DNA of 47,072 nucleotides from Oscillospiraceae bacterium (GTDB lineage: Bacteria; Bacillota; Clostridia; Monoglobales; Monoglobaceae), in assembly GCA_015068845.1 (NCBI GenBank), contig SVJR01000009.1:1-47072 (forward strand). The letters run 5' to 3'. Position 1 is the stretch's first letter. Each line of letters begins with the position of its first letter. The position numbers and the translations under genes are program-made. This document shows, piece by piece, positions 1 through 47,072 of this stretch. The notes below the pieces were generated by a model. The model worked only from the letters and a program-made list of their open reading frames with translations. It made no database searches and had not been told where the DNA came from.

Positions 1-618
1 GTAATGGCTGCTGCAAAATTCTATGAGAGCTTAGGTGCTGAGCTGGTCGAAGTTTCGATGCCTTCTCTCAAGTATGCCGTTTCTGCTTATTACCTTCTTG
101 CTTGTGCGGAAGCAAGTTCGAACCTTTCTCGCTATGACGGTGTTAAATACGGTTACCGTACCGATTCGCCCAATAGCTACGACAAACTCATTAAAAAGAC
201 CCGTAACGAAGGCTTTGGTGCAGAAGTTAAGCGTAGAATTCTTCTCGGCACCTATGCGCTTTCCAGCGGATATTACGATGCATACTACAAAAAGGCTTTG
301 GCAGTGCGTCAGCAATGCCGCGCAGAGCACGATGCAATTTTTGCAGAGTGTGACATTATGCTTACGCCTACAGCTCCCACAGTTGCATATAAGGCCGGTT
401 CAAACATTGATGATCCGGTTAAAATGTATCTGGCAGATATCTGCACCGTTACCGCAAACATTGCCGGAATCCCTGCAATTTCTGTTCCCTGCGGAACCGA
501 TAAATCAGGTATGCCAATCGGCTTCTCTCTTTCTGCAAAGCGTTTTGACGACGCAAAGCTTATCGGTGCAGCTGATATTTACGAAAACGAACATCCGCAT
601 CCGGCGGTTATATTATAA
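1..618 (+). CDS. gatA: Asp/Glu-tRNA amidotransferase subunit A (C-terminal part)
   Basis: This is the last 205 codons of GatA, the amidase subunit that releases ammonia from glutamine for conversion of misacylated Glu-tRNA(Gln) or Asp-tRNA(Asn). The gene enters from the left edge already in frame, so the ATG at base 4 is internal. The visible part contains the C-terminal amidase-fold segments LTPTAPTVA, NIAGIPAISVPCG and GMPIGFSLSA, which are characteristic of GatA. The catalytic Ser-cisSer-Lys residues lie upstream of the window and cannot be checked. Only 18 bases separate its stop from gatB, so the two are co-transcribed, as in the usual gatCAB order; gatC would be expected upstream, outside the window. 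Confidence 0.96.
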   Translation, partial: VMAAAKFYESLGAELVEVSMPSLKYAVSAYYLLACAEASSNLSRYDGVKYGYRTDSPNSYDKLIKKTRNEGFGAEVKRRILLGTYALSSGYYDAYYKKALAVRQQCRAEHDAIFAECDIMLTPTAPTVAYKAGSNIDDPVKMYLADICTVTANIAGIPAISVPCGTDKSGMPIGFSLSAKRFDDAKLIGAADIYENEHPHPAVIL

Positions 619-636
619 ATGAGGAGGTAATTTAAA

Positions 637-2061
637 ATGTGCGCAAAATACGATACAGTCATCGGTCTGGAAATCCACGCCGAGCTTTCAACAAAAACTA
701 AAGCATTCTGCACTTGTGACGCCTCCTTTGGCGGTGACCCGAACACACATATCTGTCCCGTCTGCACAGGCCAGCCCGGTGCTCTGCCCGTAATCAACCA
801 CGCTGCAGTTGAGTATGCAATCCGTGCAGGTCTTGCCCTTAACTGTGATATTAACCGTTATACAAGATTTGACCGTAAGAACTACTTCTACCCCGATCTT
901 CCCAAGGCATACCAGATTTCACAGCTGGATCTTCCTCTTTGTATAAACGGACATCTCGAGCTTTCTACCGGAACGGTTGTAAGAATTCATCAGATTCACC
1001 TTGAAGAAGATGCCGGAAAGCTTGTTCATGACGATTATCACGGCGAAAGCTGGGCGGACTATAATCGTTGCAGCGTTCCGCTGATAGAGATTGTTACCGA
1101 ACCGGACATTAAATCTTCAGAAGAAGCTGCGGAATTTGTTTCAAAGATTGCTCTTTACCTTAAATACCTTAATGTATGTGATGCAAAAATGCAGGAAGGC
1201 TCAATCCGTGCTGATGTCAATGTTTCGCTCAAGCCTGCAGGGTCAACCGTTTTAGGTGACAGAGCAGAAATCAAAAACCTTAACTCCTTCCGCTCTATTC
1301 AAAGAGCGATTGAATGTGAAATTGCCCGTCAGACCGAAATTTTGGACGGCGGCGGCAAGGTTATTCAGGAAACTCGCCGTTTTGACGATGCAACCGGTAC
1401 AACCTCATCGCTCAGAAGTAAGGAAAACGCAAATGACTACCGTTACTTCCCCGAACCGGATATTCTTGCGATTACATTCAGCGAAGAAGATATCGAAAAG
1501 GCAAAACGCGAAATTCCTCTTCTTCCCCAGCAACGCGTAGCAAAATATATCAACGAGTTTGGTCTTACCGCCGAGGATGCCAGAGTTCTTACATCAGAAA
1601 AATATCTTTCTGACTTTTACGACGAAGCGGTTGCCGTTTATCCCGAATATAAAAGCGTATCAAATATGTTCCAGACGGAGCTTATGCGTCGTGTAAAGGA
1701 AACCGACAGCGAAGAACTTCCGTTCCCCGCAAAAGACTTTGCAAGGGTTTGCGAAATGGCAGACAAAAACACCATTAACAGAAATGATGCTAAAGTTATT
1801 CTTCGTATTATGTTTGAAGAAGGCGGAAACCCCGAAGAGATTGCTGAAAAAAACGGATTTATTGTTGTTGAAGATACTGCAGCGATTGCTGAGGTTGTTG
1901 ATGCACTCTTCAAAGAGCGTCCCGACCTTATTGAAGACTATAAAAACGGCAAAACAAATGTATTCGGCTTCTTTATGGGTCAGGCAAATCGTGCTCTCAA
2001 GGGCAAAGCAACACCTATGACTGTTAAGGCATATATCGAAAAGAAGTTTAGTGAAGTTTAA
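637..2061 (+). CDS. gatB: Asp/Glu-tRNA amidotransferase subunit B
   Basis: GatB is the kinase/transferase subunit of GatCAB: it phosphorylates the misacylated tRNA-bound Glu or Asp and completes the amide using ammonia delivered from GatA. The 474-residue length is normal for the family. The N-terminus carries the family hallmark VIGLEIHAELSTKTKAFC, followed by the conserved CPVCTGQPGALPVIN and the cradle-domain segment RKNYFYPDLPKAYQISQ. The C-terminal third is the helical and YqeY-like tRNA-binding tail. The ATG is preceded by GAGGAGG at good spacing. It is the last gene of its transcript and is followed by a clear terminator. Presence of GatCAB implies that at least one of glutaminyl- or asparaginyl-tRNA is made by transamidation here. 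Confidence 0.98.
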   Translation: MCAKYDTVIGLEIHAELSTKTKAFCTCDASFGGDPNTHICPVCTGQPGALPVINHAAVEYAIRAGLALNCDINRYTRFDRKNYFYPDLPKAYQISQLDLPLCINGHLELSTGTVVRIHQIHLEEDAGKLVHDDYHGESWADYNRCSVPLIEIVTEPDIKSSEEAAEFVSKIALYLKYLNVCDAKMQEGSIRADVNVSLKPAGSTVLGDRAEIKNLNSFRSIQRAIECEIARQTEILDGGGKVIQETRRFDDATGTTSSLRSKENANDYRYFPEPDILAITFSEEDIEKAKREIPLLPQQRVAKYINEFGLTAEDARVLTSEKYLSDFYDEAVAVYPEYKSVSNMFQTELMRRVKETDSEELPFPAKDFARVCEMADKNTINRNDAKVILRIMFEEGGNPEEIAEKNGFIVVEDTAAIAEVVDALFKERPDLIEDYKNGKTNVFGFFMGQANRALKGKATPMTVKAYIEKKFSEV

Positions 2062-2082
2062 TCTTAAAAATGTTTTCTCAAA

Positions 2083-2110
2083 AAAAAAGACAGCAAAAGC
2101 TGTCTTTTTT
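2083..2110. terminator. Bidirectional terminator after gatB and the SLH gene
   Basis: A hairpin with a 12-bp arm (AAAAAAGACAGC, loop AAAA, perfect complement) ends in a T run on both strands. It lies between the convergent stops of gatB (2061, + strand) and the SLH-protein gene (2113, - strand) and can serve both. Confidence 0.9.
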
Positions 2111-2112
2111 TA

Positions 2113-2769
2113 TTATCTTTCAAGTTCTGTACGCAATGTCATTAATTCTGTTGTTGAGTTGCCATCCATTATAACATATGTTGCACCATTGGGACTCCAC
2201 GAGCTTTGCGCCATAATCGGAATATCTAACGCTATGCTGAACATTGCCGCTACATCTGCTCTGATTGCCGGAACATCTATTTTAAGCATAAGGTCTTTGG
2301 TTAACCCAATTTTTTGAGCCGTCCTGAGATACCCTGCCGGATAGCCGCCCGTCTGTTCAGCCATTGGTGCGTATCCCATACTGTTTATTAGCATTTTAAT
2401 TATTTCTTCATTGGTTATATCTGATTCGGGGTTAAAATTTCCATTTTCATCACCTACGATAATTCCAAGATCCTTTATTGCATTTATATAGAACTTTGCC
2501 CAATGACTATCCATAACATCAGGAAACGCACTTACTGCAACTTCAGATGAAAAATCATCTTTCTTAATTCCCATAATAACACAAATCATCTTTGCTGCTT
2601 CCGCACGGGTTATGTTATCCTCAAGCCGCATATTTCCGTCATCATCACCAACCATTATCCCCAAACTCCTTAAATCTTCAAGTTGTTTTTTGCTTGGGAT
2701 ATCTTCTGCAAAAACCATACTTGATATAACCAATATTATTACTAAAAAAATACTTACAAACTTTTTCAT
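2113..2769 (-). CDS. Secreted S-layer homology (SLH) domain protein
   Basis: A small exported protein of 218 residues. It starts with a signal peptide: Lys-Lys, then a hydrophobic run FVSIFLVIILVISSMVFA with a plausible cut after the final Ala. The rest is SLH-type sequence: LGIMVGDDDGNM with ITRAEAAKMICVIMG, then FPDV...HWAKFYINAIKDLGIIVGDENGNF with ITNEEIIKMLINSMGY, then a weaker third repeat ending near residue 195. SLH domains normally bind secondary wall polymers and hold proteins to the envelope. Almost nothing else is present, so its own activity is unknown. I chose the ATG at 2769 because AAGGAG lies at proper spacing; the longer frame would run into the upstream gene. It is the third gene of a BlaI/M56 operon, 13 bases after the protease gene, which suggests it is induced by the same envelope signal. 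Confidence 0.88.
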   Translation of the reverse strand: MKKFVSIFLVIILVISSMVFAEDIPSKKQLEDLRSLGIMVGDDDGNMRLEDNITRAEAAKMICVIMGIKKDDFSSEVAVSAFPDVMDSHWAKFYINAIKDLGIIVGDENGNFNPESDITNEEIIKMLINSMGYAPMAEQTGGYPAGYLRTAQKIGLTKDLMLKIDVPAIRADVAAMFSIALDIPIMAQSSWSPNGATYVIMDGNSTTELMTLRTELER

Positions 2770-2782
2770 TTTTACACTCTCC

Positions 2783-4279
2783 TTAATAAATAATAATTTC
2801 ACTTTCTATTTCCCAGTTATTGCGAAGTGACCCCTTAACAATAACATCGTATTTTATACTTTTATCTAAATCTTCAATCACGCATACTCCACTTTTGTTT
2901 ACAGGGAAACTTCTTGCACCATTCAGAACTTTCCCCGTTTGACTGTCAGCAAAGCTTACTTCAACCACTTCGTTTGCATTTGATAAAACCGCAACAGAAA
3001 TACACCCCTTTGAATCCGGCATTACTCCTTTAATTATTCTCGTATCTCCGCCGTCATAATTAAACTCGGTCTTTATGTACTGCCTACCCTCTTTTTTTAA
3101 GCCATTTTCAATGGATTTAAAAGAAACATTTTGGGATGGTTCTGTAATTTCTGCAGATGTTACCTCCATTGACTCATCAATAGGTAAAACTTCTTCCTTT
3201 TTGTTGTCATCTTTAGTGTAAGGAAGCAAAATTAGTTTATTTTCAACTTTTTCTTCTACAATACGGACCGTTTCAGGGGCAGAAACAACTATCGTCGCTA
3301 AAGGAAATTGATTAGCTTCGGTAAAAGGCGTTATATTTACAGCAGTATTAACTGCAAAAACAGCAAAGCCTTGAACACAAAACACAAAAAGCATTCCTGT
3401 TATAATAAAGCCTAATTTGCTTTTATAACCTTTTTCTATTTCCTTGAATCTTTTCTCTAATAATGGTTTTTTGTTTGCCATACCTACACCAAACGCTATA
3501 TTTGTTGATATAGACTTTTCAAAAACATATAGTATACTGCGCATATACTCCTTCTTTTCATCCGCGCTCATCCTTTGTGTAGCCTCTATATCACAGGATA
3601 TTTCACATTCCTTTTCTATCTCGCGCACCATAATATAAGTCAAAGGATTAAACCAATGAATACAGCGCACAAGAATAGCAAGATTCTTATAAAGTAAATC
3701 ATTGCGTTTAAGATGAACCAATTCGTGCGCCAATATGTTGTCAATAACTTTTTCATCCGTAATGGTCTCCGGAATAAATAACCGCGGACTAAATACTCCA
3801 ATTAAAACCGGCGCTTTTAAGACAGAAGCTGTACGAACTTCCATTGCGACATATTTTAATTTGTGACAAGACAAAAAAGTGGAATTTTTAAGCAAAACTT
3901 TTTTGAATAAGCTGTATTCAAGAAATACTCCCGTTCCAAAACAGATTGAACCCACAATCCAAAGATATGAACAAACCTCAAACCAACTTATAGACTTTTC
4001 ACCAATCTCAGTTTTTGCATCGAGTAAATGTCCGGTCTGCTTTGCAATAATTTTCACCCCTTCAAATCTATTTATTGAGTCGGGTACATTCCACGAATCA
4101 AAAATAAGTGTTGGAAAAGCAACGGAAATCATGGTAAGTATTACCGGAATCCACACATAATACTGAAATTTGTGACCAATAAACTTTTCCGTTAGAGGTT
4201 TAAACATTATAATAAAAACAACAATAATACTCCCCATCAAACTAAGCTGCAAAATGGTTTTAAAGGCTTCCAACAACAT
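2783..4279 (-). CDS. M56 family (BlaR1/MecR1-like) membrane metalloprotease sensor
   Basis: A 498-residue polytopic protein related to BlaR1. Hydrophobic segments lie near residues 10-27, 42-60, 105-120 and 290-310. Between the third and fourth sits the M56 zinc protease signature HELVH (about residues 185-189), followed by the ECEISCD segment that usually supplies the remaining ligand. In the family, a signal sensed outside activates the protease, which then relieves the BlaI-type repressor. The extracellular C-terminus (about residues 312-498) is not a penicillin-binding domain: I see no SxxK/KTG serine active site. It has a Glu/Lys-rich linker, then a beta-rich tail ending DVIVKGSLRNNWEIESEI. 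The ligand is therefore unknown and probably not a beta-lactam. The start is the ATG with GAGGTG six bases upstream, not the GTG inside that site. The gene sits between blaI-like and SLH genes. Confidence 0.88.
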   Translation of the reverse strand: MLLEAFKTILQLSLMGSIIVVFIIMFKPLTEKFIGHKFQYYVWIPVILTMISVAFPTLIFDSWNVPDSINRFEGVKIIAKQTGHLLDAKTEIGEKSISWFEVCSYLWIVGSICFGTGVFLEYSLFKKVLLKNSTFLSCHKLKYVAMEVRTASVLKAPVLIGVFSPRLFIPETITDEKVIDNILAHELVHLKRNDLLYKNLAILVRCIHWFNPLTYIMVREIEKECEISCDIEATQRMSADEKKEYMRSILYVFEKSISTNIAFGVGMANKKPLLEKRFKEIEKGYKSKLGFIITGMLFVFCVQGFAVFAVNTAVNITPFTEANQFPLATIVVSAPETVRIVEEKVENKLILLPYTKDDNKKEEVLPIDESMEVTSAEITEPSQNVSFKSIENGLKKEGRQYIKTEFNYDGGDTRIIKGVMPDSKGCISVAVLSNANEVVEVSFADSQTGKVLNGARSFPVNKSGVCVIEDLDKSIKYDVIVKGSLRNNWEIESEIIIY

Positions 4280-4296
4280 AACATTCACCTCTCTTT

Positions 4297-4662
4297 TTAA
4301 AGGCTAAACATTTTGCGTATTTTTTCAAGGTCTTCTGCAGTCATTTCTTCACTACCTAAAAGTGAAACTGCAAGTTCCCTCACAGAACCTCCGTATAGCT
4401 TTGAAACAAGTCGGTTTGTTTGTTCTTTTTTATACTCTTCACGCTTTAAAACAGCAGAATAATATATAATGCGGTTTTCTTTTTGCGATGTCACCACTCC
4501 TTTTTCTGCTAAGCGTAAAAGCATTGTGCCTACTGTATTATACTTCCACTTCTCACCTAATACGCCATCACAAACCTCCTGAATACTAAGTGGCTTGTCT
4601 TCTTTCCACAACACCTCCAATATTTCCAGCTCAGCCTCGCTTATATTGATGCTTTTTTTCAA
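4297..4662 (-). CDS. BlaI/MecI/CopY-family transcriptional repressor
   Basis: A 121-residue winged-helix repressor of the BlaI/MecI family. The N-terminal half has the family pattern ISEAELEILEVLWKEDKPLS, then the recognition helix region KYNTVGTMLLRLAEKGVV. The C-terminal half is the dimerisation part, normally the place where the partner M56 protease cuts or destabilises the protein. The preferred start is TTG at 4662, with AGGTG six bases upstream; a GTG three codons earlier is possible but poorly placed relative to its own site. It is first in the operon, 17 bases before the M56 gene, and two palindromes matching BlaI-type operators overlap its promoter, so autoregulation is very likely. 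Family assignment is firm; the inducer is not known. Confidence 0.92.
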   Translation of the reverse strand: MKKSINISEAELEILEVLWKEDKPLSIQEVCDGVLGEKWKYNTVGTMLLRLAEKGVVTSQKENRIIYYSAVLKREEYKKEQTNRLVSKLYGGSVRELAVSLLGSEEMTAEDLEKIRKMFSL

Positions 4663-4685
4663 AATAAACACCTCGCTTTTTTACT

Positions 4686-4724
4686 CCTACAATTGTAAGT
4701 TTAATTATATCTTACACTCGTAGG
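4686..4724. promoter_or_regulatory. Paired BlaI-like operators
   Basis: Two related palindromes in opposite orientation occupy the promoter of the repressor operon. Bases 4686-4699 read, on the minus strand, CTTACAATTGTAGG and contain the exact TACA-N2-TGTA dyad typical of BlaI/MecI operators. Bases 4711-4724 read CTTACACTCGTAGG on the plus strand, an imperfect copy. Both overlap the presumed -10 and spacer. Binding by the adjacent repressor is inferred from position and from the family consensus. Confidence 0.82.
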
Positions 4725-4737
4725 AACATTTTGTCAA
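4704..4737 (-). promoter_or_regulatory. Sigma-A promoter of the BlaI/M56/SLH operon
   Basis: A perfect -35 (TTGACA, 4732-4737 on the complement) is followed 17 bases later by TAAGAT; a perfect TATAAT lies five bases further downstream (4704-4709). Which -10 is used cannot be settled by eye. The element is interleaved with the two repressor palindromes. Confidence 0.75.
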
Positions 4738-4752
4738 TAGTTTTTTTAAAAA

Positions 4753-4784
4753 AATAATGGAACAGTTTTTACTGTTCCATTATT
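4753..4784 (-). terminator. Terminator after ligA
   Basis: A perfect 14-bp stem (AATAATGGAACAGT with its complement) and a 4-base loop lies immediately after the ligA stop codon, with T-rich sequence following on the minus strand. Confidence 0.88.
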
Positions 4785-7017
<2,233 letters not shown>

Positions 7018-7089
7018 ATTCAGCACTCACCATCCTTTTATTCCTCTGTTATTCTATCACAATTTAAAAAAAGTGTCAACAAAGTAAAA

Positions 7090-7112
7090 AGCTGCGGCAA
7101 GATGCCGCAGCT
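7090..7112 (-). terminator. Terminator after nagA
   Basis: A GC-rich perfect stem of 10 bp (AGCTGCGGCA) with a 3-base loop lies eight bases past the nagA stop and is followed on the minus strand by TTTTTACTTTG. It closes the amino-sugar operon. Confidence 0.9.
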
Positions 7113-7119
7113 AAAATTT

Positions 7120-8271
7120 TTATACTGTCTGTTTTCCACCAACAAATACATGGCTTACATTGATATCATCATCAAAGATTAAAACATCTGCAGCCTTGCC
7201 TTTTTCAAGAACGCCAGTATTAAGACCAAACATCTTTGCAGGGTTTTCAGTCAGCATTTTTACTGCCGAAAGAAGCGAAATTCCCGCTTCCTTTGTGCAT
7301 ACACGGATAAGTCTGTCGGTTGTGGCGATGCTTCCGGCAAAAGCACTTCGGTCGGGAAGCTTACAAACACCGTCTTCCACAACATAGCCTACACCGTATT
7401 CAAGTGACTCGGTTACACTTGAGCCTGAAGCTTTGAGCGCATCGGTGCAAAGAATAATCTTGTCATCGCCCTTAATTTTATAAATCATTTTGATAAGATC
7501 GGGCGGCAGATGCTTGCCGTCTGTGATAAGCTCAACATTCATATCATCTGTAAGATATGCGTGCTCAATAATGCCCAGTATTCTGTACCCCTTTTCTCTT
7601 GTTATTGTCGATGTGCAAGAATAAAGGTGAGTAACGAGCCTGCAACCGTTCTCAAAGGCTCTCTCACAATCAGCCTGTTTTGCCGCAGAGTGTCCGATTG
7701 ATGCAATAATACCCTTATCTGTAATGTACTTGCAGAATTCCTCATTAGTATCGCGTTCAGGAGCATAACTCCAGCGTTTAATGATTTTAGAACCAAACTC
7801 CTCAACAAGCGCGGTATAATCTTCTTTTTTAGGACTGGTAATCAAGTCAGGCGCCTGAGCCCCGCACATTTCAATCGCAAAATACGGGCCTTCCATATGA
7901 GCACCTGCAATATTTGTTTTTGAAACCTTGTTATCCATACAAGTCTTAAGATTTTTAAGGAATTTATGCATATGTTCAAAAGAAACAGCGCTACAAGTTG
8001 GGAAAATTGTTGTCGTACCATGACTCATATGATAGTCTGCAGCCTTTGCAATTTCCTCAGGGCTGCCGAGGTAAAAGTCAACATCAACACCGCCGTGGAT
8101 ATGTGTATCAATAAATCCTGGAGAAACAATCTTGTCTGTTGCATCAATTTCGTTATCAAAAGTAAAGTCTTTTTCGGTTACATCAATTATTCCGCTTTCA
8201 TCAAAATAGATATAGCCATCAACAAACTTATCCCTTACAATAATCCGTTTACTTTTTATCCTTGTAATCAT
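7120..8271 (-). CDS. nagA: N-acetylglucosamine-6-phosphate deacetylase
   Basis: NagA removes the acetyl group from GlcNAc-6-phosphate, giving GlcN-6-phosphate for NagB. The 383-residue protein belongs to the amidohydrolase superfamily and retains the metal and catalytic residues visible in the family: HxH at 57/59 (DTHIHGG), Glu127 (GAHMEGPYF), His194 (SIGHSAA), His215 (VTHLYSC) and the catalytic Asp277 (LCTDALKASG). Its ATG overlaps the nagB stop (ATGA), indicating translational coupling. It is the last gene of the operon and is followed by a strong terminator. It could act on wall-derived GlcNAc during recycling or on imported amino sugars; no transporter is present here to decide. Confidence 0.96.
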   Translation of the reverse strand: MITRIKSKRIIVRDKFVDGYIYFDESGIIDVTEKDFTFDNEIDATDKIVSPGFIDTHIHGGVDVDFYLGSPEEIAKAADYHMSHGTTTIFPTCSAVSFEHMHKFLKNLKTCMDNKVSKTNIAGAHMEGPYFAIEMCGAQAPDLITSPKKEDYTALVEEFGSKIIKRWSYAPERDTNEEFCKYITDKGIIASIGHSAAKQADCERAFENGCRLVTHLYSCTSTITREKGYRILGIIEHAYLTDDMNVELITDGKHLPPDLIKMIYKIKGDDKIILCTDALKASGSSVTESLEYGVGYVVEDGVCKLPDRSAFAGSIATTDRLIRVCTKEAGISLLSAVKMLTENPAKMFGLNTGVLEKGKAADVLIFDDDINVSHVFVGGKQTV

Positions 8272-9032
8272 AATGTTACCTTTGCAGCACTGTCAGGATC
8301 ACAGTAAAGTGCAGCGCTGTCGTGCTTTCTTAAAATTGTTGCAGGGCAGTTCTCGTTGATTTCAGCTGTAAGCATTTCGTTTACAGCCCAAGCCTTTGTA
8401 GGAGCAGGAACGCTGCAGAACATATGCTTGCCCGCAAGAAGTGCAGGAACAGTAAGTGTAAGCGCGAACTTTGGAACATCATCAATAGTTGCAAAGCAAC
8501 CGTCGTTTACCTGCTGGTTTCTGCAAACATCATCGAGAAGTGCTTTTTTAACGAATACCTTATCGTTGAAATCTGCAACACCGGGGTCATTAAATGCAAT
8601 ATGACCATTTTCACCGATACCGAGGATTACGATATCTGTGGGATACTTTTTAAGAAGTCCCTCATAGCGTGCACATTCTGCATCAACATCTTCTGCTGAA
8701 CAGTCAACATAGTTAACCGACTTGAAGGGCACTTTTGAGAAAATATGCTCGTCAAGATAGATTGCAAACTTCTGGGGCGAATCCTTGGGAAGTCCGAGAT
8801 ATTCGTCCATATGGAATGCATTGATTTTTGTCCAGTCAATCTCCTTATGCTCAACGAGGTGAGCAAGAGTTTCGTTCTGTGAGGGTGCCGCTGCAAAAAT
8901 AATATTAATTTCATCTTTTTCTGCCTGAAGTGCAACTATTGTCGCAGCAATATCCTCCGCTGCTTTTTTACCCATTAAATCTCTTGAGTCAAGAAAATTA
9001 ACGGTGAGTTTATCAACTTTAAATGTTCTCAT
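8268..9032 (-). CDS. nagB: Glucosamine-6-phosphate deaminase/isomerase family protein
   Basis: This 254-residue protein matches NagB, which converts glucosamine-6-phosphate to fructose-6-phosphate and ammonia. Key motifs are FHMDEYLGLP (catalytic Asp76 region) and GIGENGHIAFNDP, which carries the ring-opening histidine. The Asn next to Gly-His also occurs in Bacillus NagB proteins, so it is not a sign of decay. The start codon shares one base with the stop of the upstream isomerase gene, and the stop overlaps nagA. The pairing with nagA supports GlcN6P as substrate, but members of this family also act on related phosphosugars, and the adjoining isomerase and dehydrogenase genes leave room for a different amino sugar. 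Confidence 0.9.
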   Translation of the reverse strand: MRTFKVDKLTVNFLDSRDLMGKKAAEDIAATIVALQAEKDEINIIFAAAPSQNETLAHLVEHKEIDWTKINAFHMDEYLGLPKDSPQKFAIYLDEHIFSKVPFKSVNYVDCSAEDVDAECARYEGLLKKYPTDIVILGIGENGHIAFNDPGVADFNDKVFVKKALLDDVCRNQQVNDGCFATIDDVPKFALTLTVPALLAGKHMFCSVPAPTKAWAVNEMLTAEINENCPATILRKHDSAALYCDPDSAAKVTL

Positions 9033-9892
9033 TATTCTATTCCTTTCAATATTTCAAATATTCTGTTTGCCGCATCCGTGAAAGCTTCCTGGCTGTTTGC
9101 GTAAGAAATTTCTTTTTTCAGCTCCTTAGCATCCTGAACAAGGTCGTTAAGGCCGCAGAAGTCAACCAGGTGGGGCTCCATAGAAATTACAAACGGTTCT
9201 TCAACCTTCTTTGCGTGCATTGCGAGAATTTCCGCAATCTTTGCATCGCCCATACCCGGAGGAACAATTATACCGTCAATTGTTCCGTCCTTGAGATGGA
9301 AATACGCAATATATTCTTTAAGCATTTCGTATGCTTTAATCGGGTCATAGCCGCCAAGACGGAAGTTACCCATATCAAATACACACTTGAGTCTGCCACT
9401 GAAATATTCAAGAACCTCGAGGCAGCTTTCGGGGCTTTCGCCGTAAATTTCACCTTCGTTTTCGTGGCAGAGGACTACGCCATACTCTTCAGCAAGAGCA
9501 ACCATCTTTTCAAGTCTTGCATAGACTTCCTTTTTTGAAGCCTCACAAAAGCCCTTATCTTTATGGGGATAAAAGCTGAACATACGGATAAACTTTGCAC
9601 CAAGAATATTTGCATAGCGGTAAACTCTTTTACATTTTTCGATATGCTCATCAAAGCAATCGTCCAAAGTAATTTTACCCAAAGGTGAGCCTACTGCAGA
9701 AACCTTTATCCCATTTTCGTCGAGGTAAGCCTTTAAATCCTTAACCTCTTCTTCGGTGAGGTCTGCAATGTTCTTTTCGTTTATAAAACGAACTTCGATG
9801 TGGTTAATGCCGAGGGTTTTGAAGCCCTCGACATGAGTCTTTAAATCGCTGTCAAATTCATCAGCAAAACCGCTGACAATAAATTTACTCAT
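9032..9892 (-). CDS. Sugar phosphate isomerase/epimerase (xylose isomerase-like TIM barrel)
   Basis: A 286-residue protein of the AP-endonuclease-2/xylose isomerase-like TIM-barrel superfamily. Typical features are the N-terminal strand FIVSGFADEF, IEVRFINEKN, the central CHENEGEIYG with metal-binding Glu, CVFDMGNFRLGG (Asp/His-region strand), AYFHLKDGTIDG and the C-terminal VISMEPHL strand with the last Glu. Such enzymes isomerise or epimerise keto-sugars or inositol derivatives with a divalent metal. The ATG has AAAGGAG at good spacing. It lies between nagB (one-base overlap) and an oxidoreductase pseudogene. TIM-barrel isomerases next to Gfo/Idh/MocA oxidoreductases usually form a sugar catabolic route, but the substrate cannot be named from sequence. 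Confidence 0.88.
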   Translation of the reverse strand: MSKFIVSGFADEFDSDLKTHVEGFKTLGINHIEVRFINEKNIADLTEEEVKDLKAYLDENGIKVSAVGSPLGKITLDDCFDEHIEKCKRVYRYANILGAKFIRMFSFYPHKDKGFCEASKKEVYARLEKMVALAEEYGVVLCHENEGEIYGESPESCLEVLEYFSGRLKCVFDMGNFRLGGYDPIKAYEMLKEYIAYFHLKDGTIDGIIVPPGMGDAKIAEILAMHAKKVEEPFVISMEPHLVDFCGLNDLVQDAKELKKEISYANSQEAFTDAANRIFEILKGIE

Positions 9893-9911
9893 TTTGATTT
9901 CTCCTTTCAGA

Positions 9912-10353
9912 TTATTTTAAAAATGCTGCCGGGTCGAGAACCTCAACCACTGCGCCTGTTTCGTATGCTTTCTGTATAGCATCAAGCAGAAATACCGGAC
10001 GGAAGAAATCTTCATACGTAGTTTTGGTCATCATTCCAGGGAAAAATCAGGTTTCCGTCCTGAACTCTGCCCATTTCTCCGGTTTCTTTGATGCAAGATA
10101 CGGCTTTGCGTATTTGTAGTGGTTATCGCCGTGACGGGCTGTAATAATAACACTGTCAACCTTGCCTACAGCATCGTCATAGTTTTTCATCACTTCAACG
10201 CCATAATCGGCATTTAGTTTTTTCAGCTGATTCCTTTTCCTCGCTGTAAATACCGATAACTTTGAATTCGGAATCGAGGCCTTCCTGTTTAAGCGCTTTT
10301 AAAATACTGTTGGCATGCGAATTTTCACAGCCAAGAATTACAAGATTATATAT
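9912..10353 (-). pseudogene. Decayed Gfo/Idh/MocA oxidoreductase
   Basis: This 483-base gap between genes holds recognisable pieces of an NAD(P)-dependent oxidoreductase in several frames. The first piece begins after an intact AGGAGG and nine-base spacer, but the expected start codon is ATA; it reads YNLVILGCENSHANSILKAL, a Rossmann-type N-terminus. A one-base insertion in an A run near 10220 shifts the frame to NADYGVEVMKNYDDAVGKVD and SVIITARHGDNHYKYAKPYL. The middle of the protein, including the usual DKP/EKP catalytic region, is missing (roughly 150 or more codons by family length). The end reads KETGEMGRVQDGNLIFPWND, then shifts again to TTYEDFFRPVFLLDAIQKAY and stops at 9912. Start loss, deletion and two shifts together make this a true relic rather than a single sequencing error. 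Confidence 0.9.
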
Positions 10354-10375
10354 AGTTGGTTTCCTCCTGCTAAAA

Positions 10376-11455
10376 TTAGAGTGAATATCTCTTTGTCATT
10401 GGATTAGCTTTATGAGCCTCGTCAATAATTCTTACAACATTTGCAATATTTGCAGGGTCAATGATAAACGCTTTACCGTCCACAAGAGTGTCATAAACCG
10501 CACTGTAGAAACGAGCAGAACCTGATGAAAACGGGTCAGCTGCAAGAGTGCCGGATTCAACATGCTTTTCAACCTTTTCCTGACAATAAATAGGATCACC
10601 TTTTTCATCAGCAAGTGATGCAAACTGAAGAGGCTTAATATCCTGTTCTTCCTTAACAGTGTATGTAAGAGTATATTCACCTGCAACATTCATAACGATT
10701 GAACCCATTGTTCCCTGAATTTTGTAGTGGGGGGGATCTGTGAGGTCGGTGCTGCTTACCTCGATTTCAGCTGAAACACCGTCAGGTCTTTCAAGGATAA
10801 TTCTTGCATAGTCATCGCTGTCGCCCATTGTGTTTATGCTTCTAAGGTCAGAATAGCAAAGCTTTGCATTATCCCATTCGCCAAGAAGATGCATTGCAAT
10901 ACCGATAGGATGCGGAGCTGTGTTGTAAAGACCGCCAGCTACGCAACACTGAAGAGTCTGCCAGTCGTAACGGTGAGCAAAGTTGTTGTATTTAATGTCG
11001 ATTGTTACAAGATCGCCTATCTTCTTTGTATCAATAGCGTTCTTCATATAGTTGATTGTATCAACAAGAATTGACTGTTGGAATACAAGAAGCTGAACAC
11101 CGTTTCTCTGAGCGGTGTTTACCATATCCATAGCTTCTTCATAGGTTGCACCAAAGGGTTTTTCAACAACAACATTAAAGCCGTGGTTTAAAAGATCCAT
11201 AGTGATAGGATAGTGCATCTGTGAGAATGATGCATTTACAACAACATCAATCTCGTCTTTCATTGCAAACAGCTCCTGATATGTTTCAAAAGCCTTGCAG
11301 CCGAATTCTCTGATTGCTTTTTCACGGCGATATTCGATTGCGTCGACTACTGCCACAACATCAAACTTTGTGTTTGCTTCGCTGAGAAAGTATGCACCGT
11401 GAATGTTTCTTCCGCTTCGTCCCTGACCGATAATTGCTATTTTAAGTTTTTCCAT
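10376..11455 (-). CDS. Gfo/Idh/MocA family oxidoreductase
   Basis: A 359-residue NAD(P)-dependent dehydrogenase. The N-terminal Rossmann motif is IAIIGQGRSGRNIHG, followed by VVAVVDAIEYRREKA and the family hallmark VVVEKPFGATYEEA, whose Lys lies in the active site. The C-terminal alpha/beta domain follows, with CCVAGGLYNTAPHPIGIAMH carrying the conserved D/N-xxxH-type segment. The true start is the ATG at 11455 with AGGAGG eight bases upstream; the frame extends further but without a ribosome binding site. It heads the operon that continues through the pseudogene, the isomerase, nagB and nagA. Related enzymes oxidise inositol, glucose or amino-sugar derivatives; the substrate is not determinable here. 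An AraC-type gene is divergent from it and probably regulates it. Confidence 0.92.
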   Translation of the reverse strand: MEKLKIAIIGQGRSGRNIHGAYFLSEANTKFDVVAVVDAIEYRREKAIREFGCKAFETYQELFAMKDEIDVVVNASFSQMHYPITMDLLNHGFNVVVEKPFGATYEEAMDMVNTAQRNGVQLLVFQQSILVDTINYMKNAIDTKKIGDLVTIDIKYNNFAHRYDWQTLQCCVAGGLYNTAPHPIGIAMHLLGEWDNAKLCYSDLRSINTMGDSDDYARIILERPDGVSAEIEVSSTDLTDPPHYKIQGTMGSIVMNVAGEYTLTYTVKEEQDIKPLQFASLADEKGDPIYCQEKVEKHVESGTLAADPFSSGSARFYSAVYDTLVDGKAFIIDPANIANVVRIIDEAHKANPMTKRYSL

Positions 11456-11588
11456 AATTTTGTCCTCCTGAGAACTAAAAAATTTATTAATTCTTATTTT
11501 TATCAGTACAAAATACTCTGCACCATTCCTTTCATTAATAATATAATATTTGTTCAAAAAAAGATATTGTTTTTTCTATAAAAATACA

Positions 11589-11617
11589 TTGCAAAAAATC
11601 TACTTTTATGTTATTAT
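11589..11617 (+). promoter_or_regulatory. Possible promoter of the AraC-family gene
   Basis: TTGCAA, a 17-base spacer and TATTAT resemble a sigma-A promoter. The predicted transcript start would leave only about ten bases before the chosen ATG, so this assignment is tentative. For the divergent catabolic operon no clear consensus promoter is visible in the same 178-base gap, which would fit an activator-dependent promoter. Confidence 0.35.
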
Positions 11618-11633
11618 GGTTTTTGGTGATTAT

Positions 11634-12434
11634 ATGGATTATATTATTTCTTATAACGGTCTTGTTTACAACCACACAAAGAGCGAAATTCCCAACGAAA
11701 AGGAGTTTGCATCGCATACTCACAATAAATATGAGATTTTATACTTTATGTCCGGTGAGGTTGACTGCATCATCGGTAATATGCGCCGCACACTTTCTCC
11801 AGGAGAAATGGTTCTTATCCCGTCACTTTATGTTCATCATATTGAAATTATGGGAAACAAGCCATACGAACGGATTGTTTTGAACTTTGACCGCAGCGGT
11901 GCAGATGAGAAGCTTTTGAAAAAAGTCTTTTCATCGCCAAAAATCATTGATACAAAAGCCTTCCCGTATATTGCCGGAGTTTTTGACCGATTTAAAAAAT
12001 ACAGTAAGATTTTTGCAGACAACGAAAGACAAATTCTATTTTACAGCATACTGACAGAACTTATTTATCTTGCATTTAATGCTCTCAACACCGATTCGGG
12101 TGCAGTAACCTTTGACGGATACAGTACAGCTGCGCGAAAAGCAATCAACTATGTTAACAAGAATCTTTTTGAGATAACAGACATTGATGATATATGCAGA
12201 AGTCTGTTTATCAGTAAAGCGTATTTACACAGGGTCTTCCTCAACTCTCTGGGTATGAGCCCGATGAAGTACCTCAAAAGCAAACGACTGATTGTCGCAA
12301 GAGAAATGATAAGGCTTGGTGAAAAGCCAACCAGTGTCGCCCGGAAAGTATGTTACAATGATTACACAACCTTCTTCCGTGCATATAAGTCTTATTTCGG
12401 ATATTCACCCATTGATACGGAACTTAAAAAATAA
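11634..12434 (+). CDS. AraC-family transcriptional regulator
   Basis: A 266-residue regulator with an N-terminal cupin-type sensing domain (HTHNKYEILYFMSGEVDCII, LSPGEMVLIPSLYVHHIE) and a C-terminal double helix-turn-helix of the AraC/XylS type (DIDDICRSLFISKAYLHRVF, PMKYLKSKRLIVAREMIRLG, FFRAYKSYFGYSP). The last of these is the AraC signature. I prefer the ATG at 11634, preceded by GGTGA, because the upstream extension in frame is Phe/Tyr/Lys-rich, AT-rich and lacks a binding site. It is transcribed away from the amino-sugar/oxidoreductase operon, so its likely role is to sense a sugar and control that operon. The effector is unknown. Confidence 0.92.
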   Translation: MDYIISYNGLVYNHTKSEIPNEKEFASHTHNKYEILYFMSGEVDCIIGNMRRTLSPGEMVLIPSLYVHHIEIMGNKPYERIVLNFDRSGADEKLLKKVFSSPKIIDTKAFPYIAGVFDRFKKYSKIFADNERQILFYSILTELIYLAFNALNTDSGAVTFDGYSTAARKAINYVNKNLFEITDIDDICRSLFISKAYLHRVFLNSLGMSPMKYLKSKRLIVAREMIRLGEKPTSVARKVCYNDYTTFFRAYKSYFGYSPIDTELKK

Positions 12435-12457
12435 AAAAGCCCCACAGGGGCTTTTTT
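12433..12457. terminator. Bidirectional terminator
   Basis: An 11-bp stem (AAAAAAGCCCC with its complement) and a 3-base loop sits between the convergent AraC-family gene and the PP2C-like gene. T runs follow the stem on both strands. Confidence 0.92.
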
Positions 12458-13713
12458 TAATTAAAGTCTATTGGAAGCTCAACATTGCTATCCTCTTGCA
12501 CCGGAGGAAGCTCCGGTTTTGGTTGCGGAGTGTTGTTGCTTTCAATTTCCTGATTTGAATTTTCATCTTCCTGTTCGGGAGTTGCAATGTTTGGCTGAGT
12601 AGGCTGAGTTACGGTGGTTGGATACGGGGTTGGTCGGCTTACATTCTGCTTTGCTTCCTCTTCCAGTCTTTTTCTTTCCTCCTCAGCTTGCTTTGCTTTT
12701 TCAGCCGCTTTTTTCTCTTTCTTTTCTTCCTCATCATTTCTGCCAAGAGGAACCCACGGGTCTGCAACAACCTCAGGTTTTATATCACGATAAGTAAAGC
12801 TGCTCACCATAATCTTCCACTTTTCAACCAATGCTTCTGCACCTTTTTGCAATGGAGCGCCAAATATGGAGCAAATAACAATTATGATTGCAGCCAAAAC
12901 CGCCATAAACAAGTATCTGAGTTTTACACCAAAAAGCCTTGCATTGTCTTTTGCAACGGTAATCTGTATAGTATAGGTTTCCTCTGGATTTTTTTCTGTT
13001 GCTAAATCCATTAGTTTTTCAGCTTTTTCGTCAAGCTTCAGTTTGTCATTATCAATAATTTCCGCAATTGTATCAACATCAACTGCGTCTGTTACACTTT
13101 TACTCAGAACAAGGAATGTATCCTTGTTTTTTACCTTTATTTTTTCCGAAATATGCGGTTCTGCCACGCAGTCCTCTGCCATATATCCAATGTACGGTGC
13201 GGTAGCTTTTTTTACTTTTTTGATTTCAATCTCATCGTCATTTTCGACAGTTTCTTCAACTTCCACAAATTGGGGCATATCACCGGAGAGCAACTTTATT
13301 TTTTTGTCACGCTGCATAAAAATAGGAACATCACCTATGTTATATGCACGGACAAAATCATTTTCAAAAAACAGTATACCCGTCTTTACACATACTTTTT
13401 TCCCGCCTGCCCGAAAAGACCGTCCCTTAATAAGTTCATTGCAACGCGAAAAGCTATCACTGTAAGCCGCATTAAAATCAAGACCTACGCATTCACCGAG
13501 AGAATCTGTAAACAAAAAAGCTGCATCACTGCCACTGAATTCACTTTCCGAACCGTCTGCAACAGCAAGCAGGGTACGACGGCGCGAACTATTAAAAAAC
13601 TCTACACAGCCCGTTTCACCAATATTCACTTTAACAGTGCCGTTAAGTAAATAGTTATGCATATTAAAACCGTCTTCGGGAGAATTTGTAATGACAAAAC
13701 CAAAATATTTCAT
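12457..13713 (-). CDS. Membrane-anchored degenerate PP2C-like protein with proline-rich tail
   Basis: A 418-residue protein that I read as a divergent PPM/PP2C phosphatase fold. LLAVADGSESEFSGSDAAFLF resembles the AVADGMGG strand and helix (Asp53 kept). VRAYNIGDVPIFMQRDKKI resembles the VGDSRAY strand. APYIGYMAEDCVAEPHI resembles the stretch before the SDG motif, but the SDG itself is replaced by SKS (residues 204-206), and no clear terminal DN pair is visible. A single membrane helix spans about 266-284. It is followed by a Lys/Glu-rich coiled segment and a Pro/Thr/Gln/Asn-rich tail reaching the end. The phosphatase-like part should be cytosolic and the tail outside. Loss of the SDG aspartate suggests a pseudophosphatase or binding module. 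A TTGACA/TAGAAT promoter lies upstream and the gene is monocistronic. Confident of the coding sequence, moderately of the homology. Confidence 0.72.
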   Translation of the reverse strand: MKYFGFVITNSPEDGFNMHNYLLNGTVKVNIGETGCVEFFNSSRRRTLLAVADGSESEFSGSDAAFLFTDSLGECVGLDFNAAYSDSFSRCNELIKGRSFRAGGKKVCVKTGILFFENDFVRAYNIGDVPIFMQRDKKIKLLSGDMPQFVEVEETVENDDEIEIKKVKKATAPYIGYMAEDCVAEPHISEKIKVKNKDTFLVLSKSVTDAVDVDTIAEIIDNDKLKLDEKAEKLMDLATEKNPEETYTIQITVAKDNARLFGVKLRYLFMAVLAAIIIVICSIFGAPLQKGAEALVEKWKIMVSSFTYRDIKPEVVADPWVPLGRNDEEEKKEKKAAEKAKQAEEERKRLEEEAKQNVSRPTPYPTTVTQPTQPNIATPEQEDENSNQEIESNNTPQPKPELPPVQEDSNVELPIDFN

Positions 13714-13748
13714 CAAAGCACCTCAAATCATCATTTACGATATCTTAA

Positions 13749-13777
13749 ATTCTATCACATACTCAAAAGCGTGTCAA
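13749..13777 (-). promoter_or_regulatory. Sigma-A promoter of the PP2C-like gene
   Basis: On the minus strand TTGACA, a 17-base spacer and TAGAAT stand 36 bases upstream of the ATG at 13713. Only one base departs from consensus. Confidence 0.85.
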
Positions 13778-13786
13778 CTGTTGGTA

Positions 13787-14305
13787 TCAGAACAGATAAA
13801 AAAAACTTCCCGAGATAAACATTGCAACCAATGCAATAGCAAAAATATATTTGGAAATACCGACAATTAAAGCAATAATAGAAAATAATTTTGCTTTTGA
13901 GGAATACTCTTTTGCCTTAACATAATTTGATACTTCATTTTCACTTTTTGTCAGTGCTGAAAAAATTATTGCTGCAACCCCGAATATAACACTGCCAAAT
14001 ACTGCGCTGATAATAGACAATACAAGATAATCTTTTATATCTTTTTTTTGCACCTGCCACTGACAGCCTGGCGTTTCAATGCAAACATTTTCTACTGCTT
14101 GTTCGGTTTCAATTTTAATATTATTATCAGTGGTCAAAACATCATTATATGTTGATTTCACACCTTCGGACAACGGAGACTCACTGTCTTTTTCGGTAAT
14201 CGGTTCTTCCATCGTAGCGTTTATAGATGGCAGTTTACCGTGTCCGCAATGAACACACCATATATTTTCATTATCATTATAAGCTCCGCATTTAGGGCAA
14301 TACAT
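13787..14305 (-). CDS. Zinc-ribbon membrane protein with CD225/dispanin-like region
   Basis: A 172-residue protein. It begins with a zinc ribbon MYCPKCGAYNDNENIWCVHCG, followed by about 80 acidic, low-complexity residues. Two hydrophobic segments (about 105-128 and 145-170) flank a loop KSENEVSNYVKAKEYSSKAK. The order hydrophobic helix, small polar loop with paired residues, and second helix resembles the CD225/dispanin family. The function of bacterial members is unknown. I chose the ATG at 14305 with AAGGAG nine bases upstream; the longer frame has no site. A TGTCGAA heptamer, the core Spo0A box, lies 41 bases before the start, and the gene directly follows the spoIIA operon, so a sporulation or stationary-phase connection is conceivable but unproven. 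Confidence 0.72.
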   Translation of the reverse strand: MYCPKCGAYNDNENIWCVHCGHGKLPSINATMEEPITEKDSESPLSEGVKSTYNDVLTTDNNIKIETEQAVENVCIETPGCQWQVQKKDIKDYLVLSIISAVFGSVIFGVAAIIFSALTKSENEVSNYVKAKEYSSKAKLFSIIALIVGISKYIFAIALVAMFISGSFFYLF

Positions 14306-14343
14306 ATTCAACCGCTCCTTGTCATAAAATCTAGTTATATTTG

Positions 14344-14354
14344 ATTTCGACAAA
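14344..14354 (-). promoter_or_regulatory. Candidate Spo0A box
   Basis: TTTGTCGAAAT on the minus strand contains the TGTCGAA core of the Spo0A binding site. It lies in the short gap between sigF and the zinc-ribbon gene. The heptamer also occurs by chance inside coding sequence in this window, for example near 13245 and 20995, so the evidence is positional only. Confidence 0.4.
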
Positions 14355-14405
14355 TAAAGCGTGCATCCCTGTTTAAATAATAAATTTTAACAAAAACTTT
14401 ACATT

Positions 14406-15143
14406 TTACGGCACAAGCTTTTCCCGCATTGCGGCAAGAAGTTTTTTTTCTATTCTTGAAACCTGAACCTGAGATATTCCAAGTTGAGCTGCAATCTGAG
14501 CCTGAGTGTATTCCTTAAAGTATCTAAGGATTATTATTTTTTGCTCTCTGGGTTCAAAGTCTGCCAGTAACTGCCTGATAAGAATTTTATTTATTACCTC
14601 ACCCTCACAATTGTCACGACTTTCAAGCCTGTCAGCTAGAGTTTTGTTATCTTTTTCACCATCGTCATAGGTTGCATTTATTGACTCTGGCTTTATTCCT
14701 GCATCAAGTGCAACAGCAATATCTTCGGCACTTACACCCAGTTCAGCTGACAAAGTCTGAACCGTTGGCTCACTTCCTGTTTCAGTTATTATTTTCTCAC
14801 GCAATGCCAATGCTTTTATCGCAAGTTCTTTTATACTTCGGCTCACCTTTATAATACCGTCATCCCGTATAAACCTCTTGATTTCACCCATAATCATAGG
14901 AACGGCATAGGTTGAAAACTTAACATTAAACGATAAATCAAACTTCTGCACAGACTTTACAAGACCGATACAGCCAATCTGGAACAAATCCTCGGCATCA
15001 ACACCTCTACCATAAAACCGCTTGACAGCACTGTGAACAAGCCCCATATTTTCTTCAACGATTATATCCATTGCAGATTTATCGCCGGCTTTGGCAAGCA
15101 CAAGCAATTCTTCAATATTCTCGTTATATTTTTTTGTCTGCAC
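14406..15143 (-). CDS. sigF: RNA polymerase sigma factor F (early forespore)
   Basis: SigF directs early gene expression in the forespore and is held inactive by SpoIIAB. The 245-residue protein has sigma-70 regions 2, 3 and 4: NMGLVHSAVKRF and AEDLFQIGCIGLVKSVQKFD (region 2.1-2.2), VKFSTYAVPMIMGEIKRFIR (2.3-2.4), an SAELGVSAEDI region-3 helix, and region 4 with EREQ-like PREQKIIILRYFKEYTQAQI followed by the ISQVQVSRIEKK helix-turn-helix. The start is GTG with AGGGGG six bases upstream. It follows spoIIAB by two bases. Sequence alone can confuse SigF and SigG, but the two upstream genes settle it. Confidence 0.95.
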   Translation of the reverse strand: MQTKKYNENIEELLVLAKAGDKSAMDIIVEENMGLVHSAVKRFYGRGVDAEDLFQIGCIGLVKSVQKFDLSFNVKFSTYAVPMIMGEIKRFIRDDGIIKVSRSIKELAIKALALREKIITETGSEPTVQTLSAELGVSAEDIAVALDAGIKPESINATYDDGEKDNKTLADRLESRDNCEGEVINKILIRQLLADFEPREQKIIILRYFKEYTQAQIAAQLGISQVQVSRIEKKLLAAMREKLVP

Positions 15144-15145
15144 GG

Positions 15146-15565
15146 TTATCCCCCTATGCGTTTTCTCATTCTTACCGTTGTTCCTTCACCTGGCCCGGAT
15201 TCCACATACAGCTCGTCCATAAAGGTTTGCATAACTGTAAAGCCCATTCCGCTCCTTTCATAATCCGGTCTTGATGTGTAAAGCGGTTGCATAGCTTGTC
15301 CTATATCCTCGATTCCTACGCCAAAATCAGTAACCTCAATTTCAAACACCGAATCGATAACCTTACACACAATTTTCACTACACCTTTCATATTTGCGTA
15401 GCCGTGAACAATCGAATTGGTTACCGCCTCTGAAACCGCAGTTTTTATATCCGACATTTCTTCCACACTTAAATCCAGTTGCACCGAAAAAGCAGCAACA
15501 GCAGCGCGAACAAACGACTCGTTACAGCTTTTTGCCGGAACCTCAAGTTTCATATAATTTTCCAT
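15146..15565 (-). CDS. spoIIAB: Anti-sigma F factor, serine kinase
   Basis: SpoIIAB binds and inhibits sigma-F and also phosphorylates SpoIIAA. The 139-residue protein shows the GHKL ATPase motifs: [11 protein letters not shown] with Glu46 and Asn50 (N box), TDFGVGIED with Asp80 (G1) and [15 protein letters not shown] (G2). These are the expected kinase residues, so it should be active. The start is the second methionine of the frame at 15565, with AAGGAGGG eight bases upstream; a longer frame overlapping spoIIAA has no site. Position between spoIIAA and sigF is the classical order. Confidence 0.96.
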
Positions 15566-15581
15566 ATGTATTCCCTCCTTT

Positions 15582-15890
15582 TTAATGACTGCAATCAAGA
15601 ATCTTTTTCAATCCTGAAATTTCAAGTATTTTATCGACCTGCGGATTTACTCTGATAATCATCACTTTGCCGCCCCTTGCCTGAATTTCCTTATACCTGC
15701 CCGCAATAACCCCAATGCCCGAGCTGTCCATAAACCCCACATCATCAAAATCCAGAATCAAATTCACAATATTCTGCGAGTTTATCTCCCTATCAAGTGC
15801 ATCACGCAATTTCGGTGCCGTATGATGGTCAAGTTCACCACTTAGCTTTGCCACAAGCGTTGTTCCTATAACCTCAAGCCGTATATCCAT
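15582..15890 (-). CDS. spoIIAA: Anti-anti-sigma F factor
   Basis: SpoIIAA is the STAS-domain protein that, when unphosphorylated, releases sigma-F from SpoIIAB in the forespore. The 102-residue length is normal. The phosphorylation-site motif [16 protein letters not shown] is intact (serines 56/57). The N-terminal strand pattern [20 protein letters not shown] is typical of the family. The ATG is preceded by AGGAGGT. It is first in the operon, below a sigma-H-like promoter. Confidence 0.96.
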
Positions 15891-15925
15891 CAGGATACCT
15901 CCTTCTCTTTTTATTCTTTTATACC

Positions 15926-15953
15926 CTTCAATATTTTTACATAATTTTCCTTT
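15926..15953 (-). promoter_or_regulatory. Sigma-H-like promoter of the spoIIA operon
   Basis: On the minus strand AAAGGAAAA matches the sigma-H -35 consensus RNAGGAWWW. After 12 bases comes ATTGAAG, which differs from the -10 consensus RNNGAAT only in its last base. The predicted start lies about 30 bases before spoIIAA. The B. subtilis spoIIA operon is transcribed by sigma-H with Spo0A; I see no clear TGTCGAA box in this gap. Confidence 0.65.
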
Positions 15954-15990
15954 TCATCTTTACTCTTTCGTATTCCGAAAAAAGACAAAA

Positions 15991-16023
15991 AAATACAGCC
16001 GATGACTTGCATCGACTGTATTT
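15991..16023 (-). terminator. Terminator after valS
   Basis: On the minus strand a 14-bp stem (one G-U pair) with a 5-base loop is followed by TTTTTTGTC and a second T run. It ends the long lon-to-valS transcript and separates it from the spoIIA operon. Confidence 0.88.
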
Positions 16024-16049
16024 GTCATTTTTTTACAAAAGTTCTTTTT

Positions 16050-18677
16050 TTATGCCATTTTTTCAAGGCTCTCAAGAACCTTTTCAAGCATAGCTTTATA
16101 TTTTTCACCCTTCTGGCGTTCTTCTTCAACAACCGCCGCGGGAGCCTTGTCGGTAAAGCCTTTGTTTGAAAGCTTACCCTCAACACGCTTTATTTCGCCT
16201 TCGAGTCTTGTCTTCTCCTTGGTGAGTCGTTCAATTTCCTTTTCTTTATCAACCAACTCGTCCATAGGAAGGAGAATTTCAGCATTTGCAGTAACTACAG
16301 AAACTGTGTTTTCGGGAAGTGCAGTTTTATCTGCCTTAATTTCGATTTCTGATGCTCCTGCAAGCTTTTCAAAGAATACGCCTGCTTCATCAAAAAGTGC
16401 ACTTTCTTTGGTTACAACATAGAGCTTAACCTTCTTAGAAGGAGGAACATTCATTTCGTTGCGGACATTTCTGATACCCTTGATAGCATCCATAATGCCA
16501 ACCATTTCCTGCTCTGCTTTTGCATCTGCAAGACATTCGCAGTATTCGGGCCACTGAGAAATCATAATGCTTTCACCGTTGTGGGGAAGTGCCTGCCAGA
16601 TTTCTTCGGTAATGAACGGCATAAAGGGATGCAACAGTTTGAGTGTATTTGAGAGAACATAGGTAAGAACCTGCTGTGCTGTAATGTTGCTTTCACCCTC
16701 AACGAAGAATCTGGGCTTAACAAACTCAATATACCAATCACAGAATTCGTCCCAGATGAAGTCATAAAGCTTCTGTACAGCTATACCAAGCTCATATTTT
16801 TCAAGGTTTTCTGTTACCTCTTTTACGAGTTCGTTATATCTGTGAAGAATCCACTTATCCTCAATATGCAGCTTATCCTTTGCGGGGAGTTCAAGCTTGT
16901 CGATTGAAAGATTCATCATAACAAATCTTGAAGCATTCCAGATTTTGTTTGCAAAGTTACGGCTTGCTTCAACTCTCTCGATATAGAATCTCATATCGTT
17001 ACCGGGCGAGTTACCGGTAGCAAGAGTAAATCTGAGTGCATCTGCGCCATACTTGTCAACGATTTCGAGCGGGTCAATACCGTTACCGAGAGACTTACTC
17101 ATTTTTCTGCCCTGACCGTCGCGAACAAGGCCGTGAATATACACATGCTTGAACGGTTCCTTATCCATATGCTCAAGACCTGAGAAAATCATTCTTGCAA
17201 CCCAGAAGAAAATTATGTCATAGCCGGTAACAAGAACTGATGTGGGATAGAAATAATCAAGGTCATCTGTCTTTTCGGGCCAGCCGAGTGTTGAGAACGG
17301 CCAAAGAGCTGAGCTGAACCATGTATCAAGGACATCGTCTTCCTGCTTTACCTTACCGCCGCACTTGGGACAGGTATCAATGTCTGTTTTGGAAACTGTC
17401 ATTTCGCCGCATTCCGAACAATAAAACGCCGGAATTCTGTGACCCCACCAGAGCTGACGGGAAATACACCAGTCATGGACATTTTCCATCCAATTCATAT
17501 ATGTTTTTGAGAATCGGTCGGGAATAAATGAAACATCGCCGTCTTTAACAACCTCAATAGCACGCTTTGCAAGGGGTTCCATCTTTACAAACCACTGATT
17601 TGAGGTAAGCGGCTCAACTGTTGTACCACAGCGGTAGCACTGACCGACATTATGTGAATGTTCCTCAACCTTAACAAGAAGACCAAGTTCTTCAAGGTCT
17701 TTAACCATTTCACGACGAGCTTCGTATCTGTCCATTCCTTCGTACTTGCCACCATAGGAATTGATGGTTGCATCGTCGTTGAGAACCTTTATCTGTTCCA
17801 GGTTGTGCCTTAAGCCAACCTCAAAGTCGTTGGGGTCATGTGCAGGAGTAATCTTAACACAGCCTGTACCGAACTCCTTATCAACATATTCATCAGCAAT
17901 AACAGGGATTTCTCTGCCCACAAGCGGTAAGATAAGCATCTTGCCAACAAGGTCCTTATATCTTTCATCCTCAGGATTAACTGCAACTGCAGTATCACCA
18001 AGAAGAGTTTCAGGACGGGTAGTTGCAATTGTAACAAACTGGTCACTATCCTTAACCGGATACTTAATGTGCCAGAAGTTACCTGCCTGCTCTGCATACT
18101 CAACCTCGGCGTCCGAAAGCGCTGTCATACAGTGGGGGCACCAGTTTATAATTCTGTTGCCACGATAGATAAGGCCTTTGTTATAGAGATTAACAAACAC
18201 TTCGCGAACAGCCTTTGAGCAGCCTTCGTCCATTGTAAAGCGTTCTCTGTCCCAGTCACAGGAGCAGCCAAGCTTTTTAATCTGGTTAATTATGCGGTTA
18301 CCATACTGTTCTTTCCACGCCCATACAAGTTTAAGGAATTCGTCACGGCCTAAATCGTGACGGGTAAGACCCTTTTCCTTACGGAGATTTTCCTCAACCT
18401 TAATCTGTGTTGCGATACCTGCGTGGTCGGTTCCGGGAACCCACAGTGCCGCATAGCCTTGCATTCTTTTTGTTCTGATAAGTATATCCTGGAATGTTTC
18501 GTCCAGAGCGTGACCCATATGCAACTGACCTGTTACATTGGGCGGAGGAATCACAATTGTGAACGGCTCCTTATTTTTATCAATTTTTGTATGGAAATAT
18601 CCTTTTTCAACCCAAGTGCTGTAAATCCTGTCTTCAACAGCTTTCGGGTCATATGTCTTTGGTAATTCTTTTGCCAA
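16050..18677 (-). CDS. valS: Valyl-tRNA synthetase
   Basis: ValS charges tRNA(Val). The 875-residue protein has the class I signatures [20 protein letters not shown] (HIGH motif) and [16 protein letters not shown] (KMSKS), plus CP1 editing-domain sequence including [20 protein letters not shown]. Zinc-type cysteine pairs appear at [12 protein letters not shown] and CSECGEMTV...CPKCGGKV. The C-terminus is the expected coiled coil ([20 protein letters not shown]). The start is TTG at 18677 with AAAGGGG nine bases upstream; there is no nearer ATG. It is last in a seven-gene operon, 34 bases after tyrS. No T-box leader is present in that gap. Confidence 0.98.
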
Positions 18678-18711
18678 AGGATTCAGCCCCTTTCATATAA
18701 TTTATAAGTAA

Positions 18712-19938
18712 TTACGCTAAAACTACCTTGAGAAATACTTTTTTACCCTTTTTAACAACTATCTTTCCGTCATTGAATATTGATTTTTCAACGAGATATG
18801 CGATGTCGTCTATTTTGTTGCCGTCGATACTTACACCGCCCTGCTGAACAAGTCGTCTACCCTCGCCTTTAGACGGAGCAAGTCCTGTAACTGCGAGTAA
18901 GTCAACGATATTAATACCGTCTGCGATTTCTGTCTCTGCAAGCTCGAATGTAGGCATATTTGAGTCGTCTGCACCTGCACCGAACACAGCTTTTGCAGCA
19001 TCGTTTGCCTTTTTAGCTTCTTCCTCGCCGTGTACCATTTTGGTAACCTCAAATGCAAGGCGTTCCTTAACAGCGTTAAGCTGCTGACCTTCCAGCTTTT
19101 CGTATTCTGCAATTTCTTCCATGGGAACAAATGTAACAAGTTTCAAAAGTCTGATAACATCCTTGTCGTCAACATTTCTCCAATATTGGTAGAACTCATA
19201 GGGTGTAACCTTTTCGGGGTCAAGCCAAAGTGCACCTTTTTCGGTTTTACCCATCTTTTTACCCTCTGATGTGGTAAGGAGAGTAAATGTCATACCGTAT
19301 GCATCTTCGGAATCCTTACGACGGATAAGCTCAATACCGCCAATAATGTTTGACCACTGGTCATCGCCACCAAATTCCATTATACAGTCATATTCCTTAT
19401 GGAGCTTGTAGAAGTCGTAGCTCTGCATCAGCATATAGTTGAATTCAAGGAAAGACAAACCTCTCTCCATTCTTGCCTTAAAGCACTCAGCGGACAGCAT
19501 TCTGTTAACTGAGAAATGTACGCCTACTTCACGGAGAAAGTCAACATAATTGAGATCAAGTAGCCAGTCTGCGTTATTGACCATAATTGCCTTACCATCA
19601 GAGAAGTCAATAAACTTTGACATCTGTTCCTTAAATCTGTCGGCGTTATACTGAATTGTTTCACGACTTATCATAGGACGCATATCAGTTTTACCTGTGG
19701 GGTCACCTACCATTGTAGTTCCTCCGCCAAGGAGGATAATCGGTCTGTGACCTGCATTCTGCATATGCTTCATTACAACAAGCTGCATAAAGTGACCTAT
19801 ATGCAAGCTGTCAGCTGTCGGGTCAAAACCAATATAAAAGGTAATCTTCTTTTCAGCGAGGAGCTTTCGTATTTCGTCCTCGTGAGTCATCTGGGCGATA
19901 AGCCCGCGTTCCTTCAAAACATCAAAAACATTTTTCAT
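18712..19938 (-). CDS. tyrS: Tyrosyl-tRNA synthetase
   Basis: TyrS charges tRNA(Tyr). The 408-residue protein has the class I signature [19 protein letters not shown] and the KMSKS equivalent [14 protein letters not shown], with a C-terminal S4-type RNA-binding domain ([20 protein letters not shown]). Length and motif order are those of the standard bacterial enzyme. The ATG has AAAGGAC nine bases upstream and lies 16 bases after the DUF4340 gene. Free-standing Firmicute tyrS genes commonly have a T-box leader; none fits in this gap. Confidence 0.97.
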
Positions 19939-19954
19939 TGTAGGTTTGTCCTTT

Positions 19955-21322
19955 CTATTCTACTTTCGTTGGATTGTTGCTTGCTTTTTTTATTTGTTCA
20001 AGCAGTTCTCGCACAGCATTGCCGTCAACCGAAAATTCAGCCTGACCGGCAATAAATGCTGCATAGTTTTTATCCGGCAGGCTTGCAAGGCTGATTTTTT
20101 GACTGCCTGCCGCATTATTATAATTTATAACCACCACAATATCCTCTGTATTCTGCGGAACTGCGGAAAGTTCACCTATAAATTTAACATCCTTAATTTT
20201 TTCAACAACATCTTCAAACACATCCTCGCTTGCGGCGTTTCCGTTCACATAAAACAGCGGGGTTCCACCCTTGCGGCCAATGCTTGAAATATTATAAACT
20301 TCATCCTTTGTCTTTACAATCACGGACTGAATACTGTCTGTATCGGTTTTTAGAATACCGCTTTCCAGAAGGTAAAACGGGTCAATCTGAAGAAATTCAA
20401 GCTGTGATGAAGTTATCATAAAGACTCCGTTCTTGTCTTTCTTCTTTGCATACACAAGTCCGCTGTTGTTTTCACCAAGATACAGCGTTTCCTCCTTGCC
20501 GTCCCAGCGGAAATTCAGAGTAGCTCTTGAGTCTTCATCAAGACTAAATCCCTCAAGGCTTTCAGTTTCTTTGACAAAAGCCGTCGCCTGAAGTGCAGGA
20601 ATTTTTACTGTGATATTCTGTTCATAGGCATCGTCATTTACTTCTCTTTTAAAAGGCTTTTCCATAATATAGCCGTTATTTTTGCTTTGTGAAAGCTCTG
20701 CCGCAGTTTTCCGTCTTACAACAAGTTCGGTGCCATCATAGTCTGTGTATTTAAGATATTCAGGCATACCCGCTTTTTCAGATAAGCCTTCAAACACCTC
20801 AGAAATCCTAAGCGAATCAAGAGCCGGGGTCAGAATATCGAATGTTGACTGATACATAACATATATTCTGCGGTCGTCCTCAACCTTAAAGGCACACAGC
20901 CCGTCCAAAATCCCAAGAAACCGTATTTCAATCTCATCCTTAAATGTTCTGTTCGTTGTAATTTCCAGTTTTTGGGCATTGGCTGTGTCGAAACTCTGTA
21001 GTGACTTTTTATTTATTGTACCAACCGCCCTGATATCGGATGCTGAGTGAATCATTTTAACTATTGCATCGTCGTTAAGGTTATTTATGTTACCGTCCTC
21101 AACACGCCACCCGTCAGCAGTGCATTCTAATGTATAGTCACCTGTTTTATCCGAAACGGAATATTCAATAATATCCTCCGGGGCACAATTAAACACTTCT
21201 ATATTTTTGTTGGTCTTGCCGATGGCGGAAAGTTCATTGTAAAAATAATATATCACAAAGCAACTCACAACAATCAGTAGCAGGGCTGCCGCCCATATCA
21301 TCACCACTGTATGTTTTTTCAT
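19955..21322 (-). CDS. DUF4340-type membrane-anchored protein
   Basis: A 455-residue protein with one N-terminal membrane segment (about residues 7-27) and a large, mostly beta-rich remainder predicted to be outside the cell. The repeated pattern of short blocks such as [20 protein letters not shown] and [20 protein letters not shown] matches DUF4340, a domain best known next to ABC-type GldG/Aux transport genes. Here no such transporter genes are nearby. It lies inside the synthetase operon, 43 bases after aspS and 16 before tyrS, which is an unusual place. I cannot give a function; an envelope role follows only from its topology. Confidence 0.75.
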
Positions 21323-21365
21323 GACATCGCCTCCTGACTTTTTTGAAGTTTATGCTTTAAAAAAG

Positions 21366-23141
21366 TTATTTTTCTTCCTGGATGTCTATTTTTATACCTA
21401 ATTCCTTAAGCTGTGCTTCGTCTACAACATCGGGAGAATTTGACATAAGCTCGGATGCATTCTGAACCTTCGGGAACGCAACAACATCGCGCAGGCTGTC
21501 CGCTCCGCACATAATCATTGCAATTCTGTCAAGACCGATTCCCATACCGCCGTGAGGAGCAGCACCGTATTTGTAGGCTTCAACCAAAAATCCAAATTTT
21601 GCTGCAATTTCTTCTTCGGTAAGTCCAAGGGCCTTGAACATCTTCTGCTGAAGCTCATAGTCATTTATACGGATAGAACCGCTTGAAAGCTCTGTTCCGT
21701 TGAGAACCAGGTCGTATGCTTTTGCAGTAACCTTTTCAGGATTGCTTTCAAGATACTGGATACAATCATCCTCAGGCATTGTAAAGGGATGATGCATTGC
21801 AACATAGGTGTCAGATTCTTCGTCATATTCAAAGAACGGGAATTGTGTTACCCAAAGGAAGTTGAAACCGTCACCAATGATATCAAGTTGCTTTGCAACC
21901 TTAAGACGAAGTGCACCGAGTGTTGAAAGTGTTGTACTGTTTTTGTCAGCAACGATAAATACAACATCGCCTTTCTCGGCTCCGCACTTTTCAATTATAG
22001 CATTAAGCTCATCTTCTGTCATAAACTTTGCAAACGAACAGCTTGGTGCATCGTCAACCCATCTGATATATGCAAGACCTTTTGCACCTATACCGCGAAC
22101 AAACTCGGTCAGTTTATCAATTTCTTTTCTGGTGAGAGTTCCTGCTGCATTTTTTGCACAAATAGCACGAACACTGCCGCCACTTTCAATTGCTGAAGTA
22201 AACACCCCGAATCCGCAATCCTCCACAAGTTCCGAAAGGTCACAAATTTCCATACCAAAGCGAGTATCCGGCTTATCTGAGCCGTAGCGTTCCATAGCGT
22301 CCTTATAGGTAATTCTGGGGAGTGGTGTGGGGATATCAACATCAAGAACATCCTTAAAGAGTCTTTTTACAAAGCCTTCGCCCATTTCAAGAATATCTTC
22401 CACATCAACAAAAGACATTTCAAGGTCAATCTGGGTAAATTCGGGCTGTCTGTCCGCTCTCAAATCCTCGTCACGGAAGCAGCGTGCAAGCTGAATGTAT
22501 CTGTCAAATCCCGAAATCATAAGAAGCTGCTTATAAATCTGGGGAGACTGAGGGAGGGCATAGAACTTACCGTTATGGATACGCGACGGAATAATATAGT
22601 CTCGCGCGCCCTCAGGAGTTGACTTAATCATCATCGGGGTTTCAATTTCGATAAAACCGTTCTCCTCAAAATAGTCTCTTGCACTCTTTGCAATTTTGCT
22701 TCTTTTGATAATATTTTCCTGAAGCGGACCGCGTCTTAAATCAAGATAGCGGTATTTCAGGCGAAGCTCCTCGTTTACATTTGTTTTGTCGGTAATTTCA
22801 AAGGGCGGTGTCTGTGCTTTTGCAAGGATTCTCAAATCATCAACGAAAATTTCAATATTTCCTGTTTTGATTGTATCATTCTTGCTTTCTCTTTCCCTTA
22901 CCGTACCTTTTGCCATAAGAACATACTCGCTATGGCAAGATGCTGCTTTTTCAAAAACCGACCTTTCTGTCGTTTCGTCAAACGCCAACTGAACAATACC
23001 TGTTCTGTCCCTTAAATCTATAAAAATCAAGGTTCCCATATCGCGGATTTTCTGAACATAGCCGCCGACAACAACTGTTTTGCCGACACCTTCTGTTTCA
23101 CCGCAATAATTGGTTCTTTTCAAGCCTTTCATTGTATCCAT
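21366..23141 (-). CDS. aspS: Aspartyl-tRNA synthetase
   Basis: AspS charges tRNA(Asp). The 591-residue length is that of the bacterial type, with an N-terminal OB-fold anticodon-binding domain (GTLIFIDLRDRTGIVQLAFD), the class II motif 2 region RYIQLARCFRDEDLRADRQP followed by EFTQIDLEMSF, a GAD insertion domain, and motif 3 GIGLDRIAMIMCG. Its ATG shares one base with the hisS stop, so the two are translationally coupled; GGAGG lies ten bases upstream inside hisS. In organisms with GatCAB this enzyme may be either discriminating or able to charge tRNA(Asn); sequence inspection did not settle which. Confidence 0.98.
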   Translation of the reverse strand: MDTMKGLKRTNYCGETEGVGKTVVVGGYVQKIRDMGTLIFIDLRDRTGIVQLAFDETTERSVFEKAASCHSEYVLMAKGTVRERESKNDTIKTGNIEIFVDDLRILAKAQTPPFEITDKTNVNEELRLKYRYLDLRRGPLQENIIKRSKIAKSARDYFEENGFIEIETPMMIKSTPEGARDYIIPSRIHNGKFYALPQSPQIYKQLLMISGFDRYIQLARCFRDEDLRADRQPEFTQIDLEMSFVDVEDILEMGEGFVKRLFKDVLDVDIPTPLPRITYKDAMERYGSDKPDTRFGMEICDLSELVEDCGFGVFTSAIESGGSVRAICAKNAAGTLTRKEIDKLTEFVRGIGAKGLAYIRWVDDAPSCSFAKFMTEDELNAIIEKCGAEKGDVVFIVADKNSTTLSTLGALRLKVAKQLDIIGDGFNFLWVTQFPFFEYDEESDTYVAMHHPFTMPEDDCIQYLESNPEKVTAKAYDLVLNGTELSSGSIRINDYELQQKMFKALGLTEEEIAAKFGFLVEAYKYGAAPHGGMGIGLDRIAMIMCGADSLRDVVAFPKVQNASELMSNSPDVVDEAQLKELGIKIDIQEEK

Positions 23142-24412
23142 TAATTTTTAGCCTCCTTGTTTATGCTTTTACAGATATCCTCCGGGGTCATAGAAACTTC
23201 TACAGTTTCACCGGTGTTCATATCTTTAAGTATTGCCGATTTTTTTGTGATTTCATCATCACCTATTACAACACTGAACTTTGCTGAAAGCTTATCCGCA
23301 TACTTCATCTGAGCTTTAAGACTTCTTCCGCATAAATCCTGTTCGGCGTGAACGCCCATAAGCCTTAACTCAAATATGAGCTTCTGTGCAAATTTTTCAG
23401 CGTTTTCACCCATACACGCAATAAACAAATCCGGTGCTGTATCAAGCTTTTCCGCATTCTGCTGCTGTTTTTTAATTACAAGAATCAATCTTTCAAGGCC
23501 TGCTGCAAAGCCTATACCGTCTGCCGGTTTGCCACCGAGTTCTTCAACAAGACCGCTGTATCTTCCGCCGCCGCATACTGTTGACTGCGCGCCCAGCGCG
23601 TCGGAAACAAATTCAAACACCGTTTTAGTATAATAATCAAGACCTCTTACGATATCGGGGTTAATAGTGTATTCAACGCCCATATTATCAAGGCGTTCCT
23701 TCACGCCCTCAAAGTGGCTATGACAGTCTTCGCAAAGATGGTCAATCATTTTAGGAGCATCTTTTGCAATCCGGCTGCAAATTTCTGACTTGCAATCAAT
23801 GATACGCATAGGATTTTTTTCAAGTCTTTCAAGACAAGTAGGACAGAGCTCGGCACGATACTGCTCGAAATATGCCTTCAGCTTTTCGTTATAATCCTTC
23901 TTGCATACCGGACAGCCTATGCTGTTGATATTAAGCTTAACGCCGGTGATTTTAAGTTCATTCAGGAACATATATGCAAGAGAAATAACCTCCGCATCGG
24001 TTGTGGGGGAGCTTGCACCAAAGCATTCAATACCAAACTGGTGAAACTCACGAAGTCTGCCCGACTGGGGCTTTTCGTATCTGAAACACGGGATAATATA
24101 ACTCAGCTTTGTAGGCTGTGGGTTTGCATAAAGGGAATTTTCGATATAACTGCGAACCAGAGTTGCTGTACCCTCGGGCTTCAGCGTAATGCTTCTGCCA
24201 CCCTTGTCCTCAAAGGTATACATCTCCTTCTGAACCACATCGGTTGTGTCGCCCACACCGCGCTGAAACAGCTCGGTGTGCTCAAACACGGGGGTTCTTA
24301 TCTCTTTGTAGCCGTAAAGCTCGCACACTTTCCGTGCTGTATTTTCAATATTCTGCCAGAGTTTACTTTCCTCAGGCAAAACATCCTCTGTTCCTCTTGG
24401 CTTTGTAATCAT
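23141..24412 (-). CDS. hisS: Histidyl-tRNA synthetase
   Basis: HisS charges tRNA(His). The 423-residue protein has class II motif 2 (IIPCFRYEKPQSGRLREFHQ), the histidine-specific motif VRGLDYYTKTVFEF, a glycine-rich GGGRYSGLVEELGG and motif 3 GIGFAAGLERLIL, then a C-terminal anticodon-binding domain. Two cysteine pairs in the insertion (CPVCKKDYNEK, CPTCLERL) are seen in many Clostridia and could bind zinc. The ATG follows engB by 27 bases. It is coupled to aspS downstream, a hisS-aspS order widely conserved in Firmicutes. Confidence 0.98.
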   Translation of the reverse strand: MITKPRGTEDVLPEESKLWQNIENTARKVCELYGYKEIRTPVFEHTELFQRGVGDTTDVVQKEMYTFEDKGGRSITLKPEGTATLVRSYIENSLYANPQPTKLSYIIPCFRYEKPQSGRLREFHQFGIECFGASSPTTDAEVISLAYMFLNELKITGVKLNINSIGCPVCKKDYNEKLKAYFEQYRAELCPTCLERLEKNPMRIIDCKSEICSRIAKDAPKMIDHLCEDCHSHFEGVKERLDNMGVEYTINPDIVRGLDYYTKTVFEFVSDALGAQSTVCGGGRYSGLVEELGGKPADGIGFAAGLERLILVIKKQQQNAEKLDTAPDLFIACMGENAEKFAQKLIFELRLMGVHAEQDLCGRSLKAQMKYADKLSAKFSVVIGDDEITKKSAILKDMNTGETVEVSMTPEDICKSINKEAKN

Positions 24413-24439
24413 TTGTCTGTTTCCTTTCTATCCTTGCTT

Positions 24440-25039
24440 TCAGCGTCCGTTGCCGCCTTCAAGCACATATTCAATAAGTTCAAGAACCTCGTCTCTGCCC
24501 TCACGGCTTTCGGATGAAAACGGAATGAGCACCGATTCCTCGCCGAGATTCAGGGCTTCATATATAGCTGTGAGATTTGCTTCAATCTGTGATTTCTTAA
24601 GTTTGTCATGCTTGGTCGCGACAACAAACGGCTCATAATTATATTCGCGAATCCAGTCAAACATCATTATATCGTCCGCTGTGGGTTTGTGCCGTGCATC
24701 AACAAGCTGGATTACCTGAACAAGATTTTCGCGGCGGGAAAGATAGTTTTCAATCATTCCTGCCCACTTTTCCTTTTCCTGCTTTGAAACCTTTGCATAG
24801 CCATAACCGGGAAGGTCAACAATACGATACTTTCCGGCTATGTCATAAAAGTTGATTGTCGCAGTTTTTCCCGGTGTACTACTTGTCCTGGCAAGATTTT
24901 TGCGGTTTGCAAGACAATTAATAAGCGATGATTTGCCGACATTTGAACGGCCTACCAATGCAATTTCCGGAACGTCTACCGGCGGATATTGGTCATACTT
25001 TACCGCAGTTGTTAACAGTGAAGCATTGATAAATTCCAT
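24440..25039 (-). CDS. engB: Ribosome biogenesis GTPase EngB/YsxC
   Basis: An essential-type GTPase that assists assembly of the large ribosomal subunit. The 199-residue protein has a P loop GRSNVGKSSLIN (residues 30-41), a switch segment ARTSSTPGKTATINFYDI, DLPGYGYAKVS (G3), and VATKHDKLKKS (G4, NKxD variant). The start at 25039 lies inside the end of lon (28-base overlap) with GGAGGTG seven bases upstream, so it is coupled to lon. The lon-engB order is conserved in Firmicutes. Confidence 0.97.
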   Translation of the reverse strand: MEFINASLLTTAVKYDQYPPVDVPEIALVGRSNVGKSSLINCLANRKNLARTSSTPGKTATINFYDIAGKYRIVDLPGYGYAKVSKQEKEKWAGMIENYLSRRENLVQVIQLVDARHKPTADDIMMFDWIREYNYEPFVVATKHDKLKKSQIEANLTAIYEALNLGEESVLIPFSSESREGRDEVLELIEYVLEGGNGR

Positions 25040-27363
25040 TTTTTAGCACCTCCGCTGATTGCATTTTCAAGAACAGTTTTCATATCCTTGGCAAAAACAA
25101 ACTCAACCTCTGCCTTGATATTGGATGGAAGCTCCTCAAAGTCCTTTTTGTTTTCAAAGGGAATAATTATTTTGCGTATTCCCATACGGTATGCCGCAAG
25201 TGACTTCTCACGAAGTCCGCCGATTGCAAGGACTTTGCCGCGAAGCGTAATTTCGCCGGTCATTGCCACATTACGATTTACACATTCGCCGGTGAGTGCC
25301 GAGATAAGTGCTGTTGCCATAGTAATGCCTGCTGACGGGCCGTCCTTGGGAATTGCTCCGTCCGGGACATGGATATGGATATCTTTTTCCTTGTAGAAAT
25401 CTGCATCAAGACCAAACGCTTCATAGTTTGCTCTTATAAAGCTGAGTGCTGCCCGTGCCGACTCCTTCATAACATCACCAAGATTGCCTGTTAATTCAAG
25501 CTTACCATTGCCCTTCATAGTGTTCACTTCGATGTAGAGTGTATCGCCGCCAACCTGAGTCCACGCAAGACCGGTTGCCATACCGACCATATTTTCTTCC
25601 TGCATACGGTCATAAAGATAAACTCTGCCGCCAAGGTACTTTTTAAGAGTCTTTTCGTTAACGGAAATTCCCGACTTTTCTTCTTCAACAATTTCCTTTG
25701 CTGCCTTCCTGCAGATTGCCGCCAGTTTGCGCTCAAGTGAACGGACACCCGATTCCCGGGTATAGCCCTCAATAAGAAGCTGAATTGTTTTGTCGGAAAC
25801 CTTCAGGCTTTTTGCGGTTAAACCATTTTCCTTGCGCTGCTTTGGAAGCAAATATTTTTTCGCAATATTTAGCTTTTCTTCTTCGGTATATCCCGAAATC
25901 TCAATTATATCCATTCTGTCATAAAGCGGCGCCGGAATATTCTCGATTGAGTTTGCAGTAGTAACAAACAACACCTGCGACAAATCAAACGGGAGTTCAA
26001 GGAAATGGTCTCGGAAGCCCTTATTCTGTTCAGGGTCCAAAACCTCCAGCATTGCGGCTGTCGGGTCACCACGGAAATCGCTTGACATTTTATCAATTTC
26101 GTCAAGTAATATAAGCGGATTTTTGCTGCCCGCCTGCTTGAGTGCGGCAACAATCCGACCGGGCATAGCACCGACATAGGTTTTCCTGTGGCCGCGGATT
26201 TCCGCCTCGTTCTGGATACCGCCGAGGCTGACTCTGACATATTGTCTGCCCAGGGACTCGGCAAGTGATCTTGCAATTGAGGTCTTACCCGTCCCCGGAG
26301 GTCCTGCAAGGCAGATTATTGAGCCCTTTGCATCGGCCGACAGACATTTAACCGCAAGGTATTCGAGAATTCTTTCCTTTACCTTTTCCAGTCCGTAATG
26401 GTCACGGTCAAGTATCTCTTTTGCTTTTTTGATATCTGTATTTTCCTCGGTTGTAATTTCCCAAGGCATAGCAAGAACTGTTTCGATGTAGTTCTGCACA
26501 ACGCCGTATTCCTGTGACATAACCGAAAGTCGAGAAAGTCTTGCAAATTCTTCCTCAAGTTTTTCGCAGACCTCTTTGGGGAGACTGCGCTTTTTCATTT
26601 TATTACGATAGTCTTCAGCCTCAGCCTGACCCGATTCAAAATCGCCCAGCTCCTCCTGAATAATCTTCATTTGTTCACGAAGGATATAATCGCGCTGGTT
26701 CTTGTCAAGGCTTGTTTTAAGCTTTGACATAACGCCCTGTTCAACCTCTAAAATATTGTTCTCATTTTCCATAAGAGCAATCAGGGTTTCCATACGGCAT
26801 CTTACATCAAGCTCTTCAAGAACTCTCTGCTTGTCCTGAGGCTTTAGCGGGAAGTTAGATGCTGTAACATCTGCAAGCTGACCCGCCTCCTCAATTTCCA
26901 TAAGCGACGCCATTACTTCGGGATTAATTTTTTCGTAAAGGTCAAAGTAGTCAGACAAAAGCTGCTGAATCTTTCGCATCAGCACCTGCTCCTGCAAAAA
27001 GTCCTCACACGGGATATCCGATTTTTCAACCACCGAAACATGAACAACATCTTCGTCATCATGGTATCTTGTAATCCCTGCTCTTGAAATTCCTTCTATA
27101 AGAACTCTGAGGTTTCCGTCCGGAAGCTTCAGAATTTGTTTAATTTCTGCAACAACGCCGATTTTTGAAATATCCGCGCGCTGGGGCATTTCTATAAAGC
27201 TATCCCTCTGGTAGCTGAGAAAAACCAGACGCGAGGCGGACATCGCCTCATCAACTGCTGCTATTGATTTTTTTCTGCCTACATCAAAATGAAGTACCAT
27301 TCCGGGAAAGACCGTAAGGCCTCTGAGCGGAATAAGCGGCAGCGTATATCTCTTATTTGCCAT
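25012..27363 (-). CDS. lon: ATP-dependent protease Lon
   Basis: Lon degrades misfolded and regulatory proteins in the cytosol. The 783-residue protein has the N-terminal substrate-binding domain (LPLIPLRGLTVFPGMVLHFD), an AAA+ module with Walker A GPPGTGKTS (about 354-362) and Walker B NPLILLDEIDKM, and the C-terminal serine protease domain with KDGPSAGITMATAL (catalytic Ser677) and GGLREKSLAAYR (Lys720). The Ser/Lys dyad is intact. The ATG at 27363 is chosen because GAGGTGG lies upstream; nine further in-frame codons precede it. It is first in the seven-gene operon. No HrcA (CIRCE) inverted repeat is visible at its promoter. Confidence 0.98.
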   Translation of the reverse strand: MANKRYTLPLIPLRGLTVFPGMVLHFDVGRKKSIAAVDEAMSASRLVFLSYQRDSFIEMPQRADISKIGVVAEIKQILKLPDGNLRVLIEGISRAGITRYHDDEDVVHVSVVEKSDIPCEDFLQEQVLMRKIQQLLSDYFDLYEKINPEVMASLMEIEEAGQLADVTASNFPLKPQDKQRVLEELDVRCRMETLIALMENENNILEVEQGVMSKLKTSLDKNQRDYILREQMKIIQEELGDFESGQAEAEDYRNKMKKRSLPKEVCEKLEEEFARLSRLSVMSQEYGVVQNYIETVLAMPWEITTEENTDIKKAKEILDRDHYGLEKVKERILEYLAVKCLSADAKGSIICLAGPPGTGKTSIARSLAESLGRQYVRVSLGGIQNEAEIRGHRKTYVGAMPGRIVAALKQAGSKNPLILLDEIDKMSSDFRGDPTAAMLEVLDPEQNKGFRDHFLELPFDLSQVLFVTTANSIENIPAPLYDRMDIIEISGYTEEEKLNIAKKYLLPKQRKENGLTAKSLKVSDKTIQLLIEGYTRESGVRSLERKLAAICRKAAKEIVEEEKSGISVNEKTLKKYLGGRVYLYDRMQEENMVGMATGLAWTQVGGDTLYIEVNTMKGNGKLELTGNLGDVMKESARAALSFIRANYEAFGLDADFYKEKDIHIHVPDGAIPKDGPSAGITMATALISALTGECVNRNVAMTGEITLRGKVLAIGGLREKSLAAYRMGIRKIIIPFENKKDFEELPSNIKAEVEFVFAKDMKTVLENAISGGAKKWNLSMLHC

Positions 27364-27417
27364 TAAAAATTTCCACCTCTTTATGAGCAAATATCATATT
27401 TTGCCCATTATCAGTTT

Positions 27418-27446
27418 ATTATACTATTTTTCTTTTAAAATATCAA
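27418..27446 (-). promoter_or_regulatory. Sigma-A promoter of the lon-valS operon
   Basis: On the minus strand TTGATA, a 17-base spacer and a perfect TATAAT lie 55 bases upstream of the lon ATG. The leader of about 48 bases shows no strong structure. The rest of the 306-base gap between lon and the divergent RNase J gene is AT-rich and otherwise holds only the promoter and hairpin listed next. Confidence 0.88.
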
Positions 27447-27560
27447 CCCCAAATAACCTAAAAATTCCAAAATTTTAAGACATATTTTATATTTTTTTAC
27501 ATATTTGAATAAAAGACAGGGATAACGGAAAAAATCTTTATGTAAATATTTCCAAACACC

Positions 27561-27589
27561 TTGCAAAAACACTAAATTTATGGTAAAAT
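27561..27589 (+). promoter_or_regulatory. Sigma-A promoter of the RNase J gene
   Basis: TTGCAA, a 17-base spacer and TAAAAT. The predicted start near 27596 leaves a leader of about 74 bases containing a hairpin. Confidence 0.82.
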
Positions 27590-27600
27590 GATATGATAAA

Positions 27601-27630
27601 ATAATACCCGGCTCCGCTCTCCGGTATTAT
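27601..27630 (+). promoter_or_regulatory. 5'-terminal hairpin in the RNase J leader
   Basis: ATAATACCCGG pairs with CCGGTATTAT (10 pairs, one bulged C) around a 9-base loop. It begins within about five bases of the predicted mRNA 5' end and is not followed by a T run, so it is not a terminator. Since RNase J is a 5'-end-dependent nuclease, a 5' cap-like hairpin on its own message could affect stability; that is inference. Confidence 0.5.
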
Positions 27631-27669
27631 ATGTGAACGGCTAAAATAATAGAAAACGGAGGATATTTT

Positions 27670-29334
27670 GTGCAAAAAAGTAAAAAAATAAAAATTACGC
27701 CACTCGGAGGACTTCATGAGATCGGAAAAAATATGACAGTCTTCGAGTACGGAAGCGACCTCATCATTCTCGATTGCGGTCTTGCTTTCCCTGACGACGA
27801 TATGCTTGGGGTAGATATGGTTATTCCCGATATAACATATCTGCAGAAGCATAAAAACCGCATTCGCGGTATTGTGCTGACCCACGGTCACGAAGACCAT
27901 ATCGGCGCAATTCCTTATGTTCTTAAGGAATTTAATGTTCCGGTTTTTGGAACAAAACTCACTTTGGGAATTCTGAAAAACAAGCTTACCGAGCATGGTA
28001 TTCTTAATTCCACAAAGCTTAATGTTATTAACCCCGGCGAAACATTTACACTTGGTGACTTTAAGGTTGAATATATCCGTTCAAACCACAGTATTGCCGA
28101 TGCAGTTGCAGTTGCTCTGCATACACCTGCCGGTGTGGTTCTTCACACCGGTGACTTTAAAATCGACCCCACACCAATTGACGGGGAAATGATTGACCTT
28201 GGCAGAATCGGTGAGCTTGGCAAAAAAGGCATTCTCCTTCTTATGTCCGACAGTACCAATGCTGAACGCCGCGGCTATACAATGAGCGAGCGTACAGTTG
28301 GCGCAACATTTGACAGTGTTTTTGAAAACTGCAGCAAGCGTATTTTTGTTGCAACCTTTGCATCCAACATACATAGGGTGCAGCAGATAATCAATGCCGC
28401 TGTCAAATATGGCAGAAAGGTTGCCGTTTCCGGCAGAAGTATGGAAAATGTTCTTTCGGCTGCCATTGAGCTTGGATATATGAAAATTCCCAAAAACACC
28501 CTTATCAGCCTTGACGAAATTGGCAGATACCCCAAAGAAAAGCTGGTTATTGTAACAACCGGAAGCCAAGGCGAGACAATGTCAGCACTTTCACGAATGG
28601 CGTTTTCCGGGCACAAAAAAGTCAATATTGAAGCAGATGACCTTGTTATAATTTCCGCAAGCCCTATCCCCGGCAACGAGAAAGCCATTTCAAATGTAAT
28701 TAATGAGCTTTTAAAGCACGGTGCTGAGGTAATATATGAATCTCTTGCCGATGTTCATGTTTCGGGTCACGCCTGTCAGGAAGAACTTAAAATCATTCTT
28801 GCTCTTGCAAAGCCAAAATATTTTATGCCGGTACACGGTGAATTCAGGCATTTAAGCCGACACAAGGATATTGCTCTGCAAATGGGTATCCCTTCAAAAA
28901 ATATATTTATGATGGAAAACGGTAAAGTTCTTGAAGTTTCTAAGGCCGAAGGTAAAATTACCGGAACTGTTCCGTCCGGCAGAGTTCTGGTTGACGGTCT
29001 TGGGGTCGGTGATGTCGGAAATATCGTTCTTCGCGACAGAAAGCATCTTTCAGAGGATGGTATTATCATCGTAGTTACAACAATCGACCACGAAATGAAG
29101 ACTGTCGTTGCGGGGCCCGATATTATCTCAAGAGGTTTTGTGTATGTGCGCGAGGCCGAGGACCTTATGGAAAGTATGCGAGAAAAAGCTGCCGATGTTT
29201 TGGATGAATGTCTCAGCCACAATACTCTCGACTGGGCAAGTCTTAAATCACATCTTAAAAATGAGCTTGGCGGTTTTATTTTTGCAAAAACAAAGAGAAA
29301 GCCAATGATACTCCCTGTAATTATGAATGTATAA
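27670..29334 (+). CDS. rnj: Ribonuclease J
   Basis: RNase J is a metallo-beta-lactamase/beta-CASP nuclease with 5'-to-3' exo- and endonuclease activity on mRNA and rRNA precursors. The 554-residue protein has the metal motif LTHGHEDHIGAIP (His72, His74, Asp76, His77), the beta-CASP region LLMSDSTNAERRGYTMSERT, VHVSGHACQEE and the MPVHGEFRHL motif, then the C-terminal domain. The start is GTG with CGGAGG seven bases upstream. It is monocistronic, ending at a terminator, and divergent from lon. It could be J1 or J2; many Clostridia have only one, and I cannot distinguish them. Confidence 0.96.
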   Translation: MQKSKKIKITPLGGLHEIGKNMTVFEYGSDLIILDCGLAFPDDDMLGVDMVIPDITYLQKHKNRIRGIVLTHGHEDHIGAIPYVLKEFNVPVFGTKLTLGILKNKLTEHGILNSTKLNVINPGETFTLGDFKVEYIRSNHSIADAVAVALHTPAGVVLHTGDFKIDPTPIDGEMIDLGRIGELGKKGILLLMSDSTNAERRGYTMSERTVGATFDSVFENCSKRIFVATFASNIHRVQQIINAAVKYGRKVAVSGRSMENVLSAAIELGYMKIPKNTLISLDEIGRYPKEKLVIVTTGSQGETMSALSRMAFSGHKKVNIEADDLVIISASPIPGNEKAISNVINELLKHGAEVIYESLADVHVSGHACQEELKIILALAKPKYFMPVHGEFRHLSRHKDIALQMGIPSKNIFMMENGKVLEVSKAEGKITGTVPSGRVLVDGLGVGDVGNIVLRDRKHLSEDGIIIVVTTIDHEMKTVVAGPDIISRGFVYVREAEDLMESMREKAADVLDECLSHNTLDWASLKSHLKNELGGFIFAKTKRKPMILPVIMNV

Positions 29335-29339
29335 AACGC

Positions 29340-29366
29340 AAAAAGGTGGCAAAAGCCACCTTTTTT
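29340..29366. terminator. Bidirectional terminator after RNase J
   Basis: An 11-bp stem (AAAAAGGTGGC) with loop AAAA is followed by a T run on the plus strand and by TTTTT/TTTT runs on the minus strand. It lies between the convergent RNase J and TIR-protein genes. Confidence 0.9.
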
Positions 29367-29403
29367 ATTTTACTGCATTATATTATTTTTTCATTTTGAA
29401 TAA

Positions 29404-32289
29404 TCATATAATTTCAAGTAGTTTTTGCACCTCATCCTTCATCTTTTCTCTGCTTTCAAAAATAGGAACATAAGTGAAAAGATTATATTCTTCAGCGAGT
29501 CGGGCACGTAGAGCATATACTTTTGTCGGCGACTTGTCAAACAATACCCCATTAGTCCAATACTCCCTGAAAATCACCGGGTAGCCGTCATACACATCAA
29601 CAGTTTTACCGCTAGTAATATCAATGAGCATTGTACGACATTTCTGCGCCGTCAAATCCACATATGGCAGGAACAACATATCACCCTTATCATTGAACAT
29701 AGCCAACCGAGCCCCAAAACTACTGCTGCCGATATCAGCTGCGATATAGGTGGTATCAAATTCAAAGCTATACAGTTTTTTTCCGGTATTTATATCAATC
29801 ACTTTAAAGCAATTATCCGTCTCATCTATATAGCACACCTTGTCAAGTGTTTTATCAAAGGTTGGTATTTTGTAGTTTTTAAGGCTTCCCGCCGTATGCA
29901 CAGTCTCAATTTTTCCAACCTGGGTGCAATGAATTTCGTCGCCTTTACTATTATACTTCACGATGCACTTATCGTTATGCAGCACGAATCCATCAGAGCC
30001 GGTTTCAAGCCTGAAGTCTACATCACCTTCTCCGGCCTCAATCAGCTTTGTTTTTCCAGATGCTTCGGCTGCCACTTTGGCAATATATACCGTTTTTCCA
30101 TCAATCTCAATCATATGTGAATCGCTGACCTTAGTCCAGCCTTCGGGCGTGCTATCCTCGATTTCAACCGCAACATAAGCATTATTTGCCAAGCTGAAGT
30201 GCTGCTTTGATGCATAGTCATACACTATATCTTTTTCGTAATCCCAATAGTTACTATATAACTCGAATGGGTCTAATTTTCCCAAAGACGATATCTTAAG
30301 AGTTTTTTTGTCACACTTGTAATGCGTGAAATCGTCAATCGAGTCAGCATGAGGATTATATATGTAAAACAGAAAATAATTCTTCGTCTGTTCCGATAGC
30401 CTTATTTTTAATCCCGTCTCAAAAATCACCTTGTATTCTCTACCATAATTATAAGGCTGTGCAACCACATTACCCTCAGCCACAATACAGTTATTTAGAT
30501 TATCGGCATCACAAATAATATCGGTGCATCGCATATCGCGGATATAGTTTTGCGACCTTGCAGCCACCGTATGACTTTCACCTGACCGCAAAAATACACG
30601 GAATATATCGCCATTATTGTAAAATGCAAAGTTTTCCACAACTTCATCATAAGTGAACCTCTGTTCTTCACCGCTTGACACATCTTTTAAAACAACCATT
30701 TTGTCGCTTATGCTATACAAAATATTTTTACCATCTTCACTTATATCAAATTTATGCGACACGAAACTGTCAGCTACCAAATCATCCGCCGGTACATACG
30801 CAAGGTCGAGCTTGTCCAGCACCTCCCCCGTTTCTACATCAAAGTATATGTAAAACATATTTTCCTTGAATATCTCGCTTTTTTCAATCAGGTCCAAATA
30901 TATTGCCGCCTTGTTGTCGCCGCCAAATTCAAGATTGTAGTCATAGTAGGGGATATCCATAGTGTATAAAATCTTCATCGTTTCCGTACTTACAGCATAA
31001 AGTTTACACTCTTTGGTGAACACAAACAACACTTTTTCGTCATTTGAAAGCTGTAGTTTGGTGCAATTCTTAATTCCGGCTGCCTTAAAATAACCATCTT
31101 CTTCTAAATCAAAAACAATGCCCGTAGATGATTTCACGGATGTATTGCTCTTTACAAACATATCCTTAATGCTGTTATCTTTTATAAGAGCTTTCTTTTC
31201 TGTATCAAAAACATAATTTGAAGAATTTATTAACTCCGAAAAGTAGAATCTCTTCCCATCTTTTTCATAAAAGATGTCTCCTAAGAAAAATGTGTCTTCA
31301 TCAATATATTCTTCATACGCCTTCCCGTTTGAATCATAGTACACAATAATGTTATTGTCCTTTATTTCAAAGACCTTTTTCATATCCTGGACCGTATAAA
31401 CTATACCATCCATAATAATCATACTTTTTTCTTCGTCCACAAATTCGTATTCAACTATATGTTTATGGTCCGGATAGGCAAGTATATTGTTTATCCGAAG
31501 GGTTGCACCCTTCTCAAAATTTAGGTTCTCACGGATTGCCTCGTTTATCTCAAACTTATCAATATGCCAAAAGTCCGCAGACTTTTCCAACTCAAGCAGT
31601 TGCTTCATTCCGTGATACAAGTCTTCGCCGCACAACTCCCGAGCCGCCACAACATCCTTGCTTATGAGTCCGGTCTTAAAAAACCGTACGCCCATTAATG
31701 CCGCAAGCGAAAGAATAACCGCAATGATTGCAAACAAAGCCGTTCTTATGATAATCTGCTTTTTTCGCATCTGCTCGTCGCGTTTTGCTATGGTTTCGTA
31801 GCTAACATTAAGCACTCCCGACACAATTTTCAAAAACATTTGCCGCCACGAGCCCTCATAGCGATATACTGCAAGTTTTGTATCGGCATAATCCTTGAGA
31901 ATACCCGGAAGCATTTCCATTCGCTCAGCTTCAGAAGAATACTTCTCAGCAACAACCGGAACAACATTTTCTATCCCGTAATGCTTTACAAAATACCTGA
32001 CTTCTTCACAAACATATTCTGAATTTGCCGCAGTTTTGGTGCAAATAACAATCAGCTTTTTAGACTCGTCAAGTTTTTCATATATAATATCCGTCAAGTT
32101 CCCGCTCGAAAAAGCAGTCTCGTCCCGGCAAATAGGAAAAAGTCTTTGGTCTCTATCTTCGCTGCCGGTGATTGTGCTTATATTGTAGTTTTCAAGTCTG
32201 CGATGCAGTCTTCTTGCAAAGCTACTATCCTTATGCGAGTAGCTTATAAACGCGTAATATTTACTTTCTAAAGGATTGTTGCCATTCAT
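29404..32289 (-). CDS. TIR-domain membrane protein with long beta-repeat region
   Basis: A 961-residue protein. Residues about 10-150 form a bacterial TIR domain: YYAFISYSHKDSSFARRLHR, the CRDETAFSSGNLTDII loop, KKLIVICTKTAANSEYVCEE (Glu96 aligns with the NADase glutamate of catalytic TIR domains) and VVPVVAEKY. A membrane helix spans about 180-202. The remaining roughly 750 residues are beta-rich with repeats of the type 'EDGKNILYSISDKMVVLKD' and 'TGEVLDKLDL', suggesting one or more WD40-like propellers on the other side of the membrane. The ATG at 32289 has GGAGG ten bases upstream; a TTG two codons earlier is an alternative. It follows the YitT gene by 30 bases. Similar architectures may sense the envelope, but neither NADase activity nor a defence role is shown. 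Confidence 0.82.
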   Translation of the reverse strand: MNGNNPLESKYYAFISYSHKDSSFARRLHRRLENYNISTITGSEDRDQRLFPICRDETAFSSGNLTDIIYEKLDESKKLIVICTKTAANSEYVCEEVRYFVKHYGIENVVPVVAEKYSSEAERMEMLPGILKDYADTKLAVYRYEGSWRQMFLKIVSGVLNVSYETIAKRDEQMRKKQIIIRTALFAIIAVILSLAALMGVRFFKTGLISKDVVAARELCGEDLYHGMKQLLELEKSADFWHIDKFEINEAIRENLNFEKGATLRINNILAYPDHKHIVEYEFVDEEKSMIIMDGIVYTVQDMKKVFEIKDNNIIVYYDSNGKAYEEYIDEDTFFLGDIFYEKDGKRFYFSELINSSNYVFDTEKKALIKDNSIKDMFVKSNTSVKSSTGIVFDLEEDGYFKAAGIKNCTKLQLSNDEKVLFVFTKECKLYAVSTETMKILYTMDIPYYDYNLEFGGDNKAAIYLDLIEKSEIFKENMFYIYFDVETGEVLDKLDLAYVPADDLVADSFVSHKFDISEDGKNILYSISDKMVVLKDVSSGEEQRFTYDEVVENFAFYNNGDIFRVFLRSGESHTVAARSQNYIRDMRCTDIICDADNLNNCIVAEGNVVAQPYNYGREYKVIFETGLKIRLSEQTKNYFLFYIYNPHADSIDDFTHYKCDKKTLKISSLGKLDPFELYSNYWDYEKDIVYDYASKQHFSLANNAYVAVEIEDSTPEGWTKVSDSHMIEIDGKTVYIAKVAAEASGKTKLIEAGEGDVDFRLETGSDGFVLHNDKCIVKYNSKGDEIHCTQVGKIETVHTAGSLKNYKIPTFDKTLDKVCYIDETDNCFKVIDINTGKKLYSFEFDTTYIAADIGSSSFGARLAMFNDKGDMLFLPYVDLTAQKCRTMLIDITSGKTVDVYDGYPVIFREYWTNGVLFDKSPTKVYALRARLAEEYNLFTYVPIFESREKMKDEVQKLLEII

Positions 32290-32319
32290 CAGCAATCAGC
32301 CTCCGTTTTTATCATTTGG

Positions 32320-33198
32320 TCAGCTGTTCATATTCGACTTAAACACATCTGCAACCTCGGTAATGGTAATAAACGCGTGTTCGTCTATCTTGTGAACAAT
32401 TTCCCGCATTTTAGAAATCTGAAATCTATCGACTATAAAATATATAACCGTTTTGTCTTCGTTTGAATATCCGCCCTTTGCGGAAAGCTTGGTTGCTCCG
32501 CATTCAAACTTACTCATAAGCTTTTCACAAACCTCATCAGGCTTTGATGTGATTATCATAGCCGCCTTTGAACGGTCGATACCTTCAACGATAAAGTCTA
32601 TTGTTTTGAGTCCCGCCCCGTATGTTACTATAGAATATAGCGGCAAAATCCAACTGTTTAGTACCATTCCGCATATAACATACAATAGAACATTATATGT
32701 CATAACAAAGGTTCCGACAGTCACACCTATCTTTTTGGCAAATATAACAGCCATAACTTCTATTCCGTCAATCGCACCACCATATCTTATTGTGAGACCG
32801 CTGCCTACACCCGAAATCAGACCACCAAACAATGCACAAAGCAAGAGGTCGGTTCCGGCAAGCGGCGATGCAAACGAAACATCTATCGGCAAAATATCGG
32901 TTATAAGCCACGCACCTATGGAATAAATAATTACCGTGTATACCGAATAAACCGTAAATGTGCGTCCCTGCTTTTTGTAACCGAGAATAAAAAGCGGAAT
33001 ATTCAGCAGTAAAAGAAAAACCGAAAGGGTCATAAATTCCGGGGTTATTTGTGCCAGAAGCATAGATGTCCCCGAAATACCGCTGTCATACAGCTTAACC
33101 GGGGTCAGAAACAAAGTAATTCCAAACGCATTTGTCAGCCCGGCAATTGTGAGAAAGAATATATTCTCCGCCTTAATTTTTCCAAATAGTTTTTCCAT
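32320..33198 (-). CDS. YitT family membrane protein (DUF161/DUF2179)
   Basis: A 292-residue protein with five to six membrane helices in the first 200 residues (FFLTIAGLTNAFGITLFL, LSVFLLLLNIPLFILGY, VYTVIIYSIGAWLIT and others) containing the family's glycine-rich GGLISGVGSGLTIRYGGAID. A C-terminal soluble DUF2179 domain follows (SKAAMIITSKPDEVCEKLMS, ITITEVADVF). Transport activity is suspected for the family but no substrate is established. The GTGATTTA spacing places a GGTGA-type site before the ATG. It is upstream of the TIR gene by 30 bases, so they probably share a transcript. Confidence 0.9.
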   Translation of the reverse strand: MEKLFGKIKAENIFFLTIAGLTNAFGITLFLTPVKLYDSGISGTSMLLAQITPEFMTLSVFLLLLNIPLFILGYKKQGRTFTVYSVYTVIIYSIGAWLITDILPIDVSFASPLAGTDLLLCALFGGLISGVGSGLTIRYGGAIDGIEVMAVIFAKKIGVTVGTFVMTYNVLLYVICGMVLNSWILPLYSIVTYGAGLKTIDFIVEGIDRSKAAMIITSKPDEVCEKLMSKFECGATKLSAKGGYSNEDKTVIYFIVDRFQISKMREIVHKIDEHAFITITEVADVFKSNMNS

Positions 33199-33264
33199 TA
33201 AATCACCCTATATAAGATTTTAACAGCAAATAATTACAGATTATTTTCAGACATTTATTATAAC

Positions 33265-33294
33265 TATATATTAAATCTGTCTTTCTTTATGCAA
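33265..33294 (-). promoter_or_regulatory. Possible promoter of the yitT-TIR pair
   Basis: TTGCAT, an 18-base spacer and TATATA on the minus strand, about 70 bases before the YitT gene. The region is AT-rich, so the match is only suggestive. Confidence 0.4.
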
Positions 33295-33318
33295 TTGAAA
33301 ATTTAAGAAGAATTTAAT

Positions 33319-36063
33319 TTATTCTTCAAGAGATTTTTTCAATTCGTTAATAGACTGTTCGAGAACATTCATTGATTCACCAAAGGCACTCCAGTTATTT
33401 TCTGCGTTTGCTTTCTTTACATTTTCAAACTCTTCGATAACTCTCTGAGCCGCTGTCTCGTAGGATACCTGTTCCTTTTCGGGTTTTTCCTCCATAGCCT
33501 CACCGGTTGGAATATCTACCGGTGCTTTTTCGTTAAACAAGGCATACAGTGCATCCTTCAGGTTGTTTTTCATAACAATTTTCTCGTCGAACGCAACCAC
33601 CACCTGTTTGAGCTCAGGCAAGGTTGTTTTGTTGCTTGAGGTGATATAGATGGGTTCAACATACAGAACCGAATTATCTATCGGGACAACAATCATATTG
33701 CCGCGAATTACCTGAGAGCCGCCCTGACTCCACAAATTGAGTTCCTTCGATATATTCGCATCGGAATTGATACGGTTCTCCACCTGCATTGGACCGTAAA
33801 TATTGATGTCCTTGGGGAACTTATAGACCTGCAGCTTTCCGTAGTTATCCCATTCGTTACGCACGGCAAACCATGCAACCATATTATCCTTATTGGATAA
33901 TGTATAGGGAATTGTAAGCAGAAGTTCAGGCTGCGTCTCGTTTTCAAGACGCATCATATTGTAATACGGAGCAAGCTCCTTTTCCTCGGTTGAGGTTCCG
34001 TAGCGTTCCTTGGCAACCACCCATGTATCGTTTTTGTTATAAAAGGTTGTCGGGTTGGAAATATGGTATTTCCCATATACCTTTGATTGGATATTGAACA
34101 GATATTCCGGGTATTTGATATGCTTTTTGATACCGTCGGGAATTTCTTCGGTTGAAAACAGCTGAGGATAGATTTTGCTGTAATTCATAACCAACGGGTC
34201 ATTTTTATCTGAGATATAAAAGGTTACATCGCCGGTATATGCGTCCACAACCGCCTTTATCGAGTTACGGATATAGTTGTATTCGCCAATACTTTGCGAA
34301 TACGGGTAGTAGCTCGTTGTAGTATACGCATCCACAACCCATTTAAGACTTCCGTCATCGTTAATGACCATATACGGGTCGTTGTCATATTTCAAAAACG
34401 GTGCTACACTTTCAAGACGGCTGAGGATATTACGATTGATAAGAATACGGCTGTTACCTGAAACAAGATCTGAAATAATCAGTCGTACATCTCCATACTT
34501 CAGGGCAAACACCAGTCTGTTAAGGGGTGTAAGCTTGACACCACCGGTACCGTCATACGAAAATTCTATATCCTCCTGGTCCTCGGAATAGTCAAGTTCC
34601 TTATACTTTTCGTTACCTACAACCACATAATCATTTGTAAGCTCACCATAATATATTCTAGGCTGCTTAATCTCCGGAATTCCCTCTGCCGATTTCGGCG
34701 GAATATCTTTAATCAAAATTTCAGGCTGTCCCTGGGCTGTAACCGTATTTATTGTGTTCATTGCAACGCCGAAGCCGTGAGTATATCTCAATGTTCGGTT
34801 AATATATGTGTCGGCGCTGTCGCTTAAATTCTCCTTTGTTATTTCACGCGGGGTTATTGCAACTGCCGTTTTCTTGCCGTTGATTTCGTAGGGGACAATA
34901 TCTGTTTCATTGAATTTATAATAATTGCGGATACCTTGTATTTGGTTCAGAACTGTCAAGTTTGCGGACAGGTCAATAACTCTGATATTGTCTGTAATCT
35001 CGCTGTTTTGATTGAGTTCCTGAACGCTAAGGTCGTTTTTTACATCAAAAACCACCTCGGAAATATTATCTATTCCGTATGCAGACTGAGTGTATGCAAT
35101 ATTATCCGCAATATTTTCACTTTCCTTGATTACCTCGTTGGGGGATACAAATACACTTTGAACAATAAATGAAATAATTGCTGTAGCTATGATAATTGCA
35201 GGATATGCAACCGCTGTACGGAGCGCTGCTTTTTTACGGTTTTTTGCCAAAAAGACCAACAATAAAACTACCAATACAATAAGGACAATCGGGATTATCC
35301 GGTAAAAGTTCAACCAGATTACCTTGTCTGTAAAGCCCGCACCCTGAAGGTCATCGCCAAAAGTTCCGTAAAGAATATTCTCCGCCTTGAAGCCATACAG
35401 GACGCAATTTAAACTCAAAAGAACTGCAATGTTTACAATATTATGTGCTGCTACTCTTTTTATACTGAAAAATTCTCTGCCGGAATAGCCGCCATAGGCT
35501 GTACCCAAAAACCAGTACATAACAAATACAAACACGCAGACAAAGCACCAAACGCCAAATACTGATTCAAAAACAGTCATCAGAAACGGACGTTGGAATA
35601 CGAAGTAGCCAATATCTTTACCGAAAACCGGGTCGGTTTTACCAAACAACTGAGGCTGAGTGAATATCAGAAGCTTTTCGGCAAGTGAACCACTCAGCAC
35701 ACCGCTTAAAATAAACGCAATAACGATACTTACAACCAAAGAAATCCGCTTCGTTTCAAACAGGGACCGTTGCACATTAAGGACTCTCAGGTTCCGTCTT
35801 AAAAACAAGATACTGAGTAAAACGGCAAAAACAATACTCAAAAAGCTCACACTCTGGACAACCAGGCGCGTTATGAGATTTTTAACAAAAACTGAAGTGT
35901 ATTGCTCACCTATCTCTCTTATTTCAATATAATCAAAAAAAACTCTGCCCACAGCCCACAAAACTAAAACAAGCAATGCCGCTGCCGCAATAAGCACGAT
36001 TTTTTTTGATAGCTTTTTCGGTTGATTGTTATCACTTTTTCTGAAACTTTTTACATCAATCAT
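33319..36063 (-). CDS. UPF0182 family large membrane protein
   Basis: A 914-residue protein. The first 310 residues contain about seven hydrophobic helices (IVLIAAAALLVLVLWAVG, FLSIVFAVLLSILFLRRNL and others). The rest is a large, probably extracellular region that includes characteristic UPF0182 blocks such as TRTLRYTHGFGVA-like INRTLRYTHGFGVAMNTINT, IPPKSAEGIPEIKQPRIYYG and VRNEWDNYGKLQVYKFPKD. An acidic, coiled C-terminus follows. UPF0182 proteins have no established function. The ATG has AAAGGAG at normal spacing. It follows ftsY with a weak hairpin in between, so it may be partly co-transcribed with smc-ftsY. Confidence 0.92.
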   Translation of the reverse strand: MIDVKSFRKSDNNQPKKLSKKIVLIAAAALLVLVLWAVGRVFFDYIEIREIGEQYTSVFVKNLITRLVVQSVSFLSIVFAVLLSILFLRRNLRVLNVQRSLFETKRISLVVSIVIAFILSGVLSGSLAEKLLIFTQPQLFGKTDPVFGKDIGYFVFQRPFLMTVFESVFGVWCFVCVFVFVMYWFLGTAYGGYSGREFFSIKRVAAHNIVNIAVLLSLNCVLYGFKAENILYGTFGDDLQGAGFTDKVIWLNFYRIIPIVLIVLVVLLLVFLAKNRKKAALRTAVAYPAIIIATAIISFIVQSVFVSPNEVIKESENIADNIAYTQSAYGIDNISEVVFDVKNDLSVQELNQNSEITDNIRVIDLSANLTVLNQIQGIRNYYKFNETDIVPYEINGKKTAVAITPREITKENLSDSADTYINRTLRYTHGFGVAMNTINTVTAQGQPEILIKDIPPKSAEGIPEIKQPRIYYGELTNDYVVVGNEKYKELDYSEDQEDIEFSYDGTGGVKLTPLNRLVFALKYGDVRLIISDLVSGNSRILINRNILSRLESVAPFLKYDNDPYMVINDDGSLKWVVDAYTTTSYYPYSQSIGEYNYIRNSIKAVVDAYTGDVTFYISDKNDPLVMNYSKIYPQLFSTEEIPDGIKKHIKYPEYLFNIQSKVYGKYHISNPTTFYNKNDTWVVAKERYGTSTEEKELAPYYNMMRLENETQPELLLTIPYTLSNKDNMVAWFAVRNEWDNYGKLQVYKFPKDINIYGPMQVENRINSDANISKELNLWSQGGSQVIRGNMIVVPIDNSVLYVEPIYITSSNKTTLPELKQVVVAFDEKIVMKNNLKDALYALFNEKAPVDIPTGEAMEEKPEKEQVSYETAAQRVIEEFENVKKANAENNWSAFGESMNVLEQSINELKKSLEE

Positions 36064-36097
36064 AGTGAAGTCTCCTTTATTTCTAAATAAACAACGA

Positions 36098-36117
36098 GGG
36101 GCGAACTTTTCCGCCCC
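36098..36117 (-). terminator. Weak terminator or attenuator after ftsY
   Basis: GGGGCG pairs with CGCCCC around an 8-base loop, followed on the minus strand by TCGTTGTTTATTT rather than a solid T run. Read-through into the UPF0182 gene is likely. Confidence 0.5.
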
Positions 36118-36129
36118 AGATATTTTATG

Positions 36130-37050
36130 TTATTCGTTTTCAGGTTCAATTATGGCATTGACAAATTCAACCGCATTGAATTCATCAATATCCTCTGGCT
36201 TTTCGCCAAGTCCGATAAGTTTTACTGGAATATCATACTCATTCTTTACCGCAAAAACAATGCCACCTTTGGCTGTTCCGTCGAGCTTGGTGAGGATTAT
36301 CCCCGTAATATCCGCAGTCTCCTTGAACTGCTGTGCTTGATATACCGCATTCTGACCGGTGGTTGCATCAAGAACAAGCAGCACTTCTTTGGAAGAATCG
36401 GGAAGCTCTTTATCAATTATACGGTAAATCTTTTTAAGCTCTTCCATAAGATTCTTTTTGTTATGGAGTCTGCCCGCTGTGTCGCAGAGAAGAATATCAG
36501 CTCCACGCTTTTTTGCGGCGCTGATTGCATCAAAGATAACTGCCGCCGGGTCGGAGCCCTCCATCTGACGGATAATTTCAGCATCTGCACGCTGTGCCCA
36601 GACTTCAAGCTGTTCAATAGCCGCCGCACGGAAGGTATCTGCCGCCGCAATCACAACCTTTTTGCCCATCTGACGGTATCTGTATGCCAGTTTACCAATC
36701 GAAGTGGTTTTACCCACGCCGTTAACGCCTATTACCATTATAACAGCCGGCTGACCTGAAAGCTTAAGATTGTTGTCGCCTTCGGACAGAATTTCAACAA
36801 GAATCTGTCTGAGTTCTTCTTTCACCTCGGCTGAATCTGAAATTCGTTTTTCCTTGACTCTTGTCCTGAGTCTTTCAATAATCTCGGTTGAAGTGTTAAC
36901 CCCCAGGTCGGACATTATAAGAACCTCTTCGAGTTCCTCAAACAAATCCTCATCGACTGTTTTGAATGCCTTTATAACATCTTCGATTTTGGAATTAACG
37001 GATTCCTTTGTCTTGCTCAGTGTTTCCTTCAGTTTATCAAATAATCCCAT
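36130..37050 (-). CDS. ftsY: Signal recognition particle receptor FtsY
   Basis: FtsY is the GTPase receptor that brings signal recognition particles with ribosomes to the membrane. The 306-residue protein consists of N and G domains only; the long acidic A domain of E. coli is absent, as is usual in Firmicutes. GTPase motifs are GVNGVGKTTSIGKLA (from residue 108), AADTFRAAAIEQLEVWAQRA, LLCDTAGRLHNKKNLMEELK, and LTKLDGTAKGG (G4), with IPVKLIGLGEKPEDI near the end. Its ATG shares one base with the smc stop. The smc-ftsY order is conserved in Firmicutes. Confidence 0.98.
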   Translation of the reverse strand: MGLFDKLKETLSKTKESVNSKIEDVIKAFKTVDEDLFEELEEVLIMSDLGVNTSTEIIERLRTRVKEKRISDSAEVKEELRQILVEILSEGDNNLKLSGQPAVIMVIGVNGVGKTTSIGKLAYRYRQMGKKVVIAAADTFRAAAIEQLEVWAQRADAEIIRQMEGSDPAAVIFDAISAAKKRGADILLCDTAGRLHNKKNLMEELKKIYRIIDKELPDSSKEVLLVLDATTGQNAVYQAQQFKETADITGIILTKLDGTAKGGIVFAVKNEYDIPVKLIGLGEKPEDIDEFNAVEFVNAIIEPENE

Positions 37051-40000
37051 TATTCTGTCACCTCATCTATGTTCAATGAAAGCAATTTGGATATACCCTT
37101 CTCCTGCATGGTAACACCGTAAAGAATATTTGCGGATTCCATTGTACCGCGACGGTGTGTTACCACGATGAACTGGGTTTTCTGGCTGAATTTTTTAAGA
37201 TAGTCGGCATAACGATATACATTTACATCATCGAGAGCCGCCTCAATTTCGTCCAGAATACAAAACGGTGTGGGGCGAACCTTGAGTATTGCAAACAGAA
37301 GCGCAATTGCTGTAAATGCACGCTCGCCACCGGAAAGAAGGGTCAGACTCTGCAGTTTTTTGCCGGGCGGCTGTGCTTCGATTTCAACACCGCTCTCAAG
37401 CAAATCGTCGGGGTCTGCAAGGCTGAGAGTTGCCTGACCGCCACCGAAAAGTTCACGAAATACCTGATTGAAGTTTCTGCTGATAACCTCAAACTGTTCG
37501 GAGAACTGCTTTTTCATTATCTGAATCATATCTTCAATCAGCTTTTCAAGCTCGCCCTTGGCCTTTTCAAGGTCCTGAGTCTGTGCGGTCAGAAATTCAA
37601 AGCGTTCACTCACATTCTTATATTCCTCTATCGCATCAATATTTATGTGCCCCAAAGCCTTAATTTTTGATTTAAGCTCTGCAACAATACGGTTTGCCTC
37701 AGGAAGGTTGATTTCCTTGTCCGGACAAAGCTTTTGTGCTTCGCTGTATGTAAGCTCGTATTCATCCCAGAGATGTGTGTAAATTCCGTCAAGCTCCTGC
37801 TCGAGCTTTATTTTTTTCTCCTCAACCTTTACCTTCTGCTGACCAAGTGCAAAGAGCTTTTCATGAATATCCTTTACATTTTCCTGGAGCTTGCGGGTTT
37901 CCATATCTGCATTTTTACGCAAAGCTGAAAGCTCGTCTATTCTGCGGTCAATGTCCTTTGTCTCGGTCCGCAAAAACTCAAGCTGACGGCGTTTTGCCTC
38001 AATATCTGCGCTTATTTCAGTAATTTTCGCTGTAAAGCCCTCAATCTGAGCCGTCTTCTCTGCAAGTTCTTCAGAAACATTTGCCCGTTCTGAATTCACA
38101 GTTGCAAGGCGTTCCTGCTGGAGTTCAATATCCTTGATGTTTGCGTTTTCCTCAATAGTAAGGCTCAGCAGCTTCTCCTGCAGATCCTGAACCGATTTCA
38201 GAATTTCCTCGGATTCGGTTTGCTTACCGTCGGTTTCGCCACGGAGAGCAACAATCTCTTGCTCAAGTCTTTCAATATCAGCTTTGGATTTTACGATATC
38301 CCCGTCAATTTCAGCAGTTCTGGTATTTATTGTATCAATATCCCGAAGCAAGCTTTGGCGTCTGTCCTCAGCTTCCGCAAGGTATCTGTCGCTATGCTCA
38401 GCTTCAGCTTTAAGGCGGATATATTCCTCATTAATACTGAGTGCCGCAATGCTTTCCCGGTCAAGATCGGATTTCGCCGAAACGAGATTTTCGAGATTTT
38501 GTTCCCGTTCCTTTTCAATAAATTCAAGACTTTTGCGGAGTTCCGCAATTTCGCTCGTGAGATTTTCAATCTCGGTTTTTCTGGATAAAAATCCGGAATT
38601 TTTACCAGAACTACCGCCACTCATTGCACCGCCTGCCTGCATTACATCGCCATCTAAGGTAACGATGCGGAACTTATGTCCGCATTTTGCCGCCATAGCA
38701 ATGGCATTATCGATGTTGTCTACAACAACCGTCGCGCCGAGTACATTGGCAACTACACCCTCGTATAGAGAATCATACTTAACCAAATCCTTGGCAACAG
38801 CAATATAGCCCTTGAGTTTTGATGCGGTTGATACATCAACACCACGGCCTTTAACGGTTGACACCGGCATAAAGGTGGCTCTGCCCAGCTTGTTTTGCTT
38901 CAGGTATATGATTGCTGCTTTTGCATCCTGCTCGTTTTGGGTAACTATATTCTGGCTTACCGACATCATAGCAGTTTCAATAGCGGTAACATATTCTTTT
39001 TCCGTTGTAACAAGATTTGAGAGCGGGCCGTAAATTGTAGCATTTTTCAGCACGCCGCCGGAGTGTGCAGTCATAACCGACTTAACACTTCGGCTGTAGC
39101 CCTCAAAGTCGTTTTCCATATCCTCAAGAACACTCTTCTTTGAGGTGCATCTGCTGAGTTCAGAAAGTGCCTGATTCTTCTTTTCAACAAGGAGTCTGTC
39201 ACGCTCGGTTGCGGCTTGCAGTTTTTCCTCGAGGGCTTTTACTTCCGCTTTTGCACGGCTTGCTTCCTCTTCCTTTGCCGCAAACAGCGCTTTGACCCGT
39301 TTGTTATCGTCAACAAGACTGTCATAGCCCCCACTTTGCTTTGAAAGCTCGGCCTGAACATTCTCGTATTCAGCTTTGAAATTTTGAGTAAGAATATTAT
39401 AGTTTACAATTTTGCTCTGGAGTGAGCTTATTTCAGCAGTTTTGTCAATAATCTGAGCTTTCAGCTCTTCAACAGTTTCGGAACTGGTTTCAAAAAGTGA
39501 ATTTGCCTCGTTAAGACTCTTTTCAAGGACCTCTTTTTTGCCAGAAATAACATCTGCTTCTGCTTTAAGCTTGTCAAGGACAGAACTGTAATTTTCAATC
39601 AGATTATCCAGTTGCTCGATACCACGCCGGCTTTTTTCGGATTCCTCCTCGATACGCTCAATATTCTCCTTGCAATGTTCGATATTTGCAAGAGAAAGCG
39701 TTATCAGGTTATTCTCCTCTGCCGTTCTTTCGGTGGCGTTTTTTTGTGTTTCACGACACTCTTCGGTTTCCTCGTCATACTTCGCAATCTGCTCATAGAG
39801 ACCTTTTATTTGTTCTTCTGTTTTATCGGCATCATTTTGCATAACCGATATACTTTCGGATACTGCCGCATACTGTTCGTCAGTCTCCCTAAGTTCGCAT
39901 TTAAGCTTGTCTATTGTTACAACCGCCGCACTTACCTCAACACCTTTAAGTTCGTCTCTAAGGTTCAGGTACTTTTTAGCCTTTTCGGACTGGTTACGAA

Positions 40001-40613
40001 GAGGCTCAAGCTGGCCCTCAAGCTCTCTCATTATATCCGTAACGCGGGTAAGATTGTCATTGGTGCGTTCAAGCTTCTTCTCCGCTTCGTTTTTTCTGTA
40101 TTTGTATTTCGTTATGCCTGCCGCTTCCTCAAATATGCGGCGTCTGTCCTCAGACTTGTTACTGAGAATTTCGTCAATCTTGCCCTGACCGACAATTGAG
40201 TAGCCTTCACGGCCAAGACCTGTATCCATAAACAGCTCGTGTATATCCTTCAGGCGGCACGCGTTACGATTAATGAAGTATTCACCCTCGCCGCTTCTGT
40301 ATACACGGCGAGTGACCGTAACCTCCTCATAGTCAACCGGGAATATATGCTGGGAATTATCTATCACAAGCGAAACCTCTGCAAAGCCCTGAGGTTTTCT
40401 TACCTCAGTGCCCGAGAAGATTACATCCTCCATACGGCTGCCACGGAGAGAACGGACGCTCTGCTCGCCCATAACCCAACGGATTGCATCGGATATATTA
40501 CTTTTACCCGAACCGTTCGGGCCGACAATTGCAGTTATGCCGGGATTAAAATCAAGATATATCTTATCAGCAAAGGACTTGAAGCCCTGCATTTCAACAC
40601 TTTTAAGATACAA
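37050..40613 (-). CDS. smc: Chromosome segregation protein SMC
   Basis: SMC is the ATP-driven ring protein that compacts and separates chromosomes with ScpA and ScpB. The 1187-residue protein has an N-terminal ATPase half with Walker A GPNGSGKSNISDAI, a first coiled coil, a hinge domain around residues 505-670 (YGPLSNLVTTEKEYVTAIET ... GGAMSGGS), a second coiled coil, and a C-terminal half with signature LLSGGERAFTAIALL and Walker B CILDEIEAALDD. The start is TTG at 40613 with AAGGAGG seven bases upstream; a GTG eight codons further up would include the binding site. It leads smc-ftsY. rnc, often found just upstream in Firmicutes, is replaced here by ricT and a terminator. Confidence 0.98.
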   Translation of the reverse strand: MYLKSVEMQGFKSFADKIYLDFNPGITAIVGPNGSGKSNISDAIRWVMGEQSVRSLRGSRMEDVIFSGTEVRKPQGFAEVSLVIDNSQHIFPVDYEEVTVTRRVYRSGEGEYFINRNACRLKDIHELFMDTGLGREGYSIVGQGKIDEILSNKSEDRRRIFEEAAGITKYKYRKNEAEKKLERTNDNLTRVTDIMRELEGQLEPLRNQSEKAKKYLNLRDELKGVEVSAAVVTIDKLKCELRETDEQYAAVSESISVMQNDADKTEEQIKGLYEQIAKYDEETEECRETQKNATERTAEENNLITLSLANIEHCKENIERIEEESEKSRRGIEQLDNLIENYSSVLDKLKAEADVISGKKEVLEKSLNEANSLFETSSETVEELKAQIIDKTAEISSLQSKIVNYNILTQNFKAEYENVQAELSKQSGGYDSLVDDNKRVKALFAAKEEEASRAKAEVKALEEKLQAATERDRLLVEKKNQALSELSRCTSKKSVLEDMENDFEGYSRSVKSVMTAHSGGVLKNATIYGPLSNLVTTEKEYVTAIETAMMSVSQNIVTQNEQDAKAAIIYLKQNKLGRATFMPVSTVKGRGVDVSTASKLKGYIAVAKDLVKYDSLYEGVVANVLGATVVVDNIDNAIAMAAKCGHKFRIVTLDGDVMQAGGAMSGGSSGKNSGFLSRKTEIENLTSEIAELRKSLEFIEKEREQNLENLVSAKSDLDRESIAALSINEEYIRLKAEAEHSDRYLAEAEDRRQSLLRDIDTINTRTAEIDGDIVKSKADIERLEQEIVALRGETDGKQTESEEILKSVQDLQEKLLSLTIEENANIKDIELQQERLATVNSERANVSEELAEKTAQIEGFTAKITEISADIEAKRRQLEFLRTETKDIDRRIDELSALRKNADMETRKLQENVKDIHEKLFALGQQKVKVEEKKIKLEQELDGIYTHLWDEYELTYSEAQKLCPDKEINLPEANRIVAELKSKIKALGHINIDAIEEYKNVSERFEFLTAQTQDLEKAKGELEKLIEDMIQIMKKQFSEQFEVISRNFNQVFRELFGGGQATLSLADPDDLLESGVEIEAQPPGKKLQSLTLLSGGERAFTAIALLFAILKVRPTPFCILDEIEAALDDVNVYRYADYLKKFSQKTQFIVVTHRRGTMESANILYGVTMQEKGISKLLSLNIDEVTE

Positions 40614-40661
40614 TTTACTTCCTCCTTCAATCCGCACATTACGGATTGTCTAAAAATACAG

Positions 40662-40694
40662 TACAGTCCGCAAAGATACGCAGTGCGGACCGTA
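40662..40694 (-). terminator. Terminator after ricT
   Basis: On the minus strand TACGGTCCGCA pairs with TGCGGACTGTA (one G-U) around an 11-base loop, followed by CTGTATTTTTAG. It lies 16 bases past the ricT stop and separates glyS-holB-ricT from smc. Confidence 0.8.
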
Positions 40695-40710
40695 TTATAT
40701 CTGTATTAAA

Positions 40711-41571
40711 CTATTCCTTGAGTTCCTCAGGCGTTTCAGCCGGAGGTTCCTCAACCTTGCCCTTTTTAAGAATTTTTACATCCTTTGCGTCAAGTATTTT
40801 AAAAACCAGCTCCTCCTGAGAACCGAATTTGGCTTTTATAAGACCCTTCAGCACAAACACCTCAGTAACCACACCACGCTCACCGTCGTATTCCACAAGC
40901 GAGCCTTTGTTGGGGACCTTTTTAAGAAGGTCTTCATAAGCCGCTTGTTCATACTGCAAGCAGCACATAAGTCTGCCACAGATACCGGAAATTTTGGTGG
41001 GGTTAAGGGATAATCCCTGGTCCTTTGCCATTCTGATTGAAACCGGGTGAAAATCATTAAGGAACGACGAACAGCAAAGTGTTCTGCCGCATCCGCCGAT
41101 TGCGCCTAAGGTCTTTGCTTCGTCGCGGACACCCATTTGTCTCAGTTCTATTCTTGTTCTGAAAATTGCGGCAAGGCTTTTTACCAGTTCACGGAAGTCC
41201 ACTCTGCCGTCGGCAGTAAAATAGAAAATTATCTTACTGCCGTCAAATGTATATTCGGTATTTATAAGCTTCATATCAAGCTTATGCTCACGAATTTCTC
41301 TTACCGCAATTTCAAAAGCTTCTTTTTCTTTTTCCTTATTCTTTTCAAGTCGTTCATAGTCCGCATTTGTAGCCGCTCTTACAATTGGCTTAAGCGGAGC
41401 AACAATCTCATCCTCTGACACTTGGCGGTTTGGAGTTGCAACATAGCCAAATTCAAGGCCTCGCGCAGTTTCAACCACAACGCCCCGACCCACCTCAAGC
41501 TTGTTGCCTTTGGGGTCAAAGTAATAGATTTTTCCGACTTTATTAAATTTTACTCCTATAACCTCTGTCAT
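40711..41571 (-). CDS. ricT: PSP1-domain protein RicT/YaaT
   Basis: RicT (YaaT) belongs to the Y-complex that in B. subtilis modulates RNase Y and influences sporulation, competence and biofilm formation. The 286-residue protein has the PSP1 region VVVETARGLEFGYVA and the cysteine motifs GGCGRTLCCSSFLNDF and GICGRLMCCLQYE that bind iron-sulfur clusters in this family. The tail is acidic and proline-rich. Its start overlaps the end of holB by 29 bases. The holB-ricT order matches B. subtilis. Confidence 0.94.
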   Translation of the reverse strand: MTEVIGVKFNKVGKIYYFDPKGNKLEVGRGVVVETARGLEFGYVATPNRQVSEDEIVAPLKPIVRAATNADYERLEKNKEKEKEAFEIAVREIREHKLDMKLINTEYTFDGSKIIFYFTADGRVDFRELVKSLAAIFRTRIELRQMGVRDEAKTLGAIGGCGRTLCCSSFLNDFHPVSIRMAKDQGLSLNPTKISGICGRLMCCLQYEQAAYEDLLKKVPNKGSLVEYDGERGVVTEVFVLKGLIKAKFGSQEELVFKILDAKDVKILKKGKVEEPPAETPEELKE

Positions 41572-42580
41572 TTATTGCCTCCCACAGTTCTAAGCTCATA
41601 CACTGGGCAATCTGTGCATAGCTTATATTTTTTGAGATATAATCACTGTATTTGAAAAGTATTTCAAGTAATCTCTGCGGTATTTCTTCGCTTACCGAAT
41701 CCGCCAATTCTTCAATCTGTTCCATTTTGTCGGTATTGGTCACCCTGCCCACAAGACCAGATGTTTTAACCACCATCACATCACGGAAAAACTCCTGAAG
41801 AATGCTGAACGAAAACTCGGACTCATCCTTATTTTGTTTAAGGCATCTGCTTAAATCATATATGCTTTTTCTATTCTTACCTCTCAGGGCCGCTACGCAA
41901 TCAATAATGCTGCTGCGCAGTTCATTTGCTTCATCATTTTCCAACAGAATTTTTGCGCGTTCAAGACTTCCGCCACTCATATTTGCTGACATTTGAAGAA
42001 GTTCTTCAGGCGTATCCGGAAAGGTTCGTTCAAGATATCCGAACACCTCTTCTGACTTAAGCGGAAAGAACTTTATCACCGGAGCTCTTGAAAGAATGGT
42101 TGGCAGAAAGCTGTTTGAGTTCTCTGCAAGAAGAATAATTGTGCAGTATTCGGGAGGTTCTTCAAGAACCTTCAAAAGGCTGTTCTGGGCAAACATATTC
42201 ATAGTATCGGCTTTGGGAACGATGTAGACCTTCCGCTCTGCCGAAAATGGTTTTATATAAATTTCCTGCTTCATACTCCTGACAGTATCCACCAGAATAT
42301 CGGTGGATTTTTTTGAGTTGTCGTAAAGCTGGTTGGTGACAACCTGAACATCCGGGTGGTTGCCCGACCGGAACATATTGCAGCTTTTGCACACTCCGCA
42401 AGCACAGCCGTCACTCACATCATCACACAAGAGAGTCATAGCAAACGCTTTTGCCATATTAAGCTTTCCGACGCCCGAAGGACCCTCGAAAATATAGGCA
42501 TGTCCTATGCGGTGGCTTGTGACCGCCCGCATAAGAACATCTTTTATGTTTTTGTGACCTGTTACTTCAGAAAAAAGCAA
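41543..42580 (-). CDS. holB: DNA polymerase III delta' subunit
   Basis: HolB is the delta' subunit of the clamp loader that opens the sliding clamp. The 345-residue protein begins FSEVTGHKNIKDVLMRAV, has a P-loop-like GPSGVGKLNMAKAF in which the usual Ser/Thr after Lys39 is Leu, then a four-cysteine zinc module (C...CACGVCKSC), the DEAD-like position filled by VPKADTMNMFAQNSLLKVLE (SRC-type arginine finger region: PTILSRAP), and a C-terminal helical domain. Delta' in several bacteria does not hydrolyse ATP, so the altered P loop is compatible with function. The start is TTG with GGTG seven bases upstream. It lies between glyS and ricT. Confidence 0.93.
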   Translation of the reverse strand: MLFSEVTGHKNIKDVLMRAVTSHRIGHAYIFEGPSGVGKLNMAKAFAMTLLCDDVSDGCACGVCKSCNMFRSGNHPDVQVVTNQLYDNSKKSTDILVDTVRSMKQEIYIKPFSAERKVYIVPKADTMNMFAQNSLLKVLEEPPEYCTIILLAENSNSFLPTILSRAPVIKFFPLKSEEVFGYLERTFPDTPEELLQMSANMSGGSLERAKILLENDEANELRSSIIDCVAALRGKNRKSIYDLSRCLKQNKDESEFSFSILQEFFRDVMVVKTSGLVGRVTNTDKMEQIEELADSVSEEIPQRLLEILFKYSDYISKNISYAQIAQCMSLELWEAINDRGYRSKI

Positions 42581-42621
42581 GTTTCTGCACCAACCTTATG
42601 CAGGGTTTTAAGTTTTATTCC

Positions 42622-44004
42622 CTAAAATTTAATTCTTTCGCTGATATATGCAACCAGCTCGTCAATCTTTACTCGTTCCTGTTCCATTGTGTCACGATGA
42701 CGAACAGTAACTGCACCATCTTCTTCTGAATCAAAGTCATATGTGATACAGAAGGGTGTTCCGATTTCGTCCTGACGGCGGTAACGCTTACCGATACTTC
42801 CCGCCTCGTCATATTCACACATAAACTCAGCTGCAAGCTTTGCATACACCTTCTCTGCACCTTCTGAAAGCTTCTTTGAAAGGGGCAGAACTGCCGCCTT
42901 GATAGGTGCAAGTGCCGGATGGAATCTGAGAACTGTACGAACATCGTTCTTTTCAGCGTCAACAACTTCTTCATCGTATGCTTCGCAAAGGAAGGCAAGC
43001 GTTACACGGTCAGCACCGAGTGACGGTTCAACGCAGTACGGAATATATTTCTCGTTTGTTTCAGGGTCATTATATTCAAACTTCTCGCCGCTATGGTTTG
43101 CGTGCTGCTTGAGGTCGAAGTCTGTTCTGTCAGCAATACCCCAAAGTTCGCCCCAACCGAATGGGAACATAAACTCGATATCTGTTGTACCCTTGCTGTA
43201 GTGTGAAAGTTCTTCCTTTTCGTGGTCACGCATTTTGATGTTTTCTTCTGCGATACCAAGTGACAAAAGCCAGTTTTTGCAGAAATCCTTCCAGTATGCA
43301 AACCAATCAAGGTCTGTTCCGGGTTTGCAGAAGAATTCAAGCTCCATCTGTTCGAACTCACGGGTTCTGAATGTGAAGTTACCGGGAGTGATTTCGTTAC
43401 GGAAAGACTTACCTACCTGACCAATGCCGAAAGGAATCTTTTTACGGCTTGTTCTCTGGACATTCTTGAAGTTTACAAAGATACCCTGTGCAGTTTCAGG
43501 TCTGAGATAGATTTCACTTGAGCTATCCTCTGTAACGCCCTGGAATGTCTTGAACATAAGATTGAACTTTCTGATATCTGTAAAGTTGTGTTTTCCGCAG
43601 TTGGGGCACTTTAAATCCTGTTCGTTGATGAATTCCAGCATTTTTGCATCTGACCAGCCGTCAGCTGAAACACCTGCTGCATCTTCGATAAGCTTATCTG
43701 CTCTGAATCTTGTTTTACATTCCTTACAGTCCATAAGGGGGTCTGAGAAACCGCCAACATGACCTGACGCAACCCATGTTTCGGGATTCATAAGAATAGC
43801 CGCATCCAAACCTACATTGTAGGGGCTTTCCTGAATAAACTTTTTCCACCATGCACGTTTTACATTGTTCTTGAGTTCAACGCCAAGGGGACCGTAATCC
43901 CATGTATTTGCAAGACCTCCGTAAATTTCAGAACCTGCATATACAAAGCCTCTGCCTTTACAAAGGGCAACGACTTTTTCCATTGTTTTTTCTGTGTTTT
44001 TCAT
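42622..44004 (-). CDS. glyS: Glycyl-tRNA synthetase (dimeric type)
   Basis: Charges tRNA(Gly). The 460-residue chain is the alpha-2 type found in many Firmicutes, archaea and eukaryotes, not the two-gene glyQ/glyS form. Motifs include [40 protein letters not shown], class II motif 2 [20 protein letters not shown] followed by [11 protein letters not shown], and motif 3 around [13 protein letters not shown], with a C-terminal anticodon-binding domain. Two cysteine pairs ([17 protein letters not shown]) form a likely zinc site. Start: ATG at 44004, or the GTG three codons earlier, which is closer to AAAGG. A perfect TATAAT promoter lies about 120 bases upstream; no T-box elements were seen. Confidence 0.97.
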
Positions 44005-44125
44005 TTTTACCACTCAGCCTTTCATTCCCTATATTTTATCGTTTTTCTTTTGTAAATTTAAAGAAAAAACACATTGAATAATCAGGCAAACCTGTCTGAC
44101 TTCAAAACAAAGATATACATTGTGT

Positions 44126-44154
44126 ATTATATCATAAAACTTTTTTTTATGCAA
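44126..44154 (-). promoter_or_regulatory. Sigma-A promoter of glyS-holB-ricT
   Basis: On the minus strand TTGCAT, a 17-base spacer that includes an A run, and TATAAT. The leader to the glyS ATG is about 115 bases and holds a small hairpin at 44082-44099 without a terminator-like T run directly after it. Confidence 0.85.
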
Positions 44155-44172
44155 GTTTTTTCTCTAAAAAGC

Positions 44173-44201
44173 TTGTTTTGATAAGTCTTTTATGTTAAAA
44201 T
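44173..44201 (+). promoter_or_regulatory. Promoter of the ComEC-like gene
   Basis: TTGTTT, a 17-base spacer and TAAAAT, ending 35 bases before the TTG start. Divergent from the glyS promoter in the same 232-base gap. Confidence 0.65.
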
Positions 44202-44236
44202 ACCAACGCAAGCTTTTACCGAAAGGATGAGCAGTT

Positions 44237-45880
44237 TTGTACAAGTCCGAACACTTGATTTCTGCAAAACATTACCTTGTTTTTTGCAGTATATCCTTTG
44301 CTTTGGGAATTTTCCTTTTTCTTTATCTGAACGACTTTTTGTTCATTTTAACCGCATTGGTTTTATGCGGATTTTTTCTTGTTCTGCTAATTTTACTTTT
44401 ACTTAAGGCGGTTAAACTTATTAAGCTTCGGCTTAAGTTTTTGCTGCTGCCTTTATTTCTCATACTTTTTACCTTACTTGGTATGACACGGATATATTTT
44501 GCTGAACACACCGCATTTAACACACTTTTAACCTATACAGACAAAGAGGCTTGGGTATACGGGTATGTCACCAATGAGCCCCGGCTGACACAGAGCGGAT
44601 TCTCACGGTCTATGGAGGTTGAGGTGGTTCAGATTGATTCCGATGCATCTGCAACCGGGACAATTGTTTTATATGTACCTTCGGACCGGAATAACGATAT
44701 AAAATACGGTGACAAAATATGTTGCTGGGCAAAGCTTTCCGCACCTGCTCGTGATGAAAACCACGATAATTTTGACTACTACACACAGCTTCGGGGGAGA
44801 AACATATTTCTTGTCGGTAACACAAAGAATATCAACCGCATCGACTTTGATATTAGGAAGAACATTATTACTCTTTTTAAGGAATTTGGGCTTAATATCC
44901 GTTATAAATTATCCGAGACCGTAAGCCTTATATTCTACGACCAACAGCCAGCTGCAGCGATTTTAAAAGGAATTCTGCTGGGTGATAAATCCGGATTTAC
45001 AGACGAAATGTATGAGAAATTCGCCAATGCCGGAATATCGCATATTGTTGCAGTTTCCGGCTTACATTTGTCCATTCTGTTTTCGTTTCTTATGATTATA
45101 TTTACCGGCAGGCGGTCACGGAAAAGATATGCTCTCATTATTGCTGTTCCGTTTATTTTATCTTTTGTCGCAATCTCTGCTTTCTCACCATCTGTTTGCC
45201 GGGCGGCAATAATGCTGTTAATTGCCATTCTGGCAGCATTCCTTCATGAGAACTACGACCCCGCCACCTCGCTTTTTGCAGCACTTGGAATCATTATCGC
45301 ATTCACACCCTATTCTCTATTTTCAAAGAGTCTTTTGTTATCCTTTTTTGCAACTTTGGGTATCTTTGCCTACTTCAAATATCTGCGATTAATTTCTCAC
45401 AAGCTTCTGTTTACAGAACGCCTTCCGGATACAAATTGGGGGAAGGCAATATACAAGGGAATTAATATGACGGTTTCGTCGCTTTCACTTTCGCTGGCAT
45501 CATTGATTGGAACAGCCTGCTTTTTGGTTTTGTTTTTCAATAAGATTTCAACCGTTCAGTTCCTGACAAATCTTTGGTGTATCCCTCTTGTCTCGGTTAT
45601 ATTCTGTCTGGGGTACATTTGCTGTCTTATGTATTTTCCGTTTCCGCGCTTTACCGTGACAATACTTAAACCGTTACTAACCTTGCCGCTTGAGATAATC
45701 AGGTGGACTATTGATACCTTCGGCGATGACAGATTTACAATTGATTTTGCCGAAAAAGCCATTGATAGCAAAGCAATAATCATATACATCGGTTCCGCAG
45801 TGATGCTTTACTTCATGTTAAAGCTGATTTGTGATTGCATTAAGGACAAAGAATTAAACAAAAGAGAGAGCAACTCGTAA
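44237..45880 (+). CDS. ComEC/Rec2-family membrane protein lacking the C-terminal MBL domain
   Basis: A 547-residue polytopic protein. It has N-terminal membrane helices (about 12-75), a soluble DUF4131/OB-like part (about 85-200, VYGYVTNEPRLTQSGF), and the ComEC competence domain with ILLGDKSGFTDEMYEKFANA and AVSGLHLSILFSF, followed by about eight helices including AFSPSVCRAAIMLLIAILAA. ComEC forms the inner-membrane channel for transforming DNA. Full-length forms have an extra C-terminal metallo-beta-lactamase domain of about 200-250 residues; this protein ends after the membrane part and none follows in the window. Start TTG, with AAGGATG about seven bases upstream. Its stop codon lies in the loop of a large terminator hairpin. 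Confidence 0.88.
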   Translation: MYKSEHLISAKHYLVFCSISFALGIFLFLYLNDFLFILTALVLCGFFLVLLILLLLKAVKLIKLRLKFLLLPLFLILFTLLGMTRIYFAEHTAFNTLLTYTDKEAWVYGYVTNEPRLTQSGFSRSMEVEVVQIDSDASATGTIVLYVPSDRNNDIKYGDKICCWAKLSAPARDENHDNFDYYTQLRGRNIFLVGNTKNINRIDFDIRKNIITLFKEFGLNIRYKLSETVSLIFYDQQPAAAILKGILLGDKSGFTDEMYEKFANAGISHIVAVSGLHLSILFSFLMIIFTGRRSRKRYALIIAVPFILSFVAISAFSPSVCRAAIMLLIAILAAFLHENYDPATSLFAALGIIIAFTPYSLFSKSLLLSFFATLGIFAYFKYLRLISHKLLFTERLPDTNWGKAIYKGINMTVSSLSLSLASLIGTACFLVLFFNKISTVQFLTNLWCIPLVSVIFCLGYICCLMYFPFPRFTVTILKPLLTLPLEIIRWTIDTFGDDRFTIDFAEKAIDSKAIIIYIGSAVMLYFMLKLICDCIKDKELNKRESNS

Positions 45881-45903
45881 GAGTTGCTCTCTCTTTTGTT
45901 TAA
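45854..45903. terminator. 23-bp bidirectional terminator spanning both gene ends
   Basis: A perfect 23-bp stem with a 4-base GTAA loop. The plus-strand arm covers the last eight sense codons of the ComEC-like gene; its TAA stop (45878-45880) is in the loop; the other arm reaches into the murD stop (45900-45902). T-rich sequence follows on each strand. Confidence 0.9.
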
Positions 45904-47072
45904 AACTCATTTACTATTTTCTTAAATGTATTGCCCCGTTCTTCAAAGTTTCCAAACAAGTCAAAGCTTGCACAAGCCGGTGAAAGGAGCACTATATCGC
46001 CATTTTCCGCACAGCTTCTGGCACTCTCAACCGCTTTTTTAAATTCCGTTTCACGGATTATCGGCAAGTCATTGAAGTTTGGTGAATTTTTTACAGCTGC
46101 CTCAATTTTATCAGATGTTGCTCCGACCAAAATCAACTTTTTAACTCTGTCATTGACAACTTCGCCGAAGTCATCAAACGGTATTTTTTTGTCGTAACCA
46201 CCTGCAATGAGGATTACCTTTTGGTTAAAAGATGCAAGACCTGCCGTAGTTCGAGCCGGGCTGCTGGCAATTGAATCATTGTAGTATTTTACGCCGTCAA
46301 GCTCACGGACAAGTTCGATACGGTGTGCAACACCGCCAAAGTTCTTTGCCACATAGTCCACGGTTTCATTTGAAACAAAATCACGGGTTGCCGCAATTGC
46401 CGCCATATAGTTTTCAACATTGTGGCTGCCGGGAATTATTATATCCCCGGCATTAATAATCTTTTCGCCGTTATAGCAGATAAAACCATCTTTCAAGCAA
46501 ACAAGGCTTTCGTTGCTAAATGAAAATGTACGGTTTACACCAACTGCTTCATTGCCAATTTTTTTAGTTATTTCGTTCGCAGAATTGGTAACAAGAACAC
46601 CGTTTTCGGTCTGGAATTTCATTATATTCTTTTTTGCTTCAATATACTCATCAAAGTCCTTATGCCAATCAAGGTGATTGGGTGTCACATTGGTTATAAC
46701 CGCAATATCAGGGCTTTGTCGCATTGAAAACAGCTGAAAGCTTGAAAGTTCAAGGACTGCTATATCTTTTTCAGTCATTTTTTCGACCTCGCCAATAAGG
46801 GGCTTGCCAATATTTCCGCCGATATGGCAGGTGTAGCCTTCTTTTTTCAGCATTTCACCAATAAGAGTTGTTGTTGTAGTTTTGCCATCGCTTCCTGTAA
46901 CTGCAATTATTTTACAGGGACAAAGCTTAAAGAAAAGTTCCATTTCAGAAGTGATTTCCACTCCATTCTTCTGCGCTTTAACAAGCTCCGGCACATCACC
47001 GCGAAGGCCGGGAGTTTTAAAGATAATTTCAGTATCTTCCGGAATATCTTTAAGATAATCCTCGCCCAAAAT
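45900..47072 (-). CDS. murD: UDP-N-acetylmuramoylalanine--D-glutamate ligase (N-terminus missing)
   Basis: MurD adds D-glutamate to UDP-MurNAc-L-alanine in peptidoglycan precursor synthesis. The visible 390 codons run off the right edge in frame (ATT at 47070-47072), so about the first 60-70 residues, most of the UDP-binding domain, are missing. Present are the ATP-binding P loop IAVTGSDGKTTTTTLIGEM, ITNVTPNHLDWHKDFDEYIE with the conserved Asn/His, NVENYMAAIAAT, GVAHRIELVRELDGVKYYND and SIASSPARTTAGL, and the C-terminal LLSPACASFDLFGNFEERG, which is diagnostic for MurD. It ends at the shared terminator. Confidence 0.97.
   Translation of the reverse strand: MLGEDYLKDIPEDTEIIFKTPGLRGDVPELVKAQKNGVEITSEMELFFKLCPCKIIAVTGSDGKTTTTTLIGEMLKKEGYTCHIGGNIGKPLIGEVEKMTEKDIAVLELSSFQLFSMRQSPDIAVITNVTPNHLDWHKDFDEYIEAKKNIMKFQTENGVLVTNSANEITKKIGNEAVGVNRTFSFSNESLVCLKDGFICYNGEKIINAGDIIIPGSHNVENYMAAIAATRDFVSNETVDYVAKNFGGVAHRIELVRELDGVKYYNDSIASSPARTTAGLASFNQKVILIAGGYDKKIPFDDFGEVVNDRVKKLILVGATSDKIEAAVKNSPNFNDLPIIRETEFKKAVESARSCAENGDIVLLSPACASFDLFGNFEERGNTFKKIVNEF

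Follow-up and report, generated by a model that had tools for sequence, protein, structure and literature searches.

Organization of the blaI-M56-slh locus

We analyzed a 47,072-nt stretch of DNA (hereafter the window) from a gut Oscillospiraceae bacterium (GTDB lineage Bacteria; Bacillota; Clostridia; Monoglobales; Monoglobaceae), corresponding to positions 1-47,072 of the forward strand of contig SVJR01000009.1 in assembly GCA_015068845.1. The minus strand between positions 4737 and 2113, promoter included, carries an operon that encodes a BlaI-type repressor, an M56 membrane zinc protease and a small SLH protein, in that order (Table 1). The source genome, which is 79% complete, contains one M56 gene and one BlaI gene. 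The repressor scored 101 bits against the Penicillinase_R profile (PF03965), well past the curated cut-off of 22.6, and is 67% identical to its orthologue in a relative of the same genus (G008). Shine-Dalgarno spacing and comparison with relatives suggest translation starts slightly downstream of those of the longest open reading frames: TTG at 4662 rather than GTG at 4671 for blaI, ATG at 4279 rather than GTG at 4288 for the protease, and ATG at 2769 for slh. The protease is then 498 residues long, which fits the numbering of an earlier, sequence-only reading of this DNA, while its longest reading frame has 501. A hairpin between slh and a convergent gatB-type gene is a probable bidirectional terminator; since it parts the operon from that gene, the operon should end after slh.

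Table 1. Features of the blaI-M56-slh locus (positions in the window).
Feature	Position	Strand	Basis
sigma-70-type promoter, TTGACA-17-TAAGAT	4709..4737	-	consensus scan, 10/12 matches
BlaI-type operator 1 (predicted), CTACGAGTGTAAG	4711..4723	-	sequence; between -35 and -10, overlapping -10
BlaI-type operator 2 (predicted), CTACAATTGTAAG	4687..4699	+	sequence; downstream of -10
blaI-type winged-helix repressor	4297..4662	-	PF03965, 6.3e-29
M56 membrane zinc protease with extracellular C-terminal sensor	2783..4279	-	PF05569, 5.6e-42
HELVH zinc motif, residues 188-192 (501-aa ORF numbering)	3713..3727	-	H188, E189 and H192 invariant in ten relatives
C-terminal extracellular beta-sandwich, residues 388-501	2786..3127	-	AlphaFold2 model, structural matches, profile A6
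secreted SLH protein, 218 aa	2113..2769	-	PF00395, 3.7e-15, 2 stretches
hairpin with flanking A/T runs, 13 pairs	2082..2111		terminator-like site scan

Elsewhere in the window, we noted a CD225-domain protein (interferon-induced transmembrane protein family; 13787-14353, 1e-15), a sporulation-type sigma factor found by Pfam scan that is followed by two small ORFs (14406-15890) and likely belongs to a spoIIA operon, and, on the minus strand, a 963-aa protein (29404-32295) with an N-terminal TIR domain (TIR_2, 5e-10; ThsB_TIR, 4e-9) and a remainder without a Pfam match.

The protease core and its extracellular domain

The first ~300 residues of the M56 protein match Staphylococcus aureus BlaR1 (phmmer, 1e-7), and its core aligns with the BlaR1 structure at Z 18.2 over 242 residues (VIA-align). 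The HEXXH and ExxxD gluzincin motifs that mark the M56 family are present within a BlaR1-type membrane fold. In BlaR1, the zinc ligands and their helper residues are H201, E202, H205, D210, E242, D246, Y261 and R294 (PMC9834060); their counterparts here, assigned from motif spacing and alignment, are H188, E189, H192, D197, E229, D233, Y248 and R280, all of which are invariant in ten relatives. The NCBIfam blaR1_generic model matched residues 17-306 only and scored 78.7 bits, far below its cut-off of 400.

Beyond the core, residues 318-387 are predicted to be disordered and would form a flexible linker. Residues 388-501 were modeled by AlphaFold2, at moderate confidence (pLDDT mostly 70-83), as a helix plus a beta-sandwich of ~115 residues. 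Structural matches to residues 377-501 were jelly-roll domains, namely GOLD domains and carbohydrate- and collagen-binding modules, with Z up to 9.0. The best of these was a GOLD domain (Z 9.0, rmsd 3.6 A over 115 residues), and many beta-sandwiches reached Z 7-8; identity was 3-13% in most rows, and these matches imply no shared function. The modeled likeness would thus be one of generic arrangement, and we claim no kinship to GOLD domains. Attempts to name the domain by sequence returned FN3-like (Dscam, 1.5e-4) and pilin-like repeats as the best PDB profile matches, which we did not trust.

The sequence-only reading had seen no penicillin-binding active site in this sensor, and had named homology to a penicillin-binding sensor as a finding that would count against it. 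Its observation holds: no SxxK occurs in residues 312-501, no transpeptidase-type or other penicillin-binding Pfam domain matched the M56 protein, and the modeled domain is a small beta-sandwich, so that a PBP-type sensor was rejected. Since SxxK and a PBP profile are both missing and the blaR1 score lies far under its cut-off, sequence and model, as far as they reach, exclude a beta-lactam receptor of the known kind, and a sensor acylated by a beta-lactam appears very unlikely. The same reading had remarked that no beta-lactamase gene lies nearby, and we likewise found none among the 20 further ORFs of the window that were scanned against Pfam.

These observations bear on whether the system might report cell-wall antibiotics indirectly, with slh as the response gene, as proposed for BlaI operons of Clostridium thermocellum. 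The BlaI/M56 chassis fits such a role, and similar operons have been read as beta-lactam responses (PMC8457756). Nevertheless, the lack of a PBP sensor, of SxxK and of a beta-lactamase among the scanned window genes, together with the low blaR1 score, makes this account improbable.

The SLH protein and its pairing with the extracellular domain

By inspection, the slh product starts with a signal peptide; an SLH trimer that forms a spindle follows, and the short tail contains a TLR motif. Its structure model (pLDDT 87.7) matched the SLH modules of Sap and SpaA (Foldseek, 3pyw and 7sv4, E about 2e-7), and the SpaA structures matched are complexes with pyruvylated wall-polymer fragments. The main pocket of SpaA is built from Arg61 in SLH1, Gly109 and Lys130 in SLH2, and Trp151 in SLH3 (PMC6081394). 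Counterparts of this SpaA groove-2 set, assigned by motif spacing, are R55, G106, K125 and an aromatic residue at 143 (Y/F), and they are kept in 12/12 SLH proteins; the second SLH motif reads TNEE and so lacks its Arg, as does TVEE in SpaA. The source genome also holds two pyruvyltransferase-family genes, which makes a pyruvylated wall-polymer ligand plausible. From sequence and model, it is therefore plausible that the SLH protein anchors to a pyruvylated secondary wall polymer.

Related SLH proteins vary in form. Orphan genes for short SLH-only proteins of the same family occur away from any BlaI/M56 pair (L133, L134, L135, L136, L137, L138). Some SLH proteins of other operons are longer and bear a copper-amine-oxidase-N-type stalk after the SLH module (L175:5001-6218, L170:5001-6218), and some carry an unnamed domain of ~90 residues.

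The three-gene order put forward by the sequence-only reading is present and recurs, divergent C-terminal domain included, in two relatives of the same genus (G008, G006), in three of the same family (G010, G018, G013) and in families elsewhere in the class (G066, G101). That reading had named loss of slh from the locus in every relative as a finding that would speak against it; the gene is kept there. Named examples of the trio are metagenome-assembled genomes of Oscillospiraceae and Clostridia, several of them from animal gut (loci L168-L178). We then searched 391 genomes of this class with a profile built from the C-terminal domain. Every strong match (E <1e-14) fell on an M56 protein, save that of G150: there the system is split, and the domain sits on a membrane protein of its own, again next to slh. 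Directly downstream of the domain-bearing gene lay slh in 23/23 operons when the seed loci are counted, and in 15/15 outside the profile seed, with a gap of up to 58 bp where the starts were clear. By contrast, none of the 30 distinct M56 loci that lack the domain and have readable downstream DNA carried a same-strand slh within 200 bp. Simple arithmetic puts 15/15 against 0/30 at ~3e-12, a figure that is in truth weaker owing to the relatedness of the genomes. As judged from these gene neighborhoods, slh is not a chance neighbor of the M56 sensor gene. Across 398 genomes drawn from the whole phylum, only the window's own copy of the domain was found, and the sensor-SLH switch appears restricted to this class among the genomes sampled.

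The domain and the SLH module have also diverged together. Over 18 operons, their divergences correlated with r 0.58 (partial correlation 0.57 given the protease core; 4/2000 permutations), while the partial correlations of the core were weak (0.10 with the domain, 0.12 with the SLH module). Because this co-divergence is independent of the core, domain and SLH would constitute one module that has been moved between protease cores. Joint selection need not be the sole cause; linked recombination arising from adjacency could contribute. Alternatively, the gene order might be inherited by shared descent or carried by a neutral mobile cassette, without regulatory meaning; domain and slh, being adjacent, would travel together. 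This is the least probable of the explanations weighed here: the order is kept over several families in which M56 identity has fallen to about 22-35%, with both genes intact, and it has withstood two types of operator and BlaI as well as a split version. A metal-sensing switch akin to CopY or to cyanobacterial PetR/PetP, with slh as a passenger, is also highly improbable. Cyanobacterial BlaI/M56 homologues do respond to copper (PMC7896320), and the repressor weakly matches a CopY_TcrY model; however, its NCBIfam CopY/TcrY score of 64.9 is below the cut-off of 121.95, its sequence has no CxC metal motif, no metal motif is obvious in the sensor domain, and slh is no random passenger.

Other M56 proteins of the group point to the wall as well. 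The protease of G006 combines a LytR-CpsA-Psr domain (3e-27) with two copies of the jelly-roll domain, and a LytR-CpsA-Psr domain forms the M56 ectodomain also in G045 and G017. LytR-CpsA-Psr enzymes join wall polymers to peptidoglycan, and wall-related sensors are thus a theme in this group.

Further variants of the M56 architecture were observed. Proteases with a LytR-CpsA-Psr extracellular part lie at L081:3959-5755, L007:646-2469 and L078:1564-4497 (E 3e-27 to 1e-29), and in an M56 protease of G124 the extracellular region itself incorporates an SLH repeat (L083:4656-6551, E 6e-15). Split M56 systems (L018, L020, L023, L026, L027, L086 and L172; for example L086:3837-6493) consist of a protease half of ~280 residues and then at least two membrane proteins, each of which starts with MLEKLYTTKMSxxKxxLxxRFxKI, a motif close to the BlaR1 self-cut position. 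Such systems resemble a single protease served by several exchangeable sensor halves. Just past the SLH gene, G010 and G018 have a second, convergent BlaI/M56 pair (M56 of ~835 aa; L129:337-3222, L130:5096-7978).

Operators, regulon and a proposed surface switch

The two predicted operators are TACN4GTA dyads that lie around the -10 element, 25 bp apart. The G008 relative has the same promoter layout and conserves operator 2, and most operons in which the DNA upstream of blaI is fully readable have a TTGACA-like box with paired dyads. Operators are of two sequence types, CTACN4GTAG-like (TACN4GTA) and GTCTATN4ATAGAC (TCTATN4ATAGA). The second is nearly the same sequence as the C. thermocellum BlaI_0696 motif, which was bound in EMSA (PMC8457756).

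The paired TACN4GTA arrangement with 25-bp spacing has a single zero-mismatch site in the source genome, at the operon promoter. In pattern-based searches that assume the half-sites and spacing of the known pair, an operon's own promoter was the sole perfect paired site in each of ten genomes (G000, G008, G010, G018, G101, G123, G360, G006, G066 and G153); none of the ten had a second. It follows that slh is the one predicted non-regulatory target, and the earlier suggestion that slh is the output gene gains support from sequence. Since the source genome is 79% complete, a second target could be missing, a worry that is reduced because relatives that are 92-97% complete give the same single-site result.

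Weaker candidates were set aside. Across G010, G018, G101, G123, G360, G006, G066 and G153, the only other near site was a two-mismatch pair in G006 that adjoins IS3-type transposase genes. One-mismatch pairs in the G000 and G008 searches were no commoner than in a reversed control. Single operators with one mismatch occurred at 14 places in the source genome versus 32 in the reversed control, and such matches are hence at chance level. A one-mismatch site before another SLH gene (contig C15, L041) lies several hundred bases upstream, inside another coding gene.

On balance, we favor the view that the locus encodes a closed, self-regulating BlaI/M56 switch that probably adjusts the amount of a wall-anchored SLH protein as the state of the wall or surface changes. 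BlaI dimers on the two promoter-overlapping operators would hold the blaI-M56-slh operon low. The M56 protein would span the membrane, its zinc site facing the cytoplasm and its small jelly-roll domain held outside on the long flexible linker, where that domain would read a cue, most likely the state of the wall polymer or its occupancy by SLH. The cue would activate M56, which would then cleave itself and BlaI as in BlaR1, and the operon would be derepressed. More SLH protein would be secreted and bind the pyruvylated secondary wall polymer, closing the loop. We infer the cleavage of BlaI, the nature of the cue, and the direction and sign of the feedback. Given that the operon is its own only predicted target, the loop would be closed, an arrangement suited to the homeostatic control of a surface component. 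The sequence-only reading had proposed that the signal is an envelope state and not a beta-lactam. Its second half is well supported, as there is no PBP domain; the envelope cue we infer, and it is strengthened by the sensor-slh pairing, the wall-polymer pocket and the LytR-CpsA-Psr sister sensors. Because the pairing of sensor and wall protein recurs in >20 related genomes, the switch probably monitors the cell surface, not an antibiotic.

The SLH protein could belong to the sensing apparatus besides being a target; as a ligand or adaptor of the sensor, it fits the strict pairing just as well as it does as an output. In the full form of this alternative, which we think unlikely, SLH is a sensing subunit that docks the wall polymer and the M56 jelly-roll and relays wall strain or polymer loss, while the true outputs lie elsewhere and were missed. 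The strict pairing and co-divergence of domain and slh agree with it, as do the SLH repeat fused into the G124 protease and the constancy of SLH modules beside variable tails (e.g. Cu_amine_oxidN1). However, the ten genomes, with no second paired operator, make no other output visible, and co-sensing and output roles are not exclusive. Returning to the closed switch, a tentative extension, more apt to be wrong than right in its specifics, is that the jelly-roll reads the presence of its partner SLH or of pyruvylated wall polymer. The switch would then gauge, by proteolysis, whether S-layer-type anchoring sites are occupied, in other words be a one-protease homeostat for the Gram-positive surface.

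Searches of the open-access literature turned up no account of a BlaI-M56-SLH operon. BlaI/M56 pairs are common in Clostridia, yet few of their cues are known apart from beta-lactams and copper. The present locus is a defined, compact and recurrent case of a sensor with its own surface protein, and with such company the cue can be sought directly. Should that cue prove to be wall-polymer or SLH occupancy, bacteria would have a new way to sense their surface layer. If true, our reading also warns against labeling every BlaI/BlaR1 pair as beta-lactam resistance.

Among known systems, the staphylococcal BlaI-BlaR1-BlaZ and MecI-MecR1 switches share with this one a BlaI-family repressor, paired dyad operators, the M56 gluzincin catalytic residues and the BlaR1 membrane fold. 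The switch would work like BlaR1/BlaI, and its regulators are members of the BlaI and M56 families. BlaR1 and MecR1, however, carry a class-D-like penicillin-binding sensor where a small jelly-roll on a linker is modeled here, and the staphylococcal targets are a beta-lactamase or PBP2a, whereas the predicted target here is an SLH protein. The M56 protein is therefore not a BlaR1 beta-lactam receptor, given that the defining penicillin-binding (class-D-like) SxxK sensor was looked for and is absent. The C. thermocellum BlaI_0696 and BlaI_1845 operons resemble ours in their tiny regulons and in two paired inverted repeats at the promoter; their response genes are a putative peptidoglycan-synthesis homologue and a hypothetical protein, and the term SLH is absent from that report (PMC8457756). 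Cyanobacterial PetR/PetP likewise joins a BlaI-family regulator to an M56 protease with a non-beta-lactam cue and a very small regulon but responds to copper and controls plastocyanin and cytochrome c6; BlaI/M56 pairs can thus serve cues other than beta-lactams (PMC7896320). Lastly, the SLH modules of Paenibacillus alvei SpaA and Bacillus anthracis Sap share with the present protein the three-SLH spindle fold and the residues of the primary pyruvate pocket. Unlike SpaA and Sap, the protein here is nearly all SLH module: its tail is short, it lacks a self-assembly domain, and its level is predicted to be under proteolytic control.
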